Below are positions 1 through 64,000 of a stretch of 64,000 bases of DNA, one piece after another. The translations under genes were made by a program, and so were the position numbers. Under the pieces are notes generated by a model. The model had not been told where the DNA came from, made no database searches, and saw only the letters and a list, made by a program, of their open reading frames with translations. Numbering within the stretch: the first letter of the stretch is position 1; every line of letters begins with the position of its first letter. The stretch comes from Alphaproteobacteria bacterium (GTDB taxonomy: Bacteria; Pseudomonadota; Alphaproteobacteria; Sphingomonadales; Kordiimonadaceae): positions 1-64,000 of the forward strand of contig JABXIS010000054.1 of the NCBI GenBank assembly GCA_013372975.1, in the 5' to 3' direction.

Positions 1-45
1 CAGGTTCTGGACGTTGCCGCAATGAACCCGAAGAATAAGAGGTAA
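1..45 (+). CDS. rplM: 50S ribosomal protein L13, C-terminal end (partial)
   Basis: The window opens inside a reading frame ending [14 protein letters not shown] and a TAA stop, five bases before the start of rpsI. This tail resembles alphaproteobacterial L13, and rplM-rpsI is a near-universal bacterial operon. Only 14 codons are visible, so the call rests mainly on position. L13 is an early-assembly protein of the large ribosomal subunit. The purine-rich end of this gene (AAGAGG) also serves as the ribosome binding site of rpsI, so the two are probably translationally linked. Confidence 0.85.
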
Positions 46-50
46 GCGAC

Positions 51-530
51 ATGGCCGATCTTCAGGACCTTAAAGAACTGACCGGCGAAGCAGCTGCTGT
101 TGCCGTAGAAGCTACCGAAGAGCGCAAGCCAGTTGTTGACGATCTCGGTCGTTCCTACGCTACTGGTAAGCGTAAAGACGCTGTTGCCCGTGTTTGGGTA
201 AAGCCAGGCTCCGGTAAAATCACTGTAAACGGTCGCGATCAGGAAACTTACTTCGCACGTCCAACGCTGCGTCTGATCGTTAACCAGCCTTTCCAGGTTG
301 CTGGCCGTGAAAACCAATATGATGTTGTAGCCACTGTTAAAGGTGGCGGTCTTTCCGGCCAGGCTGGCGCGGTTAAGCACGGCATCTCCAAAGCGCTTCA
401 GCTGGCTGAGCCTGAGCTGCGCGCTGCCCTCAAGGCTGCTGGCTTCCTGACCCGTGATAGCCGGGTTGTTGAACGTAAGAAGTACGGTAAAGCAAAAGCT
501 CGTCGTTCCTTCCAGTTCTCCAAGCGTTAA
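51..530 (+). CDS. rpsI: 30S ribosomal protein S9
   Basis: S9 of the small ribosomal subunit; its basic C-terminal tail reaches the P-site tRNA. The protein of 159 residues has the family core from about residue 33 ([15 protein letters not shown]) and ends in the hallmark basic tail RRSFQFSKR. The first 30 or so residues are an acidic/alanine-rich extension, common in alphaproteobacteria. The start is supported by AAGAGG inside the end of rplM. A strong intrinsic terminator follows about 65 bases downstream, so rplM-rpsI appears to end here. Confidence 0.97.
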
Positions 531-592
531 GCTTCAAGAGTTTTTGTTCAGAGTATTTGTTTCGAGTATCAAACAATTCTGTACAGAGTACG

Positions 593-622
593 AAAGGCCG
601 TCCCAAGGGACGGCCTTTTTGT
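593..622 (+). terminator. Intrinsic terminator of rplM-rpsI
   Basis: A GC-rich inverted repeat (GGCCGTCCC / GGGACGGCC) is followed at once by a run of T. It lies downstream of rpsI, with the next gene on the same strand more than 100 bases further on. Confidence 0.9.
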
Positions 623-729
623 TTGTACTGTCTTTATGCATTCTTAACCTCCTTCCCGTTTGGGCAAATAGCTTTCTTACAAGGTGGTCAGTAGCTTTGG
701 GGGAAATTGAATAATCAGGAAGATGCGCT

Positions 730-1389
730 ATGAGACATTATTCGAAAGTTGGACTTCTGCTCGGAACAGCCTTGGCTGTTCAGGCATGTACGACAAACCC
801 CTACACCGGCGAGAGACAAGCTTCAAAGGCTGCTGTAGGCGCCGCGATTGGCGCTGCTGCGGGCGCTTTGGGCGGCGCGATCGTTGGAGGCTCCAACAAG
901 AGGAAATCTGTACTGATTGGTGCCGGAATTGGCGCGCTTGTTGGTGGCGGTGTTGGTTTTTATATGGATCAACAGGAAGCCAAGCTGCGCGAGAAACTGG
1001 TTGGCACTGGTGTGCAGGTTGTTCGAGACGGAGATAACATTATTCTTAATATGCCAGGTAACGTGACGTTCGATTCAGATAGGACGCAGGTGAAGCCTGA
1101 ATTTCACGATGTTTTGGAATCTGTAGCTATTGTCCTGGACGAATACGAGAAGACATATGTGGATGTCCTTGGCCATACAGACTCGATTGGCGATTCAGGC
1201 TACAACATGGGCCTGTCAGAACGTAGGGCTGAGGCTGTTGCCAATGTCCTTGTCAGTGAAGGCGTACAACAGGAGCGATTGATCGTACGAGGCTTCGGTG
1301 AAAGTTATCCGATTGCATCAAACGAAACGGCTTCGGGCCGAGCGCTGAACAGGCGTGTTGAGATCGCATTGTCGCCGTTGGTGGAATAG
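730..1389 (+). CDS. OmpA-family outer-membrane lipoprotein with glycine-zipper segment
   Basis: Predicted lipoprotein of 219 residues. A signal peptide ends in the lipobox VQAC, with Cys about residue 20. A glycine/alanine-rich zipper follows (about 35-80, containing repeated GxxxG spacing such as GAAIGAAAGALGG). The C-terminal half (about 100-215) is an OmpA-like peptidoglycan-binding domain with the typical GHTDSIGD and NxxLSxRRAEAV-type motifs. Proteins of this architecture (YiaD-like) tether the outer membrane to peptidoglycan. The start is favoured by AGGAAG nine bases upstream. It stands alone between two terminators, so it is probably monocistronic. Confidence 0.9.
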   Translation: MRHYSKVGLLLGTALAVQACTTNPYTGERQASKAAVGAAIGAAAGALGGAIVGGSNKRKSVLIGAGIGALVGGGVGFYMDQQEAKLREKLVGTGVQVVRDGDNIILNMPGNVTFDSDRTQVKPEFHDVLESVAIVLDEYEKTYVDVLGHTDSIGDSGYNMGLSERRAEAVANVLVSEGVQQERLIVRGFGESYPIASNETASGRALNRRVEIALSPLVE

Positions 1390-1404
1390 CGATTTGGCGT
1401 AAAC

Positions 1405-1431
1405 AAAAGAGGCGGGACACCGCCTCTTTTT
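1405..1431. terminator. Bidirectional intrinsic terminator
   Basis: Stem AAAAGAGGCGG / CCGCCTCTTTT sits between the convergent OmpA-like and deformylase-like genes. It has A runs on one side and T runs on the other, so it can act on both strands. Confidence 0.85.
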
Positions 1432-1461
1432 GGGCTTCGTTCTTCCAAGCGATATACGCTC

Positions 1462-2013
1462 CTAGTGGTGATCATGCCCACAGTGTGGGTCGGCGCAACC
1501 ATGACTGTGCATGCCCTTGAGGTATTTCTGCATTTTCTTGAGAAGACGGTCGCGCTGCATCTTTGACAGATGATCGAGATAGGTCTTTCCTTCCAAGTAA
1601 TCCATCTCATGCTGGATCACCGTGGCCAGCCATCCATCTGCGGCTATTTCCTGTTTTACGCCCATCTCGTCTTCGAACCGCAGTTTAATCGCATCAGGCC
1701 GTTTGATGTCCGCGGAAATGCCGGGAAAACTGAGAGATGCTTCCTCGTTGGTGACAAGTTTATCAGATGACCAGATAACTTCCGGGTTGATACATATCAT
1801 GGGCTCAAGATTGCCTTCCGGTTGCACATCAACCACGATGATACGCAATGCTTTCCCGATCATGTTGGCGGCGATGCCCATACCACGGTGGGCATACATG
1901 GTTTCAAGCATGTCCGCTGTCAGTTGGCGGATACCATCATCAATATTGCTGACCGGTGCGGATCTTTGTCGAAGGACCGGGTTGGGTGCTGTGATGAGTT
2001 CGAGTAATGCCAT
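1462..2013 (-). CDS. Peptide deformylase-like protein lacking the metal-binding residues
   Basis: The fold is clearly peptide deformylase (183 residues; normal length about 165-180), but all three signature motifs are damaged. Motif 1 (GxGxAAxQ) reads GMGIAANM, so the catalytic Gln is Met. Motif 2 (EGCLS) reads EASLS, so the metal-ligand Cys is Ser. Motif 3 (HExDH) reads HEMDY, keeping the first His and Glu but replacing the second His ligand with Tyr. The codons for these changes were checked in the raw sequence. From family knowledge, such a protein should not bind the catalytic Fe/Zn in the usual way or deformylate nascent peptides. It ends in a Cys/His-rich tail (GCADPHCGHDHH) that could bind metal separately. 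The frame is intact and AGAGGT precedes the ATG, so it is an expressed pseudoenzyme rather than a decayed gene. Confidence 0.88.
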   Translation of the reverse strand: MALLELITAPNPVLRQRSAPVSNIDDGIRQLTADMLETMYAHRGMGIAANMIGKALRIIVVDVQPEGNLEPMICINPEVIWSSDKLVTNEEASLSFPGISADIKRPDAIKLRFEDEMGVKQEIAADGWLATVIQHEMDYLEGKTYLDHLSKMQRDRLLKKMQKYLKGMHSHGCADPHCGHDHH

Positions 2014-2200
2014 GGGATCTACCTCTGGAATGAATTTGAATTTGTGCGATACGCTGAAATGGCGGGATTGGAAAGAGAGAATTCGAATTGAATACCATCG
2101 GCTGGAAAAATTCGAGCTGATTTATTTTTGATTAGGGTTTTGACTGTAGGGTGCGCTGTTTCAGGCACGTTGTGAACAGATATTGGTTTTTGAGGTAATT

Positions 2201-2743
2201 ATGTCGTCGTTTGGACGTGATATTTCCACCCTGATACATCATTCACTGGCAGACTTCGCCATCTTTCGCGCTTCCGACGATGGTATCGGCTACCTGTGCC
2301 CGGATGCAAAATGGCTGTTGGAATATGCCCTGTCAAAGGGACAGGGGACACGCCTTCCTAAGCGCCGTGATCTTTCACCCGCTGATATGACGGATGTTTT
2401 ACCTGATGTACTGATCCTTGAGCCAGTGATCGGCGAAGGCAATAACCTCGATGATATTACTGTCAGGCTGGTAGGGTCGAATATTTCGTCTTTTTATGGA
2501 CAGGTTACAGGGCAGAGCCTGCGTAAATTGTCGGATTCGGCAGCCGCAAAACGCGGATTTGATTGTGTTGCAGCTTCGATCGCAACCCGGGAGCCGATTG
2601 TCGGTGTCTCACATCGGCTCAATGACAAAATTTCCTATTTCGCCGTGACGGTTCTTGCTATTCCCCTTGTGAATGATGAGGGCGATATCTCGCAGGTATT
2701 TGTTCATGTCGATATCGGGCCAGAGGAAACCTTGGAAATGTGA
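2201..2743 (+). CDS. PAS_5-type PAS domain protein
   Basis: About 180 residues with the pattern of the alphaproteobacterial single-domain PAS family (Pfam PAS_5): a DLSPADMTDVLPDVLILE segment, then RLVGSNISSFYGQVTGQSL, then the closing beta strands. No output domain is attached, so it probably senses a small molecule or redox state and acts through protein contacts; its ligand is not evident. The ORF track begins at a TTG (2183), but the ATG at 2201 is preceded by GAGGT and is the better start. It lies divergent from the deformylase-like gene. Confidence 0.75.
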   Translation: MSSFGRDISTLIHHSLADFAIFRASDDGIGYLCPDAKWLLEYALSKGQGTRLPKRRDLSPADMTDVLPDVLILEPVIGEGNNLDDITVRLVGSNISSFYGQVTGQSLRKLSDSAAAKRGFDCVAASIATREPIVGVSHRLNDKISYFAVTVLAIPLVNDEGDISQVFVHVDIGPEETLEM

Positions 2744-2813
2744 TCACATTTTTGTTGTGTTTGGAATATGGATCAGTCACTCTCAGTTTTTCGATCATCC
2801 AAGGGGTTTAGAG

Positions 2814-3176
2814 ATGTCCGCTTCAAAGATCATTTCCTTCGCCGATACCAAGCCAGAACGCGACGAAAGCATGCCCGCGCCGGAGAAATTGATATCTGGT
2901 ACACCGCTTCAGCTCACAGAAAACTATTATGAGGATGAAAAGGGCCGCTTCTTTACCGGCTTTTGGTCCTCAGCGCCCGGGAAATGGCATGTAAACTATG
3001 ACGGAGAAGAAGAATTCTGCCAGTTGATTTCGGGAGAAGTCGAAATCACGTCCGATCAGGGCGAAGTTGCCCGTTTTTCTGCAGGCGATCGGTTTGTCAT
3101 CCCGGCAGGATTTAACGGGACCTGGGAAACGATCGAAGCCTGCAAAAAGCTATATGTCATTTCGCTGGTAGGTTAG
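2814..3176 (+). CDS. Cupin domain protein (DUF861 / cupin_3 type)
   Basis: A 120-residue single-domain cupin. The middle (about 45-115) carries the two cupin strands: a WHVNYDGEEEFCQLISGEVEI segment and GDRFVIPAGFNGTWE, as in the DUF861 cupin_3 group. The usual first-motif His pair is not obvious, so metal binding is uncertain. The ORF track extends 47 codons upstream into the preceding gene; the ATG at 2814, with AAGGGG upstream, is the likely start. Substrate unknown. It follows the PAS gene by 70 bases and may share its transcript. Confidence 0.75.
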   Translation: MSASKIISFADTKPERDESMPAPEKLISGTPLQLTENYYEDEKGRFFTGFWSSAPGKWHVNYDGEEEFCQLISGEVEITSDQGEVARFSAGDRFVIPAGFNGTWETIEACKKLYVISLVG

Positions 3177-3360
3177 ACTTGGAAACCAAGAAACCTTCTG
3201 GAAAATCAAATTGGCGTAAAACGGGGTACCCGTATAAAGGTGCGGCCGTCGTCTGATCGCACGGTGCGGTACAGCTAAACAGGTTCCCTTCGATGGCATT
3301 ATCTGTTGGGCTTGTGGAATGATTGTGAAATAGTGCCCAATCAAAGATTAGGAGCGCATT

Positions 3361-3783
3361 ATGGTAATTCGAAAGTCTCTTGCTGCCATTGTTGTTTGCT
3401 GCAGTGCTATATTCAGTGTTGCCTATGCTGAAGGGCAAGAACCGGAGGCGAGGGCCTATATTATCAGCCCAAAGGATGGAGACCATGTCAGCAGTCCTGT
3501 AACAGTGATTTTTGGCCTCAAGGGTATGGGAGTGGCGCCAGCTGGCACTGACAAGGCGCGTACAGGGCATCATCACCTGATCATCGATAGCGACCTACCG
3601 CCACTGGATGAAAATATCCCGGCTGATGAACACCATATCCATTTTGGGGGTGGTCAGACCGAGGTTGAACTTACACTCGCGCCAGGTAAGCACACACTTC
3701 AGCTTTTGCTCGGTGATATGAACCACATTCCGCACAAGCCCGCGATCTATTCCGAGAAGATTACAATTACGGTCAAGCCTTAG
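3361..3783 (+). CDS. DUF4399 family exported protein
   Basis: A 140-residue protein with an N-terminal signal peptide ending near residue 23 (SVAYA). The mature part matches DUF4399: an Ig-like start (ISPKDGDHVSSPVTVIFGLKG), a histidine cluster (TGHHHLIID), an ADEHHIHFGGGQTE segment and a GDMNHIPHKP segment. The function of this family is not established. The many conserved His residues suggest metal or ligand binding in the periplasm (inference). The start is backed by AGGAG six bases upstream. The 184 bases before it show only a weak CTTGG-AAA-CCAAG hairpin and no gene. Confidence 0.8.
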   Translation: MVIRKSLAAIVVCCSAIFSVAYAEGQEPEARAYIISPKDGDHVSSPVTVIFGLKGMGVAPAGTDKARTGHHHLIIDSDLPPLDENIPADEHHIHFGGGQTEVELTLAPGKHTLQLLLGDMNHIPHKPAIYSEKITITVKP

Positions 3784-3886
3784 TATGCCGCTATCTTAAG
3801 TACATTTTCCTCCTTCCTTCATTTCTGCCCCATATCGGTTCATTTCAATAGGCAACGGTATCAACCAAATCGTCAGGAGTTATAGT

Positions 3887-4228
3887 GTGCCACACCTTGT
3901 TATTGAAGCCAGCAACGGCCTGATATCCCAGACCGGCCCCAAGGACATGATGAAAGCCGCACATGACGTGGCTGCTGCTTCAGGGCAGTTCGGCGAAGGG
4001 GACATCAAAGTTCGGCTGTTTTCTGTTGATCACGCCCTTGTGGGTGGAAAAGCTGCGTCAACCCTGCATATTACCCTTTATCTGCTTTCAGGTAGGGACA
4101 GGCAGACTAAAAAGGCGCTGACAGAGGCTTTGGTAGAACGTTTTAGTACGCTCGTGCCCAAAGCTGCGTCTGTGAGTGCAAATGCGATAGATATGGATCG
4201 GGAGACCTATTCAAAGATATCGCGATAA
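3887..4228 (+). CDS. 5-carboxymethyl-2-hydroxymuconate delta-isomerase-like protein
   Basis: A small tautomerase-superfamily protein (113 residues) resembling CHMI/HpaF. It begins Met-Pro-His (PHLVIEAS), so removal of Met would expose the N-terminal proline that is the catalytic base in this superfamily. It uses a GTG start with CAGGAG upstream. In Escherichia the homologue acts in homoprotocatechuate degradation, but no other gene of that pathway is nearby, so the natural substrate here is open. The gene ends 14 bases before the M28 peptidase gene and is probably co-transcribed with it. Confidence 0.75.
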   Translation: MPHLVIEASNGLISQTGPKDMMKAAHDVAAASGQFGEGDIKVRLFSVDHALVGGKAASTLHITLYLLSGRDRQTKKALTEALVERFSTLVPKAASVSANAIDMDRETYSKISR

Positions 4229-4242
4229 AGGGGAGGGATACC

Positions 4243-5646
4243 ATGAGACTTGCCGTTCGTAGTTTTTTAGCCGCCAGTTGTGTATTATCCGCGCACGCCG
4301 CATATGCCGATCATCATGAAGGTCCCCAAGGGGAAACGCAGCGGCTTCACACAATGGTTGAAGATGTGTCTGCTGGTCGTATTGAAACCGACATCCGCAA
4401 GCTGGTGAGTTTCGGCACCCGCCATACCCTCTCTGATACAACTTCAGAAACCCGTGGCATCGGTGCCGCACGGCGTTGGATTGAAGCTGAATTCAAACGT
4501 ATATCGGCAAGTTGCGCGGCAGAGCTGGACGTATATACAGTTTCTGAAACGGTTTCCGGTCGTCGCATTCCGGAGCCTGTAGAAGTTGTCAATGTAATTG
4601 CGGTTCAAAAGGGCATTCTGGACCCTTCGCGCGTGGTCATGATGTCCGGTGATATTGATAGCCGGGTTTCAGATCCCCTGGACGGCAAAAGTGACTCTCC
4701 GGGTGCCAATGACAATGCATCCGGCATGGCTGGAACACTTGAGGCCGCTCGCGTGCTTTGCCAGACCAAGTTTCCAGGAACCATTATATTTGCAGGGCTG
4801 TCAGGCGAGGAGCAGGGGCTGTATGGCGGCGCGATTCTGGCCAAACACATCAAAGAACGCGGATGGCGGATGATGGGCGTGCTCAATAATGACATGATCG
4901 GCAACATTGAGGGCGTAAACGGGATTATCAACAATACAACTGCGCGCGTCTTCTCAGAAGGAACACGTGTTACAGAAACAGAAGGCGAAGCCAATCAGCG
5001 ACGTTTCTGGGGCGGCGAGGTGGATAGCCCTAGCCGTAATATCGCGAGGCTCGTGGGCCGCCTGGCTGACGAATATATTCCCAATCTGGACACCATGATG
5101 GTGTATCGACTGGACCGATTCAGGCGTGGCGGCCATCACAGGCCTTTCAACGAAGCGGGTTGGCCGGGCGTTCGTATTATGGAGACAAACGAGAACTATA
5201 ATCGCCAGCATCAGGACATCAGGACCGAGGACGGCATCCGCTATGGCGACACGATTGATGGCGTCAACTTTGACTATGCAGCCAAACTGACAGCATTGAA
5301 TGTGGTTACGCTTGCGTCCATGGCCGGTGCACCACCATTTCCTGGTGACGTTGACCTTGAAGGCGCCGTCTCACCGTCGACCACTATCAAATGGAGCATG
5401 CCTGAGGATGAGAGGCAGCGGGCAAACCTTCGCGGCTTCAAGATATACTGGCGCCTGACCACTGATCCTCAATGGCGCTGGAGCCATTTTGTTGATGCAG
5501 ACGCCCGGTCGCATACGCTTGAGAATGTGGTTATCGACAACTACTTCTTCGGTGTTGCGTCGGTCGCAAATGATGGACTTGAGAGCCCTGTAGTCTTTCC
5601 CGGCACCATGGGGGCGTTTGATTCATATCTGGCAACAGAAGAGTAA
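4243..5646 (+). CDS. M28-family metallopeptidase, secreted
   Basis: 467 residues with a signal peptide (cleavage near HAAYA-DHH). The M28 di-zinc aminopeptidase core spans about 100-380. Recognisable metal and catalytic motifs are PGANDNASG (bridging Asp), LSGEEQGLYGG (catalytic Glu and ligand), NNDMIGN (Asp ligand) and a late His in YNRQHQD. The first motif, usually HxDS, reads GDIDS, so the first His ligand is Asp. The last 90 residues look like a fibronectin type III-type beta domain (FKIYWRL...). Probably a periplasmic or secreted exopeptidase; specificity unknown. A GGGGAGGG ribosome site precedes the ATG. Confidence 0.85.
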   Translation: MRLAVRSFLAASCVLSAHAAYADHHEGPQGETQRLHTMVEDVSAGRIETDIRKLVSFGTRHTLSDTTSETRGIGAARRWIEAEFKRISASCAAELDVYTVSETVSGRRIPEPVEVVNVIAVQKGILDPSRVVMMSGDIDSRVSDPLDGKSDSPGANDNASGMAGTLEAARVLCQTKFPGTIIFAGLSGEEQGLYGGAILAKHIKERGWRMMGVLNNDMIGNIEGVNGIINNTTARVFSEGTRVTETEGEANQRRFWGGEVDSPSRNIARLVGRLADEYIPNLDTMMVYRLDRFRRGGHHRPFNEAGWPGVRIMETNENYNRQHQDIRTEDGIRYGDTIDGVNFDYAAKLTALNVVTLASMAGAPPFPGDVDLEGAVSPSTTIKWSMPEDERQRANLRGFKIYWRLTTDPQWRWSHFVDADARSHTLENVVIDNYFFGVASVANDGLESPVVFPGTMGAFDSYLATEE

Positions 5647-5758
5647 CCAATAGAACTCGGCCTCACCAATAAAATTCCAGCCTGACGAACATGTGAAAGT
5701 GGGCGAAGGCACCTTATGGTATAGAGCTTAGAAGATATACAAGTACCGGAACATTGAT

Positions 5759-7810
5759 GTGCGAAATACAGCAGCGCTATTTCTTTTACCCTTGATTGCC
5801 TTGTTTTTCGCGGCATTCTCACATGCTGCAGCGGCCGAGAAAATCGAGGAGAGCCACTCCACAATCACTTTGACGGCTGAAAACCCGGGGGGAAGGGATA
5901 CCAAATGGGTTGCTGTTACTTTGGCCCCCCGGAATGGATGGCATACCTACTGGAAAAATTCAGGTGACAGTGGTGCCGCGCCAATTTTCGAATGGACCTT
6001 CAAGGCCGGTCGCATTGAACAGAGCTTATATCCCACGCCGCAGCGATTACCTGTAGGTCACTTGGTAAATTACGGATACAGCAGCCCGGTAACCTTTCTG
6101 TTCGAGATGTCGTCCGATGCCGAGGGAATGCTGACCGCTGAATGGTTGGTTTGTGATGTCGAATGTGTGCCGCAAGTAGCCGAGCTTGGGCTTCTACCGA
6201 CCAAGAATGGCCGTGAAAGTACCCAGGAAGAAGTGAACATCCTTTCGCAAGCTAGAGAGACAACGCCTAACCCTTCCTATTGGGATACAACTCTCGAAGA
6301 ATTTAGCGACACATTCCTTCTAACGATATTTGCGGCCGAAGATGAACTTGTTGACGTCAATAATGCCTATTTCTTCCCTGTTTCTGGACAGTTGATTGAT
6401 CATGCAGCCAATCAATCATGGGAGGTTACAGAAAATGGGCTTTCGCTTATTTTACAAAAGGCGGCAGGCGCAACTGTTTTGCAGGACAACTCCGGTGTTC
6501 TGGTTCTGAGCTTTGATAATGGCAAGGAAGCCAGCTTTGAAATAGCGCCTATGGTGGTCTCCCTAGGCACAACGCAAGAGGCCAACCCTCCTCAAAGTAT
6601 AAGTGGCGAACTATCTGCATGGAAGGCGGCAGTGTTCGCTTTAGTTGGCGGCCTGATCCTGAACCTAATGCCTTGTGTTTTTCCGATCTTGTCCCTTAAG
6701 GCCATTGCGTTTGTCTCCGCCAATTATAAGACTGCGCGCAATCGACGGAAAGAAGGCTGGGCCTACACGCTTGGCATCTGGTCCAGCTTTATGGTCATTG
6801 TGATCGTGTTAATTGCCTTAAGGGAAGGCGGCGCCATTGTTGGCTGGGGCTTCCAACTTCAGGAGCCGCTGTTTGTGGCTGCCATGGCCCTCCTTATGAC
6901 TTTGGTAGCTTTGTCACTCTCTGGCCTCTTTACCATTCAGACGGGAATGGAGGGTGCTGGTCACAGTTTGGCAAGCAGGGAAGGAGTGCGCGGTGCCTTC
7001 TTTAAAGGCGTGCTCGCGGCGCTCGTCGCCACGCCTTGTACTGCACCGTTGATGGCGCCGGCGATAGGATTTGCCCTAACCCAATCAAATAGTACCGTTC
7101 TGATCATTTTCAGCCTTCTTGCAATTGGGTTAGCGCTGCCTTTTCTTTTACTTTCCTATAGCGATGGCTTGGCGCGCATGATGCCGCGCCCAGGTGCTTG
7201 GATGGAAAAAGTAAAGGAAGCCTTGGCTTTTCCCATGTATCTCACTGTTGCCTGGCTTATATATGTTTTTGATAGGGGGTCAGGTCCGGTCGCCACCTTC
7301 GTTCTGATGGCTGCAATTTTGGCAACTGTCTTTGCTGTGTGGTTGTGGCAGCAATCGACGGCGGCGCTTACCAGAATGATATCTTTGGTGATTGGGTTCT
7401 CAACCCCCGCATTCGTAGCAACGGAACCATGGGAAGTTTCTGAGGAAACGCGGCAACTCATTGCTGATGAGGTAGCGTTCAGTTCAAGCGCCCTTGAGGA
7501 ACTTTTGGAAGATGGAACGCCAGTCTTTGTTTATTTCACCGCTGACTGGTGCATCACATGCAAGGTAAACGAACGCATAGCTTTGATGACTGACCACACC
7601 CAAGAGACGCTCAAGCGGGAAGGGGTCGTTCTGATGAAAGGCGACTGGACCAACAGAGATGACGAAATTGCCAGGGTTTTGGCTTCACATGGAAGGGCGG
7701 GCGTCCCACTGTATCTCTTTTATCCCTCAGGTAAAAAGACGCCTGTTGTCCTGCCGGAGCTAATTGGACCAAACTCAATCTCTGACATTGTGTTGGGCAG
7801 GATCGACTAA
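5759..7810 (+). CDS. DsbD-family thiol:disulfide interchange protein
   Basis: 683-residue inner-membrane electron shuttle of the DsbD/ScsB type. Order of parts: signal peptide (1-25); periplasmic DsbD-alpha-like domain (about 30-270) with a CDVEC cysteine pair; a multi-helix core (about 285-540) with the two redox cysteines in LMPCVFPI and TPCTAPLMAP; and a C-terminal thioredoxin domain with ADWCITC. Such proteins carry electrons from cytoplasmic thioredoxin to periplasmic clients. The start is a GTG with a weak ribosome site, so the exact N-terminus is uncertain. The next gene, a periplasmic redoxin 16 bases downstream, is a plausible partner. Confidence 0.9.
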   Translation: MRNTAALFLLPLIALFFAAFSHAAAAEKIEESHSTITLTAENPGGRDTKWVAVTLAPRNGWHTYWKNSGDSGAAPIFEWTFKAGRIEQSLYPTPQRLPVGHLVNYGYSSPVTFLFEMSSDAEGMLTAEWLVCDVECVPQVAELGLLPTKNGRESTQEEVNILSQARETTPNPSYWDTTLEEFSDTFLLTIFAAEDELVDVNNAYFFPVSGQLIDHAANQSWEVTENGLSLILQKAAGATVLQDNSGVLVLSFDNGKEASFEIAPMVVSLGTTQEANPPQSISGELSAWKAAVFALVGGLILNLMPCVFPILSLKAIAFVSANYKTARNRRKEGWAYTLGIWSSFMVIVIVLIALREGGAIVGWGFQLQEPLFVAAMALLMTLVALSLSGLFTIQTGMEGAGHSLASREGVRGAFFKGVLAALVATPCTAPLMAPAIGFALTQSNSTVLIIFSLLAIGLALPFLLLSYSDGLARMMPRPGAWMEKVKEALAFPMYLTVAWLIYVFDRGSGPVATFVLMAAILATVFAVWLWQQSTAALTRMISLVIGFSTPAFVATEPWEVSEETRQLIADEVAFSSSALEELLEDGTPVFVYFTADWCITCKVNERIALMTDHTQETLKREGVVLMKGDWTNRDDEIARVLASHGRAGVPLYLFYPSGKKTPVVLPELIGPNSISDIVLGRID

Positions 7811-7826
7811 AGGGAGGGAAGTAAAG

Positions 7827-8435
7827 ATGTATTCAAGAACCATCACTATTGTTTTCCTTTTGGCATTTTCAATCGCTCTCCGCGCGGCGGGCAATCCGCT
7901 GGCTCCGAGCGATATGGCACCAAACTTCACTGCGATGACATCCACGGATTCCCCCTTCGAACTGGAAAACTTCCGTGGACAATGGGTTGTTTTTGAATGG
8001 ACAAATCACGAGTGCCCTTATGTGCGCAAACACTATTCTTCTGGCAACATGCAAAAGACGCAGCGTCTTATAACCGAAGATGGTGGAATATGGGTCTCTA
8101 TTATCTCGTCAGCGCCCGGTAAGCAGGGGTATGTAACTCCGGAAGAAGCAAATCAGCTGACAGCCAGTCGTGGGGTATATGCGGACATGATTTTGCTGGA
8201 CCCATCAGGTGAGATAGGCAGGCTCTATATGGCCAAGACGACACCGCAGATGTTCTTGATCAACCCTGCAGGATATATTGAGTATATGGGCGCGATTGAT
8301 GATAAACCGTCAAGCCGTCAGGCCAGTCTTACGGGCGCAAAAAACTATGTATTGAATGCTTGGGAAGCTGCAAAAGCGGGGAAAGAGATAAATCCCAAGG
8401 TGACCAAACCTTATGGCTGCACCGTTAAATATTGA
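7827..8435 (+). CDS. Exported redoxin (AhpC/TSA-thioredoxin superfamily)
   Basis: About 202 residues with a signal peptide (IALRAAG) and a redoxin fold (about 25-170). The active-site region reads WTNHECPYVRKHY, with one Cys where peroxiredoxins and thioredoxins have theirs, so no CxxC is present; a second Cys sits at the extreme C-terminus (YGCTVKY). The ORF track starts too early; the ATG at 7827 follows AGGGAGGG. Immediately downstream of the DsbD-like gene, it is probably a thiol peroxidase or reductase reduced by that protein (inference). Confidence 0.8.
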   Translation: MYSRTITIVFLLAFSIALRAAGNPLAPSDMAPNFTAMTSTDSPFELENFRGQWVVFEWTNHECPYVRKHYSSGNMQKTQRLITEDGGIWVSIISSAPGKQGYVTPEEANQLTASRGVYADMILLDPSGEIGRLYMAKTTPQMFLINPAGYIEYMGAIDDKPSSRQASLTGAKNYVLNAWEAAKAGKEINPKVTKPYGCTVKY

Positions 8436-8542
8436 CCTTAAATACCTCTTTGCGCTTGTCTTTCAGATACATAGCGAAAATTAAAGGTGTGTTAAGGCTA
8501 TTGATCAACACTGTTGGAACTGTAAGATAGCAATTGAGGTTT

Positions 8543-8554
8543 CCGCCTAGGCGG
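8543..8554. repeat. 12-bp perfect palindrome upstream of motA
   Basis: CCGCCTAGGCGG lies in the 150-base gap before motA, 35 bases from its ATG. It could be an operator or a small mRNA hairpin; nothing else in the gap is recognisable. Confidence 0.35.
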
Positions 8555-8588
8555 GGCAAAGCGAAAACAAACAAGGCAGACAAGCCCT

Positions 8589-9458
8589 ATGTTTCTAATC
8601 ATTGGTCTCATCGTCGTAATGGTGATGGTGTTCGGCGGCTTCGCACTTGCCGGCGGTAAATTTGGTATCATACTTAAAGCATTGCCGTTCGAGCTGATGA
8701 TGATCTTTGGCGGTGCGATGGGTGCCTTCATCAGTGGTAACTCCACAGGAGTTATGAGCGGTGCTCTCAAAGGTATTGGGAAAGTCATGAAGGGGCCGCA
8801 CTGGAAGGCCGAAGACTATCGTGACCTTTTGTGCCTAATGTTCTTACTTTGTAAAACAATGCGCACGAAGGGCGTGGTGGCAATCGAAGCCCATATTGAG
8901 AATCCCGAAGAATCAAAGATCTTCCAGAATTTTCCACGAATTGTTGAAGACCATCACGTGGTTGAGTTTATTTGTGACTATATTCGCATGCTTACCATGA
9001 ACTTCGATGATCCGATGCAGATGGAAGATGCGATGAATGCTGACCTGGAAAAGCACCACGCGGAACTGCATGAGCCACAACACGCGCTGCAGACAATGGC
9101 AGATGGATTGCCCGCTATCGGCATTGTTGCGGCAGTACTGGGCATTGTGAAAACTATGGGGGCTATCGCAGAACCAGTGGAAGTGCTAGGCGGCATGGTG
9201 GGCGGTGCCCTTGTGGGTACTTTTCTTGGTATTTTCCTCTCGTATCTTATGGTTGCGCCAATTGCCGGACGGCTGGACCAGATTTTGAAAGAGGAAGGCC
9301 AGTTCATGAATTTGATCAAGATTGTTCTCGTCTCCCATTTGCAGGGCAATGCCCCACAGATATCTGTCGAAATTGGACGCCGGAATGTACCAAGTCCTTT
9401 GATGCCTGGTTTTGTTGAGTTGGAAGAAGCAATCGCAGAACTTCCGCCTGACATTTAA
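8589..9458 (+). CDS. motA: Flagellar motor stator protein MotA
   Basis: 289 residues with the MotA pattern: two N-terminal membrane helices (MFLIIGLIVVMVMVFGGFALAGG...), a long cytoplasmic loop (about 70-170) that contacts the rotor, and two C-terminal helices (GLPAIGIVAAVLGIVKTMG and GGALVGTFLGIFLSYLMVAPI). Together with MotB it forms the proton channel that powers flagellar rotation. Its usual partner motB is not next to it, as in several alphaproteobacteria where the two are unlinked. The ribosome site is weak (AAGG well upstream). It shows that the organism is, or was, motile. Confidence 0.93.
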   Translation: MFLIIGLIVVMVMVFGGFALAGGKFGIILKALPFELMMIFGGAMGAFISGNSTGVMSGALKGIGKVMKGPHWKAEDYRDLLCLMFLLCKTMRTKGVVAIEAHIENPEESKIFQNFPRIVEDHHVVEFICDYIRMLTMNFDDPMQMEDAMNADLEKHHAELHEPQHALQTMADGLPAIGIVAAVLGIVKTMGAIAEPVEVLGGMVGGALVGTFLGIFLSYLMVAPIAGRLDQILKEEGQFMNLIKIVLVSHLQGNAPQISVEIGRRNVPSPLMPGFVELEEAIAELPPDI

Positions 9459-9482
9459 AAATACAACAGAGCAGATTTGCAG

Positions 9483-9507
9483 GGGCGCGCCGGTAATCCG
9501 GGGCGCC
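9483..9507 (+). terminator. Possible terminator hairpin after motA
   Basis: The imperfect stem GGCGCgCCGG-TAAT-CCGGgGCGCC has only a short T stretch after it. Its position just behind motA fits termination, but the T run is weak. Confidence 0.4.
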
Positions 9508-9653
9508 TTATGTGTCTTCACAGGAAAGCTATTCTTGTATGACTATTTGAAAAATCTTGGCTTCAACCATTGGAAAGCCAATGACTTATTCAATGTCTTC
9601 GTCCACTATGGCGGCAAATTGTTTCATGTTTTGTTATGTCGAAGAGAAAAGCC

Positions 9654-10781
9654 ATGCTTGATTCGAGAAAATTCCGGGTAGGGATATTGGGTGCCAGTGG
9701 ATACACAGGAGCTGATCTCGTACGCCTGTTGATAGCGCATCCCCATGTCGAGATTGTGTTAATGACTGGAGAGCGAAAGGCAGGCAAACCCATCGGAGAG
9801 GTATTCCCGCATCTTGCGGGATATGACTTACCCGATCTCATCGCCTTGGAGGAGGTAGAGTGGCCGGCGGTCGAGCTGGATGCAGTTTTCTGTGCGTTGC
9901 CTCATGCCACCAGCCAGGAGGTGATCAAAGGTCTCCTGCACGCGACCAATCATAGCTTGCTCGATGAGATGATCGTAGAGACCGCCGGAGACCTTGCTGA
10001 TGCCATCAAAGGTGACGTTAAAGTCATCGATCTTTCCGCTGATTTCCGGCTCAGGAACACTGAAACCTATGCTGAATGGTATGGGCGCACACATACAGCG
10101 CCAGAGATACAGCCCAAGGCAGTTTATGGTCTGCCGGAATTCTACCGAGATGCAGTTAGAGAAGCGTATCTAGTTGCTTGTCCTGGCTGCTACCCAACAG
10201 CTGCGCTTCTTGCTCTCGTTCCCTTGTTGAAGGCGGGCAAAATCAGAGCAGACGATATTCTTATAGACGCCAAATCCGGTGTTTCCGGGGCAGGGCGTTC
10301 ACTTAAAGAAAATAATCTGTTCGTGGAAATAGCCGAAGCAATGCACCCATACGGTGTTGGTGCGCACCGCCACATGCCCGAGATCGAGCAGGAATTGGCG
10401 GTTGCTGCGGGGCAAGATCTTACAATCAGTTTTACACCCCATCTGGTACCTATGAACCGTGGTGAACTGGAGACAATCTATGCGAAACTTTCTCCCGGTC
10501 AGACCGTTTCTGATGTAAAGGAAATTTTGGAGCAAACATATCGGGATGAGCCTTTTGTTACTGTGCTTCGGGGAGCTGATATGCCAGCAACAAGGATGGT
10601 ACGTGGCTCAAACCACTGCGTTCTCAATGTTTTTGCAGACCGTATCCCCGGGCGTGTAATCATTGTCTCAGCGATCGACAATTTGGTGAAAGGGTCATCA
10701 GGCCAAGCAATTCAGAATATGAACCTGATGCTTGGAATCGACGAGAAGACGGGCCTGATGCAAGTGCCAATGTTTCCCTAG
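9654..10781 (+). CDS. argC: N-acetyl-gamma-glutamyl-phosphate reductase
   Basis: Third enzyme of arginine biosynthesis: NADPH-dependent reduction of N-acetylglutamyl-phosphate to the semialdehyde. The N-terminal Rossmann motif is GILGASGYTGADL; the catalytic Cys is in ACPGCYPTA; the conserved KSGVSGAGR and HRHMPEIEQEL follow. The protein is about 375 residues, longer than the usual 310-350. A segment of about 25 residues (roughly HATNHSLLDEMIVETAGDL) seems inserted between LPHATSQE and VKVIDLSADFR. Two starts are possible, ATG 9636 or ATG 9654; neither has a strong ribosome site, and I prefer 9654 because it fits the family N-terminus. Confidence 0.93.
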   Translation: MLDSRKFRVGILGASGYTGADLVRLLIAHPHVEIVLMTGERKAGKPIGEVFPHLAGYDLPDLIALEEVEWPAVELDAVFCALPHATSQEVIKGLLHATNHSLLDEMIVETAGDLADAIKGDVKVIDLSADFRLRNTETYAEWYGRTHTAPEIQPKAVYGLPEFYRDAVREAYLVACPGCYPTAALLALVPLLKAGKIRADDILIDAKSGVSGAGRSLKENNLFVEIAEAMHPYGVGAHRHMPEIEQELAVAAGQDLTISFTPHLVPMNRGELETIYAKLSPGQTVSDVKEILEQTYRDEPFVTVLRGADMPATRMVRGSNHCVLNVFADRIPGRVIIVSAIDNLVKGSSGQAIQNMNLMLGIDEKTGLMQVPMFP

Positions 10782-10792
10782 ACTGGCCGGTT

Positions 10793-11389
10793 ATGACAGC
10801 AACATCAGAAATGAAGCCGCTATTTTCCGAGACACACCTTGGGGGACGGCTGACACCTTTCAAGGGTGTTTGGCCAACTCTTTCCGAAGGATCATTCGTA
10901 TTCCACGGCGCACAAATAGTAGGCGATGTGCATGTGGGTGAGGGGACTAGCATCTGGCACAATGCTGTCCTGCGTGGCGATGTTAACCATATACGCATTG
11001 GCAAACGCACCAATATCCAAGATGGCTCTGTTGTACACGTATCAACACATACATATCCGACGATCATTGGTGATGATGTGCTTGTCGCCCATATGGCTAT
11101 GCTTCATGGCTGCACGCTCCGGGACAATGCTTTTGTTGGCATGGGGGCTATTGTGATGGACAACGCAATCATTGAGGCAGATGGCATGCTGGCGGCGGGC
11201 GCGCTGCTGACGCCAGGAAAAATTGTACGCTCAGGAGAGTTGTGGGCCGGCAGGCCTGCCTCGTTTTTGCGTATGCTCACTAGTGAAGAAATTGCGAAAA
11301 ACCGAAGCATGGCAGAACACTATCGAAGGCTCGCATTGCAGCACGAGATTGATGCCTCAGGTGGGCAAAGTGAGGCACCTTACCCGTAA
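10793..11389 (+). CDS. Gamma-class carbonic anhydrase-like hexapeptide protein
   Basis: 198 residues forming a left-handed beta-helix of hexapeptide repeats (about 30-165) followed by a helix. The three metal-binding histidines of the gamma-CA/YrdA group are in place: VVHVS and AHMAMLHGC. It may hydrate CO2 or act as an acyltransferase-like scaffold; members of this group vary in measured activity. It starts 11 bases after argC and is likely co-transcribed with it. The ribosome site is poor (GGCCGG), consistent with translational coupling. Confidence 0.88.
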   Translation: MTATSEMKPLFSETHLGGRLTPFKGVWPTLSEGSFVFHGAQIVGDVHVGEGTSIWHNAVLRGDVNHIRIGKRTNIQDGSVVHVSTHTYPTIIGDDVLVAHMAMLHGCTLRDNAFVGMGAIVMDNAIIEADGMLAAGALLTPGKIVRSGELWAGRPASFLRMLTSEEIAKNRSMAEHYRRLALQHEIDASGGQSEAPYP

Positions 11390-11443
11390 AGAAAATTTCA
11401 CGCCGATTGCCATTGCAATTTATACCGTGGTTAGCTAGCAAGG

Positions 11444-11480
11444 CCTCGTAACTTGTTATGTTTTATATTGTTTTACGAGG
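11444..11480 (+). promoter_or_regulatory. Inverted repeat overlapping the sodB ribosome binding site
   Basis: CCTCGTAA (11444-11451) and TTACGAGG (11473-11480) form a perfect 8-bp inverted repeat around a 21-base AT-rich loop. The right arm contains the ACGAGG that lies six bases before the sodB ATG. If transcribed, the hairpin would hide the ribosome binding site. It could instead be a DNA operator overlapping the promoter, since the start site is not known. Confidence 0.5.
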
Positions 11481-11486
11481 TATCCA

Positions 11487-12098
11487 ATGAGCTTTGAACT
11501 TCCAGCCTTGCCCTATTCACAGGACGCGCTTGAGCCCCATATTTCAGCGGAAACGCTTAGCTTTCATTATGGCAAGCACCACAATGCATATGTAACCAAC
11601 CTGAACAATCTGGTTGCCGGTACTGAGTTCGAAGGCAAGAGCCTTGAAGAAATTATGAGCGCCACAGCGGGCGACGCCACAAAGGCAGGTTTGTTCAACA
11701 ATGCAGCTCAGATCTGGAACCACACTTTCTATTGGCATTCAATGACCCCAAATGGTGGCGGTAAGCCTGAAGGAGCTTTGGCAGCCAAAATTGATGCGGA
11801 TTTTGGTAGTTTCGATGCTTTTGTTGAGGCCTTTAAGGCAGCTGGCGCGACTCAGTTTGGATCAGGATGGGCATGGCTTGTACTTGACAATGCAGGCAAG
11901 CTTCAGGTCGTGAAAACACTGAATGCTGAATGTCCGCTAACTGAAGGCCAAACACCGCTGCTGACCATGGATGTTTGGGAACACGCATACTATCTGGATT
12001 TCCAGAACCGTCGACCAGACTATATTGCAACATTCCTCGCCAGCCTTCTCAATTGGGCCTTTGCTAGCGAAAATTTCGAAAAGGCGCAGGCGCAATAA
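11487..12098 (+). CDS. sodB: Superoxide dismutase [Fe]
   Basis: Converts superoxide to O2 and H2O2 in the cytoplasm. The 203 residues follow the Fe/Mn-SOD pattern: [18 protein letters not shown] at the start, first ligand His in [12 protein letters not shown], second in NHTFYWHSM, and Asp/His ligands in [26 protein letters not shown] and [11 protein letters not shown] favour the iron type. It has its own upstream region with an unusual hairpin over the ribosome site and a strong terminator behind it, so it is probably a single-gene transcript. Confidence 0.96.
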
Positions 12099-12138
12099 GG
12101 CTATAAGTTGCTGAAAATATAGTGAATTAGATATAAGA

Positions 12139-12166
12139 AAAGGGCCGAAACCTCGGCCCTTTTTTT
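12139..12166. terminator. Bidirectional intrinsic terminator after sodB
   Basis: AAAGGGCCGA-AACC-TCGGCCCTTT followed by a T run. It lies between the convergent sodB and PuuD-like genes. Confidence 0.9.
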
Positions 12167-12188
12167 GTGTTTAACATCTGAAAAGCTA

Positions 12189-12770
12189 TTACCAGCCCAT
12201 TGCACCATTTTGTGCGCTCACCATGCAAAACAGCATTGGGATAGACAACAAGGTGTTTGTGCGGCTGAACAGCATCGCCTTGCGTGCCGCAGCAGGTTTG
12301 GCGTCAGCCTCAGCCTCAATGATGCCCAAAGCCACTTTCTGGTTAGGCCAGATGACAAACCAAACGTTAAACCACATGATAATACCGAGCCACATTCCAA
12401 TTCCAATGGCACGGCTGCCTTCCGCCAAGGTCATGGCATCAACCAGATATCCATTGAAGTGCGCGAGGAGAAGTCCGCTCAGTATCGTGAACATTGCCCC
12501 CCAACGGAACCACCAAAGTGCCTTAGGAGCAATATGCTTCCCAATTGCCGGTTTCTGTTCATCAGGGATGGACGGCATGGTCGGAATCTGAACAAAGTTG
12601 AAGTACCATAGAAGGCCAATCCACATAACCCCTGCCAAAACGTGTGCATATCGCGCGTAAAATGCCATCTCATACGCCACACCGCCTTGTGTCATCCAGA
12701 CAAACAACGCAATCATTACGACAAAGCCTGCGATTACCGTATTTTGTATCGATTCAAGAATTTTTCCCAT
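12189..12770 (-). CDS. Urate hydroxylase PuuD N-terminal-type membrane protein
   Basis: 193 residues with about five hydrophobic helices and the pattern of the urate oxidase N-terminal family (formerly DUF989): RYAHVLAGVMWIGLLWYFNFVQ, the PKALWWFRWGAMFT segment, and MWFNVWFVIWPNQK. Full PuuD proteins add a cytochrome c domain, which is absent here, and no other purine-degradation gene is near. Stand-alone versions are common in marine bacteria and their function is unproven; conserved His and Trp residues suggest heme or quinone contact (inference). AGGGGAG precedes the ATG. Confidence 0.8.
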   Translation of the reverse strand: MGKILESIQNTVIAGFVVMIALFVWMTQGGVAYEMAFYARYAHVLAGVMWIGLLWYFNFVQIPTMPSIPDEQKPAIGKHIAPKALWWFRWGAMFTILSGLLLAHFNGYLVDAMTLAEGSRAIGIGMWLGIIMWFNVWFVIWPNQKVALGIIEAEADAKPAAARKAMLFSRTNTLLSIPMLFCMVSAQNGAMGW

Positions 12771-12934
12771 TTCTGAGCTCCCCTAATTTTGAGTAACTGT
12801 GTTGTTACCCCCCAACCCAAATCTTACTGTTTAGGTCAAGGTTCCACAAGGAAAACAATAGGATGCATCAATGGAGCCTGAACTTGCTTTATAATCAGTT
12901 GCATTTTCCCGGCACTATGGCCAAGGTGCCCGCC

Positions 12935-13714
12935 ATGACAAATATTCAGGAAAATATACAGTATTGCCGCACTTTGGTTCAGGATCAGGATCTGGACCGT
13001 TACTACCTAAGCCTGTTTGCACCTGACTCCGTTCGTATGCATATGTGGGCGATACTGGCGTTCAATTGTGAGGTCTCAAACATTGTTGGCAAGGTATCCG
13101 AGCCAATGCTGGCTGAAATACGGTTGCAGTGGTGGCGCGAAGCCTTCGATAGCATTCTTGAGAGCCAGCCTCGTAAGCATCCTGTAGTGGAGCAGTTGGC
13201 CAATCTGCCTGACTTTGGGCGCATTCGGTACCATCTGGACAAAGTTTTGGATGCGTGGAGTATTTTTCACGAGGAAGATAGAGCAACTGTTAGTGCTCTT
13301 GAGTGTCATGCTGAAAATACAGGCGGTTCGATAAATGTGGCTCTACTTCATGTTCTTTCGCCAAACGCATTATCGAGCGATGCCGGTCCCGTGCGGCAAG
13401 CCGGGAAAGTCTTTTCATTATTGGCGGGTATTCGTGCCGTTAATAGGCGTGAAACAGGGGGAACAGATGCGAAGGCCCTACAAGCCACACTGAAGCGTAT
13501 CGGCGACAAATTAAAACCTGAACTCTCAGAGATGCGAGCAATTCAATTTACTACCAGAACAACATCAATCCTAATGGCAGCTAACGGCATTAGCGATCTG
13601 TACTTACGTGATCTGGAGCGGGCAAAGTTTAATATAGATGAAATCTCATTAGACAAACCAAGTCGTTTCAGAAAGCTGTTTGCTCTTCTAAAATATCATA
13701 TGTTCTCAAAATAA
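12935..13714 (+). CDS. Squalene/phytoene synthase-like protein (NDUFAF6 group)
   Basis: Trans-prenyltransferase fold of about 260 residues. Recognisable parts are DRYYLSLFAPDSVRMHMWAILAFN near the N-terminus, IRLQWWREAFDSI (about 65) and the helical remainder. The catalytic DxxxD motifs of true squalene or phytoene synthases are not seen. This matches the alphaproteobacterial relatives of the mitochondrial complex I assembly factor NDUFAF6 rather than a carotenoid enzyme. The ORF track begins at 12863; the ATG at 12935 is preceded by AAGGTG and fits the family start. A role in complex I assembly is inference. Confidence 0.7.
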   Translation: MTNIQENIQYCRTLVQDQDLDRYYLSLFAPDSVRMHMWAILAFNCEVSNIVGKVSEPMLAEIRLQWWREAFDSILESQPRKHPVVEQLANLPDFGRIRYHLDKVLDAWSIFHEEDRATVSALECHAENTGGSINVALLHVLSPNALSSDAGPVRQAGKVFSLLAGIRAVNRRETGGTDAKALQATLKRIGDKLKPELSEMRAIQFTTRTTSILMAANGISDLYLRDLERAKFNIDEISLDKPSRFRKLFALLKYHMFSK

Positions 13715-13722
13715 AGCCAAAA

Positions 13723-13747
13723 GCCCGCGAATCATGAATTCGCAGGC
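13723..13747 (-). terminator. Intrinsic terminator for the small minus-strand gene
   Basis: On the minus strand GCCTGCGAAT-TCATG-ATTCGCGGGC is a 10-bp stem (one G-T pair) followed by TTTT. It ends transcription of the 60-codon gene to its right and faces the converging squalene-synthase-like gene. Confidence 0.7.
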
Positions 13748-13778
13748 AACTAACTTCAGAAGCTGGCGTTTTGCGCAG

Positions 13779-13961
13779 CTAGGCTTGAATGTCTACTTTT
13801 TCGCCAACGCCGGGACCAGTGTCAGAAGCTTCTACTTCTTTCCGCTCGATCTCGGAATCTTCCGCAGCTTTGCGTTCCGTGGCAGCAGACTCAAGCGCAC
13901 CAGACCGACCTTGCCCTGCAATCGCAGCAACATTGGTATTGGCTGTTCCTTGAATGTCCAT
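13779..13961 (-). CDS. Small hypothetical protein (60 residues)
   Basis: Reads MDIQGTANTNVAAIAG..., rich in Ala, Glu, Ser and Gly, with no membrane segment and a low-complexity, charged middle (ERKAAEDSEIERKEVEAS). I do not recognise a family. Support for a real gene: a GGAG ribosome site eight bases before the ATG, an intrinsic terminator just after the stop, and no competing gene on the other strand. Composition suggests a disordered protein. Confidence 0.5.
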   Translation of the reverse strand: MDIQGTANTNVAAIAGQGRSGALESAATERKAAEDSEIERKEVEASDTGPGVGEKVDIQA

Positions 13962-14106
13962 TTTCTTTGCTCCAACTGCGTGCGTTTACCCATGACACAC
14001 GCTCTCTCAGCTCGTAGACTATACAACAAAACACACGGAAACCCAAGTTTTTTACAAAGTTTGGAGTTTGCTGTGCCCTAAACGAGATACTCGGGAGCAA
14101 AAAAGC

Positions 14107-14979
14107 GTGAAAATATCGACTGTTAAAAGTCTGGCGTTGTTCATTTTGCTATTTAGCTTAACAGCTTGTGCGGGCACAGCCCCTTCAAAACGAGCAACGG
14201 ACGGAGAAGGCCCCATTTCCGCCTATGCCAGAAACGCCCTCGCAACGAACAACCCTGAAGGGCTGGTAAAGATTGGCGAAGGTTTTGAACGTTCCGGTAA
14301 CCTGGAAAGTGCATATAATTTATATGGCCAGGCCATGGCCGCGGCACCGGATCTACTTGCGCCGCGATTGGGAATTGCTCGGGTACTAGGGAAAATGGGC
14401 CGAACAGATGCAGCGCTTAATATGCTGGATTTGCTGGCAATTGAATATCCGGGCAATGTTGAGCTAGGGAAGGCCAGGATTGAGTTTCTGGTCAGAGAGG
14501 CGAGGTATTCGGAGGCGGACGATATTGCCAAAGGTATAATAGCAGCGGGTGTGGAAGACGGCTTTCTATGGGATGTGGCAGGCCGTTTGGCGCAGGTTGA
14601 AGGTGACGTAAAACGCGCCAGGGCTATGTTTGATCACGCACTTGCGCAACCTGAAAGTCAATCAGAAGCCCTGCGGCATATGGCACTGTCTTTCGCTATT
14701 GAAGGCGCCTATGACAGCGCGGTCGCATTACTTCAAAGGGCAATGAATAACCCTGTTACAGCCTTGGATGCCAAACGTAGTCTTGCAATGGTTTACGCGC
14801 TATCAGGCCAAGTAAAAGCCGCAAGGGTAATTGCCTTGAGCGCAATGAACCAGCAGGAAGTTAGTACTTTGGCACCGCTTTACCGCGTTCTTGCAGAATT
14901 GGATAGCAGAACACAGGCGACAGCCTTGATGTTTGATCACATTCCGTCTGAGGCTTTTAAAGCGCCACATCTGCAATGA
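14107..14979 (+). CDS. TPR-repeat lipoprotein (TadD-like)
   Basis: About 290 residues. The likely start is GTG 14107, with GGGAG ten bases upstream. It gives a lipoprotein signal ending in the lipobox LTAC (Cys about residue 21). The rest is a chain of tetratricopeptide repeats (about 45-270), for example NLESAYNLYGQAMAAAP and DAALNMLDLLAIEYPGN. This resembles TadD-type and other alphaproteobacterial TPR lipoproteins that assist assembly of envelope machines. No tad pilus genes are adjacent, so a pilus role is not supported here. Confidence 0.75.
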   Translation: MKISTVKSLALFILLFSLTACAGTAPSKRATDGEGPISAYARNALATNNPEGLVKIGEGFERSGNLESAYNLYGQAMAAAPDLLAPRLGIARVLGKMGRTDAALNMLDLLAIEYPGNVELGKARIEFLVREARYSEADDIAKGIIAAGVEDGFLWDVAGRLAQVEGDVKRARAMFDHALAQPESQSEALRHMALSFAIEGAYDSAVALLQRAMNNPVTALDAKRSLAMVYALSGQVKAARVIALSAMNQQEVSTLAPLYRVLAELDSRTQATALMFDHIPSEAFKAPHLQ

Positions 14980-15065
14980 GGCACTTTGACCACTTGAACC
15001 TGTTTGCCAACAAGGGTAAGCATGCATCGCACGCGAAGAGAATAGAGTAAACCAAAGGAAATTCA

Positions 15066-15356
15066 GTGAAGCAGTGTCGTGATATGTCTGAGATCAGGGA
15101 AGAAATTGATCGGGTAGACAGGTTGATTGTTCCTCTTCTTCTTGAACGATTGGGCTATATCGCACAGGCAGGGCACATCAAGACGAGCCGCGACACAGTT
15201 AGGGATGAATGGCGTGTTGAGGATGTCGTTGCGAAGGTTAGGGCTGAGGCCATTTCCTGCAAAGGGAATGAACAATATATTGAAGAAATATATCGCCATT
15301 TGATCGAATGGAGTATCAATCACGAATTTGACGTTTGGGACGAAGCCCACCAATAA
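15066..15356 (+). CDS. Chorismate mutase (AroQ-type, stand-alone)
   Basis: 96 residues of an all-helical AroQ-fold chorismate mutase: an early CRDMSEIREEIDRVDRLIVPLLLERLGYI helix, the KTSRDTVRDEWRVEDVV segment and a closing helix. It rearranges chorismate to prephenate, the entry to Phe and Tyr; some members of this subgroup (PchB-like) act instead on isochorismate. It starts at a GTG with AAAGGAAA upstream. The gene is short and lies alone, converging on the TraR-like gene. Confidence 0.85.
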   Translation: MKQCRDMSEIREEIDRVDRLIVPLLLERLGYIAQAGHIKTSRDTVRDEWRVEDVVAKVRAEAISCKGNEQYIEEIYRHLIEWSINHEFDVWDEAHQ

Positions 15357-15366
15357 AATTCTCAGA

Positions 15367-15699
15367 TCACTTACTGCAGCCGATGCAAAGGGGCGTTGTG
15401 GGATCAATCTCCAGTCGCTTTTCTGAAATTTCTTCTCCGCAGTTCAAACAATACCCGAATTCATCGATGTTCAGACGCTCCAAGGCAGCATCAATCCGGC
15501 ATAGCGTCGTTTTGCGGCGCTCGGAAATCGCATTATTCATAGCCTGTTCCTGCAATGCATCTATACGGGAAAGCCTGCCAACCCGTGTTTGATCCAACTC
15601 GACCGTTCCTCGGCTTGACGACGAATCGTCATCGATTTCTAAAAGTCCCCGCTTTAGTTCGAGGAGTATTTCTCGCCATTTGGCTTGATTTTTTTGCAT
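15367..15699 (-). CDS. TraR/DksA-family zinc finger protein
   Basis: About 110 residues: an N-terminal helical hairpin (about 1-75) and a four-Cys zinc finger at the C-terminus (CLNCGEEISEKRLE...CIGC). Family members bind the RNA polymerase secondary channel and modulate initiation, often with ppGpp. DksA itself is about 150 residues, so this is a shorter paralogue. The ORF track starts 31 codons earlier, but the ATG at 15699 with GGAA upstream fits the family; ATGs at 15714 and 15717 are alternatives. The gap to 15971 holds its upstream region, with a GGAATTTTAGAATTCC palindrome, and no gene. Confidence 0.8.
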   Translation of the reverse strand: MQKNQAKWREILLELKRGLLEIDDDSSSSRGTVELDQTRVGRLSRIDALQEQAMNNAISERRKTTLCRIDAALERLNIDEFGYCLNCGEEISEKRLEIDPTTPLCIGCSK

Positions 15700-15919
15700 G
15701 CTTTTTCCAAGCGGCATCATTGTTAGCTTAGGCCAGCATATACGAACTGCTTGGTTTACAGTAGAGATTCTGGTTCCTGATAACGGAGTCAAGTTAGGTC
15801 CTTGAACACCTCTCTGGTGTTGAAGGTGTGGAATTTTAGAATTCCATTTGATTTAAGGGGAAAGCAGATATATTCATAAATCTGTAGCAATTACCGGGTT
15901 TTCTCGGGGAGCTACCTGA

Positions 15920-15950
15920 CCCAGAGGGCTTACCCCCATCGCCCTCTGGG
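15920..15950 (-). terminator. Strong hairpin downstream of the diiron protein gene
   Basis: CCCAGAGGGC / GCCCTCTGGG forms a 10-bp stem with an 11-base loop, about 20 bases past the stop of the minus-strand ferritin-like gene. No T run follows on that strand, so it may stabilise the mRNA end rather than terminate. Confidence 0.4.
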
Positions 15951-15971
15951 TTTCTGATTCCCGGAACATTG

Positions 15972-17054
15972 TTATTCGGCGGCGGATTTTCCTGCCTCAA
16001 CAACACCGTCTACATACTGACGGCGCGCGTCATGTTCAGCGGCAACTGCCATGTCATTTGCTTGCTGCGCTTCGATATCAATGTTTGCAAAACCCAAAAT
16101 TCCCATTTGCCCGTATGCATGCTGTATTTTGTCACCCCATAGCCCGATATCTTTCACGATCGGCACAATCCGACTGAACAGGTTTGTCCGGAACATGCGC
16201 ATGCCTTCGCTGTTTTCCAGAAAATCCAGACATTCTTTCATTGGGTATCCAAGATTTTCCCAGACCTCCTTATTCTGAAAACGATCCCGCATCAGGTAGC
16301 AGGCTTCTATCAAGAATTCCTCTCGTTCATCCCGCTCGGCTTGAGTGAGCTCGGGATAATATTCTCTGAGTGCCAGGCGTCCGAATGCAACATGGCGCGC
16401 TTCATCCTGCATTACATAGGCATTCACTGCAGAGGCGAGGGGGTCTGTTCCATTATCGCGGATGGTGGAAAATGCCGCTAGTGCAAGGCCCTCAATTACC
16501 ACCTGCATTCCCAGATATGTCATGTCCCATCGGCTATCCCTTAATACCTGATCGAGCAGTGTCTTGAGTGGGCCGGTTATCGGATAGGAAAGGCCAATCT
16601 TCTCCACCAGCTTTTTATAGGTTTCAACATGACGGGCCTCATCCATGACCTGCGTGGCTGCATAAAATTTGGCTTCGGTATCGGGAACGTTGGTGACTAT
16701 CTTTGCGCTGCAAATCAGGGCGCCTTGCTCACCGTGAAGGAATTGGGAATTGCTCCAGGCAGCCTGATGGCGCCGCGCTTCGCCTTGCTCCTTGGGAGAC
16801 ATCTTCATGAAAAAGTCGGCACCATAGAGCGGGAAGAATTCTATAGGTATACCGAGCGGGTTGTCTGGATCCAATTCGTGAGACCAATCAATACGTGTTT
16901 CGGTATCCCACTGCATATTTTTGCCCTTGGAATACAGACCCAACAAATCTTTTCGATCGTCACTATAATGCCAGTTAAAGAGGGCCTCATAATCCTGAGG
17001 AATTTCCCATGCGCTGTCTTCCAGTGCCATCGCGTAAAGCGGATCCAAAGCCAT
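15972..17054 (-). CDS. Ferritin-like diiron protein (R2-like)
   Basis: About 360 residues, all helical, with two carboxylate-histidine iron motifs: QFLHGEQGAL then DEARHVETY, and VIEGLALAAF then DEARHVAFG. This is the four-helix diiron arrangement of ribonucleotide reductase R2-like and AurF-like oxidases. The R2-typical radical Tyr environment cannot be judged by eye. No reductase or R1 gene lies nearby, so an oxidase or N-oxygenase role is more likely than deoxynucleotide synthesis (inference). The start at 17054 is chosen over 17099 because GAGGAAGGG precedes it. Confidence 0.78.
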   Translation of the reverse strand: MALDPLYAMALEDSAWEIPQDYEALFNWHYSDDRKDLLGLYSKGKNMQWDTETRIDWSHELDPDNPLGIPIEFFPLYGADFFMKMSPKEQGEARRHQAAWSNSQFLHGEQGALICSAKIVTNVPDTEAKFYAATQVMDEARHVETYKKLVEKIGLSYPITGPLKTLLDQVLRDSRWDMTYLGMQVVIEGLALAAFSTIRDNGTDPLASAVNAYVMQDEARHVAFGRLALREYYPELTQAERDEREEFLIEACYLMRDRFQNKEVWENLGYPMKECLDFLENSEGMRMFRTNLFSRIVPIVKDIGLWGDKIQHAYGQMGILGFANIDIEAQQANDMAVAAEHDARRQYVDGVVEAGKSAAE

Positions 17055-17160
17055 TTCTTTCCCTTCCTCAAATGCCGAACACCAATAGTGGACGCTCAAG
17101 TCTAGAAAAAAAGCACGACACAGGCAAGGTTAATGATAACATTATCAATAGCTGGTAAAG

Positions 17161-17192
17161 AAAAAAGGCAGCCGCGAAAACACGCGACTGCC
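17161..17192 (-). terminator. Intrinsic terminator of glnK-amtB
   Basis: On the minus strand GGCAGTCGCG-TGTTTT-CGCGGCTGCC is followed by a run of six T, about 40 bases past the amtB stop. Confidence 0.88.
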
Positions 17193-17234
17193 AAGGTACC
17201 AGGGAGAGAAGGGCTCCGAGGTTAAAGAGGTAGA

Positions 17235-18581
17235 TTAGAAACTCAGTTTTTGAGAACCCCGACCAAATTCGGGATAAGCCTCAAGGCCAAGTTCTGCGAG
17301 GTCAGAGCCAAGCTCTTCTTCTTCGTCGCTGAGGCGAATGCCAATGGTATATTTGAGCGCGAGCCAAACTACGGCACTCATCACAACCACATATGCGCCA
17401 ATTGCCAACACGCCGATAAGTTGGGCCATGAAAGTGATGTCAGGATTGGTAATGGCGACAGCCAGCGTGCCCCAAATACCGCAAACCAGGTGCACAGAGA
17501 TTGCACCAACAACATCATCAATTTTCAGCTTGTCGAAGAATGGCACCGCGAATACCACCAAAGCACCGCCAACGGCGCCGATGAGTGTGGCTTCCAGCGG
17601 CAGAGGTGTATCAGGGCCTGCGGTGATGGATACAAGGCCAGCCAAAGCGCCGTTTAACACCATGGAAAGATCCACTTTCTTGTATACAAGTTTGGTCACG
17701 ATAGCAGCCGCAAACGCACCACCAGCGGCAGCCATATTCGTGTTTACGAAGATATTTGAGATTGCAATGCTGTCGCCCGCAGACGCCATTGCGAGCTGCG
17801 AAGCGCCGTTAAAGCCGAACCACCCAAACCACAGGATAAACGTACCAAGAGTCGCAAGCGGCAGGCTGGAACCCGGCATTGGGCGAACCTTGCCGTCAGC
17901 GCTGTAGCGGCCAAGACGCGGGCCCAGGATGATGGCGCCCACAAGCGCCGCCCAGCCACCTGTAGAGTGAACCAGTGTTGAGCCTGCAAAGTCGGCAAAC
18001 TCTGAACCAAATGCTTCGACGAAGCCTTCAGAGTTAAGCCAACCGCCACCCCATTCCCAGGAGCCTTGAATTGGATAAATGAGGCCGGCAAGAATAGCTG
18101 TGAAGATAAGGAATGGAAACAACTTGATGCGCTCGGCAACGGTGCCGGAAACAATAGAGGCTGTAGTTGCTACAAAAACCATCTGAAAAAAGAAATCCGA
18201 ACCAGCGGCGTAAGTAGCACCACCCTCAGCCAGAGCAGTGGAATCGTCTGGTGACCACAAAGAGAAGAAGGTGCCGAAGTAGCCTGACACATCCTGGTAC
18301 ATCAGGTTATAGCCCATCAGCATCCACATGATGCAAGCGATGGCATAGAGTGCAACATTCTTAACACAGATGTCCGCAACGTTTTTTGAGCGAACGAGGC
18401 CAGCTTCAAGCATCGCGAAGCCCGCAGCCATCCACATCACCAGGAAACCGCCAATGAGGAACAAAAGCGAATTCAGTATGTAGGCTGTTTCTGCGCTTAC
18501 TTCAGCCAGGGCAGGGGCGGAAAGGAGTCCGGCGCCAAGACCGGCCAGCAATAATTTTTTGGAAAATGATTGAATATACAT
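17235..18581 (-). CDS. amtB: Ammonium transporter Amt
   Basis: 448 residues: a cleavable signal peptide (LLSAPALAEV) and about eleven membrane helices. Family landmarks include AGFAMLEAGLVRSKN, the STLVHSTGGWAALVGAIILGPR region with a pore His, FGWFGFNGAS, and the late VHLVCGIWGTLAVA with the second pore His. It imports ammonium across the inner membrane. It begins 12 bases after glnK, the classic pairing in which GlnK plugs AmtB when nitrogen is plentiful. Expression is expected to follow the sigma-54 promoter upstream of glnK. Confidence 0.96.
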   Translation of the reverse strand: MYIQSFSKKLLLAGLGAGLLSAPALAEVSAETAYILNSLLFLIGGFLVMWMAAGFAMLEAGLVRSKNVADICVKNVALYAIACIMWMLMGYNLMYQDVSGYFGTFFSLWSPDDSTALAEGGATYAAGSDFFFQMVFVATTASIVSGTVAERIKLFPFLIFTAILAGLIYPIQGSWEWGGGWLNSEGFVEAFGSEFADFAGSTLVHSTGGWAALVGAIILGPRLGRYSADGKVRPMPGSSLPLATLGTFILWFGWFGFNGASQLAMASAGDSIAISNIFVNTNMAAAGGAFAAAIVTKLVYKKVDLSMVLNGALAGLVSITAGPDTPLPLEATLIGAVGGALVVFAVPFFDKLKIDDVVGAISVHLVCGIWGTLAVAITNPDITFMAQLIGVLAIGAYVVVMSAVVWLALKYTIGIRLSDEEEELGSDLAELGLEAYPEFGRGSQKLSF

Positions 18582-18593
18582 ATGGAAACTCCC

Positions 18594-18932
18594 TTAAAGC
18601 GCCGCTGAATCTGTCTCGCCAGTCCGTATGCGGATGACCTGACTGAGATCGAGGACAAAAATCTTGCCGTCACCGATTTGGCCTGTATGCCCGGCCTGCT
18701 GAATTGCCTCTATTGCCTGGACGGCCACGCCGTCGTCGGTCGCGACCTCAAGTTTCACCTTCGGCAGGAAGTGCACTTCATACTCAGCACCTCGATAGAT
18801 TTCTTTTTGGCCGCGCTGACGCCCGTATCCCTGAACTTCAGTTACCGTCATCCCGTTGATACCCAATTCACCGAGGGCATCTCGGACAGGATCAAGGCGA
18901 TGAGGTTTAATAATTGCTATGATGTATTTCAT
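18594..18932 (-). CDS. glnK: Nitrogen regulatory protein P-II (GlnK)
   Basis: 112-residue trimeric signal protein. It begins MKYIIAIIKP and has the T-loop YGRQRGQKEIYRGAEY with Tyr51, the uridylylation site, and the C-terminal GDGKIFVLDL segment. It senses 2-oxoglutarate, ATP and ADP and gates AmtB. The ORF track adds four codons; the ATG at 18932 is chosen for its GGGAG site and the exact family N-terminus. The linked amtB marks this as GlnK rather than GlnB. A sigma-54 promoter lies about 40 bases upstream. Confidence 0.95.
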   Translation of the reverse strand: MKYIIAIIKPHRLDPVRDALGELGINGMTVTEVQGYGRQRGQKEIYRGAEYEVHFLPKVKLEVATDDGVAVQAIEAIQQAGHTGQIGDGKIFVLDLSQVIRIRTGETDSAAL

Positions 18933-18970
18933 AACTGCTCCCAATGGTTGGTCTCGTTGGGAGTCTTTTC

Positions 18971-18987
18971 AGCAGGTTCTGTGCCAA
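18971..18987 (-). promoter_or_regulatory. Sigma-54 (-24/-12) promoter of glnK-amtB
   Basis: On the minus strand TTGGCACAGAACCTGCT matches the RpoN consensus: GG and GC are separated by exactly ten bases (TGGCAC-N5-TGCT). The predicted start is about 28 bases before the glnK ATG. NtrC-type control of glnK-amtB is well known. Confidence 0.85.
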
Positions 18988-19051
18988 TTATTGAAATATA
19001 ATAATAACAAAGACTTACCAATCTTTTCAATAATTTCTGCTGCATGAATAT

Positions 19052-19068
19052 GCACAAAATATATGTGC
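19052..19068. promoter_or_regulatory. Palindrome, possible NtrC enhancer site
   Basis: GCACA-N7-TGTGC lies about 65-85 bases upstream of the -24 element, the usual place for an enhancer-binding site. The NtrC consensus is GCAC-N7-GTGC, whereas here those half-sites are nine apart, so the match is imperfect. Confidence 0.3.
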
Positions 19069-19175
19069 TGCCTATTTTTTAGGCATTTAGAATATCTAAC
19101 GTTGATGTGCTTATTTCCTCGCGCCGTGATCAGAGGCAGCGGTGATAGACTTGGGTGAACATCAGGGAGGATGAT

Positions 19176-19760
19176 ATGAAGGTATATGGAGATAGCCGGT
19201 CTGGTAACTGCCTCAAGGTGCGTTACATAAGCGAATACTTAAGACTGCCCTTTCATTGGGAAGAGATAGACGTGCTTTCTGGCTATACTCGCACGCCTGA
19301 ATTCTTGTCTATCAATCCGGCAGGTCAAATCCCGACAGTGGTGTTGCAGGACGGCCGCGTTCTTGCTCAATCCAATGCTATCTTGCGGTATCTGGGCCGC
19401 GGCACTGCGCTGATACCGGAAGACCCATACAATGAAGCGAAAATGGATGAATGGCTGTTCTGGGAACAATATAGCCACGAACCAGCGATCGCAGTTGTTC
19501 GTTTTCTCGTTGCCTTGAAAGGCGTGCCAAGGGCTGATGTTGATCAGCAACTGATAGAGAAAGGGGATAAGGCGCTTGATCTGATGGAAAAAGCGCTAGG
19601 CAGCGGCGACTACCTTGTCGGTGATTCTTTATCACTGGCTGATATCGCCCTGCTTGCCTACACCCAGTTTGCTGAGGAAGGCGGCTTTTCGCTAGAAAGC
19701 CGTCCTCGAGTGAGAGGCTGGATCAGCCGGGTTCAGGCCAATCTCGCGTCCGGCGCTTGA
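19176..19760 (+). CDS. Glutathione S-transferase family protein
   Basis: 194 residues with a thioredoxin-like N-terminal domain (KVYGDSRSGNCLKVRYISEYL; NPAGQIPTVVLQDGRVLAQSNAILRYL, the cis-Pro and SNAIL glutathione-binding motifs) and a helical C-terminal domain (about 85-190, with GDSLSLADIALLAYT). It conjugates or reduces substrates using glutathione; the substrate is unknown. The start at 19176 follows GGGAGG. It is divergent from glnK and converges on the next gene. Confidence 0.88.
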   Translation: MKVYGDSRSGNCLKVRYISEYLRLPFHWEEIDVLSGYTRTPEFLSINPAGQIPTVVLQDGRVLAQSNAILRYLGRGTALIPEDPYNEAKMDEWLFWEQYSHEPAIAVVRFLVALKGVPRADVDQQLIEKGDKALDLMEKALGSGDYLVGDSLSLADIALLAYTQFAEEGGFSLESRPRVRGWISRVQANLASGA

Positions 19761-19767
19761 TCCGAGC

Positions 19768-20214
19768 TTATGTATCGGGCTGAAGGGCTCTCGCGTTACG
19801 CTGTCCTTCAATGATCGCTTCGGGCCCAGCGCTCATGCACTGATTAGTGAGGATTCCGAAAACTTCTTGTCCGGTTGTGGCCTGTCCGGTCATGACAAGT
19901 TGAAAGCCGTGGAAACCTGCCGCTTCCCCCATCAGGGCAAGTGCGTCATCTCCTAATTCTTCAACACCTTCACGGCTCTTTTTGGATCCTTTGTTGGCCA
20001 AGGACTTATTCATGGCCTTCAATAGTTCCTGATCCTTGCCGGATATCATGTTGATCACCTGAGAAAACTTCAAAGGCAGCAGAAAATCTATCGCGCCAGC
20101 ACCGACATTTCCATAGTAGCTGCAGACGTCGGATTGAGACGCAGTCGCGCTTTGTGCTGGAAAGGGCGCGGCTAAAAGCAGGATTGTCGTCGCTGTCGTG
20201 TATAGTTTTTTCAT
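19768..20214 (-). CDS. Exported hypothetical protein
   Basis: 148 residues starting MKKLYTTATTILLLAAPFPAQSA, a clear signal peptide with cleavage near residue 23, then a mostly helical mature domain with two cysteines (DVCSYYG and NQCMSAG) that could form a disulfide. I do not recognise a family. The start at 20214, rather than 20232, is backed by GGAGGGAAAG just upstream. It is the last gene before tRNA-Ser on the same strand. Confidence 0.6.
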   Translation of the reverse strand: MKKLYTTATTILLLAAPFPAQSATASQSDVCSYYGNVGAGAIDFLLPLKFSQVINMISGKDQELLKAMNKSLANKGSKKSREGVEELGDDALALMGEAAGFHGFQLVMTGQATTGQEVFGILTNQCMSAGPEAIIEGQRNARALQPDT

Positions 20215-20303
20215 CTTTCCCTCCAGTTGCATGGGCTATGGCAATAGAATGCCCAAGCTAGCTGAATGCTAGCTGAATGGATTCTGCAAGAAAAAGGGAG
20301 AGG

Positions 20304-20393
20304 TGGCGGGCAGGGTGGGATTCGAACCCACGAAGGGCTTGCACCCTTGCCGGTTTTCAAGACCGGTGCATTCAACCGCTCTGCCACCTGCCC
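20304..20393 (-). tRNA. tRNA-Ser (anticodon UGA)
   Basis: 90 nt on the minus strand. The acceptor stem is GGGCAGG / CCTGCCC, with encoded CCA. The anticodon stem-loop CCGGT-CTTGAAA-ACCGG has anticodon TGA. The long variable arm (AAGGGTGCAAGCCCTT) is typical of serine tRNAs, and the T arm GTGGGTTCGAATCCCAC is canonical. It reads UCA and probably other UCN codons. Confidence 0.97.
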
Positions 20394-20423
20394 AGGTGTT
20401 TGCGGATGCAAATTCTGGCGAGC

Positions 20424-20452
20424 TTTTTAACGAGTGATTTTCGATCCGTCCA
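20424..20452 (-). promoter_or_regulatory. Possible sigma-70 promoter of tRNA-Ser
   Basis: On the minus strand TGGACG and TAAAAA are separated by 17 bases, about 30 bases upstream of the tRNA. Both boxes deviate from consensus, so this is tentative. Confidence 0.35.
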
Positions 20453-20494
20453 GCACTTTTGACGTGATTTTTTATTTCGTCACAAGATGCTGGA

Positions 20495-21637
20495 TCAGGC
20501 ACCCTCTCCAAACTGGTTAATAGCGCCAAAAAGTACGGATAGAACCTCTCTGTCCTCAAAAGAAATTTCAGGGCGCCATATCTCGAATATCATCACCGTG
20601 CGATCCGACGCACCTCTATTCCAGGCCTCATGTTCCATACTGTCATCAAAAATAAGAAGCTTGCCCGGCTCCCATACGCGGGACGTTGCCCCAACGCGAA
20701 TTCCACAACCCTCAGGTACTATAAGCGGTAGATGACAAATAAGCCGGGTATTCAGCATGCCGTGATGCGGTTTGATGTGCGTGCCCGGCTTCAATCGTGA
20801 AAACAGCGCCATAGGCGCGCGGTCAGGAATTGTTGGAAGGGGGGGCGCTTCCAGCGCTTTCATTGCGCTTGGTACACGGTCCGCTAGTGCGTCCTGCCTT
20901 TCTCCGTTCTTCAATAGATATCCTGCACCCCAGTTTGGATCATTCAGTAATGGGTTGTTTGGATTGGGGCGGCCCGGTTGCGCCTGTACGTACGGCTCAA
21001 ACGTCGCCGCTTCTTCAACCACGGCCTTCAACTCTCCAATGATCGCATCAGTATAACCCTCGACTTCCTCCACCCATTCAAATTCTTCACGCTCAAACCA
21101 CGCGCGGTGTGGCAAGCCTGGGTAGAAAAACATATTTGGCTGCTGCAAATACAACTCTGTTTTGCCTGTCAGAAGGTCAAAAGCTTCCTTCACTTGCGCA
21201 CTTGCTTGGGAAATCTCAATCCCAGCTGAAGAAAGGTGGTCAGACATATGCGCCACATAGGCATCTGCACCTTCATCCAGGTAGGCCTGCGCACGTTGTG
21301 CCCAGGTCAGAAGTGATTGATGTGGTGATTTCATCTGGGCAATTGTGCCTAAACCCAATCTATAGAACGAGGACGCTGCGCGCTGATCTCCCTGCGTTCT
21401 CTTCAACTCTGCCATCGCAGAGATCGCCAGAAGGTCGCCCCTCTCTTCATTTAGGCGTTGCATGATTGCCTCTTCTTCAGCAGCCTGATTTCCCTGTTGG
21501 TGACATGCCTTTGCTACGGCCATCCAGGGCGCAGAACCTCCAGCTTCCAGCAATTGCTTCGCAAGCTGAAGTGCCTCCAGGCCTGCACCTTTGTTTAAGC
21601 AATTCTGTAATTCTTGTTGCAGTAGCTGCTGTGACAC
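20495..21637 (-). CDS. Aspartyl/asparaginyl beta-hydroxylase domain protein with TPR-like N-terminus
   Basis: 380 residues. The first 170 are helical and TPR-like (APWMAVAKACHQQGNQAAEEEAI, DQRAASSFYRLGLG). The C-terminal 170 are an Asp/Asn hydroxylase fold of the 2-oxoglutarate/Fe(II) type: LKPGTHIKPHHGMLNTRLICHLPL, the GKLLIFDDSMEHEAWN segment with the second iron His, and RTVMIFEIWRPE with the 2-oxoglutarate-binding Arg. The target may be a protein or a lipid-linked group, as homologues include both. The start is a GTG in a purine-rich leader. It is divergent from gyrA. Confidence 0.85.
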   Translation of the reverse strand: MSQQLLQQELQNCLNKGAGLEALQLAKQLLEAGGSAPWMAVAKACHQQGNQAAEEEAIMQRLNEERGDLLAISAMAELKRTQGDQRAASSFYRLGLGTIAQMKSPHQSLLTWAQRAQAYLDEGADAYVAHMSDHLSSAGIEISQASAQVKEAFDLLTGKTELYLQQPNMFFYPGLPHRAWFEREEFEWVEEVEGYTDAIIGELKAVVEEAATFEPYVQAQPGRPNPNNPLLNDPNWGAGYLLKNGERQDALADRVPSAMKALEAPPLPTIPDRAPMALFSRLKPGTHIKPHHGMLNTRLICHLPLIVPEGCGIRVGATSRVWEPGKLLIFDDSMEHEAWNRGASDRTVMIFEIWRPEISFEDREVLSVLFGAINQFGEGA

Positions 21638-21937
21638 CCTTTGCCCCTTTTGTTGCTAATTGGCCCCTTAACAGGGCTTGATTTAAACAAACACATAATC
21701 ACCAGCAACCTGCGCGTCCAGCCCAAACCGGCCTCAAAACCGGAAAGCTTGAAAAGCCTGTGGAAAAGGGTCTATCTCGCCTTGCAAGGGGCCCTGATAG
21801 TTGTTAGACAGGTCTGTCCTGTCACACAAGATATCGGGGGTCCCGGTGTATGTGCAGGCTATATATTTGAGTTTTTTTGTTTCGGGGACCGCAGCAATGC
21901 CAAAAATTGCTGCCAATAGATCAAGGGGCTGAAGCTG
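21638..21937. other. Divergent intergenic region between hydroxylase and gyrA
   Basis: 300 bases without a credible gene; the ORFs crossing it are shadows. It must hold the gyrA promoter and that of the hydroxylase gene, but no convincing -35/-10 pair is visible. The only distinct structure is the inverted repeat at 21807-21823. Confidence 0.6.
21807..21823. repeat. Inverted repeat upstream of gyrA
   Basis: GACAGG-TCTGT-CCTGTC, a perfect 6-bp inverted repeat about 115 bases before the gyrA start. It could be an operator or leader hairpin; no known motif is recognised. Confidence 0.35.
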
Positions 21938-24697
21938 GTGAGCGACAACACACCCATTACGCCGGAAGAGCGAGATATCCAGCCAATTACCATCGAAGAT
22001 GAGATGAAGGCATCCTACCTCGATTATGCCATGAGTGTAATCGTGTCCCGGGCCCTGCCTGACGTGCGTGACGGCTTGAAACCGGTACACCGCCGCATTC
22101 TCTTCTCAATGCATGAGCAAGGCTACGAGTGGAACAAGCCATTCAGGAAGTCTGCGCGCATTGTCGGTGACGTGATGGGTAAATACCACCCGCACGGTGA
22201 CAGCGCGATCTATGATGCATTGGTGCGTATGGCACAGGACTTTTCCATGCGCGCGCCACTTGTTGATGGTCAGGGTAACTTTGGCTCCATGGATGGCGAT
22301 AGCGCGGCTGCCATGCGTTACACTGAAGCCCGGATGGATAAAGTCTCCTCAATGATTCTGGCGGACATTGATAAAGATACCGTCAATTTCCAGCCAAACT
22401 ATGATGAAAGCGAACACGAGCCCGTAGTGCTTCCAGCTCGCTTCCCAAACCTTCTGGTGAACGGCGGCACTGGTATTGCGGTCGGCATGGCCACAAATAT
22501 TCCGCCGCACAGCCTTCGGGAAGTCATTGATGGCGTTTGTGCTGTTATCGATGATCCGGAAATTGATGTTATGGGCTTGATGGAACACATCAAAGGCCCT
22601 GATTTCCCCACAGGCGGTATCATTCTGGGCGTTGGCGGCATCCGTCAGGCGTATGAGACGGGCAAGGGCTCTATCACGATCCGAAGCCGCACTCATGTTG
22701 AGGAAATTCGCAAGGACCGCTGGGCCATCGTTATCACCGAGATTCCGTTCCAGGTGAACAAATCCTCGATGATAGAAAAGATTGCGGAGTGCGTTCAGCA
22801 GAAACGCATTGAAGGCATTGCAGATATCCGCGACGAATCCGACCGCGACGGCGTACGGGTTGTTGTTGAACTCAAGCGAGATGGCGTCGCTGATGTAATC
22901 CTTAACCAGCTGTATCGTTTCACGCCTGTTCAAACCAGCTTCGGCATCAACATGCTGGCGCTGGACGGTGGCCGGCCAGAGCAGCTTTCGCTCAAGCGCG
23001 TTTTACAGGCCTTTATCGATTTCCGCGAAGAAGTCATAACGCGCCGCACCAAGTTTGAGCTGAACAAAGCGCGCGATCGGGCCCACATCATGGTTGGCCT
23101 GGTTACGGCAGTTGCCAATATTGATGAGGTTGTGGCGACCATCCGTGGTGCCAAATCACCTGCTGAAGCGCGTGAAGCACTTGCTAACCGCAAATGGGAT
23201 GCCGCCGAGATCCGGCCTTATCTTGAACTTATCAATGAAGCTGGTCACCTGAATGATGATGGCACCTATCAGCTGTCTGAAGTTCAAATCAAAGCGATCC
23301 TCGACCTGCGCCTGCACCGTTTGACGGCGCTCGGTCGTGACGAGATCGGCGGCGAGTTGGAAGAACTGGCAGCCCGAATTCGTGAATATCTCGAGATTTT
23401 GCAGTCGCGCGTTAAACTCTATGAGGTATTGCGCGGTGAACTGGATGCTGTTCGTGCCGAATTTGGCGATGACCGCCGCACCGAAATTGACCTGACGGCC
23501 ATCACTGGTTTCGATGATGAAGACCTGATTGCCCGTGAAGATATGGTCGTGACGGTAACGCAGTCCGGCTATATCAAACGTGTGCCGCTCTCCACCTACA
23601 GGGCACAGCGCCGCGGCGGTAAAGGCCGGTCAGGTATGCAAACAAAGGACGAGGATTTCCTTTCCACTGTTTTTGTAGCCGATACTCATACGCCAGTGTT
23701 GTTCTTCTCGAACCTTGGTCAAGTATACAAAATGAAGGTATGGAAGCTGCCGCTTGGCAACCCGCAGTCCAAGGGCAAGCCGGTTATCAACTTGTTGCCT
23801 TTGAAGCAGGGCGAGACCATTGCAACCATCCTGCCGTTGCCTGAGGATGAAACCAGCTGGGGCGAGCTTCAGGTGATGTTTGCTACTGCTCACGGCAATG
23901 TACGCCGCAACAAGCTGTCTGATTTCTCCAACGTGATGTCGAACGGCAAGATCGCGATCCGCTTCTCTGAAGAAGATGACAGATTGATCGGTGTTGATGT
24001 GTGTACGGAGGACGATCATGTGCTCCTGGCTGCGAAAAAAGGTCGTGCGATCCGCTTCAAGACAACGGACGTCCGCCTGTTTGCCGGCCGCACATCGACT
24101 GGCGTGCGGGGTATGAAGTTTGGCGAAGGTGATGAAGTCGTTTCCATGCGGGTAATCAACGGTACAGACGCCAGCACGGAAGAGCGGGATGCCTACCTAA
24201 AGGCGGCGCCATGGAAGGCGGAGCCAGGCGAGCAAACCCTTGAGGATGATCGCATGGCAGAGCTTCAGGCATGCGAGCAGTTTATTCTGACTGTTACCGA
24301 TCAGGGCTTTGGCAAGCGCACCTCCAGCCATGAATATCGCCTGACCAATCGTGGCGGGCAGGGCATCTGGAACGTGCCATCCGACGATCGCCTGCGCCAG
24401 CAGATTGGGGATGTTGTAATGGCCTCACCAATCACCGAAGACGAGCAGATCATGATGGTGACTGACCATGGCAAATTGATCCGGACCCCAGTCCATGATG
24501 TGCGCATCGCTTCCAGAAACACAAAAGGGGTGACGCTGTTTAAAGTGGCTGAAGGCGAGCACATTGTATCCGTAGCCAAATTGCAGGAAACAGAAGACGA
24601 GGACGACGCCGAAGAGCAGGAAGGTGCAAAAGGCGAAGCAACTGCAACTGATGTTGCGGACGTACCTGCCGAAGCCTCGGAAGACACGGCCGAATAG
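21938..24697 (+). CDS. gyrA: DNA gyrase subunit A
   Basis: Catalytic subunit of gyrase (919 residues); with GyrB it introduces negative supercoils. The breakage-reunion domain includes [15 protein letters not shown] and the active-site Tyr in [10 protein letters not shown]. The quinolone-determining positions equivalent to Ser83 and Asp87 of E. coli are Ser and Asp, the sensitive state. A coiled-coil and the beta-pinwheel C-terminal domain follow, with the GyrA-box-like [10 protein letters not shown] at about 555. The final 50 residues are a very acidic tail. It starts at a GTG after AAGGGG. Confidence 0.98.
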
Positions 24698-24727
24698 ATC
24701 TAATAGTTATATAAAACAGATACTAAG

Positions 24728-24756
24728 CGCCCATTTTTCATTGTGAAGGATGGGCG
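24728..24756 (+). terminator. Weak terminator after gyrA
   Basis: CGCCCAT / ATGGGCG stem with a 15-base loop, then TTATTTGTT. It abuts the stop of the convergent lysE-type gene. Confidence 0.5.
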
Positions 24757-25389
24757 TTATTTGTTGAGGAACAATAACCCAACGGCACCGAGCGCCAAGA
24801 CGGTACCGGAAACCCTGCCGATCAATTCTGTTGAACCGCGCTGTTGCAAGATCTTGCGGGCACCGGTCGCAGCCAAAACCCATATGCAATCCAGCGCCGG
24901 AGCAAGAAGCGCGAAGACGATTGAAAGGGTGATTAGCTGTGGCATTGCTGGCAGATCAGGCGAAATGAACTGGGGGAAAAAGGCCGCAAAAAACAGGATT
25001 GCCTTTGGATTGGTGGCTGCAACGCCCATTGCTGTACGAAATGCCTTTCCAACAGATCGCTCGACCACAATGGTGTTCTCAGCGTCCCCTGTCTGCTTTC
25101 TGAAGGACTTGAATGCGAGATATCCAAGATACGCAGCGCCTGCATACCTGATGAGCCGCAAGACATCGTCCGAGAGGTACGCAATGAGTGCGGAAAAGCC
25201 CAAAAGATATATTGTAAGCATGATAAGGCCGACAACTTCGGCACCTGCGACCACTGCGAAACCATGTTTAGGGCTTTCATTTAGCGTTTCGGCTATAATC
25301 AGGCTCACGATAGGCCCCGGCGTTAGCACTAACAGGGTTACGGCGCCCACAAACAGCCAGAAAAGAAATGGATCAACGGGTAAATCCAC
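24757..25389 (-). CDS. LysE/RhtB-family amino acid exporter
   Basis: 210 residues, about six membrane helices, with the family signature TPGPIVSLIIAETL in the first third and an AATNPKAILFFAAFFPQFI segment in the middle. Exports amino acids or derivatives (Lys, homoserine, Thr or Leu in known members); the substrate cannot be read from sequence. It converges with gyrA and is divergent from coaD. Confidence 0.9.
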   Translation of the reverse strand: MDLPVDPFLFWLFVGAVTLLVLTPGPIVSLIIAETLNESPKHGFAVVAGAEVVGLIMLTIYLLGFSALIAYLSDDVLRLIRYAGAAYLGYLAFKSFRKQTGDAENTIVVERSVGKAFRTAMGVAATNPKAILFFAAFFPQFISPDLPAMPQLITLSIVFALLAPALDCIWVLAATGARKILQQRGSTELIGRVSGTVLALGAVGLLFLNK

Positions 25390-25512
25390 AATATCATCCT
25401 CGACTTATAGGGTTTCAGCCCTAAATGGCACTTCGCCCTTGTTTTTTTGGGTATATTCGGGAATGTTGCTGCCAAGCACATAATTTGCAAGCCTTCATTT
25501 GGGGGAATAGCT

Positions 25513-26028
25513 GTGACAAAACAGCGAATTGGGGTTTACCCTGGTACGTTTGACCCTATCACAAATGGTCATTTGGATATTATTAAGCGGGGCCTGCGCC
25601 TTGTTGACAAGCTAGTGATTGGTGTCGCGACCAATCCCAGCAAAGACCCGTTGTTCACTTTGGACGAACGTGTCGCGATGGTGGACACAGAGGCCCGCCA
25701 GTTAGCGAAAGAAGCCGGAGTCGATTTTGAAGTTGTGCAATTCGACGAGCTCTTGATGCACTTTGCAGAACGCGTAAATGCCTCGATTATCATCCGCGGC
25801 TTGAGGGCTGTGGCCGATTTCGAATATGAATTCCAGATGACGGGTATGAACTATCAAATTAACCCCGAAATTGAGACGGTTTTTCTTATGGCCGATCCGC
25901 GTTATCAAACGATTGCGTCTCGATTGGTGAAGGAAGTCGCCAGATATGACGGTAAAATTAATAGTTTTGTGCCATCGGATGTAGCCGCCGCCGTTGTGAA
26001 ACGGGTGGCAGAATCGAAACAGAAATAG
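25513..26028 (+). CDS. coaD: Phosphopantetheine adenylyltransferase
   Basis: Fourth step of CoA synthesis: 4'-phosphopantetheine plus ATP to dephospho-CoA. 171 residues with the nucleotidyltransferase motif YPGTFDPITNGHLDII, RGLRAVADFEYEFQM and the late TIASRLVKEVARYDG. The ORF track starts 22 codons too early; the GTG at 25513 after GGGGGAA fits the family N-terminus. The cyclophilin gene follows after 15 bases, a common coaD-ppi pairing in alphaproteobacteria. Confidence 0.96.
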   Translation: MTKQRIGVYPGTFDPITNGHLDIIKRGLRLVDKLVIGVATNPSKDPLFTLDERVAMVDTEARQLAKEAGVDFEVVQFDELLMHFAERVNASIIIRGLRAVADFEYEFQMTGMNYQINPEIETVFLMADPRYQTIASRLVKEVARYDGKINSFVPSDVAAAVVKRVAESKQK

Positions 26029-26043
26029 CGAACCAAAAGAAAC

Positions 26044-26571
26044 ATGAAACGTCTTCTAATTCTAATAGCGACAATGGTGGGTTTGATGACCGAAGCAGAA
26101 GCAATTGAACTGGATAAAGAAAACACTCTTTATCTCGAACTTGAAACAGGCCGCGTTATTATTGCAATGCGCCCGGATGTAGCCCCCAAACATGTGGCAC
26201 GCATCAAGGAACTGGTTCGTCAGAACTTCTATGATGGTTTGATCTTCCATCGTGTTATTCCTGGCTTTATGGCCCAAGGTGGTGACCCTGAAGGCAGAGG
26301 CACCGGTGGTTCTGGAAAAAACATCGAGGCGGAATTCAGTAATCTTCCTCATTTGCGCGGCACTGTCTCGATGGCACGTGCCGGCGACCCAAACAGTGCA
26401 GACAGCCAGTTCTTTATCTGTTTTAGCCGCGCTGCCTATTTGGATGGCGATTATACAGTTTGGGGCCGAGTGGTCGGCGGCATGGAGCATGTTGATGCGA
26501 TCAGTGTTGGTGAGCCACCGGCAAACCCCAGCAAGATTGTGACCATGCGTGTCGCAGCTGACGTTGATTGA
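26044..26571 (+). CDS. Peptidyl-prolyl cis-trans isomerase, cyclophilin type, exported
   Basis: 175 residues: a signal peptide (MKRLLILIATMVGLMTEAEA) and a cyclophilin domain with the catalytic FHRVIPGFMAQGGDP, the SMARAGDPNSADSQFFI segment and a WGRVVGGM segment. It catalyses proline isomerisation during folding; the signal peptide places it in the periplasm. Co-transcribed with coaD and followed by a strong terminator. Confidence 0.94.
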   Translation: MKRLLILIATMVGLMTEAEAIELDKENTLYLELETGRVIIAMRPDVAPKHVARIKELVRQNFYDGLIFHRVIPGFMAQGGDPEGRGTGGSGKNIEAEFSNLPHLRGTVSMARAGDPNSADSQFFICFSRAAYLDGDYTVWGRVVGGMEHVDAISVGEPPANPSKIVTMRVAADVD

Positions 26572-26598
26572 TTGGTTTGACGATACAAGCATTTGAGG

Positions 26599-26620
26599 GG
26601 GCGCTTCGGGCGCCCTTTTT
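26599..26620 (+). terminator. Intrinsic terminator of coaD-ppi
   Basis: GGGCGC / GCGCCC stem with a TTCGG loop, followed by TTTTT. Confidence 0.9.
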
Positions 26621-26665
26621 GTTGCGACTTGTTCTTTCTGTTCAGTTCCGATAAAAGCGCGGCCC

Positions 26666-28848
<2,183 letters not shown>

Positions 28849-28984
28849 ATTTTTTTAACTTGTTTTGAATAGCGGCCAAATGTTTTTCGGGGCACATTCA
28901 CCTTGCTTGAGTGGCAAAAATCGCAGAATTATGGGCGTCTCAAATTGGTTGTCAGAAAAATTTCATTTTCTTTGTCAGTTTTGC

Positions 28985-29013
28985 TTGACGGTCCAGTATG
29001 ATGCCCCTATGTT
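28985..29013 (+). promoter_or_regulatory. Sigma-70 promoter of tRNA-Lys
   Basis: TTGACG and TATGTT are separated by 17 bases, ending about 43 bases before the mature tRNA. The bases after the -10 box are GC-rich (CCGCCGCG), as in growth-rate-controlled stable-RNA promoters. Confidence 0.75.
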
Positions 29014-29056
29014 CCGCCGCGTTCCCGGGGGATACTCTGGAAACAAAAATTGATGA

Positions 29057-29132
29057 GGGCCCGTAGCTCAGCTGGTAGAGCAACTGACTTTTAATCAGTA
29101 GGCCACAGGTTCGAACCCTGTCGGGCTCACCA
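29057..29132 (+). tRNA. tRNA-Lys (anticodon UUU)
   Basis: 76 nt: acceptor stem GGGCCCG / CGGGCTC (one G-T pair), D arm GCTCAGCTGGTAGAGC, anticodon arm CTGACTTTTAATCAG with anticodon TTT, T arm CAGGTTCGAACCCTG, and encoded CCA. Confidence 0.98.
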
Positions 29133-29140
29133 ATTTAAAG

Positions 29141-29171
29141 AAGGCTAGCGCTAATCGCGCTGGCCTTTTTT
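29141..29171 (+). terminator. Intrinsic terminator of tRNA-Lys
   Basis: AAGGCTAGCG-CTAAT-CGCGCTGGCCTT is an inverted repeat followed by a T run, right behind the tRNA. Confidence 0.85.
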
Positions 29172-29304
29172 ACTGTTTGCATGCCTATTCCTCGAATCTT
29201 GCTCTTTGCCTCGAAAAAGCCGCCTTTCTCGACTTGTCTTTTAGGGCATAGGCAGCCTAAAGTTGCCTTCGTAAATCTGCATCGGGGAAGGAGCTATAAG
29301 GCAT

Positions 29305-30375
29305 ATGTTTTCAAGGCGTGTTTTCTGCCAACTATCTTCTATCGCATTGGCGATGAATCTGTCTGCTGCTGCGATCGGGCAGGAAGTAGATGAGGGTTCC
29401 GAAACTGGTCTGCAACGCGATCCTGCATTTCAGACCTGGATCGATGAAGTTCGAACAGAAGCCTTGAGCAAGGGGATAGGAGCTGAAACGCTGGACATTG
29501 TTTTGCCCACGATTGTCCCCATTGAACGTGTCATTAAGCGCGACCGCAATCAGCCAGAAGTCAAACAGACTTATGCCCGATATCTAACCAGCCGCGTAAG
29601 CGCTTGGCGGAAGGACAAGGGCGCCAAGATGCTGCAAGAACATCAAGGTGCCCTTCAATCAGCAGCGGAGAAGTATGGTGTTCAATCGCGATTTATAGCG
29701 GCGATCTGGGGCATAGAGACCAATTATGGGACGGTGCCGCTGAGCTATTCTGTATTTGATGCCGTCGCTACGCTGGCCTACGACAAGCGCCGGGCTGCTC
29801 GCTTCAGGCGTGAACTGTTTGCTGCACTTGAAATCCTCGACAAAGGACATGCGTCCTTTGATCTGATGAAGGGCTCTTGGGCTGGTGCCATGGGCCAACC
29901 TCAATTCATGCCAGAGAACTACCTCAAGTTTGCAGTTGATCTGGATGGCGACGGCGCCAGGAATATCTGGACCAGTGAAGCCGATGTCTTTGGCTCTATC
30001 GCAAATTATCTAAGGTCTTACGGCTGGGTAGACGACCAAACATGGGGGCGCAAGGTGAAGCTGCCGGAAGGCGGCGAACAATCGCTTCAGGGAATGCAGT
30101 CAGATGGCCTTTCGCCTGATCGCTGGTGCGCGGCATACAAAAGCATGGGGGTATGGCGAGATTTACAGGAATGGCAGGCACTTGGCGTTCGCAGGTTGAA
30201 CGGCAAGGACCTTCCGGCCCGGTCTATCCCTGCAGCCCTTATCGTTGGCGATGAAGGCGATGGGGAGGGATACCTGGTCTATCGAAATTTCTGTTCCGTT
30301 ATGCGGTATAACCCGTCTTTCAAATATGCACTTGCAGTTGGCTTGTTGTCTGACGCAATCGCAAAGGGCCAATGA
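29305..30375 (+). CDS. Lytic murein transglycosylase (MltB/SLT_2 family)
   Basis: 356 residues with a signal peptide. The SLT_2 domain spans about 35-340. The catalytic Glu lies in [14 protein letters not shown], followed by [20 protein letters not shown] and [11 protein letters not shown]. It cleaves peptidoglycan glycan chains to 1,6-anhydro ends in the periplasm. The start has GGAAGGAG upstream. Its stop overlaps the rlpA start (ATGA), giving a cell-wall pair. Confidence 0.94.
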
Positions 30376-31142
30376 TGTTGCGTCTGGTTCTTTCAATCTG
30401 TTTGCTGGCATTCCTTGCCGCCTGTTCAAGCTCCATGCGGCCAATCGGTCGTATGCCGAAAAATGATGAGTTGCCTACAGGCACGCAAGGTGTGAAGCGC
30501 AAGGTAGGGAATCCCTACAAGGTTGCAGGGGTGTGGTATTACCCGGAAGAGCAACCACAGTATGACGAAGTTGGCTATGCTTCGTGGTACGGTAAAGACT
30601 TCCATGGCAAAAAGACGGCAAACGGCGAGATCTATAATATGAACTCGCTGACGGCAGCCCATAAAACGCTGCCTCTGCCGACCTTTGTGAAAGTGACCAA
30701 TCTTGAGAATGGCCGTACCATCATTCTTCGTGTGAATGACCGTGGTCCTTTCGTTAAGGGGCGTATCATCGATATCTCCCGGCGCGGCGCGCAGTTGCTT
30801 GGATTCGACAAGCAGGGTGTGACAAAAGTTCGGGTTCAGGCGGTCGACGACAACGGCCGGGTACCTAACCCGCCACCTACTCAAACAGCGAAGTCCCAAA
30901 AGGGTGAGCATTTCATTCAGGTCGGCGCCTACAGCCAGCGTGAAAATGCCGAAATTCAGGTTCGGAAACTTTTGGGGAACGGCCACAAGGCCAATGTGGA
31001 ACGAATGGCATCAAATGGCCGCACCCTTTGGCGTGTTCGCCTGGGACCATTTTTAGAACGCCTGATGGCCGAAGAGATGCTTGACCGCGTCGTGGCAGAT
31101 GGGTTTTATGAGGCGCGTATTTTCTCGGAAACTACACGTTAG
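30372..31142 (+). CDS. rlpA: RlpA-family septal lytic transglycosylase with SPOR domain
   Basis: 256-residue lipoprotein (lipobox LAAC, Cys about 18). A double-psi beta-barrel (about 70-160) carries the [19 protein letters not shown] and [21 protein letters not shown] motifs of RlpA, which cleaves glycans lacking stem peptides. The last 75 residues are a SPOR domain ([17 protein letters not shown]) that targets denuded septal glycans. Translationally coupled to the transglycosylase before it. Confidence 0.95.
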
Positions 31143-31162
31143 AAAAAGTACAAGGGAACGTA

Positions 31163-32359
31163 ATGTTTAGAACCAAACTCGCCTTGATCGGGCTCACCAT
31201 CGCAGGCTTTCTCACCACTTTTGCACCCGCCAGCGCGCAGCGAATGGCTACTCCAGCCGAGCATGCCATTTTGCTTGATGCGTCCACTGGCAGCGTCCTG
31301 TTCGAGAAAGATGCAGACAGCTCGTTCCCACCAGCGTCCATGAGCAAGCTCATGACTGTGTATCTCGCGTTTGATGCAATCAAGCAGGGCACTTTGAGGC
31401 TGGATGACCAGGTAGTTGTTTCCGACGACGTTTGGCGCAAATGGAATAAATCTACGGGTTCCATCGGGCAGGGCGGTTCCACCATGTTTTTGCGGGCGCG
31501 TGATGTCGTAACCATTGCTGATCTTCTGCGCGGTATCATCGTTCTTTCGGGCAACGATGCCTGTGTAGCCCTGGCAGAACATATGGCAGGCTCTCATCAA
31601 ACGTTTGTGGATTGGTCTAATGCCAAAGCAATTGAGATCGGCCTCACTGGCAGCCATTTCAAAAACGCTGTAGGTTGGCCTGAAGAAGGCCACGTTATGA
31701 CTGCGCGTGACCTAGCAACCCTGTCACTGCGGCTGGCTAACGATTTCCCTGACTTGTATCCAATGTTTGCGGAACGCGAATATCTTTATAAGGATTTTGT
31801 AAGCAACAAATATAACCGGAACCCGCTTCTGGGCCGATTTGCTGGCGCTGATGGCCTGAAAACGGGCCACACTGAAGAGGCAGGTTATGGATTAGCCGCC
31901 TCCGCGGAAAGAGATGGACGCCGTCTGGTATTGGTTGTCGCCGGGCTTTCCTCGATGAATGAGCGTATGCGTGAAAGCACGCGCCTCATGCAATATGGCT
32001 TCCGCAACTTCAGCCATTTCCCACTCTTCAAAGCTGGTGAAACAGTTGATTACGCGGAAGTGTGGCTGGGTCAGTCTGCGACTGTTCCAATGGTCGTTGG
32101 CGAAGATGTAGCACTGACAATGTCCCGCCTCCAGCGCGCACAGATGAAGGTAAGTATCGAATATACCAACCCGACATCAGCACCGATTGCCAAGGGTGAT
32201 AAATTGGGTGATCTGAAGATTGAAATGCCGGATCGCCCCACTGTCGTGGTGCCACTTCTTGCTGGTGAGACCGTTGAAGAAGTTGGTGGCCTTGGCAAGA
32301 TCGGCGCTGCCTTCGAGTATCTTCTATTTGGTTCGGCTGGCGCTGAGAAACAAGACTGA
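31163..32359 (+). CDS. D-alanyl-D-alanine carboxypeptidase (PBP5/6 family)
   Basis: 398 residues with a signal peptide ending PASAQ. The penicillin-binding motifs are present: SxxK in PASMSKLMTVY, SxN in LSGNDACVAL and KTG in LKTGHTEEAGYG. A C-terminal beta domain (about 285-380) and a hydrophobic tail follow, as in PBP5. It trims the terminal D-Ala from stem peptides. It lies 20 bases after rlpA, and its stop overlaps the tmk start. Confidence 0.95.
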   Translation: MFRTKLALIGLTIAGFLTTFAPASAQRMATPAEHAILLDASTGSVLFEKDADSSFPPASMSKLMTVYLAFDAIKQGTLRLDDQVVVSDDVWRKWNKSTGSIGQGGSTMFLRARDVVTIADLLRGIIVLSGNDACVALAEHMAGSHQTFVDWSNAKAIEIGLTGSHFKNAVGWPEEGHVMTARDLATLSLRLANDFPDLYPMFAEREYLYKDFVSNKYNRNPLLGRFAGADGLKTGHTEEAGYGLAASAERDGRRLVLVVAGLSSMNERMRESTRLMQYGFRNFSHFPLFKAGETVDYAEVWLGQSATVPMVVGEDVALTMSRLQRAQMKVSIEYTNPTSAPIAKGDKLGDLKIEMPDRPTVVVPLLAGETVEEVGGLGKIGAAFEYLLFGSAGAEKQD

Positions 32360-33012
32360 TGGAAGAGTTTTCACCTAAATTCATCACCTTCGAAGGTGGG
32401 GAAGGGGCAGGAAAATCCACCCAGATCCGTCTTCTAGCAAAATGGCTTACCGGCCGTGGCATCGAGGTTGTGATGACGCGTGAGCCCGGTGGTTGCCCGG
32501 GTGCCGAGCAAATCCGGGAACTGCTGGTCAAAGGTGACACTGACCGCTGGACCTCGATGTCTGAGGCGCTGCTTATGACCGCCGCACGTTCTGAACATGT
32601 GGAACGTACGATCAAGCCTGCGATCAAACGTGGCTGCTGGGTTTTATGCGACCGCTTTTTCGATTCCACCATTGCGTATCAGGGAGGAGCAAGAGGACTG
32701 GGCATAGAACGCATGCAGGAGCTTCAACATATAGCGCTTCACGGACTGAAGCCGGACCTGACCTTCATTCTGGACCTTCCTGTGGACGTGGGGCTAGCCC
32801 GTGCTGTTGGACGCGAGGCATTGAAAGAAGACCGTGAAGATCGATTTGAACGCATGAATTATGCGTTCCATGAAAATATCCGCGATTCTTACCTGAAGAT
32901 AGCTGCGTTAGAGCCTCAACGATGTGTAGTGTTGGAGGCCAACAAGGATATCACATCGTTGCAAAACGATCTTCGCGCCGAAGTAAACCATAGGTTTGGC
33001 GGTATCCAGTGA
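32359..33012 (+). CDS. tmk: Thymidylate kinase
   Basis: Phosphorylates dTMP to dTDP. 217 residues with P-loop FEGGEGAGKSTQ, the TREPGGCPGAE motif, the DRFFDSTIAYQG region and a LID segment (GREALKEDREDRFERM). The start overlaps the preceding stop (TGATG) and its own stop overlaps holB, so translation is coupled along this run. Confidence 0.97.
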   Translation: MEEFSPKFITFEGGEGAGKSTQIRLLAKWLTGRGIEVVMTREPGGCPGAEQIRELLVKGDTDRWTSMSEALLMTAARSEHVERTIKPAIKRGCWVLCDRFFDSTIAYQGGARGLGIERMQELQHIALHGLKPDLTFILDLPVDVGLARAVGREALKEDREDRFERMNYAFHENIRDSYLKIAALEPQRCVVLEANKDITSLQNDLRAEVNHRFGGIQ

Positions 33013-34112
33013 CAGACGAAACCGGTCATAACACCCCACGCCATACAACGGCGGTTTTCGGGCATGAAGCTGCGGAACGTGAGCTCCTCGCGGCCTACAA
33101 CAGTGAGCGAATGCACCATGCGTGGTTGATCAGCGGCCCGAAGGGCATCGGCAAGGCAACCCTTGCTTGGCGCTTTGCCAAGTTCCTCCTCACCCGCCCC
33201 AATGACGAGGGAGGCCCCGGCCTTTTTGGTGACGAGCTGCCGCAGGAAACAACCTCTCTTGATGTGGATCCCGCGGACCCGGGCTTACAGCGGATTTTGT
33301 CCGGTGGGCATAGCGGTATTGCCGTTGCAGAACGTACAGAGAATGAAAAGACAGGCAAGCTGCGCAATGACATTGTCATTGACGATGTTCGAAAGCTGAT
33401 CAGTTTCTATACGCAAACCAGTAGTGATGGTGGCTGGCGGGTCGCGATCGTAGATGCCGCAGACGAAATGAATGTCAATGCATCGAACGCGCTTCTGAAG
33501 CTACTGGAAGAACCGCCTGCCAAGTCCATCCTTTTGCTGGTTGCTCACTCTCCGGGGAAGCTGTTACCCACGATCAAAAGCCGTTGTCGCAGCCTCAAGC
33601 TGAAAACTTTGTCAGAGGACAGCGTCAAAGCGGTCCTGGTTAACCGGTTTCCGGCACTATCAACTGAAGACATCCAGATATTGGCGCGGCTCTCTGGCGG
33701 GGCTCCAGGCAAGGCGATCGACCTCGCAGAGCGAGGCGGTGTCGCACTCTATAAAGAGATGGCACAACATCTAGTTGGTTTGCCACGCCTGGATATACCA
33801 AACATTCACGCCTTAGCCGGCCGCTTGGCTGCACCAAAAGCAGATGCCGAGTATCGCCTGTTCGTTGAAATGCTATTGGGTTGGATTGAGCGTCTTGTCC
33901 GCCAAATGGCCAGTGGAATACCCACGAATGACGTAATGCAGGGTGAAAGTGCCGAGATGACCCGTATTTCTGCGTTATGCAGTCTTGATCGTTGGCTAGA
34001 CCTGTGGGAAAAGATGGGCCGCTTGGTTGGGCGTGCAGATGCCGTGAACCTGGATCGCAAGCAGATACTTGTTCATATGTTTGCCTCCATCGGGACATTA
34101 GCCCGCGGCTAA
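33009..34112 (+). CDS. holB: DNA polymerase III delta-prime subunit
   Basis: Clamp-loader subunit, 367 residues. AAA+ domain with GPKGIGKATLAWRF and the ASNALLKLLEEPPAKSILLLVAH sensor region, followed by SRCRSLKL. The C-terminal third is the helical collar domain. It starts at a GTG overlapping the tmk stop; tmk-holB is a common pair in proteobacteria. Confidence 0.93.
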   Translation: MTDETGHNTPRHTTAVFGHEAAERELLAAYNSERMHHAWLISGPKGIGKATLAWRFAKFLLTRPNDEGGPGLFGDELPQETTSLDVDPADPGLQRILSGGHSGIAVAERTENEKTGKLRNDIVIDDVRKLISFYTQTSSDGGWRVAIVDAADEMNVNASNALLKLLEEPPAKSILLLVAHSPGKLLPTIKSRCRSLKLKTLSEDSVKAVLVNRFPALSTEDIQILARLSGGAPGKAIDLAERGGVALYKEMAQHLVGLPRLDIPNIHALAGRLAAPKADAEYRLFVEMLLGWIERLVRQMASGIPTNDVMQGESAEMTRISALCSLDRWLDLWEKMGRLVGRADAVNLDRKQILVHMFASIGTLARG

Positions 34113-34145
34113 GCGCTTTTTAATCCTTTATCGAACGAGAATGAA

Positions 34146-35699
34146 ATGACTGACAGGCCGTCCTATTATGTAACGACGCCAATCTATTATGTGAACGACG
34201 TTCCGCATATTGGCCACGCCTATACGACCCTTGCTTGTGACATGCTTGCGCGGTTCAAAAGGCTGGATGGTTATGATGTCATGTTCCTTACCGGTACTGA
34301 CGAACACGGCCAAAAGATCGAAAGATCAGCTGAAAAGGCAGGTGTTGACCCACAGGCATTTTGTGACAAGGTCTCAAGTCGGTTCAAGGAACTGGCTTCG
34401 GCCATGAATTTCTCGAACGACCAATTTATTCGGACAACGGAAGACCGTCACAAAAAAGCCGTTCAGCATCTCTGGAAGGTGCTTGAGGAAAAAGGCTACA
34501 TTTATGAAGATAGCTATTCTGGTTGGTATTCCGTGCGCGACGAAGCCTTTTACGCTGAAAAAGAGCTGACAGAAGGTGAGGGTGGTGAAAAGCTGGCCCC
34601 CACTGGCGCGCCGGTTGAGTGGGTCGAAGAGCCAAGCTATTTCTTCAAGCTTTCCGCCTTCGAAGACAAACTTCTGGAGCTGTATGACACTCAGGAAGAT
34701 TTTGTTATGCCGAAGTCCCGCCTGAATGAAGTACGCAGCTTCGTGAAGGGTGGTCTTGAAGATCTGTCTATTTCCCGTTCAAGCTTCAAATGGGGTGTCC
34801 CTGTTCCTGGCCAAGAAGGCCATGTGATGTATGTGTGGATCGATGCACTGGCAAACTATCTTACAGCCGTTGGCTACCCGGACGAACGCGCTGAGGCCTA
34901 CAAAACCTATTGGCCTGCTAACGTGCATATGGTGGGCAAAGATATCCTGCGGTTCCACGCTGTTTATTGGCCGGCGTTTTTGATGGCAGCAGACCTACCG
35001 CTGCCAAAGCGTGTATTCGCCCATGGCTGGTGGACCAACGAAGGCCAGAAGATTTCCAAATCGCTCGGCAATGTGATCGATCCATTTGAGCTGATTGAGA
35101 GCTACGGCCTTGATCCCGTGCGGTTCTTCCTGATGCGCGAGGTACCGTTTGGTAACGACGGAGATTTCTCCCGCAAATCTTTCGTCCTGCGCTGTAATTC
35201 GGAACTGGCAAATGGCATCGGAAACCTGAGCCAGCGGACACTCTCTATGATCCATAAAAACTGCGATGGCGCAATCCCACAGCCAGCCGAGTTCACCAGT
35301 GAAGACAGTAAGTTGCTGGACGATATTGCAGCAACACTTGACGTCGTTCGTAGCCATATGGACAAACAGGCTTTCAATTTCGCGCTTGAAGCCATCTGGT
35401 CACAGGCTAGTGCCGCTGACAGTTATATTTCTGTGCAGGAACCCTGGAAGCTGAAGAAAACTGATCCTGAGCGCATGAACACGGTTCTGTATGTGCTGGC
35501 TGATGCCATTCGCCAGATTGCCATCATGGCACAGGCCATCATGCCTGAAAGCATGGACAAGCTGCTTAGCCAGATGAACGTTGTCGAACGTGGCTTTGAT
35601 CAGATTGGCGATGGCAACCGAATTGCATCTGGCACAGAAATACCAAAGCCCGAGGGCGTTTTCCCACGGTTTGAGCTACCAGACGAGGACGAGGCCTGA
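34146..35699 (+). CDS. metG: Methionyl-tRNA synthetase
   Basis: 517 residues, class I synthetase: HIGH-type motif PHIGHAYTT, KMSKS-type motif KISKSLGNV, and the WIDALANYLTAVGYP region. The connective peptide (YSGWYSVRDEAFY) lacks zinc-binding cysteines, and there is no C-terminal tRNA-binding domain, matching the shorter MetG form found in many alphaproteobacteria. It charges initiator and elongator tRNA-Met. Its stop overlaps the tatD start. Confidence 0.97.
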   Translation: MTDRPSYYVTTPIYYVNDVPHIGHAYTTLACDMLARFKRLDGYDVMFLTGTDEHGQKIERSAEKAGVDPQAFCDKVSSRFKELASAMNFSNDQFIRTTEDRHKKAVQHLWKVLEEKGYIYEDSYSGWYSVRDEAFYAEKELTEGEGGEKLAPTGAPVEWVEEPSYFFKLSAFEDKLLELYDTQEDFVMPKSRLNEVRSFVKGGLEDLSISRSSFKWGVPVPGQEGHVMYVWIDALANYLTAVGYPDERAEAYKTYWPANVHMVGKDILRFHAVYWPAFLMAADLPLPKRVFAHGWWTNEGQKISKSLGNVIDPFELIESYGLDPVRFFLMREVPFGNDGDFSRKSFVLRCNSELANGIGNLSQRTLSMIHKNCDGAIPQPAEFTSEDSKLLDDIAATLDVVRSHMDKQAFNFALEAIWSQASAADSYISVQEPWKLKKTDPERMNTVLYVLADAIRQIAIMAQAIMPESMDKLLSQMNVVERGFDQIGDGNRIASGTEIPKPEGVFPRFELPDEDEA

Positions 35700-36511
35700 T
35701 GGCTGATTATGGGTATATCGTCGATAGCCATTGCCACCTGAACTATAAGGGCCTCAAGGAAGATGAGGCAGGTGTGGTGGAGCGCGCCCGCGCCGCTGGC
35801 GTCGGCTGTATGCTGGCCATCAACACAAAATTACGCGAGTATGACGAAGTCCGCATTATCGCGGAAACCTACCCGGATGTGTACGGCACCGTGGGTATTC
35901 ATCCGCATGAGGCCGAAAACGAGCCTGACGTGGCCGTGCCAGCCCTTGTGGAGCGAGCCCAGCACCCGAAAATCGTGGGAATCGGGGAAACCGGCCTCGA
36001 TTATTATTACGACAACGCGCCGCGGGAAATGCAGCAGGTGAATTTTCGGGCGCATATAGCCGCCGCGCGGGACACCGGCCTGCCGGTGATCATCCATACG
36101 CGGGACGCGGACGAAGACTGTGTCACTATCCTGAGGGAGGAAATGGCTAAAGGCGCATTCAAGGGCGTGATCCACTGTTTTACTGCAAGCCAGATGCTCG
36201 CGGATACTGTGTTGGAGATGGGACTTTATATCTCTATCTCCGGGATTGCGACGTTCCGCAGCGCCAAGGACCTGCAGGAAACCGTGAAAACCATCCCAAT
36301 GGAACGGTTGCTCGTTGAGACGGATTCGCCGTTCCTGGCGCCGGTACCGCATCGCGGGAAACCTTGTGAACCCGCATATGTGATGGATACCGCGCGTTTT
36401 GTGGCGGACCTCAAGGGTATTTCCTTCGAGGAGCTCCAGGAGGTTACTACAGCCAATTTCTTTGCCCTGTTTGACAAAGCCACGCCGCCAGAAATGGTTC
36501 ACGCGGCATGA
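35699..36511 (+). CDS. tatD: TatD-family metal-dependent DNase
   Basis: 270-residue TIM-barrel hydrolase. Metal ligands are visible in DSHCHLNYKG, GIGETGLDYYYDN, VIIHTRDADED, IHCFTAS and VETDSPFLAPVPHRG. Homologues are Mg-dependent 3'-5' exonucleases and D-aminoacyl-tRNA deacylase-like enzymes. Coupled by overlaps to metG before it and to the MBL gene after it, a conserved alphaproteobacterial order. Confidence 0.94.
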   Translation: MADYGYIVDSHCHLNYKGLKEDEAGVVERARAAGVGCMLAINTKLREYDEVRIIAETYPDVYGTVGIHPHEAENEPDVAVPALVERAQHPKIVGIGETGLDYYYDNAPREMQQVNFRAHIAAARDTGLPVIIHTRDADEDCVTILREEMAKGAFKGVIHCFTASQMLADTVLEMGLYISISGIATFRSAKDLQETVKTIPMERLLVETDSPFLAPVPHRGKPCEPAYVMDTARFVADLKGISFEELQEVTTANFFALFDKATPPEMVHAA

Positions 36512-37263
36512 AGCTGACCATCCTTGGCTGCGGCACTTCTGGCGGTGTGCCTAAAATGCCAGAATATTGGGGCGCGTGCGATCCCAAAAATCCGAAGAAC
36601 CGCCGCAGACGCGCCAGCGTGCTGATAGAGGAGGGGGATACCTCGATCCTGATCGATACAACACCGGACGTCAGGGAACAGGCGTTGTCTGCCGGTATGT
36701 CACATGTTAGCGGCGTGTTTTTCACCCACGACCACGCAGACCATACGCACGGCATTGACGACCTGCGCGGCTTCTTCCAGGCAACCCGTCAGAAAGTCCC
36801 GGTTTTCGGTGATCCGCAAACCATCGACACGCTAAAACATCGTTTCGAATATATTTTCAAGAGCCAGAATGGCTATCCAGCCATCTGTAGCGCTCGGGCC
36901 ATCGATGGCCCGACAACTGTAGGCAGCGTCACCATGACGCCCTTCGAGCAAGGCCATGGCGCAGGCATTAGCCTCGGTTATCGGTTTGGAGACATGGCCT
37001 ATTCAACAGATCTGGACCGCATGCCCGAATCCGCCTTCGAAGCGCTGGACGGCGTGAAAGTATGGGTGGTGGACGCGCTCCGGTACCAACCGCACCCCAC
37101 CCACAGCCATCTCGCTCAAACACTTGAATGGGTTGAGCGCGTGAAGCCCGAACTTGCCATTCTTACTCACATGACGTGGGACATGGACTATGAGACTTTG
37201 AAGGCAGAGTTGCCTGGCGGTGTTGTGCCGGCATATGACGGTATGGTGATTGAATTAAGCTAA
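36508..37263 (+). CDS. MBL-fold metallohydrolase (PhnP-like)
   Basis: 251 residues. The metallo-beta-lactamase metal motif is THDHADHTHGIDDLR, with further ligands in FEQGHGAG, YSTDLDR and LTHMTWDMDYE. The start reads LGCGTSGGVPKMP, typical of the COG1235/PhnP group of phosphodiesterases. The natural substrate is unknown; no phosphonate genes are close. ATGA overlap with tatD. Confidence 0.88.
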   Translation: MKLTILGCGTSGGVPKMPEYWGACDPKNPKNRRRRASVLIEEGDTSILIDTTPDVREQALSAGMSHVSGVFFTHDHADHTHGIDDLRGFFQATRQKVPVFGDPQTIDTLKHRFEYIFKSQNGYPAICSARAIDGPTTVGSVTMTPFEQGHGAGISLGYRFGDMAYSTDLDRMPESAFEALDGVKVWVVDALRYQPHPTHSHLAQTLEWVERVKPELAILTHMTWDMDYETLKAELPGGVVPAYDGMVIELS

Positions 37264-37324
37264 AGAACACTTGGCGAGCGATAAAGCATTCCGTATTCTC
37301 ATAGAATTAACGGAGCGGCGAAAG

Positions 37325-38068
37325 ATGTCCAAAAACCCTTGGCATGTACCAGATCACGAAAACAGTCGTGACATTGAACGCAAAAGGTCTGGTAATGAAC
37401 CATCGCCATTTGTCCGCCTTCTGGTCTTTATTGCCGGTATGGCGTTGCTCCTGTTTGGTCTATCGCTTGCCTTTCCGATCAACAGCATGGCAGACCCCTA
37501 TTTATTGCGCGGTCTGATCATTCTTTTTATCTTCGGTGGTGCCGCCGCTTTCTGGAGCCGTTCCAGTCTTTGGCGCTTGATCAAGATCGCGGGCCTCTGG
37601 TTCCTTATCATTACCGGAATTTCCACCTTCTATCTTTACCGATCAGATCTAGGCACTCGATTTATGAGTGCCATTGATCCCATGGGGGTAATTGAAAGCG
37701 ATGAGGGACTGCTTGTTCACCGCTCCCAAGATGGTCATTTTTGGCTGAAGGCGAGAATGAACGGCGTTCCCTTACTGTTTATGGTTGATACAGGGGCTTC
37801 CAATGTAGTCCTGAGCCCGCAGGACGCGCGGAATGCAGGCATCAACATTGGGCTGCTTGATTTCAGCGGTCGCGCCAGCACAGCGAATGGCGAAGTAAGA
37901 TTTGCGCGCGCAACCGTGAGCTCTATCGGCTTTGGCAGTACTGTCTTTTATGATGTGCCCGTCACAATAAATGGTGCAGACATGCAAGGTTCTCTGCTTG
38001 GTATGTCGGTGCTGAAGAAATTTGCCAGCGTCGAGTTTCGGGGCGATATGCTCATCCTAAGGCCGTAG
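37325..38068 (+). CDS. Membrane-anchored retropepsin-like aspartic protease
   Basis: About 247 residues: a short cytoplasmic start, three hydrophobic helices (about 30-120: LVFIAGMALLLFGLSLAF, GLIILFIFGGAAAFW, GLWFLIITGISTFYLY), then a periplasmic aspartic protease domain with the single active-site motif MVDTGASNVVLS. Single-motif clan AA enzymes act as dimers; this matches the TIGR02281 alphaproteobacterial family (DTGA). Function not established. The ATG at 37325 after GGAG is chosen over the TTG at 37271. Confidence 0.8.
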   Translation: MSKNPWHVPDHENSRDIERKRSGNEPSPFVRLLVFIAGMALLLFGLSLAFPINSMADPYLLRGLIILFIFGGAAAFWSRSSLWRLIKIAGLWFLIITGISTFYLYRSDLGTRFMSAIDPMGVIESDEGLLVHRSQDGHFWLKARMNGVPLLFMVDTGASNVVLSPQDARNAGINIGLLDFSGRASTANGEVRFARATVSSIGFGSTVFYDVPVTINGADMQGSLLGMSVLKKFASVEFRGDMLILRP

Positions 38069-38182
38069 TAGAGCAGGGGGCAACATTATTGCAAGGCCGC
38101 TATGCAGCGGTTGAAAGGCTGTAACGGGCGACCATATGTTGCCTTCGTATTAGCTCACCCGCCGAAACTGGAACGCATCTGC

Positions 38183-40030
38183 ATGACCGAAAGCACACCC
38201 CGCGATAACCACTGGTCCACCGTTAAAAGCATATTGCCGTATTTGTGGGCGCCGGGTCGGTGGGACCTGCGCTTCCGGGTTATTCTCGCGCTTTCTTTCC
38301 TTGTCTTGGCCAAATTCATAGGCGTCTATGTGCCGTTTCTGTTCAAGGACGCGGTAGATGCAGTTGCAGGTGGTGGCAAGATTGGCGCAGAAACAATCGC
38401 AATTGCGGTACCTACGGGGCTGATCCTCGGGTATGGCACCGCACGTGTGCTGACACTGCTGTTTGGGGAGCTTAGGGACGCGGTATTTGTGCGCGTCGGC
38501 CAGCACGCTCTGCGCGCCGTAGCGCTCAACACTTTCAGGCACCTGCACGCGCTAAGCCTTAAGTTCCATCTGGAACGCCGCACTGGTGGCCTCAGTCGGA
38601 TCATAGAACGCGGTACACGCGGGATTGATTTTCTCCTGCGTTTCATGCTGTTCAACATTTTGCCCACATTGCTCGAAATACTGCTGATTTCTGCCGTTTT
38701 CTGGACCAGATTCGGCTTCTGGTACGCTGCCATTACCTTTGTGGCCCTTGTCAGCTATATCTTGTTCACAATCTTAGTTACAGACTGGCGCCTCAAGTTT
38801 CGGCGCGAGATGAACGCCCAGGATACCAAGGCCAACACCAAAGCCGTCGACAGCTTGCTCAACTTCGAGACAGTGAAATATTTCACCAACGAAGAGCATG
38901 AAAGCAGGCGTTATGATCAGGCGCTGGCCGGCTTTGAGGCAGCTTCGGTTCGTAGCCAACTTTCGCTGACACTCCTAAACGTCGGGCAGGGCATTATCAT
39001 ATCTCTCGGCCTTGTGATTGTGCTTTATATGGCGGCGCAGGGTGTAGTGAATGGCCAGTTCACAATTGGCGAGTTTGTGCTAGTGAACTCTCTTCTTATA
39101 CAAATCTATATGCCGCTCAATTTCCTCGGCTTTGTTTATCGCGAGATCAAACAGTCACTTGTCGACATGGAAAAGATGTTTGAAATCATTCGTCTGAGTT
39201 CTGACATTAAAGATTCTCCTGAATCCATTGAAATAAATACAGAAAATTCAGATATAGAATTCCGAAATGTACAATTCGGCTATACCGAAAGCCGGGAAAT
39301 CCTGAAGGGCCTGTCCTTTACGGTTCCGGGCGGCACGACAACCGCTATTGTGGGCGCCAGCGGTGCGGGTAAATCGACGATCTCACGGCTGTTGTTCCGC
39401 TTCTATGACGTTAACGGCGGCCAGATATTGGTCGGCAGCCAGGATATCCGAGATGTGACACAGAAAAGCCTGAGGGCACAGATAGGCGTTGTCCCGCAAG
39501 ACACAGTGCTGTTCAACGATACAATCCGCTACAACATTCGCTACGGACGTCCGGATGCTACCGATGAAGAGATCATTGAGGCTGCAAAGCTGGCACAAAT
39601 ATATGATTTTATTCAGAATTTACCGGAGGGCTTCGAAACAGAAGTTGGCGAACGCGGCCTGAAGCTGTCGGGTGGCGAAAAGCAGCGCGTGGCCATCGCA
39701 CGAACGATCCTGAAGAATCCGTCTATCTTGCTGCTGGATGAAGCTACGTCAGCGCTTGATAGCCACACAGAACGCGATATTCAGGCTGCGCTTGAAGAAA
39801 TTGCAGAAAACCGGACATCACTGATTATCGCGCACAGGCTGTCTACCGTTGTGAATGCAAATGAAATCCTGGTGATGGATGCCGGCCAGATCGTTGAGCG
39901 CGGCCGGCACGACGATTTATTAGCGATGGACGGGCTATATGCCCAAATGTGGGCGAAACAGCAGGAAGTAAGCGAAGCTGTCAAAAAACTTGAGGCTGCC
40001 GGCGAGGAAGTTGGCATTCCTGCTGAGTGA
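38183..40030 (+). CDS. ABC exporter of the ATM1/heavy-metal family
   Basis: About 615 residues. A six-helix membrane domain (about 35-330), then an ATPase domain with Walker A VGASGAGKST, signature LSGGEKQR and Walker B ILLLDEATSALD. ATM1 relatives in mitochondria and alphaproteobacteria export glutathione-based sulfur or metal compounds for iron-sulfur maturation and metal detoxification. The ORF track adds 27 codons upstream; the ATG at 38183 fits the family start (WSTVKSILPYLWAPG). The gap to the convergent marR gene (112 bases) shows no clear terminator. Confidence 0.9.
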   Translation: MTESTPRDNHWSTVKSILPYLWAPGRWDLRFRVILALSFLVLAKFIGVYVPFLFKDAVDAVAGGGKIGAETIAIAVPTGLILGYGTARVLTLLFGELRDAVFVRVGQHALRAVALNTFRHLHALSLKFHLERRTGGLSRIIERGTRGIDFLLRFMLFNILPTLLEILLISAVFWTRFGFWYAAITFVALVSYILFTILVTDWRLKFRREMNAQDTKANTKAVDSLLNFETVKYFTNEEHESRRYDQALAGFEAASVRSQLSLTLLNVGQGIIISLGLVIVLYMAAQGVVNGQFTIGEFVLVNSLLIQIYMPLNFLGFVYREIKQSLVDMEKMFEIIRLSSDIKDSPESIEINTENSDIEFRNVQFGYTESREILKGLSFTVPGGTTTAIVGASGAGKSTISRLLFRFYDVNGGQILVGSQDIRDVTQKSLRAQIGVVPQDTVLFNDTIRYNIRYGRPDATDEEIIEAAKLAQIYDFIQNLPEGFETEVGERGLKLSGGEKQRVAIARTILKNPSILLLDEATSALDSHTERDIQAALEEIAENRTSLIIAHRLSTVVNANEILVMDAGQIVERGRHDDLLAMDGLYAQMWAKQQEVSEAVKKLEAAGEEVGIPAE

Positions 40031-40142
40031 TGGTGCTCAGGTCGGAATATGTAAGTTGTAGTTTCTCGGTTCTATATTTCCCATAATATAAATTATGCGC
40101 ATTTTTGAACTAAAGAACGGTCCTGAATTTTCATTCAATCAT

Positions 40143-40616
40143 TTATGAACCGACTATTTCACCGACATCGAGGATCGGTGAGGCATCCAGGCCGTCTGCA
40201 TCCATCATTGATGCTACTCGCTGTAGCGAAGACACAAGCATCGTGCGTTCCCAATCCTCAAGTTTTCGATACTGCCTCAAAAAGCCGGCCTGAAGAAGCT
40301 CTGGGGCTTCCTCCAGCCGCCTCTGGCCATCGGCAGTCAGGCACGCATAAACAATCCGTTTGTCACTCGCGCTTCTCTCCCTCCTCACAAGTTCGGCTTT
40401 CTCAAGCCGATCGAGAATTGAAGTAATAGTTGCCTGGCTGAGGGCAACATTGCGTGCGACCGCACTCGGGGACAACCTTCCCTCTTTACGAATTGCCTGC
40501 ATTACAACTAGTTGAGGCGCCGTAAGCCCGGTTTGCTTAACAAGTTGCTTAGACTGCAAATCAATCGCGCGTGTAATTCGGCGGATAGATATCAAAATAT
40601 CATCATAATCTGTCAT
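40143..40616 (-). CDS. MarR-family transcriptional regulator
   Basis: 157-residue dimeric winged-helix regulator: LTAPQLVVMQAIRKEGRLSPSAVARNVALSQATITSILDRLEKAELVRRERS is the DNA-binding core, DKRIVYACLT the wing. It is the last gene of the minus-strand lipid/peroxidase unit, 15 bases after the DyP gene, so autoregulation of that unit is likely (inference). MarR proteins often respond to oxidants or aromatic and lipid-like ligands. Confidence 0.88.
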   Translation of the reverse strand: MTDYDDILISIRRITRAIDLQSKQLVKQTGLTAPQLVVMQAIRKEGRLSPSAVARNVALSQATITSILDRLEKAELVRRERSASDKRIVYACLTADGQRRLEEAPELLQAGFLRQYRKLEDWERTMLVSSLQRVASMMDADGLDASPILDVGEIVGS

Positions 40617-40631
40617 ACATCAGCTTTCTAC

Positions 40632-42035
40632 TTAGCCTTTGGCTAGGCCACAGAATGCGTCAATTCCCGGCAGAAAGAAATAGTCACCGCCTCTACAGGT
40701 TACAAATTGCCTAAGATTATCGCAGATAACCGATTTCCGCTGTTTGTCACCTGGAATGACCATTTGGCCACCCCCTTCTTGCAGCCCCACGATAGGGTCT
40801 CTGTCATTGCCCTGGTTAAATTCATTTCCATAATTTATCCACTGCTGTTGAACAAATTCAAATTGCCGGGAAATACTGGCGTTCAAGACAATGAACATTA
40901 GTCCCTGCCCGTCATCGCCATTCACCTCGGCCTGCCTTTGGCCGTGTTCAACCAGTTTACCGTAGGTAATTGCCCGCCTTAGAATACGGTGCCTGTCTAC
41001 CAATAGTGATCCAAACCCCTCTCCAAAACTGTCTCTTGGATTTGCTCTCCGCATATGAGAGCCCATGGGGCACTGGCGGCCTTCACTGTCTGATTGGAAG
41101 GTGAAATCAAAGTCGGATTTAGCATCTTTAATAAGAGGCGTTCCATCCCTGCGCCTTCCCACCATTCGGCTGGCTATATCATCAGCGTTACCATCAAGCC
41201 GACCAGCTAATTCGCTCAGATAATCTCTGAACAAGTCAACATCCTGCGCGAGCTTGCGCAAAACCATAAAAGTGCCATTCTGAGAAAATGACTGCGGCTT
41301 CGGTGCGATTGGAATTTCACCATTAGAATCCACATATCCCAGAAGGAATTCCCCTGTTGGTAAAGCGCTCCATTTGCCATCGACACCAAGGCTTCCGCTG
41401 CCCGCAACATGCTTGTCAACCAGGCCTTTGATGGCAGGATTTCCCATGCCATCCCTGAACCCAAAGTGTTCAAGCAGGACAGGTGTCTGTGGCTGACTTG
41501 CAGGGTCTTCAATATATACAGGTTGATCTTTTCTGGATACTAACCTGCTTACATCCTGCGAACCAATTATAGTGACCCCCTCTTCTTGAGAGGAAACCCA
41601 CCCTTCAAACTGCCGTTGCCACTCCTGAAGAAGGCCCTCTGTTTCGGCATAAACGCCAACCCAGATATGAACACGATGTTTTTTCCATATGTCTTCCCAG
41701 CATGAAGGAGCACTCTCACCTGCATCGCCATTAATATCAGCCCTGCTCTGCATCCCGGCAACGAATTCGGGTGGCAAGCTACTCAATATCTCGGTGTCCA
41801 CATCAAGAGCCTTAAGGCCATGGAATGTGAATGCCGCATTGATACAGATCTTGCTTTTAGCCTCGGAAACATCATGAAAAGAGGTTAGCGGCGCTAGCCG
41901 GTTCAAAAGTTCCCTGCCCGCATCAGCGGTGCTGTAGTTGCAGTAGAAAAACCTGCCATAAGGCCATTTCAAACCGAACCCCTTGAATATTCCTTGAACA
42001 TCCTTGGTGTTTACAGATGAATTTTTTGAAGTCAT
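40632..42035 (-). CDS. DyP-type heme peroxidase
   Basis: 467 residues. The GxxDG signature is GFRDGMGNP (catalytic Asp). The proximal heme region is CPMGSHMRRANPRD and the HRILRRAITYG segment is also conserved. No signal peptide, so cytoplasmic or carried by partners. It is longer than typical bacterial A/B DyPs and close to the P/C groups in size. It uses H2O2 or organic hydroperoxides. The ATG at 42035 overlaps the previous stop (ATGA), so the 20-codon upstream extension in the ORF track is not needed. Confidence 0.9.
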   Translation of the reverse strand: MTSKNSSVNTKDVQGIFKGFGLKWPYGRFFYCNYSTADAGRELLNRLAPLTSFHDVSEAKSKICINAAFTFHGLKALDVDTEILSSLPPEFVAGMQSRADINGDAGESAPSCWEDIWKKHRVHIWVGVYAETEGLLQEWQRQFEGWVSSQEEGVTIIGSQDVSRLVSRKDQPVYIEDPASQPQTPVLLEHFGFRDGMGNPAIKGLVDKHVAGSGSLGVDGKWSALPTGEFLLGYVDSNGEIPIAPKPQSFSQNGTFMVLRKLAQDVDLFRDYLSELAGRLDGNADDIASRMVGRRRDGTPLIKDAKSDFDFTFQSDSEGRQCPMGSHMRRANPRDSFGEGFGSLLVDRHRILRRAITYGKLVEHGQRQAEVNGDDGQGLMFIVLNASISRQFEFVQQQWINYGNEFNQGNDRDPIVGLQEGGGQMVIPGDKQRKSVICDNLRQFVTCRGGDYFFLPGIDAFCGLAKG

Positions 42036-42610
42036 TTCAGTGATCCTGGCTTGGCCGTGTCTGGGCGAATGAATGAAGCTCGGGACTGTTGCCACGCCTG
42101 CTGTAACGAGGCAGCGTCAAGGCCTTGATGAGCGGCGATCCACTCAGCCAGCAAGTGCTTCTTTCTCAAAGCCCCCAAGATATCTTCAACACTTTCTGGA
42201 AACCCTGCATACCCCAAAGGATTGTTAAACTGACAACGATGAATATAGCGGCGGAAGAAAACTGCGGCATCATAGCCTGGGTACCCAAGGCACCTGCCCC
42301 AAACACTGCGGACAAATTCTGGGTTGACCCGATAAAGGCAATCAAGGAAATCATCAACCGACCCGTCGATATCCGCCACAAAAAGCAGATATCGGGACTT
42401 GAGCGAGGCGCCAGATACGTCCCCCATTGGCGGGGTCAGCTGGTCGATGACCTGCAGCCGAACCATATGTGCCATTGGGCAATTTCTAAAGGGGCTGTTT
42501 TCCTGTTCATGTGTCAGCAAGACCGTTTTTATGGCAGCAATCGTGCCATCAGGATCATCATGCCGAAATTCAATCGGCGACAATGCAGTGAGGAAGCTTT
42601 TTGAGGTCAT
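42032..42610 (-). CDS. Unknown protein, paralogous to its upstream neighbour
   Basis: 192 residues, no signal peptide or strong membrane segment. I do not recognise a named family. It shares an ordered set of motifs with the next gene upstream: a DIDGSVDDFLDCL segment (neighbour NFNGSWDQYIDAF), a GYPGYDAAVFFRRYIH segment (GFPGPWPMRLFKRYIH) and a terminal helix FPESVEDILGALRKKHLLAEWI (YPGAAVRDIDMALQLERKLDDF). The two are therefore old tandem duplicates. It is joined by ATGA overlaps to both neighbours, so it is made together with the P450 and the DyP peroxidase. It may be a scaffold or a substrate-handling subunit. Confidence 0.75.
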   Translation of the reverse strand: MTSKSFLTALSPIEFRHDDPDGTIAAIKTVLLTHEQENSPFRNCPMAHMVRLQVIDQLTPPMGDVSGASLKSRYLLFVADIDGSVDDFLDCLYRVNPEFVRSVWGRCLGYPGYDAAVFFRRYIHRCQFNNPLGYAGFPESVEDILGALRKKHLLAEWIAAHQGLDAASLQQAWQQSRASFIRPDTAKPGSLK

Positions 42611-43257
42611 TGAGAAAGCTCCAGTGGTTGCGCGCGATGTTCAAGGTTCGTTGGCACATCTTCCCGACCTGTCTGACCAAGGTTGGGCGCGACATCATCG
42701 AAAAAAGCGTTGAAAAGCACTTCGAATTCGCGGTCATCAACTGGCTTCTCAGTTCTCGCAACAAAGTCATCCAATTTGCGCTCCAACTGCAGCGCCATAT
42801 CGATATCCCTAACGGCAGCACCGGGATAAGCGTTGTAGTAAAGGTATTGGGGGTATTCGAAATAATGGATATAGCGCTTGAAAAGTCGCATTGGCCAAGG
42901 TCCGGGGAACCCCGAACTCGTGTACCAAAGCATATTGAGGCCTTTGCTGACGCTTTCTATACGCCCAAAAGCATCAATATACTGGTCCCATGACCCGTTA
43001 AAGTTTGTGGTAAAGAGATAAAGGTCATAAGGCCAGTTTTCTTTTGGCTGATCTTCTGTCAGCCGGGGCAGATCTTCCCGCTTTATCGTAATCCAGCGGG
43101 CGAAGTGAATGAAGGCAAGCTGCTTTACGATACCCAGCGGCAGATGCCTGAAGATAAACAGCACCAGCCAAGTGCCCAATCTCTTCCATCGTGCAACCGG
43201 TGTTATCACCGTCATTGGGTTGGATTTACCGATAAGATGCTTTGGAGTCATTGTCAT
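42607..43257 (-). CDS. Unknown membrane-associated protein, paralogue of the next gene
   Basis: 216 residues with one hydrophobic, amphipathic stretch near the N-terminus (TWLVLFIFRHLPLGIVKQLAF), then a soluble part with FTTNFNGSWDQYIDAFGRI, SGFPGPWPMRLFKRYIHYF and YNAYPGAAVRDIDMALQLERKLDDF. It shares these motifs with the downstream neighbour. The ORF track begins at 43296, but the ATG at 43257 overlaps the P450 stop (ATGA). The P450 also has a hydrophobic N-terminus, so both may sit on the inner face of the membrane. Confidence 0.75.
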   Translation of the reverse strand: MTMTPKHLIGKSNPMTVITPVARWKRLGTWLVLFIFRHLPLGIVKQLAFIHFARWITIKREDLPRLTEDQPKENWPYDLYLFTTNFNGSWDQYIDAFGRIESVSKGLNMLWYTSSGFPGPWPMRLFKRYIHYFEYPQYLYYNAYPGAAVRDIDMALQLERKLDDFVARTEKPVDDREFEVLFNAFFDDVAPNLGQTGREDVPTNLEHRAQPLELSQ

Positions 43258-44504
43258 GAGGCATCTCCGGGAGCATATGAAACCTCTAGGCTCCATGGAA
43301 AGTTACCATTGAATACCATCTTGCCATTTGCTTTGGGTTGCCTCTTCAGCACTGCCATGAAGATCTCCTGCATCATGACATCCGCAATGGCCGCACCAAC
43401 GCAATAGTGAAACTGGTAGCCATAGATCATATAGACGTCACGTGAGCGGTATGGATCAAAGGTATTGGGAGATTTTATTCGCCGCTTGTCCATCATCGCC
43501 GCCATCGCAGAAATATAGATCATTCGGCCCTTTTCGACCTTATAGGTTTTCGCTGAGCCGATCCCCAGCTCTGTTTCCTGCGGAGTCGTCCGCCAAAGGC
43601 CCGGCAATATATAGCTGATCCTCAGCGCTTCATGTACGACTTTGAGAACCAAATCATAATTTGTCTCTGTAGCAGCAGTTTGGCCGTATTTATAGGCATC
43701 CTGATTATTCAGAATGATATCCAGAGCATGCCCATTTGCCAGTGTATTGGTTGGCAGATATCCCATGATCATGCCCATCAGGTAAGACCTTAGATGTTGA
43801 TCGTCTGTAATATCTTGTGCATGACAACGCCCGATCACAGTGTTTTCAGGTAAAGGCTTCTGGCGCGCTGCTGAAATTGCATCATCAATTACACTGAAAA
43901 CGAGTTTGGCGGCCCCTTGAGCGGTAGCAATGCTTTTGTCTGTCAAATTTTGTGAGCCAAACAAAAAGCCCGCCACATGCATTGTAGCATCAAAGAAGGC
44001 CGCACGTTTTTCAGCCGGGATTGGAACACCATAATAGCGTTCGATTACAGCCTCTGTTACAGGAACCATCAGCTGCTGAATTGCGTCAATTTTACCACCA
44101 GATCTGTTGAGGGCTTCTTCGCTGACCTCTTTTGCTATCTGGCGTACAAACACCAAATCATCGTCGGCCCACATTTTTTTGACTTGCTCCAGTGTCTTCC
44201 AATAATCGGGAGTGTCTTTCATGGCCAACAGGAAACTTGGCTTCCATCCAAGGAGATCAACCTGCTTTTGGTAGGGTACCGGAAAGTCATTTTGCCTAGA
44301 GGAAACTTCCTGAACATGGTCGAAGCTGGTCACGATAACGGTATTGGTAAAGGGAAACCTGAAAACCGGGGCAATCCGGCGCAACAGGCCAAAAACAGCA
44401 GGAATTAAATGTCTTACAAGTAGCGTTATAAAAAATTGCGCTATCAGGCCAGGCCGCTCAATGACATAGCCGTGTAATGTACTGGTACCCTTGGAAGCCT
44501 TCAT
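43254..44504 (-). CDS. Atypical cytochrome P450
   Basis: 416 residues. The K-helix ExxR is present (HEALRISYILPGLWR), and a heme-thiolate loop near 370 reads YGYQFHYCVGAAIADVMMQE: the ligand Cys and flanking Gly are kept, but the F-G-x-G part is changed to YGYQ. The I-helix, normally (A/G)Gx(D/E)T(T/S), reads MGYLPTNTLANGH, so the acid-alcohol pair used to activate O2 is missing. This pattern is known from P450s that use peroxides or rearrange hydroperoxides (CYP74, CYP152, linoleate diol synthase type). There is a hydrophobic N-terminus (AQFFITLLVRHLIPAVFGLL) and no ferredoxin or reductase gene nearby. GGGGAAAA precedes the ATG. Confidence 0.82.
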   Translation of the reverse strand: MKASKGTSTLHGYVIERPGLIAQFFITLLVRHLIPAVFGLLRRIAPVFRFPFTNTVIVTSFDHVQEVSSRQNDFPVPYQKQVDLLGWKPSFLLAMKDTPDYWKTLEQVKKMWADDDLVFVRQIAKEVSEEALNRSGGKIDAIQQLMVPVTEAVIERYYGVPIPAEKRAAFFDATMHVAGFLFGSQNLTDKSIATAQGAAKLVFSVIDDAISAARQKPLPENTVIGRCHAQDITDDQHLRSYLMGMIMGYLPTNTLANGHALDIILNNQDAYKYGQTAATETNYDLVLKVVHEALRISYILPGLWRTTPQETELGIGSAKTYKVEKGRMIYISAMAAMMDKRRIKSPNTFDPYRSRDVYMIYGYQFHYCVGAAIADVMMQEIFMAVLKRQPKANGKMVFNGNFPWSLEVSYAPGDAS

Positions 44505-44560
44505 AAATTTTCCCCAATCGTTTGCTTCGGTTCAAGACCTGTCGGCAAAAGCCCCTGCCC

Positions 44561-45454
44561 TCAATGGCCGAATTGTGAAAGTACGAATGTATCTAGGTAG
44601 CTTGTCGCTGCTTTTCGGCCTTCCGCAAATAAAGCGTCAAAACCGGTTTCTGACAAATTTAAATCCGTCGCTTTATAGCCAAGGTCATTAATCTGAACAG
44701 AACGCCTGATTTCCTGAATATCTCGAGAGAAATCGATTTTCTGCGCGCTCAATACAGTGGCAAATAGACTTTGGGTAAATGCAAAAAGGTTATCCAGATT
44801 TTGCTTCGTCGTTTCATCTTCCGCTTTGTCAAAAAAACAAAAACCCAATGTCTTCTTTATTCCGCCTTCGTCATCCAGATCAAAAGCATTGATCGGATAA
44901 TTATAAACTGTTCCGCCATCTACGTAGAAATGGTCGTCAGGAATGCGGTCCGGGAACTGCCAGGCTGAATACATCAAAGGAATGGACATTGAAGCTCTGA
45001 CAGCACCAACTACAGATGCGTCCGGCGTCTGGCCGGCCGAAAACTCTCTTATATTTCTTGTTGTCAGGTCGGTGGCAAAAACCCGTAAGTCCCGCGCCCC
45101 TTGCTTCTCCAGGTCTTTGAATGTGATATTTGATTGGAGACCTTTTTTATTAACTTGCGCCAATATCCAGTCATATAGCACCTGCCCTTTATACAGGCCG
45201 TATTTGGTGACAACTCTGATAGGATTGGGGCTATCCTCCAACGTCTCGAAATGAATGGACTTCAGGGCGTCCCGCACTTCCAGCGGTGTATATTCCAAAC
45301 TTAGCAACATGGATGTAAAGGCACCAGCTGACGCACCGGCAACCCTGCGGATATTCCCGAGCATGCCTCGTTCATCAAGAACCTGAAGGGCACCTGCATA
45401 GGCAACGCCCCTAACACCACCACCCTCAAATACAAGATTTTCAATTTTTTCCAT
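44561..45454 (-). CDS. Patatin-like phospholipase
   Basis: About 297 residues of the patatin acyl-hydrolase fold: oxyanion loop FEGGGVRGVAYAGAL, nucleophile elbow GASAGAFTSML (GxSxG) and the catalytic Asp in YVDGGTVYNYP. It releases fatty acids from phospholipids or other acyl lipids. No signal peptide; probably cytoplasmic or membrane-surface. The ATG at 45454, after AGGGGG, is preferred to the one at 45484, which overlaps the cyclase gene. 56 bases separate it from the P450 gene. Confidence 0.92.
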   Translation of the reverse strand: MEKIENLVFEGGGVRGVAYAGALQVLDERGMLGNIRRVAGASAGAFTSMLLSLEYTPLEVRDALKSIHFETLEDSPNPIRVVTKYGLYKGQVLYDWILAQVNKKGLQSNITFKDLEKQGARDLRVFATDLTTRNIREFSAGQTPDASVVGAVRASMSIPLMYSAWQFPDRIPDDHFYVDGGTVYNYPINAFDLDDEGGIKKTLGFCFFDKAEDETTKQNLDNLFAFTQSLFATVLSAQKIDFSRDIQEIRRSVQINDLGYKATDLNLSETGFDALFAEGRKAATSYLDTFVLSQFGH

Positions 45455-45470
45455 TACAGCGGCGTTCCCC

Positions 45471-47195
45471 CTACGCCATGACACTGTCTGTGTTCGGGTT
45501 TTCCATTTTTGAGGTTAGTCCAGGAATATAGACAGCAACGCAATTCCGACCTGCGGCCTTTGCTTTATAGAGCGCCTCGTCCCCTGCGACGAACAGATCT
45601 GATGCGGTGAGAAAACGGCCATCTCGCCTACTGACCACACCTATACTGATTGTCACCCCATCAAAAGGAACCTCCTCCATCACATGCTGTCGCAGTCTTT
45701 CTGCCAATGTGATGGCCTCATCCGCAGTTGTTCTCGGCAAGATTACTGCAAATTCCTCCCCACCATAGCGATAGGCGGAACCAGGACGCCTGATCTGTGC
45801 CTTGAAGGCTTTGCCAATTTCCCGCAAGACTTTGTCGCCAGCAGCATGGCCGTATTCGTCATTGAAACGCTTGAAATGGTCGACATCAACGATCATGAGT
45901 GAAAGTTCAGCTTGAGGTCTGCTGCTGATGGCAAATTCTTCATCGAGTTCTTCGTCAAAATAGCGCCTGTTTGCCAGCCCTGTCAGTTCGTCGATGTGTG
46001 ACTGATAGCGAAGTTGCTTAACCCGCACGCCAAGAGCTGCAGACAGGAAAACGAATTCGATGAAGGAGCCAATCTGGAAACCATAATGGGTCACAAAGTT
46101 ATGGGGAACCAGGCCAAATACTTTAAGATAATAGAGCATCAGACCAAGCAGGAAGATCGACCATGCCAACAGGTAATATTTTGCGGCCTGCTCACCTTTC
46201 CTGTGGGCCACTACCCCCATGGATATGATGTGTAGAAGGGCAAGGAGATTCAGCACAGATATGGGCTGCACAAGATTTCCATATGCAGTGAATGGCACCG
46301 CCAACAATATCCCTACGAGCAAGACCTGCAGGACAGTGACACTTCGGTGCAGAAATGGCGAGACGCGCTTGATCCCAAGAAGAGAGCGGGAAAATTGTAG
46401 CAAGAAGAAGATTGATAGGGTCAAGAGAACTGGGCGGCTCACCTGACCAAACTCGGGCGAATTTGGCCACAGATACTGAAAGGCCAGTCCATTGAATGCC
46501 ATCATGTAGCTGCTATAGCTAAGCACATATGTCAGATACCATAGAAAGGCGATCTGCCTGTCCATTAGGTATAGAAGCAATACGCATAAAGCTAACAACA
46601 GGAAGCCACCAAAATAAGCTCCGAATACGAGATATTCTGTTTCAACTTGGGGCAATAGGGTTTGTTCCCCAAACAGAGTAAGGCCAATATTGACCGGCCC
46701 TTGGGTTCTTACCCGCATATAGACTGTTTGCGTTTCGCCTACCGCTAGTGTGAGGGGAAAGAGAAAATCACGGTGTTTTATTGGACGACTGCCAAAGAGG
46801 CGTCTGTTACCCGTTTCCCAGGAAGTAATTTCACGCGTCCCGGAAAAGACCCATACATCGACAATGTCCAAAAGCGGATAATCCAGCTTGAAGGTCACTT
46901 TTTGAGGTAGGTCGCCATCGTTCTCTACACGAAATCGCACCCACCAATCGGATTGGGAAAAGCCGTAGTTTGCCGATTCCCGATATAGGGGCTCAAAGCG
47001 GGCGTTAAATAATGGATCAAGAATATGCTCTCTGCCATATTGCGCTTCAGGGTCTTCAAGAATGTCCAGATGCCGCGTCATCTCAACAACGGTGGGTGTT
47101 CCGTCAATTGGTAAAGGAGCGGCAGCTAACACCTGATGGCCCTGAAAGGTCACTATGGACCAGACCATAAGGAGCGCCAAATTCAATCGAGCCAT
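45471..47195 (-). CDS. 7TMR-DISM diguanylate cyclase
   Basis: 574 residues: signal peptide; a periplasmic 7TMR-DISMED2 beta-sandwich (about 35-190, with NYGFSQSDWWVRFRVEN); seven membrane helices (about 200-400); and a GGDEF domain (about 415-560) with active-site motif RYGGEEFAVILP. The inhibitory RxxD site upstream of GGEEF is not present (RPGS). It makes cyclic-di-GMP in response to a periplasmic carbohydrate-like or unknown ligand. It heads the minus-strand unit, 16 bases before the patatin gene, and is divergent from imuA. Confidence 0.92.
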   Translation of the reverse strand: MARLNLALLMVWSIVTFQGHQVLAAAPLPIDGTPTVVEMTRHLDILEDPEAQYGREHILDPLFNARFEPLYRESANYGFSQSDWWVRFRVENDGDLPQKVTFKLDYPLLDIVDVWVFSGTREITSWETGNRRLFGSRPIKHRDFLFPLTLAVGETQTVYMRVRTQGPVNIGLTLFGEQTLLPQVETEYLVFGAYFGGFLLLALCVLLLYLMDRQIAFLWYLTYVLSYSSYMMAFNGLAFQYLWPNSPEFGQVSRPVLLTLSIFFLLQFSRSLLGIKRVSPFLHRSVTVLQVLLVGILLAVPFTAYGNLVQPISVLNLLALLHIISMGVVAHRKGEQAAKYYLLAWSIFLLGLMLYYLKVFGLVPHNFVTHYGFQIGSFIEFVFLSAALGVRVKQLRYQSHIDELTGLANRRYFDEELDEEFAISSRPQAELSLMIVDVDHFKRFNDEYGHAAGDKVLREIGKAFKAQIRRPGSAYRYGGEEFAVILPRTTADEAITLAERLRQHVMEEVPFDGVTISIGVVSRRDGRFLTASDLFVAGDEALYKAKAAGRNCVAVYIPGLTSKMENPNTDSVMA

Positions 47196-47494
47196 ATTAA
47201 AAGTACCATACTTATTTCGCCAAGCTGGATTTACTCACTGCGAACAAACAGTCAAAATTCAGTGCCCCCACCAAGACCTCAGCGAGGGCATGCTAACAAA
47301 TCGGCGAATAAAAGCTAATTATTTTTCAAATTGTTAGTTGCAGGCTGTTGATTTGCTCTCTGCTTGTCCGTTCGACCTGTGACTCTTGTCAGGCCATTTC
47401 TGTAACAACTGCGGTTAATGCACAAAAATCCACATTGACTTTTGACACAAAAAATGAGAACAAAAAGTGAACAAATAACTTCAAGGAAGCACAC
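47196..47494. other. Divergent intergenic region between cyclase and imuA
   Basis: 299 bases with no credible gene. It holds the promoter of the minus-strand lipid/peroxidase unit, which I cannot locate, and the LexA-controlled promoter of imuA. A small CCTC-AGC-GAGG hairpin at about 47278 is the only other structure. Confidence 0.6.
47458..47472 (+). promoter_or_regulatory. LexA (SOS) box of the imuA-imuB-dnaE2 operon
   Basis: GAAC-AAAAAGT-GAAC, a perfect match to the alphaproteobacterial SOS box GAAC-N7-GAAC, 22 bases before the imuA start. TTGACT and TTGACA sequences just upstream could be the -35 element. Confidence 0.9.
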
Positions 47495-48328
47495 GTGCAC
47501 CCACAATCAGCACAAAATGATAACCAGGCCAACCTTGCATGGCCCGAGGATAATAAGAAGAAGGCCGCACTATCGAAGTTACGTCGTGTTGTTTCAAAAC
47601 TGGAGAACTCTGAGACAGCGTCGTTATGCGACAGCAATGCAGCTTATGAAGAAAAAAGGGCCGCACCCTCTGAAGAAGTGGCTAGGCATCAAGCAGAGAG
47701 CATCCTGCGTCGTGGATGGTTTCATGAATTCTGGGCGGATATTCCTGCGTATCACACATCAGCTATGGCAATGCTGTTGGAGGGGATACAGAAAAATGGC
47801 CAGATGATTTTATGGGTCCTTACACCCAATATGGAAAACGAATATGGCATTCCCTATGGACCCGGGCTGTTGATGCACGGCATAGACCCTGAGCGCATTA
47901 TTCTTGTTCGGACCGCAAGTGAACAGGAAGCCCTATGGGCAATGGATGAGGGTCTGAAAACATCATCACTAGCAGCTGTTGTTGGCGAGACTACCGGCAT
48001 GCCTCTTTCGGCCAGCAGGCGCCTGTCTCTGACCGCCAAAGAACATAAAATACGGTTTCTTCATTTGATCCGCATAAGCGAACCACCCTCCAGTGCAAGC
48101 TTCAGCCGCTGGCATGTGAAACCAATACCAAGCAATGACGCCTGCAATTCAGAAAGCTTCATAGGCCCTACCAGGCTTGGCATATGCCCCGTTAAACATA
48201 GACAAGGACATCCCCCGGCCCCTTTAAGTCTGGAGTGGAAAGATGAAACGCATAATTTCGGTATGGCTTCCAAAGTGGCCGATCGACCGCTGGCACAAAG
48301 TCAAGAACCGCAGAGACAGACTAACTGA
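47495..48328 (+). CDS. imuA: ImuA-like SOS mutagenesis protein
   Basis: 277 residues with a RecA/SulA-like fold: EILR-type start, ILRRGWFHEFWAD, AMAMLLEGIQKNGQMILWVL, GLLMHGIDPERIILVRTAS and the closing WKDETHNFGMASKVADR. With ImuB and DnaE2 it performs damage-induced mutagenic translesion synthesis. It starts at a GTG after AAGGA. Its last 28 codons overlap the start of imuB in another frame, and both the ImuA C-terminus and the ImuB N-terminus in the overlap match their families. Confidence 0.88.
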   Translation: MHPQSAQNDNQANLAWPEDNKKKAALSKLRRVVSKLENSETASLCDSNAAYEEKRAAPSEEVARHQAESILRRGWFHEFWADIPAYHTSAMAMLLEGIQKNGQMILWVLTPNMENEYGIPYGPGLLMHGIDPERIILVRTASEQEALWAMDEGLKTSSLAAVVGETTGMPLSASRRLSLTAKEHKIRFLHLIRISEPPSSASFSRWHVKPIPSNDACNSESFIGPTRLGICPVKHRQGHPPAPLSLEWKDETHNFGMASKVADRPLAQSQEPQRQTN

Positions 48329-49802
48329 AAACAGCATAAACGCCTTAGTCTATCAAGCTACCAACGGACAACGGCTTTATGCCGTTTGTGATCAGGCATC
48401 ACAGCTCGGGCTGTCAAAGGAGATGCCTCTGGCTGAAGCGAGAGCGATAGCGCCGCATCTCAATACCAGACTAGCTGATCCACAAGGTGATGCGGCTGCT
48501 TTACAGCAACTGGCGCGCTGGTTTGTTCGCTATAGCCCTCTTGTCAGCGTCGACGGTTTGGACGGCATAACTATTGATGCAACAGGCTGTGCACATTTAT
48601 TCGGCGGCGAAGAGGCCATGCTGTCTGATATCTCCATGCGTCTGGAAAGAGCCGGAATATACGCTTGCATATCAATGGCCGGTTCAATTGGAGCCGCATG
48701 GGCTATGGCCCACTATTATGGTCAAAATACCGTTGTGCAACCGGGTGATGATCAAGCGATCATATCACCATTGCCCGTAAGCGCCCTCCGCCTGGACAAG
48801 AAAACCATTCTCAGCCTCAACCGTTTGGGCTTGGGCACGATCGGATCCCTTCTCACATTAAGTCGCCCTGCTCTGGCTCGACGTTTCCGAGGCGCTCGAT
48901 CAAAGCAGGTCGCCGACCTACTGGACCAGATCGATAAAGTTGTTGGCAAAAAAGCTGAACCTATTGCACCACTTCAGCCCCTCCCCTCATGGCAGGTTCG
49001 GCAGGCTTTCTTGGAACCTATATCTACCCCTGAAAGCATCGAAAAGGCTGTTCAGGCCCTTGTGGCCGATCTTGCCATCATCCTGCAGCAATCAAGCCTT
49101 GGTGTACGCAAAATGACAGCTGTGGCTTATCGGGTCGACGGTACAGTATCCTCCTGCTCGGTAGGCACCAGCCGCCCGAACCGGGACCCTGATCACTTAA
49201 TGGAGCTTATATCCGAAAAACTGGCCTATATAGACGCTGGATTCGGTATTGATCTGCTGTTGTTAAAAGCGCTCGAGACTGAAGCCCTGGCGCCTTATCA
49301 ACTTGGTGATGAACGTCAGAGTTCCCTGAAATCCGCTATGGAATTAATGGACCGACTTACTGCACGTCTTGGTGACAGGGCTATTTCCAGGCTTTCCCAT
49401 CATCAAAGCCATATTCCTGAGCAGGCACAACATCTGGTGGCCGCAACTAATCAGAACCTTCATTGGAAAGAATATCCAACCACATCACTATGTCTACATC
49501 GCCCTCTTCGCTTGCTACTGCGCCCAGAGATAGTTGATGTTCTTGCCGAAGTTCCCGAAGGGCCGCCCAGACGGTTTCGCTGGCGACGGGTTTTGCATCA
49601 GGTAATGAAAGCTGAGGGGCCTGAGCGTGTTGCACCTGAATGGTGGCACACACCGCATGGTTATAGCAGAGACTATTATAGAATAGAGGTTGAGAGCGGT
49701 GCCCGTTTCTGGCTGTTCCGCCATGGCCTTTACGATGTACCTGGCGTACGGCCAGCAGAAGCAGTAGTCCCCCAATGGTATATGCACGGACTCTTTCCCT
49801 GA
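48243..49802 (+). CDS. imuB: ImuB, inactive Y-family polymerase-like protein
   Basis: 519 residues. The N-terminus (RIISVWLPKWPIDRW) and a little-finger-containing Y-family body are recognisable, but catalytic acids are missing: the first Asp is absent and the usual SIDE-type motif reads DGLDGITIDATGCAHLFGG. ImuB is known to act as the clamp-binding hub for ImuA and DnaE2 rather than as a polymerase. The fingers/thumb HhH segment includes LNRLGLGTIGSLLTLSRPAL. The gene overlaps imuA by 86 bases and ends nine bases before dnaE2. Confidence 0.9.
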   Translation: MKRIISVWLPKWPIDRWHKVKNRRDRLTENSINALVYQATNGQRLYAVCDQASQLGLSKEMPLAEARAIAPHLNTRLADPQGDAAALQQLARWFVRYSPLVSVDGLDGITIDATGCAHLFGGEEAMLSDISMRLERAGIYACISMAGSIGAAWAMAHYYGQNTVVQPGDDQAIISPLPVSALRLDKKTILSLNRLGLGTIGSLLTLSRPALARRFRGARSKQVADLLDQIDKVVGKKAEPIAPLQPLPSWQVRQAFLEPISTPESIEKAVQALVADLAIILQQSSLGVRKMTAVAYRVDGTVSSCSVGTSRPNRDPDHLMELISEKLAYIDAGFGIDLLLLKALETEALAPYQLGDERQSSLKSAMELMDRLTARLGDRAISRLSHHQSHIPEQAQHLVAATNQNLHWKEYPTTSLCLHRPLRLLLRPEIVDVLAEVPEGPPRRFRWRRVLHQVMKAEGPERVAPEWWHTPHGYSRDYYRIEVESGARFWLFRHGLYDVPGVRPAEAVVPQWYMHGLFP

Positions 49803-49810
49803 GGCCTTTC

Positions 49811-52800
49811 ATGAGTTATGCAGAGCTTCAAATTACCAGCAACTTCAGTTTTTTACGTGGTTCTTCTCATCCCGACGAACTGGCTATCACAGCCAAAGCA
49901 TTGGGTCTGAGGAGTATTGCTCTCACTGATAGAAACACATTGGCTGGCGTTGTTCGGGCCCATGTTTCCGCAAAAGAGCATGGCTTGGCCTTTATCCCTG
50001 CTTGCCGCCTCGATCTCCAGGACGGCCCCTCTCTGCTTGCATATCCCACTGATCGGCCCGCATATGCCCAACTCAGCAGTCTATTAACCACCGGCAACAG
50101 AAGGGCGCCCAAGGGAGAATGCTATATCTGGCGTGATGATGTTATCAATTTCAGCAAGGGCATCATCTTCGCGCTAATACCGCCACCGGACTTCTCTTTT
50201 GGGCCAGAAAGGATCGCTGAACTTCGGGAGCAACTACAAGCCAGAATATATCTCGCCGCTTCATATCGCTATCACAGCCAAGACAAAAGAAGGCTGGCAA
50301 AACTTCAGGGTTGGGCAACATACGCAGGCACCCCGCTTCTGGCGACAAATGACATTCTCTACCATGAACCGGACAGGCGTATAATTGCAGACACCATGAC
50401 CTGCATACGAACCCACAGCACAATAGATACTGCCGGTTATCTTCTTGGGCAAAATGCAGAACGTTTTCTGAAGCCTGCTCATGAAATGATGCGCCTGTTT
50501 ACAGATCACCCTGAAGCTATAGATGCTACCTGTGAAATCGCAGAAGCATGCAGTTTTTCCCTGGACGAATTACAGTATGAATATCCACACGAAACGGCTC
50601 CTGACGGCTTCACACCCCAGAAACATCTTGAACAATTGGCAGTGGGAGGTCTCAAATCACGATTTTCCGGCGCGCCGGAAGAGCGGTTTCAAAAAACATT
50701 GGCGCACGAACTTCGGATTGTCAGTGAAAAAAACTATGCCCCCTACTTCCTGACCGTCCATGACATTGTGGTCTATGCCCGAAAGAATGGCATCCTGTGT
50801 CAAGGCCGAGGATCTGCTGCCAATTCTCTGATATGTTATGCGCTTGGTATCACGGAGGTGGATCCAATCAAGGTTGATCTTCTTTTCGAACGCTTTGTAT
50901 CGGATGCCCGGGTTGAGCCCCCCGATATTGATGTGGATTTCGAACACGAGCGCCGTGAAGAGGTCATCCAATACATCTACGAAAAATATGGCCGCGACTG
51001 TGCCGGGCTGGCGGCCACAACAATTACCTACAAAATGCGTAGCGCAATTCGGGACGTTGGGAAGGTAATGGGCCTGAGCGAAGACACAATCAGCGCGCTC
51101 GCCGGCACAGTGTGGGGATCATATGGCCGCGAAATTCCAGACCACCGTGTCCGGGAAGCAGGCTTTGACCCAGAAGATAAAAATCTAAAGTTAACTCTTC
51201 AAATTGCACATGAACTAATTGGTTTTCCAAGACATTTGTCGCAACATGTAGGTGGCTTTGTTTTAACGGAGAAGCCACTTCATGAGATTGTGCCAATACA
51301 AAATGCAGCAATGGATGGGCGTACCGTTATTGAATGGAATAAGGACGATCTTGATGCCCTCAACATTCTTAAGGTTGATATCCTCGCCTTGGGCATGCTG
51401 AGCTGCCTGAGAGGGACATTTGACCTCCTGAAACAGCACCATAAACGCAATATGACCTTAGCCTCCATGCCAAAGGAGGATCCACAAACATACGACATGC
51501 TGTGCAAAGCTGACAGCATCGGAGTATTTCAGGTTGAAAGCCGGGCACAGATGAGCATGCTGCCGCGATTGAAACCCAGGAAATTCTATGACCTTGTCGT
51601 GCAGGTCGCGATTGTACGCCCTGGCCCTATTCAAGGAAACATGGTTCACCCCTACCTACGCCGCCGCCAGGGTAAGGAGAAAGTCGACTACCCCAGCCCA
51701 AAGGGCGGCCTTCCAAATGAGCTTAAAGGTGTACTTGAAAAGACTTTTGGCGTTCCTCTTTTTCAGGAACAGGCGATGAAAATTGCTATCGTCGCCGCAG
51801 GTTTCACTCCGGAAGATGCGGATAAGCTAAGGCGTTCCATGGCCTCATTCCGGAACATGGGCACAATTCACAAATTTCACCAACAATTTGTCACCGGCAT
51901 GACCTGTCGCGGCTACGAACCAGACTTTGCGGAAAGATGCTTTGAACAAATCAAAGGCTTTGCTGATTATGGGTTTCCTGAGAGCCATGCAGCCAGCTTC
52001 GCCTTGCTGGTGTACGCCTCTGCCTGGGTCAAGTGTCATTACCCCGATGTATTTGCCTGTGCTCTGTTGAACGCCCAACCTATGGGCTTCTATGCACCCG
52101 CCCAGATCGTCAGGGACGCGACCGATCATGGGGTGGAGATCCGTGAGGCCGATGTCAACCATAGTCATTGGTTTTCAACGCTAGAACCGGCACCTGAAAA
52201 TCATTGGCGCTTTGCTGTACGGCTTGGTTTGAGGCAAATCACCGGGATAAAGGAAAAAACAGCAGAACAAGTGACAGGAAATCGCATACGCCCTTATCTC
52301 GACGTGGAAGACTTACATGCTCGCTGCGACCTTTCTGTCAGCCAGATCGAAAAATTGGCAGAGGCCGACGCCTTCAGGTCTGCGGGGCTCAACCGGCGGC
52401 AGGCTCTCTGGCAGGTAAAAGGCTTGAAAGACACCCCTAACTTGCCGTTATTCATGCATGCCGACACAGCTGCAATCGGCAAGGAAGAATCTGTTTCTCT
52501 GCCAGACATGGCGTTATCCGAGCATGTCGTGACCGACTATCAAACCATGCGGCTGTCCCTAAAGGCACATCCTATATCTTTCTTACGCTCGCGATATACT
52601 CAGCGAGGGATCATACGCTGCTCTGAATTACACATGAGACAAAACGGCGCTCAAGTTATGGTCGCGGGATTAGTACTTGTCAGGCAACGCCCGGGAAGTG
52701 CCAAAGGAGTGGTTTTTCTTACGATTGAGGATGAAACCGGGATTGCAAACATAATTGTTTGGCAAAAAGTTTTTGAAAGCTATCGCGCCACTCTCATGGG

Positions 52801-52993
52801 TAGCCGTTTACTTGTCATATCTGGCGAGCTTCAACATGAGGACAATGTGACTCATATTGTAGCCCATAGCCTGAAAGATGACTCACAGGCCCTCCTCAAC
52901 TTATCCGGCGGGACAAAGTTAAGCCCATACAAACAATCTAACCACCCCAGAAATATTAGAGGCCTTATCCCCGCCAGCCGAGATTTTCATTAG
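49811..52993 (+). CDS. dnaE2: Error-prone DNA polymerase DnaE2
   Basis: 1060-residue C-family polymerase: PHP domain at the start (YAELQITSNFSFLRGSSHPDELA), palm motifs with catalytic acids in PPDIDVDFEHERREEV and KVDILALGMLSCLRG, the GRGSAANSLICYALGIT segment, and a C-terminal OB fold (about 930-1020, VMVAGLVLVRQRPGSAKGVVFLTIEDETG). It is the SOS mutagenic polymerase acting with ImuB. The ATG at 49811 after GAGG is chosen over 49775. Confidence 0.96.
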   Translation: MSYAELQITSNFSFLRGSSHPDELAITAKALGLRSIALTDRNTLAGVVRAHVSAKEHGLAFIPACRLDLQDGPSLLAYPTDRPAYAQLSSLLTTGNRRAPKGECYIWRDDVINFSKGIIFALIPPPDFSFGPERIAELREQLQARIYLAASYRYHSQDKRRLAKLQGWATYAGTPLLATNDILYHEPDRRIIADTMTCIRTHSTIDTAGYLLGQNAERFLKPAHEMMRLFTDHPEAIDATCEIAEACSFSLDELQYEYPHETAPDGFTPQKHLEQLAVGGLKSRFSGAPEERFQKTLAHELRIVSEKNYAPYFLTVHDIVVYARKNGILCQGRGSAANSLICYALGITEVDPIKVDLLFERFVSDARVEPPDIDVDFEHERREEVIQYIYEKYGRDCAGLAATTITYKMRSAIRDVGKVMGLSEDTISALAGTVWGSYGREIPDHRVREAGFDPEDKNLKLTLQIAHELIGFPRHLSQHVGGFVLTEKPLHEIVPIQNAAMDGRTVIEWNKDDLDALNILKVDILALGMLSCLRGTFDLLKQHHKRNMTLASMPKEDPQTYDMLCKADSIGVFQVESRAQMSMLPRLKPRKFYDLVVQVAIVRPGPIQGNMVHPYLRRRQGKEKVDYPSPKGGLPNELKGVLEKTFGVPLFQEQAMKIAIVAAGFTPEDADKLRRSMASFRNMGTIHKFHQQFVTGMTCRGYEPDFAERCFEQIKGFADYGFPESHAASFALLVYASAWVKCHYPDVFACALLNAQPMGFYAPAQIVRDATDHGVEIREADVNHSHWFSTLEPAPENHWRFAVRLGLRQITGIKEKTAEQVTGNRIRPYLDVEDLHARCDLSVSQIEKLAEADAFRSAGLNRRQALWQVKGLKDTPNLPLFMHADTAAIGKEESVSLPDMALSEHVVTDYQTMRLSLKAHPISFLRSRYTQRGIIRCSELHMRQNGAQVMVAGLVLVRQRPGSAKGVVFLTIEDETGIANIIVWQKVFESYRATLMGSRLLVISGELQHEDNVTHIVAHSLKDDSQALLNLSGGTKLSPYKQSNHPRNIRGLIPASRDFH

Positions 52994-53089
52994 CGGTAAC
53001 GGACAATTTACCTAAAATTAATACGATCTGTTGAGATCGCGATTCATTTCAGCTAGTAGCGATAATACAACCTTGAAAAGAACGCATGT

Positions 53090-53365
53090 ATGACAGCGAC
53101 AGAAAAAATAATTAGCGGCTTCTTCTTTATACTTGCTGTGCCAGCCATCCTGTTGCTGGCCCCAAGTGGCTTTAGTCTTTCAATAATATTGTTTATCGCG
53201 ACTTTTTTTGGATGGCGATATTGCATGGCAATCCGCATTCGCTGCAACAGCTGCGGAGACATATCAAAGCCTGGAATAAAGGGCCTAATCCAGATCGCAA
53301 CGAACACAAATGAATGTTCGTCATGTAGCAAGCCCAACAGCTGGAAACAAATTCACCGGGTCTAG
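53090..53365 (+). CDS. Small membrane protein with zinc-ribbon-like cysteines
   Basis: 91 residues: two adjacent hydrophobic helices (IISGFFFILAVPAILLLAP; LSIILFIATFFGWRYCMAI), then a soluble tail with two CxxC pairs (RCNSCGD and ECSSCSK) that could bind zinc. I do not recognise a family. It lies about 100 bases after dnaE2 on the same strand; the ribosome site is weak. The ordered architecture is more gene-like than a chance ORF. Confidence 0.5.
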   Translation: MTATEKIISGFFFILAVPAILLLAPSGFSLSIILFIATFFGWRYCMAIRIRCNSCGDISKPGIKGLIQIATNTNECSSCSKPNSWKQIHRV

Positions 53366-53384
53366 GACCAGATTCGTCCAGTCT

Positions 53385-54338
53385 TCACTCATATATCCGT
53401 TGCCGAATAAAGAAGAATAGGTTCGGATTATATATCTCTGACTGCGCTGCCCAAAAGCGATCAGTAGCGATAACATCCGCTCCATACTGAAACAGTTCCA
53501 AATATCTTCCCGGCACGCCCATCCTGGCAAACTCAGCATCCAAAGATGTAGAGGGACTTCCCAACGTCCCCAGAATAACCTTCCAACCCTCCGCATGAAT
53601 ATCATCATACAGAGATTGAGGCTGAACCCTCGTTCCTGTCCAAGCAATCAACCTGTCTTGCGGCAAGTTACTGTTCTTTACGGCATCCAGTTCCGCCAAG
53701 GAGCGAATAGTGACAGACAAAGCAAGGTCAGGCGCCGTTTCTGCAAAAGATTGGGCCTGCTCCAGCGAATAACTGATGGCAATCACATAATCACCTGCAC
53801 CCGTCTCAGCAATCAGCCTTGCAACGCGCTCAAAATCAGTTCCTCGTTTTATATCCAATGTTAGGATCGCTCGCCCGACAGCCCATCTGAGCGCGTCTAC
53901 CAACCTGGGTATACGAAAATTCGTTGATTTCCCGCTCTCGTCCCTGAGATAAAGCGTCTTCACTTGATCCCAGGTCATCGAAGATAACGCGCCCGCCCCG
54001 GTTGTTGTTCGGTCAAGAGTATCGTCGTGCATCAAAACAAGGGTACCGTCACCAAGGGTTGCGACATCAACCTCCATCATGCCTGGCCCATACAGCAGTG
54101 CATTCTGCATGGTCTCAAGAGCATTTTCAGGAAACCCTGGCGCGGGCCCGCCACGGTGATGGCTAACAAGCGGCACACGCACCGAACGCCATTTAAGAAA
54201 TGAAGGCATACCGCCCGGCGGTATCTCAATATAATGATGCGCGTCAGACGATGGCGGCGGAACATCTTCTGCAAAGCAGGCACCCACCCATACCGAAATA
54301 TGAGCAAACAGGACAAATATTAACCCCGGTGTCCGCAT
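53385..54338 (-). CDS. Glycerophosphodiester phosphodiesterase, exported
   Basis: About 317 residues with a signal peptide (LIFVLFAHISVWVGACFA). The GDPD TIM barrel has HHRGGPAPGFPENALETM, MEVDVATLGDGTLVLMHDDTLDRTT and LTLDIKRG. It hydrolyses glycerophosphodiesters to glycerol-3-phosphate and alcohol in the periplasm. The ATG at 54338, after AGGAGGG, is a strong start; the ORF track starts 17 codons early. The Cys before the mature start (GACFA) is not a clean lipobox. Divergent from mazG. Confidence 0.9.
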   Translation of the reverse strand: MRTPGLIFVLFAHISVWVGACFAEDVPPPSSDAHHYIEIPPGGMPSFLKWRSVRVPLVSHHRGGPAPGFPENALETMQNALLYGPGMMEVDVATLGDGTLVLMHDDTLDRTTTGAGALSSMTWDQVKTLYLRDESGKSTNFRIPRLVDALRWAVGRAILTLDIKRGTDFERVARLIAETGAGDYVIAISYSLEQAQSFAETAPDLALSVTIRSLAELDAVKNSNLPQDRLIAWTGTRVQPQSLYDDIHAEGWKVILGTLGSPSTSLDAEFARMGVPGRYLELFQYGADVIATDRFWAAQSEIYNPNLFFFIRQRIYE

Positions 54339-54418
54339 CAATACCCTCCTGCCCTTGACATTTCGCTGTGTTGCCTGAATGTGTGCCATGTTTCAAACAC
54401 TCACTGTCAGGGCTACAG

Positions 54419-55246
54419 ATGTCAACAGATGCTTCAAATCCAAAGTATACCATTAGTGACCTTCTTCACATCATGGAGAGATTACGGGATCCGGAAAATG
54501 GTTGCCCCTGGGATGTGGACCAAACCTTCGAAACAATTGCGCCATATACAATCGAAGAGGCTTACGAGGTTGATGAAGCAATAAGGGCTAATGACATGCA
54601 GTCCCTGAAAGACGAGTTGGGCGATTTGATGTTTCAAGCCGTTTTCCACGCCCAGATGGCACGGGAAGCTGGCCACTTTTCTTTTGACGACGTCGTTCAG
54701 GGTGTTTCAGAAAAAATGGTTCGTCGGCACCCTCACGTGTTTGGCGACGCTACCGTCGAGGACGCTGACGCTCAAACAAAAGCGTGGGAGAGACATAAAG
54801 CAAAGGAACGAAAGGAAAAGGCTGAAGCAGCCGGTACCGTTCCTTCAGTCCTGGATGGCGTAACTGTGGGTTTACCTTCACTACTGAGAGCCATAAAACT
54901 ACAAAACCGCGCCGCACGTGTTGGTTTTGACTGGCCCCAAACCGAACAGGTTTTGGATAAACTTCAGGAAGAGGCCAATGAGCTATTGGCTGAATATAGA
55001 ACGCAAGCTCCACACCCTCGCCTCAAAGAGGAGTTTGGGGACATGCTGTTTGTAATGGCAAACTTGGCTCGCCATATGAAGATCGATCCCGAAGAAGCAC
55101 TTAGAGGGGCCAATGCCAAATTCGAGCGCCGTTTTCACAGGATAGAAGAATTGCTGCATAGCCGCGGCAAGTCGCCGGAACAATCCGATTTGGCAGAAAT
55201 GGACGCCCTTTGGGATCAGGCCAAACACGAGGAGAAGGGTAGCTAG
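54419..55246 (+). CDS. mazG: Nucleoside triphosphate pyrophosphohydrolase MazG
   Basis: About 275 residues with two MazG domains. The first has CPWDVDQTFETIAPYTIEEAYEVDEAI and LKDELGDLMFQAVFHAQMA (metal-binding ExxE and ExxD). The second has QEEANELLAEY and LKEEFGDMLFVMANLARH. It hydrolyses NTPs to NMP and PPi and cleans the nucleotide pool. The ATG at 54419 after AGGG is the likely start. Its end overlaps the convergent hflX end by four bases. Confidence 0.95.
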   Translation: MSTDASNPKYTISDLLHIMERLRDPENGCPWDVDQTFETIAPYTIEEAYEVDEAIRANDMQSLKDELGDLMFQAVFHAQMAREAGHFSFDDVVQGVSEKMVRRHPHVFGDATVEDADAQTKAWERHKAKERKEKAEAAGTVPSVLDGVTVGLPSLLRAIKLQNRAARVGFDWPQTEQVLDKLQEEANELLAEYRTQAPHPRLKEEFGDMLFVMANLARHMKIDPEEALRGANAKFERRFHRIEELLHSRGKSPEQSDLAEMDALWDQAKHEEKGS

Positions 55247-56619
55247 CCCCTACGTCTCTCTGATGTGTATTTGGCCCAGGAAACCGGATCTACTTTGAAT
55301 TCAAACCTGACAGACGCGTCCCTGTGATCCGCCGAAAGAATTTTGGCGTTTGCATGCAACCAAGCTTGGGTACCGCCATCGCTATATGCCACCTCAATAG
55401 ACATATGGGCATCCTGATCGCTCAATAGACCATCAATAGCTGCCACCAAGTCTTCGCAACCTCCGCCGGTTAAACCCGACAAGGCCACAATCTCTTCGTT
55501 GCGCTCTGCTATGTTGTTGACCTTTTCACGCGCATCCGCATCCAGCAAATCAGATTTATTCAGTGCCTCGAGGATTGGTGTCCCCACACCTGCATTGCCA
55601 ATCTCAACACCAAGCTCCTCAAGAACTTCTTCTACATCCTGTTTTTGAATGTCACTGTCTGGGTGTGCTGCATCCCTTACATGGACGATGATATCGGCCT
55701 CAAGTACTTCTTCCAGAGTTGCCCTGAAGGCGGCAACAAGCGTTGTCGGCAGTTCGGAAATAAATCCAACAGTATCAGACAGTATAATTTTGCGGCCGCT
55801 TGGCAATTGGATCGATCGCATCGTTGGGTCCAACGTTGCGAACAGCATATCCTCTGCCATCACTTCAGCTTTTGTCAGCCGATTGAACAGGGTTGATTTC
55901 CCGGCATTTGTATAACCGACAAGGGCTACAACTGGATAAGGCGCCTTTTGCCTTCTCGCGCGGTGCAGTGTCCTTGTACGCGTCACAGCTTCAAGCTGAC
56001 GCCGAATACGTGTAATCCTGTCAGCGATGATGCGGCGGTCAGCCTCAATCTGTGTTTCGCCCGGCCCACCCATGAACCCCATGCCGCCACGTTGGCGTTC
56101 CAAATGTGTCCAGGACCGAACAAGCCGACTTCGCTGATAGTTCAGATGTGCGAGTTCAACCTGAAGCTCACCTTCTTTCGTGCTTGCCCTATCGCCAAAT
56201 ATTTCAAGGATCAGTGCTGTACGGTCGATAACTTTAACTTCAAGCGCACGTTCCAGGTTTCTTTGCTGGATTGGTGTAAGGTCACAGTCGAAAACAGTGA
56301 GATCGATTTCCTCCTCATGCAAAAGCGCCTTGAGGTCTTCCAGCTTACCCGTTCCAAGATAGGTAGAAGGCCGCACCCCTCTTAGGGCGATACACTCACC
56401 ACCAACAAGATCAATTTTGATAGCAACCGCTAAGCCTTTGGCCTCGTCAAGCCTGGCTTCAGGCGTGCGAAAGAGCCCAGCGTGATGCTGGTCTTTGAGA
56501 TAGGGATGAATGACATAAACCCGCTGCCTGGCTTCCTTCTTTTGAAGGTACCCTAAGCCCTCGGTTGACCAACCACCGCCCGGCTGGTCCGCCGAACGGT
56601 CATCTGTTCGGTCGGTCAA
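55243..56619 (-). CDS. hflX: Ribosome-associated GTPase HflX
   Basis: 458 residues. An N-terminal HflX domain (about 35-205) precedes the GTPase domain with G1 GYTNAGKSTLFNRL, G3 DTVGFISELP and G4 NKSD. HflX splits stalled or heat-damaged 70S ribosomes. It starts one base after the hfq stop; hfq-hflX is a classic operon. Confidence 0.95.
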   Translation of the reverse strand: MTDRTDDRSADQPGGGWSTEGLGYLQKKEARQRVYVIHPYLKDQHHAGLFRTPEARLDEAKGLAVAIKIDLVGGECIALRGVRPSTYLGTGKLEDLKALLHEEEIDLTVFDCDLTPIQQRNLERALEVKVIDRTALILEIFGDRASTKEGELQVELAHLNYQRSRLVRSWTHLERQRGGMGFMGGPGETQIEADRRIIADRITRIRRQLEAVTRTRTLHRARRQKAPYPVVALVGYTNAGKSTLFNRLTKAEVMAEDMLFATLDPTMRSIQLPSGRKIILSDTVGFISELPTTLVAAFRATLEEVLEADIIVHVRDAAHPDSDIQKQDVEEVLEELGVEIGNAGVGTPILEALNKSDLLDADAREKVNNIAERNEEIVALSGLTGGGCEDLVAAIDGLLSDQDAHMSIEVAYSDGGTQAWLHANAKILSADHRDASVRFEFKVDPVSWAKYTSERRRG

Positions 56620-56865
56620 TTAGCCCTCGATATCCTTTTCCGGTTCAAACAACTGAACTGGACCTGATGGCATAACGGTAGAAATCGCATGCTTGTAAAC
56701 AAGCTGCGAATGACCGTCACGACGCAAGAGAACGCAAAAGTTGTCAAACCAGGTTATTACTCCCTGCAGTTTAACACCATTGACTAAAAATACCGTTACC
56801 GGAGTCTTTGTTTTGCGAACGGCGTTAAGAAAGACGTCCTGAAGGTTTTGATTTTTTTCTGACAT
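56620..56865 (-). CDS. hfq: RNA chaperone Hfq
   Basis: 81 residues: Sm1 motif ([34 protein letters not shown]) and Sm2 ([11 protein letters not shown]). It forms a hexamer that pairs small RNAs with mRNAs. The C-terminal tail is short, as is usual in alphaproteobacteria. The 153-base gap to trkH contains its upstream region but no clear promoter or terminator by eye. Confidence 0.98.
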
Positions 56866-57018
56866 GGACTGTCCGTTTTTTTTGAGTTTTTACATTTTCG
56901 CCTTTAGAGCATAGTGCCACAGCACCAAATGAACCTACCCCGAAGGAATCCCATCACCTAATAGCTGCGGTACATATATGTCAGAGACATCAACCCTCGG
57001 TCAACAGAGTTTCGCGAT

Positions 57019-58461
57019 TTATCCACGCCAAAATGATTTAGCGAAGAATGCGAGGAATAATGTAGCCTCCAGCCGGCCTACCAACATTAGAATGGATAAG
57101 ATCGCATAGTCGGCATCACGAAGGCCCGAGAAGCCAACAAAATAGGGATCAATGTGATTGGCCAATGGCCCGGAAAGTGTAAGCGACGAGGCCGCCATGG
57201 CCAATGACGTTTGAAATTCGATCCCTAGCACCGCCAAACACAATGTACCAACAACAAGGGTAAGTACAAACGCACCAATGAGTAGCCAAACTGCGTTAAC
57301 ATCCCCCTTCTCTACCTTAAAACCTTGGTAGCGCAACGCTTTCACGCCATGAGGGTGGGCCAAACGATCAACCTCTCTTCGCCCAAGGCGATAAATTATC
57401 AGCAATCGCAATTGCTTCATTCCGCCACCAGTCCCTGCCGCTGCGCCACCCAAACATGCAAGTACCAGCAAGATTAGGGCTGCCGTAGTCACGCTATCTC
57501 TTGAAGGAGCCATTCCATCGGTAGAAAACCCACTTGTAGACATGGCTGAAATTGTTGCGAACAGGCTCTGCCACAAACCGTTAACATTCAGTTCGAAGGC
57601 CATGGCGAACAAGATCAGGGTTCCAACAAGCAAACTCAATAGAACGGCCTTGGTTTCTGTGCCATATGGGTGCTTCGCCCTGATCTGCATAACCCGTGCA
57701 TAAAGCACATCCCAATTCAGGATCGAAACAAGCATAAAAACAGCCACAACGACCTGGGTCCCCAGGCCATTGATTACAGCAGTGCCTGTTGGTGTAATTC
57801 CTGTGGTTGAGATTACCGCCATGGACAGCATGATGGATGAGCTTAGCGTCTCTCCCGAGACCAAAAGGCCAACACAACAGATTGCCGTTACCAAACAATA
57901 CAGGGGCACCAACGTCGTAGCGACTGACCGTAAGCGAGGATAGCCGGTTTCACTGTCGCCAAACGGCAAAGTTGATCGGTGAAGCTGAAGACCACCGCTA
58001 TTGACCGCTGTGAGGATAGACAACACAAAGCAAATCGATACAAATCCACCAATCCAGGCAGCTAACGCCCGCCACAAAGTAACAGAAACCATTTCCTTGA
58101 AAGCGCCTTCATATGCACTGGAACCTGTGGTTGTAAGCAGAGAAACGCCTTCGAAGTAGGCTGGGACAAGACCCAATTCGGGAAATATGAAAAAGAAGGG
58201 CAAACCAGAAACAAAAGACAAACTTACACCTGCTACAACAGGTAAAAGAACGGTCAATTTAGGCACTTTGACCTGAGCCGAAGAACGAAAACCCAAAAAA
58301 AGGCTGCCGCCCGTCAGAAAACAGATCATGAGAGAGGCGAAGAAACCACTCGCTGCATCGGCTTCACCCAGAACAGTTGCGACACTGAAGGGTACAAGCT
58401 GCGCCAGCGCAAGCAAGGACACCCAGCATCCAATTAGGAAGAAGAGGCGACTTTGCCACAT
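57019..58461 (-). CDS. trkH: Potassium uptake protein TrkH
   Basis: 480 residues, about ten membrane helices arranged as four pore repeats. Filter-like segments are visible in LLTTTGSSAYEG, STTGITPTG, SAMSTSGFSTDG and SLTLSGPLAN. It is the channel of the Trk system, gated by TrkA. It starts eight bases after trkA. Confidence 0.93.
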   Translation of the reverse strand: MWQSRLFFLIGCWVSLLALAQLVPFSVATVLGEADAASGFFASLMICFLTGGSLFLGFRSSAQVKVPKLTVLLPVVAGVSLSFVSGLPFFFIFPELGLVPAYFEGVSLLTTTGSSAYEGAFKEMVSVTLWRALAAWIGGFVSICFVLSILTAVNSGGLQLHRSTLPFGDSETGYPRLRSVATTLVPLYCLVTAICCVGLLVSGETLSSSIMLSMAVISTTGITPTGTAVINGLGTQVVVAVFMLVSILNWDVLYARVMQIRAKHPYGTETKAVLLSLLVGTLILFAMAFELNVNGLWQSLFATISAMSTSGFSTDGMAPSRDSVTTAALILLVLACLGGAAAGTGGGMKQLRLLIIYRLGRREVDRLAHPHGVKALRYQGFKVEKGDVNAVWLLIGAFVLTLVVGTLCLAVLGIEFQTSLAMAASSLTLSGPLANHIDPYFVGFSGLRDADYAILSILMLVGRLEATLFLAFFAKSFWRG

Positions 58462-58469
58462 GATAGCGC

Positions 58470-59846
58470 CTAAAAAATATCTGCGCGGGCTGAAAACAGC
58501 TGTTCTATCTTCTTCACCGCTTCTGAAAGCGCCAATATCACCACTCTATCTCCACCCAGAAGGACTGTATCCGAACTAGGTGTAATGGCCTCATCCTCGC
58601 GCACAATCATCCCGAATTTGACATCACCATGAAGGCGCAACTGACCAATAGATTTCCCAGCTACTTCAGACCCCTCCAATACTTCAGCTTCGATAATTTC
58701 GGCTTTGCCTTCGAAGATACTGTATAGGTCGCGAATACGTCCTCGCCGGATATGCCGAACGATGGAGGATACTGTAGTTTCCCGAGGGTCCAGTGCAACA
58801 TCGATCCCCAGCGACCCCACAAGCCCGCCATAGATCGGATTGTTCATCAGAGTTATAGCGCGGGGGCATCCTTGTTGCTTGGCCAGCAAAGAGGATAGGA
58901 TATTTACTTCGTCATCATTCGCTACAGACACCACCGTGTCAGATTGCGCAATATTCGCCTCGGCCAATATTTCCTTATCCAGGGCATCGCCATTGATGAC
59001 AACTGTTCTCTTTAGTTGTTCGGCAATAAACTCTGCTCTCTCCTTATCAAACTCAATGATTTTAAGATTGCTGACTGATGAGGTTTTCTCCAATTGCTTT
59101 GCCAGAAACAACCCAATGTTACCGCCGCCCACAATCACAATTCTCTGGGCCGCTTTTTCCTCGTGTCCAAACACGGCCATCGCACGTTCAGTTGTGCTTG
59201 CTTCCACAGCAATATAGACCGCATCCCCAGCCTGAAGCTGATCATCACTCCGAGGTACAAAAATACGCGATCCGCGAACAACTGCGGCCACCGTGGTCTG
59301 AAGGTTGGGGAAAAGTTCTGTTAGTTGCCTCAATGGTGTATCAACGACAGGACAATTCTCATCAAGAACCAGCCCAATCATCCGTACTTTTCCGTCAACG
59401 AAAGGCACCATATTGAATGCACCAGGCACCTCAAGGCGACGGTGAAGTGCTTGGGCGACTTCAAGTTCGGGCGAGATAATCACATCAATAGGCATATTCT
59501 CACGCGAAAATAAATCGCCCCAAGTCGGTTTCAGGTACGTCTGGTTCCTGATACGAGCCACCTTTGTCGGCACACTGAACAGAGAGCCCGCGACCTGGCA
59601 AGCAACCATATTCACCTCGTCGGACCATGTTACAGCCACCAGCAATTCTGCATCGGCAGCTCCAGCCCGATCCAGCATGGAAGGGTCAGATGCATGCCCC
59701 ACCAGGGCCTGAACGTCCAGCGATTCACTGATTTTCCTGATCAAGTCGGGTGACCGGTCGATGACAGTCACGTCATTTTGCTGATCAGCAAGGTGTTTGG
59801 CGATATTGAAGCCCACTTGGCCCGCGCCGCAAACTATTACCTTCAT
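58470..59846 (-). CDS. trkA: Trk system potassium uptake protein TrkA
   Basis: 458-residue cytoplasmic gating protein with two tandem RCK units. Each has a Rossmann NAD-binding domain (VCGAGQVGFNIAKHL at the start; IVGGGNIGLFLAKQLE at about 232) followed by a TrkA-C domain. It forms the ring that controls TrkH. The linkage ntrX-trkA is conserved in alphaproteobacteria. Confidence 0.95.
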   Translation of the reverse strand: MKVIVCGAGQVGFNIAKHLADQQNDVTVIDRSPDLIRKISESLDVQALVGHASDPSMLDRAGAADAELLVAVTWSDEVNMVACQVAGSLFSVPTKVARIRNQTYLKPTWGDLFSRENMPIDVIISPELEVAQALHRRLEVPGAFNMVPFVDGKVRMIGLVLDENCPVVDTPLRQLTELFPNLQTTVAAVVRGSRIFVPRSDDQLQAGDAVYIAVEASTTERAMAVFGHEEKAAQRIVIVGGGNIGLFLAKQLEKTSSVSNLKIIEFDKERAEFIAEQLKRTVVINGDALDKEILAEANIAQSDTVVSVANDDEVNILSSLLAKQQGCPRAITLMNNPIYGGLVGSLGIDVALDPRETTVSSIVRHIRRGRIRDLYSIFEGKAEIIEAEVLEGSEVAGKSIGQLRLHGDVKFGMIVREDEAITPSSDTVLLGGDRVVILALSEAVKKIEQLFSARADIF

Positions 59847-59872
59847 CTTACCCCAATCCAGCTTCTACAAAT

Positions 59873-61276
59873 CTAATTTACGGAATCCGGAGCGTCGCCA
59901 TTTTTGGTTCCGCCTGTAAGCCCAAGGGACTTTAGCTTTCTATGCAGTGCCGAACGCTCCATACCAATGAACGCGGCAGTACGAGAGATATTTCCGCTAA
60001 ATCGATTGATCTGTATCTTTAAATATTCACGCTCGAAGGCCTCCCTGGCCTCCCGAAGCGGCGTGGTCATGATGGCGCTATTCCCGCCGGAGTGCAACAA
60101 ATCTGCAGAACCGGACTGAATCTCGGGCGGAAGCTGCTCGGCGCTGATTTCACCGTCAACATCTTCACTTCCCATAATAACAACGCGTTCCATAATATTT
60201 TTTAGCTGTCGCACATTTCCGGGCCATTCGTATGACTGAAGAGCGGCGATCGCATCGTCAGCCAACCTTACTTTAGGCCGACCCGTTGCCTCAGCAAGCG
60301 CATCGAGAAACCCTTGAGCAAGCATAGGAATATCTTCTCGTCTTTCAGACAGTGACGCCATTTTCAGCGGCACAACGTTTAATCGGTGGAAAAGATCCTC
60401 CCTAAAACGGCCTTCTGCAATTTCCGACACCAAATCCTTGCTGGTGGCAGAGATGACCCGGACATCAACCCTTACACCAGAATTCCCACCGACCCGCTCA
60501 AATGCCTGATCGGTAAGCACACGCAGGATTTTTGCCTGTGTAGGCAGAGGCATATCCCCTACCTCGTCGATAAACAGGGTTCCGCCGTGCGCTCGCTCAA
60601 ACAGCCCTGTCTTAACGACCCCGCCATTTTGTTCCACACCAAACAGCTCCTGCTCCATTCTGTGCGGCTCCATAGAAGCGGCGCTGACCACCACAAACGA
60701 ATTTGTCGCGCGATGTGATCTTGAATGGATTTGCCGCGCAGCAACTTCTTTACCAGAGCCAGATGGACCGTGAATTAGAACACGGCTGTTTGTTGAAGCC
60801 ACCTTCTCAATACTCTGCCTCAACCCGTTGATAGCATTTGATTTTCCGGTAATATCTACTGTAAACACAGAACGCTTCTTTAACTCTTCGTTTTCGCGAC
60901 GCAAACGTTCTGCTTCTGTCGCACGTTTTACAGTAAGGAGAAGATGGTCTGCCTCAAATGGCTTTTCAATGAAATCATATGCCCCCTTCTTGATCGCAGC
61001 AACTGCAGTTTCAATATTGCCGTGGCCGCTAATCACGATAACAGGCAGTTCTCGGTGGCGAGATTTTACAAGTTCCAGTATCTCAAGCCCGTCCAACTTG
61101 CTTCCTTGCAACCAGATATCCAATACCATCAAGGAAGGCAGACGCGCTTCGATTTCGGCAAGCCCACTATCACTATCGAAGGCGGTGCGGGTATTATACC
61201 CTTCGTCTTCCAGAATGCCTGATACCAGCTCCCGAATATCTTCTTCGTCATCAATGATCAGTATATCAAGCGCCAT
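59873..61276 (-). CDS. ntrX: Nitrogen response regulator NtrX
   Basis: 467 residues: receiver domain (DDEEDIRELV; phospho-Asp in MVLDIWL), AAA+ domain (GPSGSGKEVAARQIH; GGTLFIDEVGDMP) and a Fis-type helix-turn-helix. The sigma-54 contact loop GAFTGA is absent: the segment between ELFG and the GLFERAHGGT stretch reads VEQNGGVVKT. Alphaproteobacterial NtrX proteins often lack it and act as sigma-70-type regulators. It is paired with ntrY, 21 bases upstream. Confidence 0.94.
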   Translation of the reverse strand: MALDILIIDDEEDIRELVSGILEDEGYNTRTAFDSDSGLAEIEARLPSLMVLDIWLQGSKLDGLEILELVKSRHRELPVIVISGHGNIETAVAAIKKGAYDFIEKPFEADHLLLTVKRATEAERLRRENEELKKRSVFTVDITGKSNAINGLRQSIEKVASTNSRVLIHGPSGSGKEVAARQIHSRSHRATNSFVVVSAASMEPHRMEQELFGVEQNGGVVKTGLFERAHGGTLFIDEVGDMPLPTQAKILRVLTDQAFERVGGNSGVRVDVRVISATSKDLVSEIAEGRFREDLFHRLNVVPLKMASLSERREDIPMLAQGFLDALAEATGRPKVRLADDAIAALQSYEWPGNVRQLKNIMERVVIMGSEDVDGEISAEQLPPEIQSGSADLLHSGGNSAIMTTPLREAREAFEREYLKIQINRFSGNISRTAAFIGMERSALHRKLKSLGLTGGTKNGDAPDSVN

Positions 61277-61297
61277 AACCTGGCTGCCTCCCCTATT

Positions 61298-63649
61298 TTA
61301 TTCTGCAGCACTTGCGCTGCCCAAATTCTTGTGCGAACCACGATCCGCGCCTGCTTCTTCAAGCTTATCTGCACGGGCCTCAAGCGCAGAATGCGACAAA
61401 GTCAATATGGCTACTGCCCCCATCGGCTTGCGATCCAGAATACGTGCAACTCCGCCATGCTCCTCCAGGATACGCCTCACAATGGCGAGACCAAGTCCCG
61501 TACCCTTGGCTCGAGTAGTAACATATGGCTCCATAAGCCTGTTCTTCTGCTCCTGCGGCAACCCAAGCCCATTATCTTCAACACGAATTTCAGTTTTTTC
61601 TTCATCTTGCGTCATTTCAATGCGGATCATACCCGGCTCGATGGTATCGGCGCTTTCCTTCATATCTGCGGCGGTTCGCGCAGAAACAGACTCAACAGCG
61701 TTCTTCAACACATTGGTCAAAGCCTGACCGATAAGACGCCCGTCGCAAGCCAAAGGTATTCGCTCTTTAGGCAAGTGGGTTTTGAATTGAATTTTGGCCG
61801 CAGCAACGTCCTGCAAGAAGACCGCCTGTTTGACCACATCAACCAAATCTGTTTCGCGGAAAATAGGCACAGGCATACGGGCAAAAGACGAAAATTCGTC
61901 TACCATTCTCCGCAGATCACCAACCTGCCGGATTATTGTATCGGTACATTGGCCAAAAACCTTTGTGTCTGAAGTGATTTCTTTGGCGTATTTGCGCTTG
62001 AGGCGCTCTGCAGACAGTTGAATAGGCGTCAGCGGGTTCTTGATCTCGTGGGCAATTCTGCGCGCAACATCTGCCCATGCGGCTGTCCGTTGGTCCGCCA
62101 ATTGCTCGGTCAGGTCATCAAACGTAACCACATAACCCGCAATATTATCGTTTTCGGACTTTTCCACGAACACACGAACCAGCAATGTTCGGCCTTCGCC
62201 TGCCACCTCGAGTTGGACTTGCCCTTTGGCTTCGCCGGCAGCTGAACCCTCTGCCTGCGCAAGGATTTCACCAAATTCAGGTACTACGTCGTGAAGTCTG
62301 CGGTCTACCAGTTCGTTGTGGGAAACACCTAGCAGGCTGGACGCCGACCTGTTAGGCAAAAAGATTGTGCCGTCCTGCTGCATACCGATAACACCCGCAG
62401 AAACCCCTTCAAGCACTTCTTCCAGAAAGCGCCGACGCTCATCCAGTTCAGCATTGGCGTCAATCAGGGCGTCCTGATGTTTGGCGAGCTGATCCGTCAT
62501 CCTGTTAAATGCCCGGCTCAATGTACCGACCTCATCGCTTGTCGGTACTATAGGCACACGAGCGGCAAAATCCCCCTGACCTACTCGCTCAGCAGCATCC
62601 ACAAGATTGGAAAGAGGTGTAACCAGTCGAGAAGAAAACCACAGTCCTACCCATATCGCGGCAAGCAGAATAAGAAGAGCAACAATGATAAACACTACAT
62701 TGAACTGCAGTTGCATATCGCTGCGCTGACCTTCCATGTTTTCATAGTCTGCCACTGCATTACGCGTTGCATCCAGATACGCCAAAACCTCCGGGTTTAG
62801 ATCCCGAGCGACATACAAGTAGGTAGGCCGCAAGAAGGTCGATAACCGGATCATGCCAACCACTGTGTTATCTGCACTGTTGGTCGCAACAAATGTACCA
62901 TCATGGAGAACACGGTCGATCATCTCGTAGCTAAGCCAACTTGTGGTAAGCTCAAGCCCTTGGCTAGCTCGCGCGAGGACCGTGCCTTCAGTATCATTGG
63001 TCTGCAGCTCAATAATCAGCACTTCAGACAAAAGGCGCGTATTCAAGGCGCCGTAAGCCACTTGCTGCAGCGCTAGCCGATCAGCCTGTTGCTCGGATGT
63101 CATCCGATTAAATGCAAGCGCAAGTGCTTGCATATCTTTCTCGATCGTAGCCCGGTGCTCTATCATGTAGGCCTCGGCCACACCAATAGAGTTATTCACT
63201 GTAGACCTGATCTTTTCACTGAACCAGGACTGAACACCGAACTCCAGAAACAGCGCCGAAAAAACCGTCATGATAATCGGGGGTACAATTGCGATAGCAA
63301 TGAAGAAGCCAGTAAGTTTTGTCTGCAATCGGGATCCCGCCGCAGTCCCTTTCCGGGCGCTCCATATCCTTACAAACCAGCGGCCAATTGAGACACCGAG
63401 AGCCATAAGAAGGGCAAGGTTGATCGCCAACAGCACTCTCATGGTACGCCCTGATGTTACTTCAAACGGCGCGGACTTTCGGGACATCGCGATATAGGTA
63501 GCAATAGCGGCGACCACGGCCAGAACTGACAGGACAATCTCTAAACGGCCGCCAAGATTGAATCTGCGCGCCCACAGCATAAACCTAGCCCATCGCCTGT
63601 TCGGCAATTTGGGTATTTGTGGTGCATCTGGCAACTCAAGCTTTGACAT
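61298..63649 (-). CDS. ntrY: Sensor histidine kinase NtrY
   Basis: 783 residues: two N-terminal helices, a further helix, a large periplasmic region (about 130-300), a membrane helix, a HAMP domain (SSRLVTPLSNLVDAAERVGQGDFAARVP), a PAS domain, a HisKA domain with phospho-His in RRIAHEIKNPLTPIQLSAERL, and an ATPase domain (EDNGLGLPQE; GTGLGLAIVRRI). It senses nitrogen or redox state and phosphorylates NtrX. Confidence 0.95.
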   Translation of the reverse strand: MSKLELPDAPQIPKLPNRRWARFMLWARRFNLGGRLEIVLSVLAVVAAIATYIAMSRKSAPFEVTSGRTMRVLLAINLALLMALGVSIGRWFVRIWSARKGTAAGSRLQTKLTGFFIAIAIVPPIIMTVFSALFLEFGVQSWFSEKIRSTVNNSIGVAEAYMIEHRATIEKDMQALALAFNRMTSEQQADRLALQQVAYGALNTRLLSEVLIIELQTNDTEGTVLARASQGLELTTSWLSYEMIDRVLHDGTFVATNSADNTVVGMIRLSTFLRPTYLYVARDLNPEVLAYLDATRNAVADYENMEGQRSDMQLQFNVVFIIVALLILLAAIWVGLWFSSRLVTPLSNLVDAAERVGQGDFAARVPIVPTSDEVGTLSRAFNRMTDQLAKHQDALIDANAELDERRRFLEEVLEGVSAGVIGMQQDGTIFLPNRSASSLLGVSHNELVDRRLHDVVPEFGEILAQAEGSAAGEAKGQVQLEVAGEGRTLLVRVFVEKSENDNIAGYVVTFDDLTEQLADQRTAAWADVARRIAHEIKNPLTPIQLSAERLKRKYAKEITSDTKVFGQCTDTIIRQVGDLRRMVDEFSSFARMPVPIFRETDLVDVVKQAVFLQDVAAAKIQFKTHLPKERIPLACDGRLIGQALTNVLKNAVESVSARTAADMKESADTIEPGMIRIEMTQDEEKTEIRVEDNGLGLPQEQKNRLMEPYVTTRAKGTGLGLAIVRRILEEHGGVARILDRKPMGAVAILTLSHSALEARADKLEEAGADRGSHKNLGSASAAE

Positions 63650-63728
63650 ACAGACTATGATGCATATTTGTCACGACTGTTCCAGAAATATCACACCGCA
63701 TTAGGTTTTTTTTTCTGATGCAAACGGA

Positions 63729-64000
63729 TCACCCCTTGTATTGCAAGGAAATCCCTAATTCTTTGATTTTTTTACGTAAAGTATTCCTGTTGAGCCCAAG
63801 AAGCTCAGCTGCCTTTACCTGATTACCCTGTGTGACGGCCAAAACCTTCTGAATAAGCGGCCGCTCAATTTCCCTCAGTATCCGCTGGTACAGGCCTGCA
63901 GGAGGAAGTCCCTCATCGTGATAATCAAAATATTGATCAAGATGCAGCCTCACTGATTGTGACAGATTACCACCACTCACATTGGCCATCATGCTTACGG
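63729..64000 (-). CDS. ntrC: Nitrogen regulator NtrC, C-terminal end (partial)
   Basis: The frame is open to the window edge; the Met at 63992 is internal. What is visible is the linker and Fis-type DNA-binding domain: [40 protein letters not shown]. Its place just before ntrY matches the ntrB-ntrC-ntrY-ntrX order. NtrC is the expected activator of the sigma-54 promoter found before glnK. The receiver and AAA+ domains lie outside the window. Confidence 0.88.

Follow-up and report, generated by a model that had tools for sequence, protein, structure and literature searches.

What does a bacterium gain from a protein that has the fold of peptide deformylase (PDF) but other residues at the key places of the active site? 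The question is raised by a gene at 1462..2013 on the minus strand of the window (the whole stretch of 64,000 nucleotides of DNA analyzed here, from a member of the Kordiimonadaceae), for which a product of 183 aa was recognized by PF01327 match, AlphaFold2 model and structure match, and which is called pseudo-PDF below. The open reading frame begins with ATG, and a Shine-Dalgarno sequence, AGAGGT, was read directly 7 nt upstream of it (2021..2026, minus strand), so the intact frame and good ribosome site of the original prediction were both found again. The gene is convergent with a gene for an OmpA-like lipoprotein (730-1389) and divergent from a PAS-like gene (2183-2743), rpsI lies at 51-530 of the window, and no promoter or terminator element was detected by a scan of 1300-2300. 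In Kordiimonas the pseudo-PDF is a single gene with a stable place near rpsI; across the orders the neighbors vary, and no conserved operon was found which ties the stand-alone pseudo-PDF to def, fmt or map.

The window protein is a member of the peptide deformylase superfamily by profile as well as by fold. PF01327 matched residues 5-154 with 163.4 bits (E 3.8e-48, cut-off 22.8), and the AlphaFold2 model, built from 42 relatives, has a pLDDT of 91.9 and was matched by Foldseek to the E. coli Fe-PDF 1xen with a TM-score of 0.96 (normalized by target) and an rmsd of 1.1 A. Identity to solved proteobacterial PDFs is ~37-43%. The fold and the C-terminal helix are those of Type 1B PDF (E. coli Def, PF01327), whereas the Gln, Cys and second His of that enzyme are Met, Ser and Tyr in the pseudo-PDF, and many pseudo-PDFs add a Cys/His tail. 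The score against TIGR00079, the general equivalog model of NCBI, is 139.2 bits and passes the cut-off of 103.95, hence automatic annotation would name this protein as an active enzyme.

All three motifs of the active site are altered, as had been claimed from the sequence of this locus alone. Motif I, GMGIAANMIG (1855..1884, minus strand), has Met51 (1861-1863) in place of the catalytic Gln (E. coli Gln50); Motif II, EASLS (1729..1743, minus strand), has Ser93 for the metal-ligand Cys and Ala92 for Gly; Motif III, QHEMDYLEG (1588..1614, minus strand), has Tyr139 for the second metal-ligand His. The metal of PDF is held by a Cys and two His (PMC5591237). Of the marks of an active PDF, the Gln, the Cys of EGCLS and the second His of HExxH are missing here and the Glu of HExxH is present; the first His (His135) and this Glu136 are retained and are invariant in the stand-alone clade. 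Among thinned members, position 51 is Met in 68/68 of the pseudo clade and Gln in 53/53 canonical PDFs, position 93 is Ser in 68/68 and Cys in 53/53, and Tyr139 is found in all 67 of the 67 readable pseudo members. The columns invariant where readable over the 68 members are Gly46, Met51, Glu91, Ser93, Arg105, Gln134, His135, Glu136, Tyr139 and Gly142, and fixation of Phe/Tyr96, Pro10 and Gly98 exceeds that in the canonical family. The altered pocket is thus constrained as strictly as a live active site, and it is very probable that the pseudo-PDF has no deformylase activity.

The genome of the window is served by another deformylase, since a second, canonical def directly adjoins fmt there (own pair at L001), and so the reading in which this protein would be the lone deformylase fails. 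Within the family of the window a pseudo-PDF was found in 25/30 genomes (some of those without it are incomplete), at about 46-62% identity to the window protein, and each of the 25 also has a second PDF match at the canonical level; a canonical PDF was likewise seen in seven named pseudo-PDF genomes that were checked. A scan of named genomes brought relatives from Kordiimonas, Pseudokordiimonas, Sneathiella, Aestuariispira, Emcibacter, Rickettsia and Candidatus Megaira. The Met/Ser/Tyr triple is common to 78 non-fused relatives from Kordiimonadales, Sneathiella, Emcibacter and Rickettsia/Megaira, with the Tyr unread in one; the named-genome scan was done by peptide patterns, one of them containing the Tyr, so that Tyr was partly selected and Met and Ser were unselected, and pattern-free searches of whole genomes (L003-L029, L113-L119) gave the same triple. 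The collection of 180 unique PDF domains from genomes holds 86 with Gln/Cys/His, 81 with Met/Ser/Tyr and HE, one further with the Tyr codon unread, and two, both fused members, with Met/Ser/Tyr and HQ instead of HE; no intermediate that mixes Gln/Cys/His with Met/Ser/Tyr was found among them.

In the measurable close species pairs the dN/dS of the pseudo-PDF is 0.035-0.16, and in most of these pairs the canonical gene has a lower ratio; one pair, with saturated dS, yielded no ratio, and some of the pairs take in a few codons from ahead of the start codon. The original prediction of a conserved non-catalytic protein of the deformylase fold is supported by the fixed triple, the canonical def in the same genomes, the purifying selection and the intact fold and frame, all of which point to a probable non-enzyme under constraint.

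A first indication of where such a protein may work comes from its basic C-terminal helix (residues 151-170; 1504..1563, minus strand), which is seen in the model, in the charge and in the conservation. In E. coli, PDF binds L22 by its C-terminal helix, at a site for which methionine aminopeptidase is a competitor (PMC8712518), and the pseudo-PDF shares a basic helix at the equivalent position with this ribosome-bound enzyme. The net charge is +6 over residues 151-166 of the window protein; stand-alone pseudo-PDFs average +6.4 (sd 0.9, minimum +4, n=77) and canonical PDFs +5.5 (sd 2.9, n=79), that is, the helix is more uniformly basic in the pseudo clade than in the canonical PDFs. Lys153, Arg154, Lys160 and Lys163 also have a higher conservation rank in the pseudo clade. 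By analogy with E. coli, the pseudo-PDF probably binds the ribosome.

The second indication is from natural fusions. In six genomes of one gut-Rickettsiales family (G346/L097, G347/L105, G372, G373, G382 and G383, of 61 genomes of the family searched; L097 and L105 are rumen/gut Rickettsiales MAGs) a fused ORF of 333-353 aa carries an N-terminal pseudo-PDF followed by a canonical PDF, and the fusion is the sole PF01327 place in each genome. The pseudo half has Met, E[AG]S and H[EQ]xDY, with the Glu also lost (HQxDY) in two of the genomes, and the canonical half has Gln, EGCLS and HExDH. The helix of the fused pseudo half is practically uncharged (mean +0.3, n=6) and that of the fused canonical half has +5.3, so a separate anchor seems to be needed only when the pseudo-PDF is untethered to a true PDF; the loss of charge is what would be expected if the stand-alone helix brings the pseudo-PDF to the workplace of the true PDF. 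The AlphaFold model of the fusion (pLDDT 54.9, pTM 0.40) is too poor for any contact between the halves to be read from it.

The origin of the fused halves was followed in a motif-masked tree of 57 rows, in which the stand-alone pseudo-PDFs form one group (SH-aLRT 99). The pseudo halves of the fusions fall together with the canonical halves of the fusions and gut relatives of these (SH-aLRT 100 for all of them jointly). A topology that unites every Met/Ser/Tyr protein in one clade is not rejected by the AU test (p 0.37). From these sequences two histories are possible: the fused pseudo half was homogenized or drawn there by base composition, or the triple arose twice. If the fusion perhaps goes back to a duplication of its own and reached the triple by convergence, it is a weaker guide to the stand-alone family; the same separate origin would mean that Met/Ser/Tyr evolved twice, and that these residues are functional and not a mere loss.

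The reading which we prefer, and to which we give about an even chance, is that the pseudo-PDF is a dead PDF paralogue, old in Alphaproteobacteria, which acts at the ribosomal tunnel exit and serves the true deformylase there as a non-enzymatic partner or regulator. The basic helix would anchor it to the ribosome close to L22/uL22, in the manner of E. coli PDF, at a place where it would sit beside the true PDF and methionine aminopeptidase or alternate with them; the conserved groove of the pseudo-active site could hold the N-terminal Met/fMet segment of a chain or a stretch of a partner, and may thereby tune how or when nascent chains undergo deformylation. In the fusion, the tether would substitute for the protein's own ribosome anchor. 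Against this reading count the variable neighborhood of the stand-alone gene, which has no conserved operon with def, fmt or map, the place of the fused pseudo halves in the tree and the broken copies of the gene in some Rickettsia. More tentatively, and with less confidence, it may be a dedicated non-catalytic PDF subunit, present as a true-PDF/pseudo-PDF pair in many alphaproteobacteria and as a single polypeptide in gut Rickettsiales. The original prediction had listed formyl-Met peptides, ribosomes or a true deformylase as what such a protein could bind; the true deformylase has gained direct support from the six fusions and the ribosome from the basic helix, and formyl-Met peptides are a possible ligand.

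An unlikely but not negligible alternative gives the formyl-Met peptides the whole role. The pseudo-PDF would then act by itself, its dead pocket capturing nascent N-termini that begin with formyl-Met or Met and keeping them, for good or for a time, from PDF, MetAP or turnover by N-degrons, while the true PDF would not be contacted directly. The invariant residues of groove and pocket and the retained basic helix would suit such a binder, as would the change of Cys129, on the S1' side, to a hydrophobic Val. Fusion to the sole canonical PDF is not predicted by it, however, and the loss of the catalytic Gln and the metal ligands takes away what normally contacts the formyl group; moreover, the position of E. 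coli Leu125 is aromatic (Phe/Trp/Tyr) in most members, which may narrow the Met pocket.

It is improbable that the protein is an active hydrolase with an unusual center, in which His135, Tyr139 and perhaps Ser93 would bind a metal, with Glu136 as the base and fMet or some other amide as the substrate. No stand-alone member departs from the His and Glu of HExxH, altered motifs do not always mean inactivity (PMC12690207), and two phage proteins (L257, L258) share HExxY, one of them along with Gln and Cys, so that a Tyr may be tolerated at this place. Against this stand the loss of Gln and Cys besides the second His, the loss of the Glu as well (HQxDY) in two fused members with the same triple, and the presence of a canonical PDF wherever it was checked.

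Similarly improbable is a metal store or metallochaperone at the ribosome site for PDF and methionine aminopeptidase, in which metal would be loaded by the Cys/His tail and handed over at the tunnel exit by the PDF-like body. This tail, HSHGCADPHCGHDHH (1465..1509, minus strand), is a putative transition-metal binding segment and is mostly disordered in the model, with pLDDT <50 at residues 172-175 and 177-183. A C/H-rich tail was found in 44/78 pseudo-PDFs vs 1/86 canonical PDFs, and has two types in the clade, CxDPxCxHxH, as in the window protein, and H[VI]HGPxCxH. Among 61 relatives the second type was found on the pseudo-PDF in five genomes, on trigger factor in two genomes and in a single case on a secreted protein. 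Its carriers over the whole class are, as we presume from their sequences, proteins like UreE, CobW and ZnuC, trigger factor and a mixture of others. This company would favor metal handling; on UreE, CobW (COG0523) and ZnuC the tail sits on dedicated Ni/Zn-handling proteins, in contrast to the pseudo-PDF, where it sits on a ribosome-type factor, like trigger factor. However, only about half of the clade carries the tail, with Sneathiella, Emcibacter and all six fusions among those that have none, and the pocket triple is never lost; the tail therefore cannot be the core function and was discarded as such. From the sequences it is plausible that it belongs to a widespread type of transition-metal tail and that, where present, it works as a lineage-variable accessory metal-binding tether.

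A redundant duplicate in decay, or an error of sequencing or assembly, can practically be dismissed, and for the family as a whole it is refuted by conservation: the same triple in about 80 genomes, which by itself rules out error, the low dN/dS and the intact frames and fold outweigh the fact that in some Rickettsia (L095, L109, L111) the gene is broken into pieces, from which it follows that the pseudo-PDF is dispensable in that lineage.

With respect to known systems, the inactive accessory PDFs known in S. aureus and S. pneumoniae and the 'Type 3' PDFs (Margolis 2000, 2001, Giglione 2004, Grzela 2017, all as cited in PMC12690207 and PMC5591237) resemble the pseudo-PDF as altered-motif paralogues beside a working PDF; by its motifs the window protein is likened to Type 3, as its motif substitutions also stand beside a working PDF. 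Type 3 is a mixed group with varied substitutions, whereas in the alphaproteobacterial pseudo clade one triple is fixed, purifying selection is strong and one lineage has the fusion to the true PDF. A 2025 survey saw the classic motifs in their exact form in no more than 61.9% of bacterial PDFs, and noted that many accessory PDFs depart from them (PMC12690207). No published description of the clade, the fixed triple or the fusions was found in the literature that was covered, from which most subscription journals were missing.

Accessory PDFs with altered motifs are thus common and unexplained, and here they are represented by one large and sharply defined family with fixed substitutions and strong selection. 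The natural fusions name a partner, which makes the role of a dead deformylase testable in a culturable marine bacterium. The enzyme name put by automatic annotation on probable non-enzymes also matters for the counting of PDF copies as antibiotic targets.

Other PDF lineages with altered motifs were met during the survey. The third def copy of some Rhodobacteraceae (L093, L099-L102), placed in the gene row def - def - def-like - fmt, is likely an inactive PDF too, with EASPN and QHQIDH; unlike the pseudo-PDF, it retains Gln and both His and is without the Cys and the catalytic Glu, and in the motif-masked tree it is a separate, very divergent lineage.

PDF-like proteins were also seen on two phage contigs of IMG/VR (L257:2917-3459 and L258:2917-3393), beside gp46/gp47-like genes and with HEMDY for HExxH; L257 retains Gln and Cys, and L258 retains Gln and has ETSLT. 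As both retain Gln they are not members of the clade; from their motifs they are possibly intermediates, or PDFs with Tyr as ligand. A viral origin or spread of the clade was considered and rejected, these two being the only phage relatives and both having Gln.

Among trigger factors, those of L228, L229 and L239 carry HVHGPxC(G/N)H near the C-terminus or as an internal insert; pseudo-PDFs of other relatives bear this motif too. In the gut Rickettsiales family, L214, L216, L217 and L218 encode PDFs that are short (about 145-155 aa) and show E(G/A)N(L/V)S and HE(I/M)EQ, which resemble the PRK09218 type and form a third altered-motif PDF lineage. Tandem PDFs are found in L210 and L211 (G368, G371), where the second copy has an N-terminal hydrophobic stretch, and in L210 this second copy has HEVDLL instead of HExDHL.
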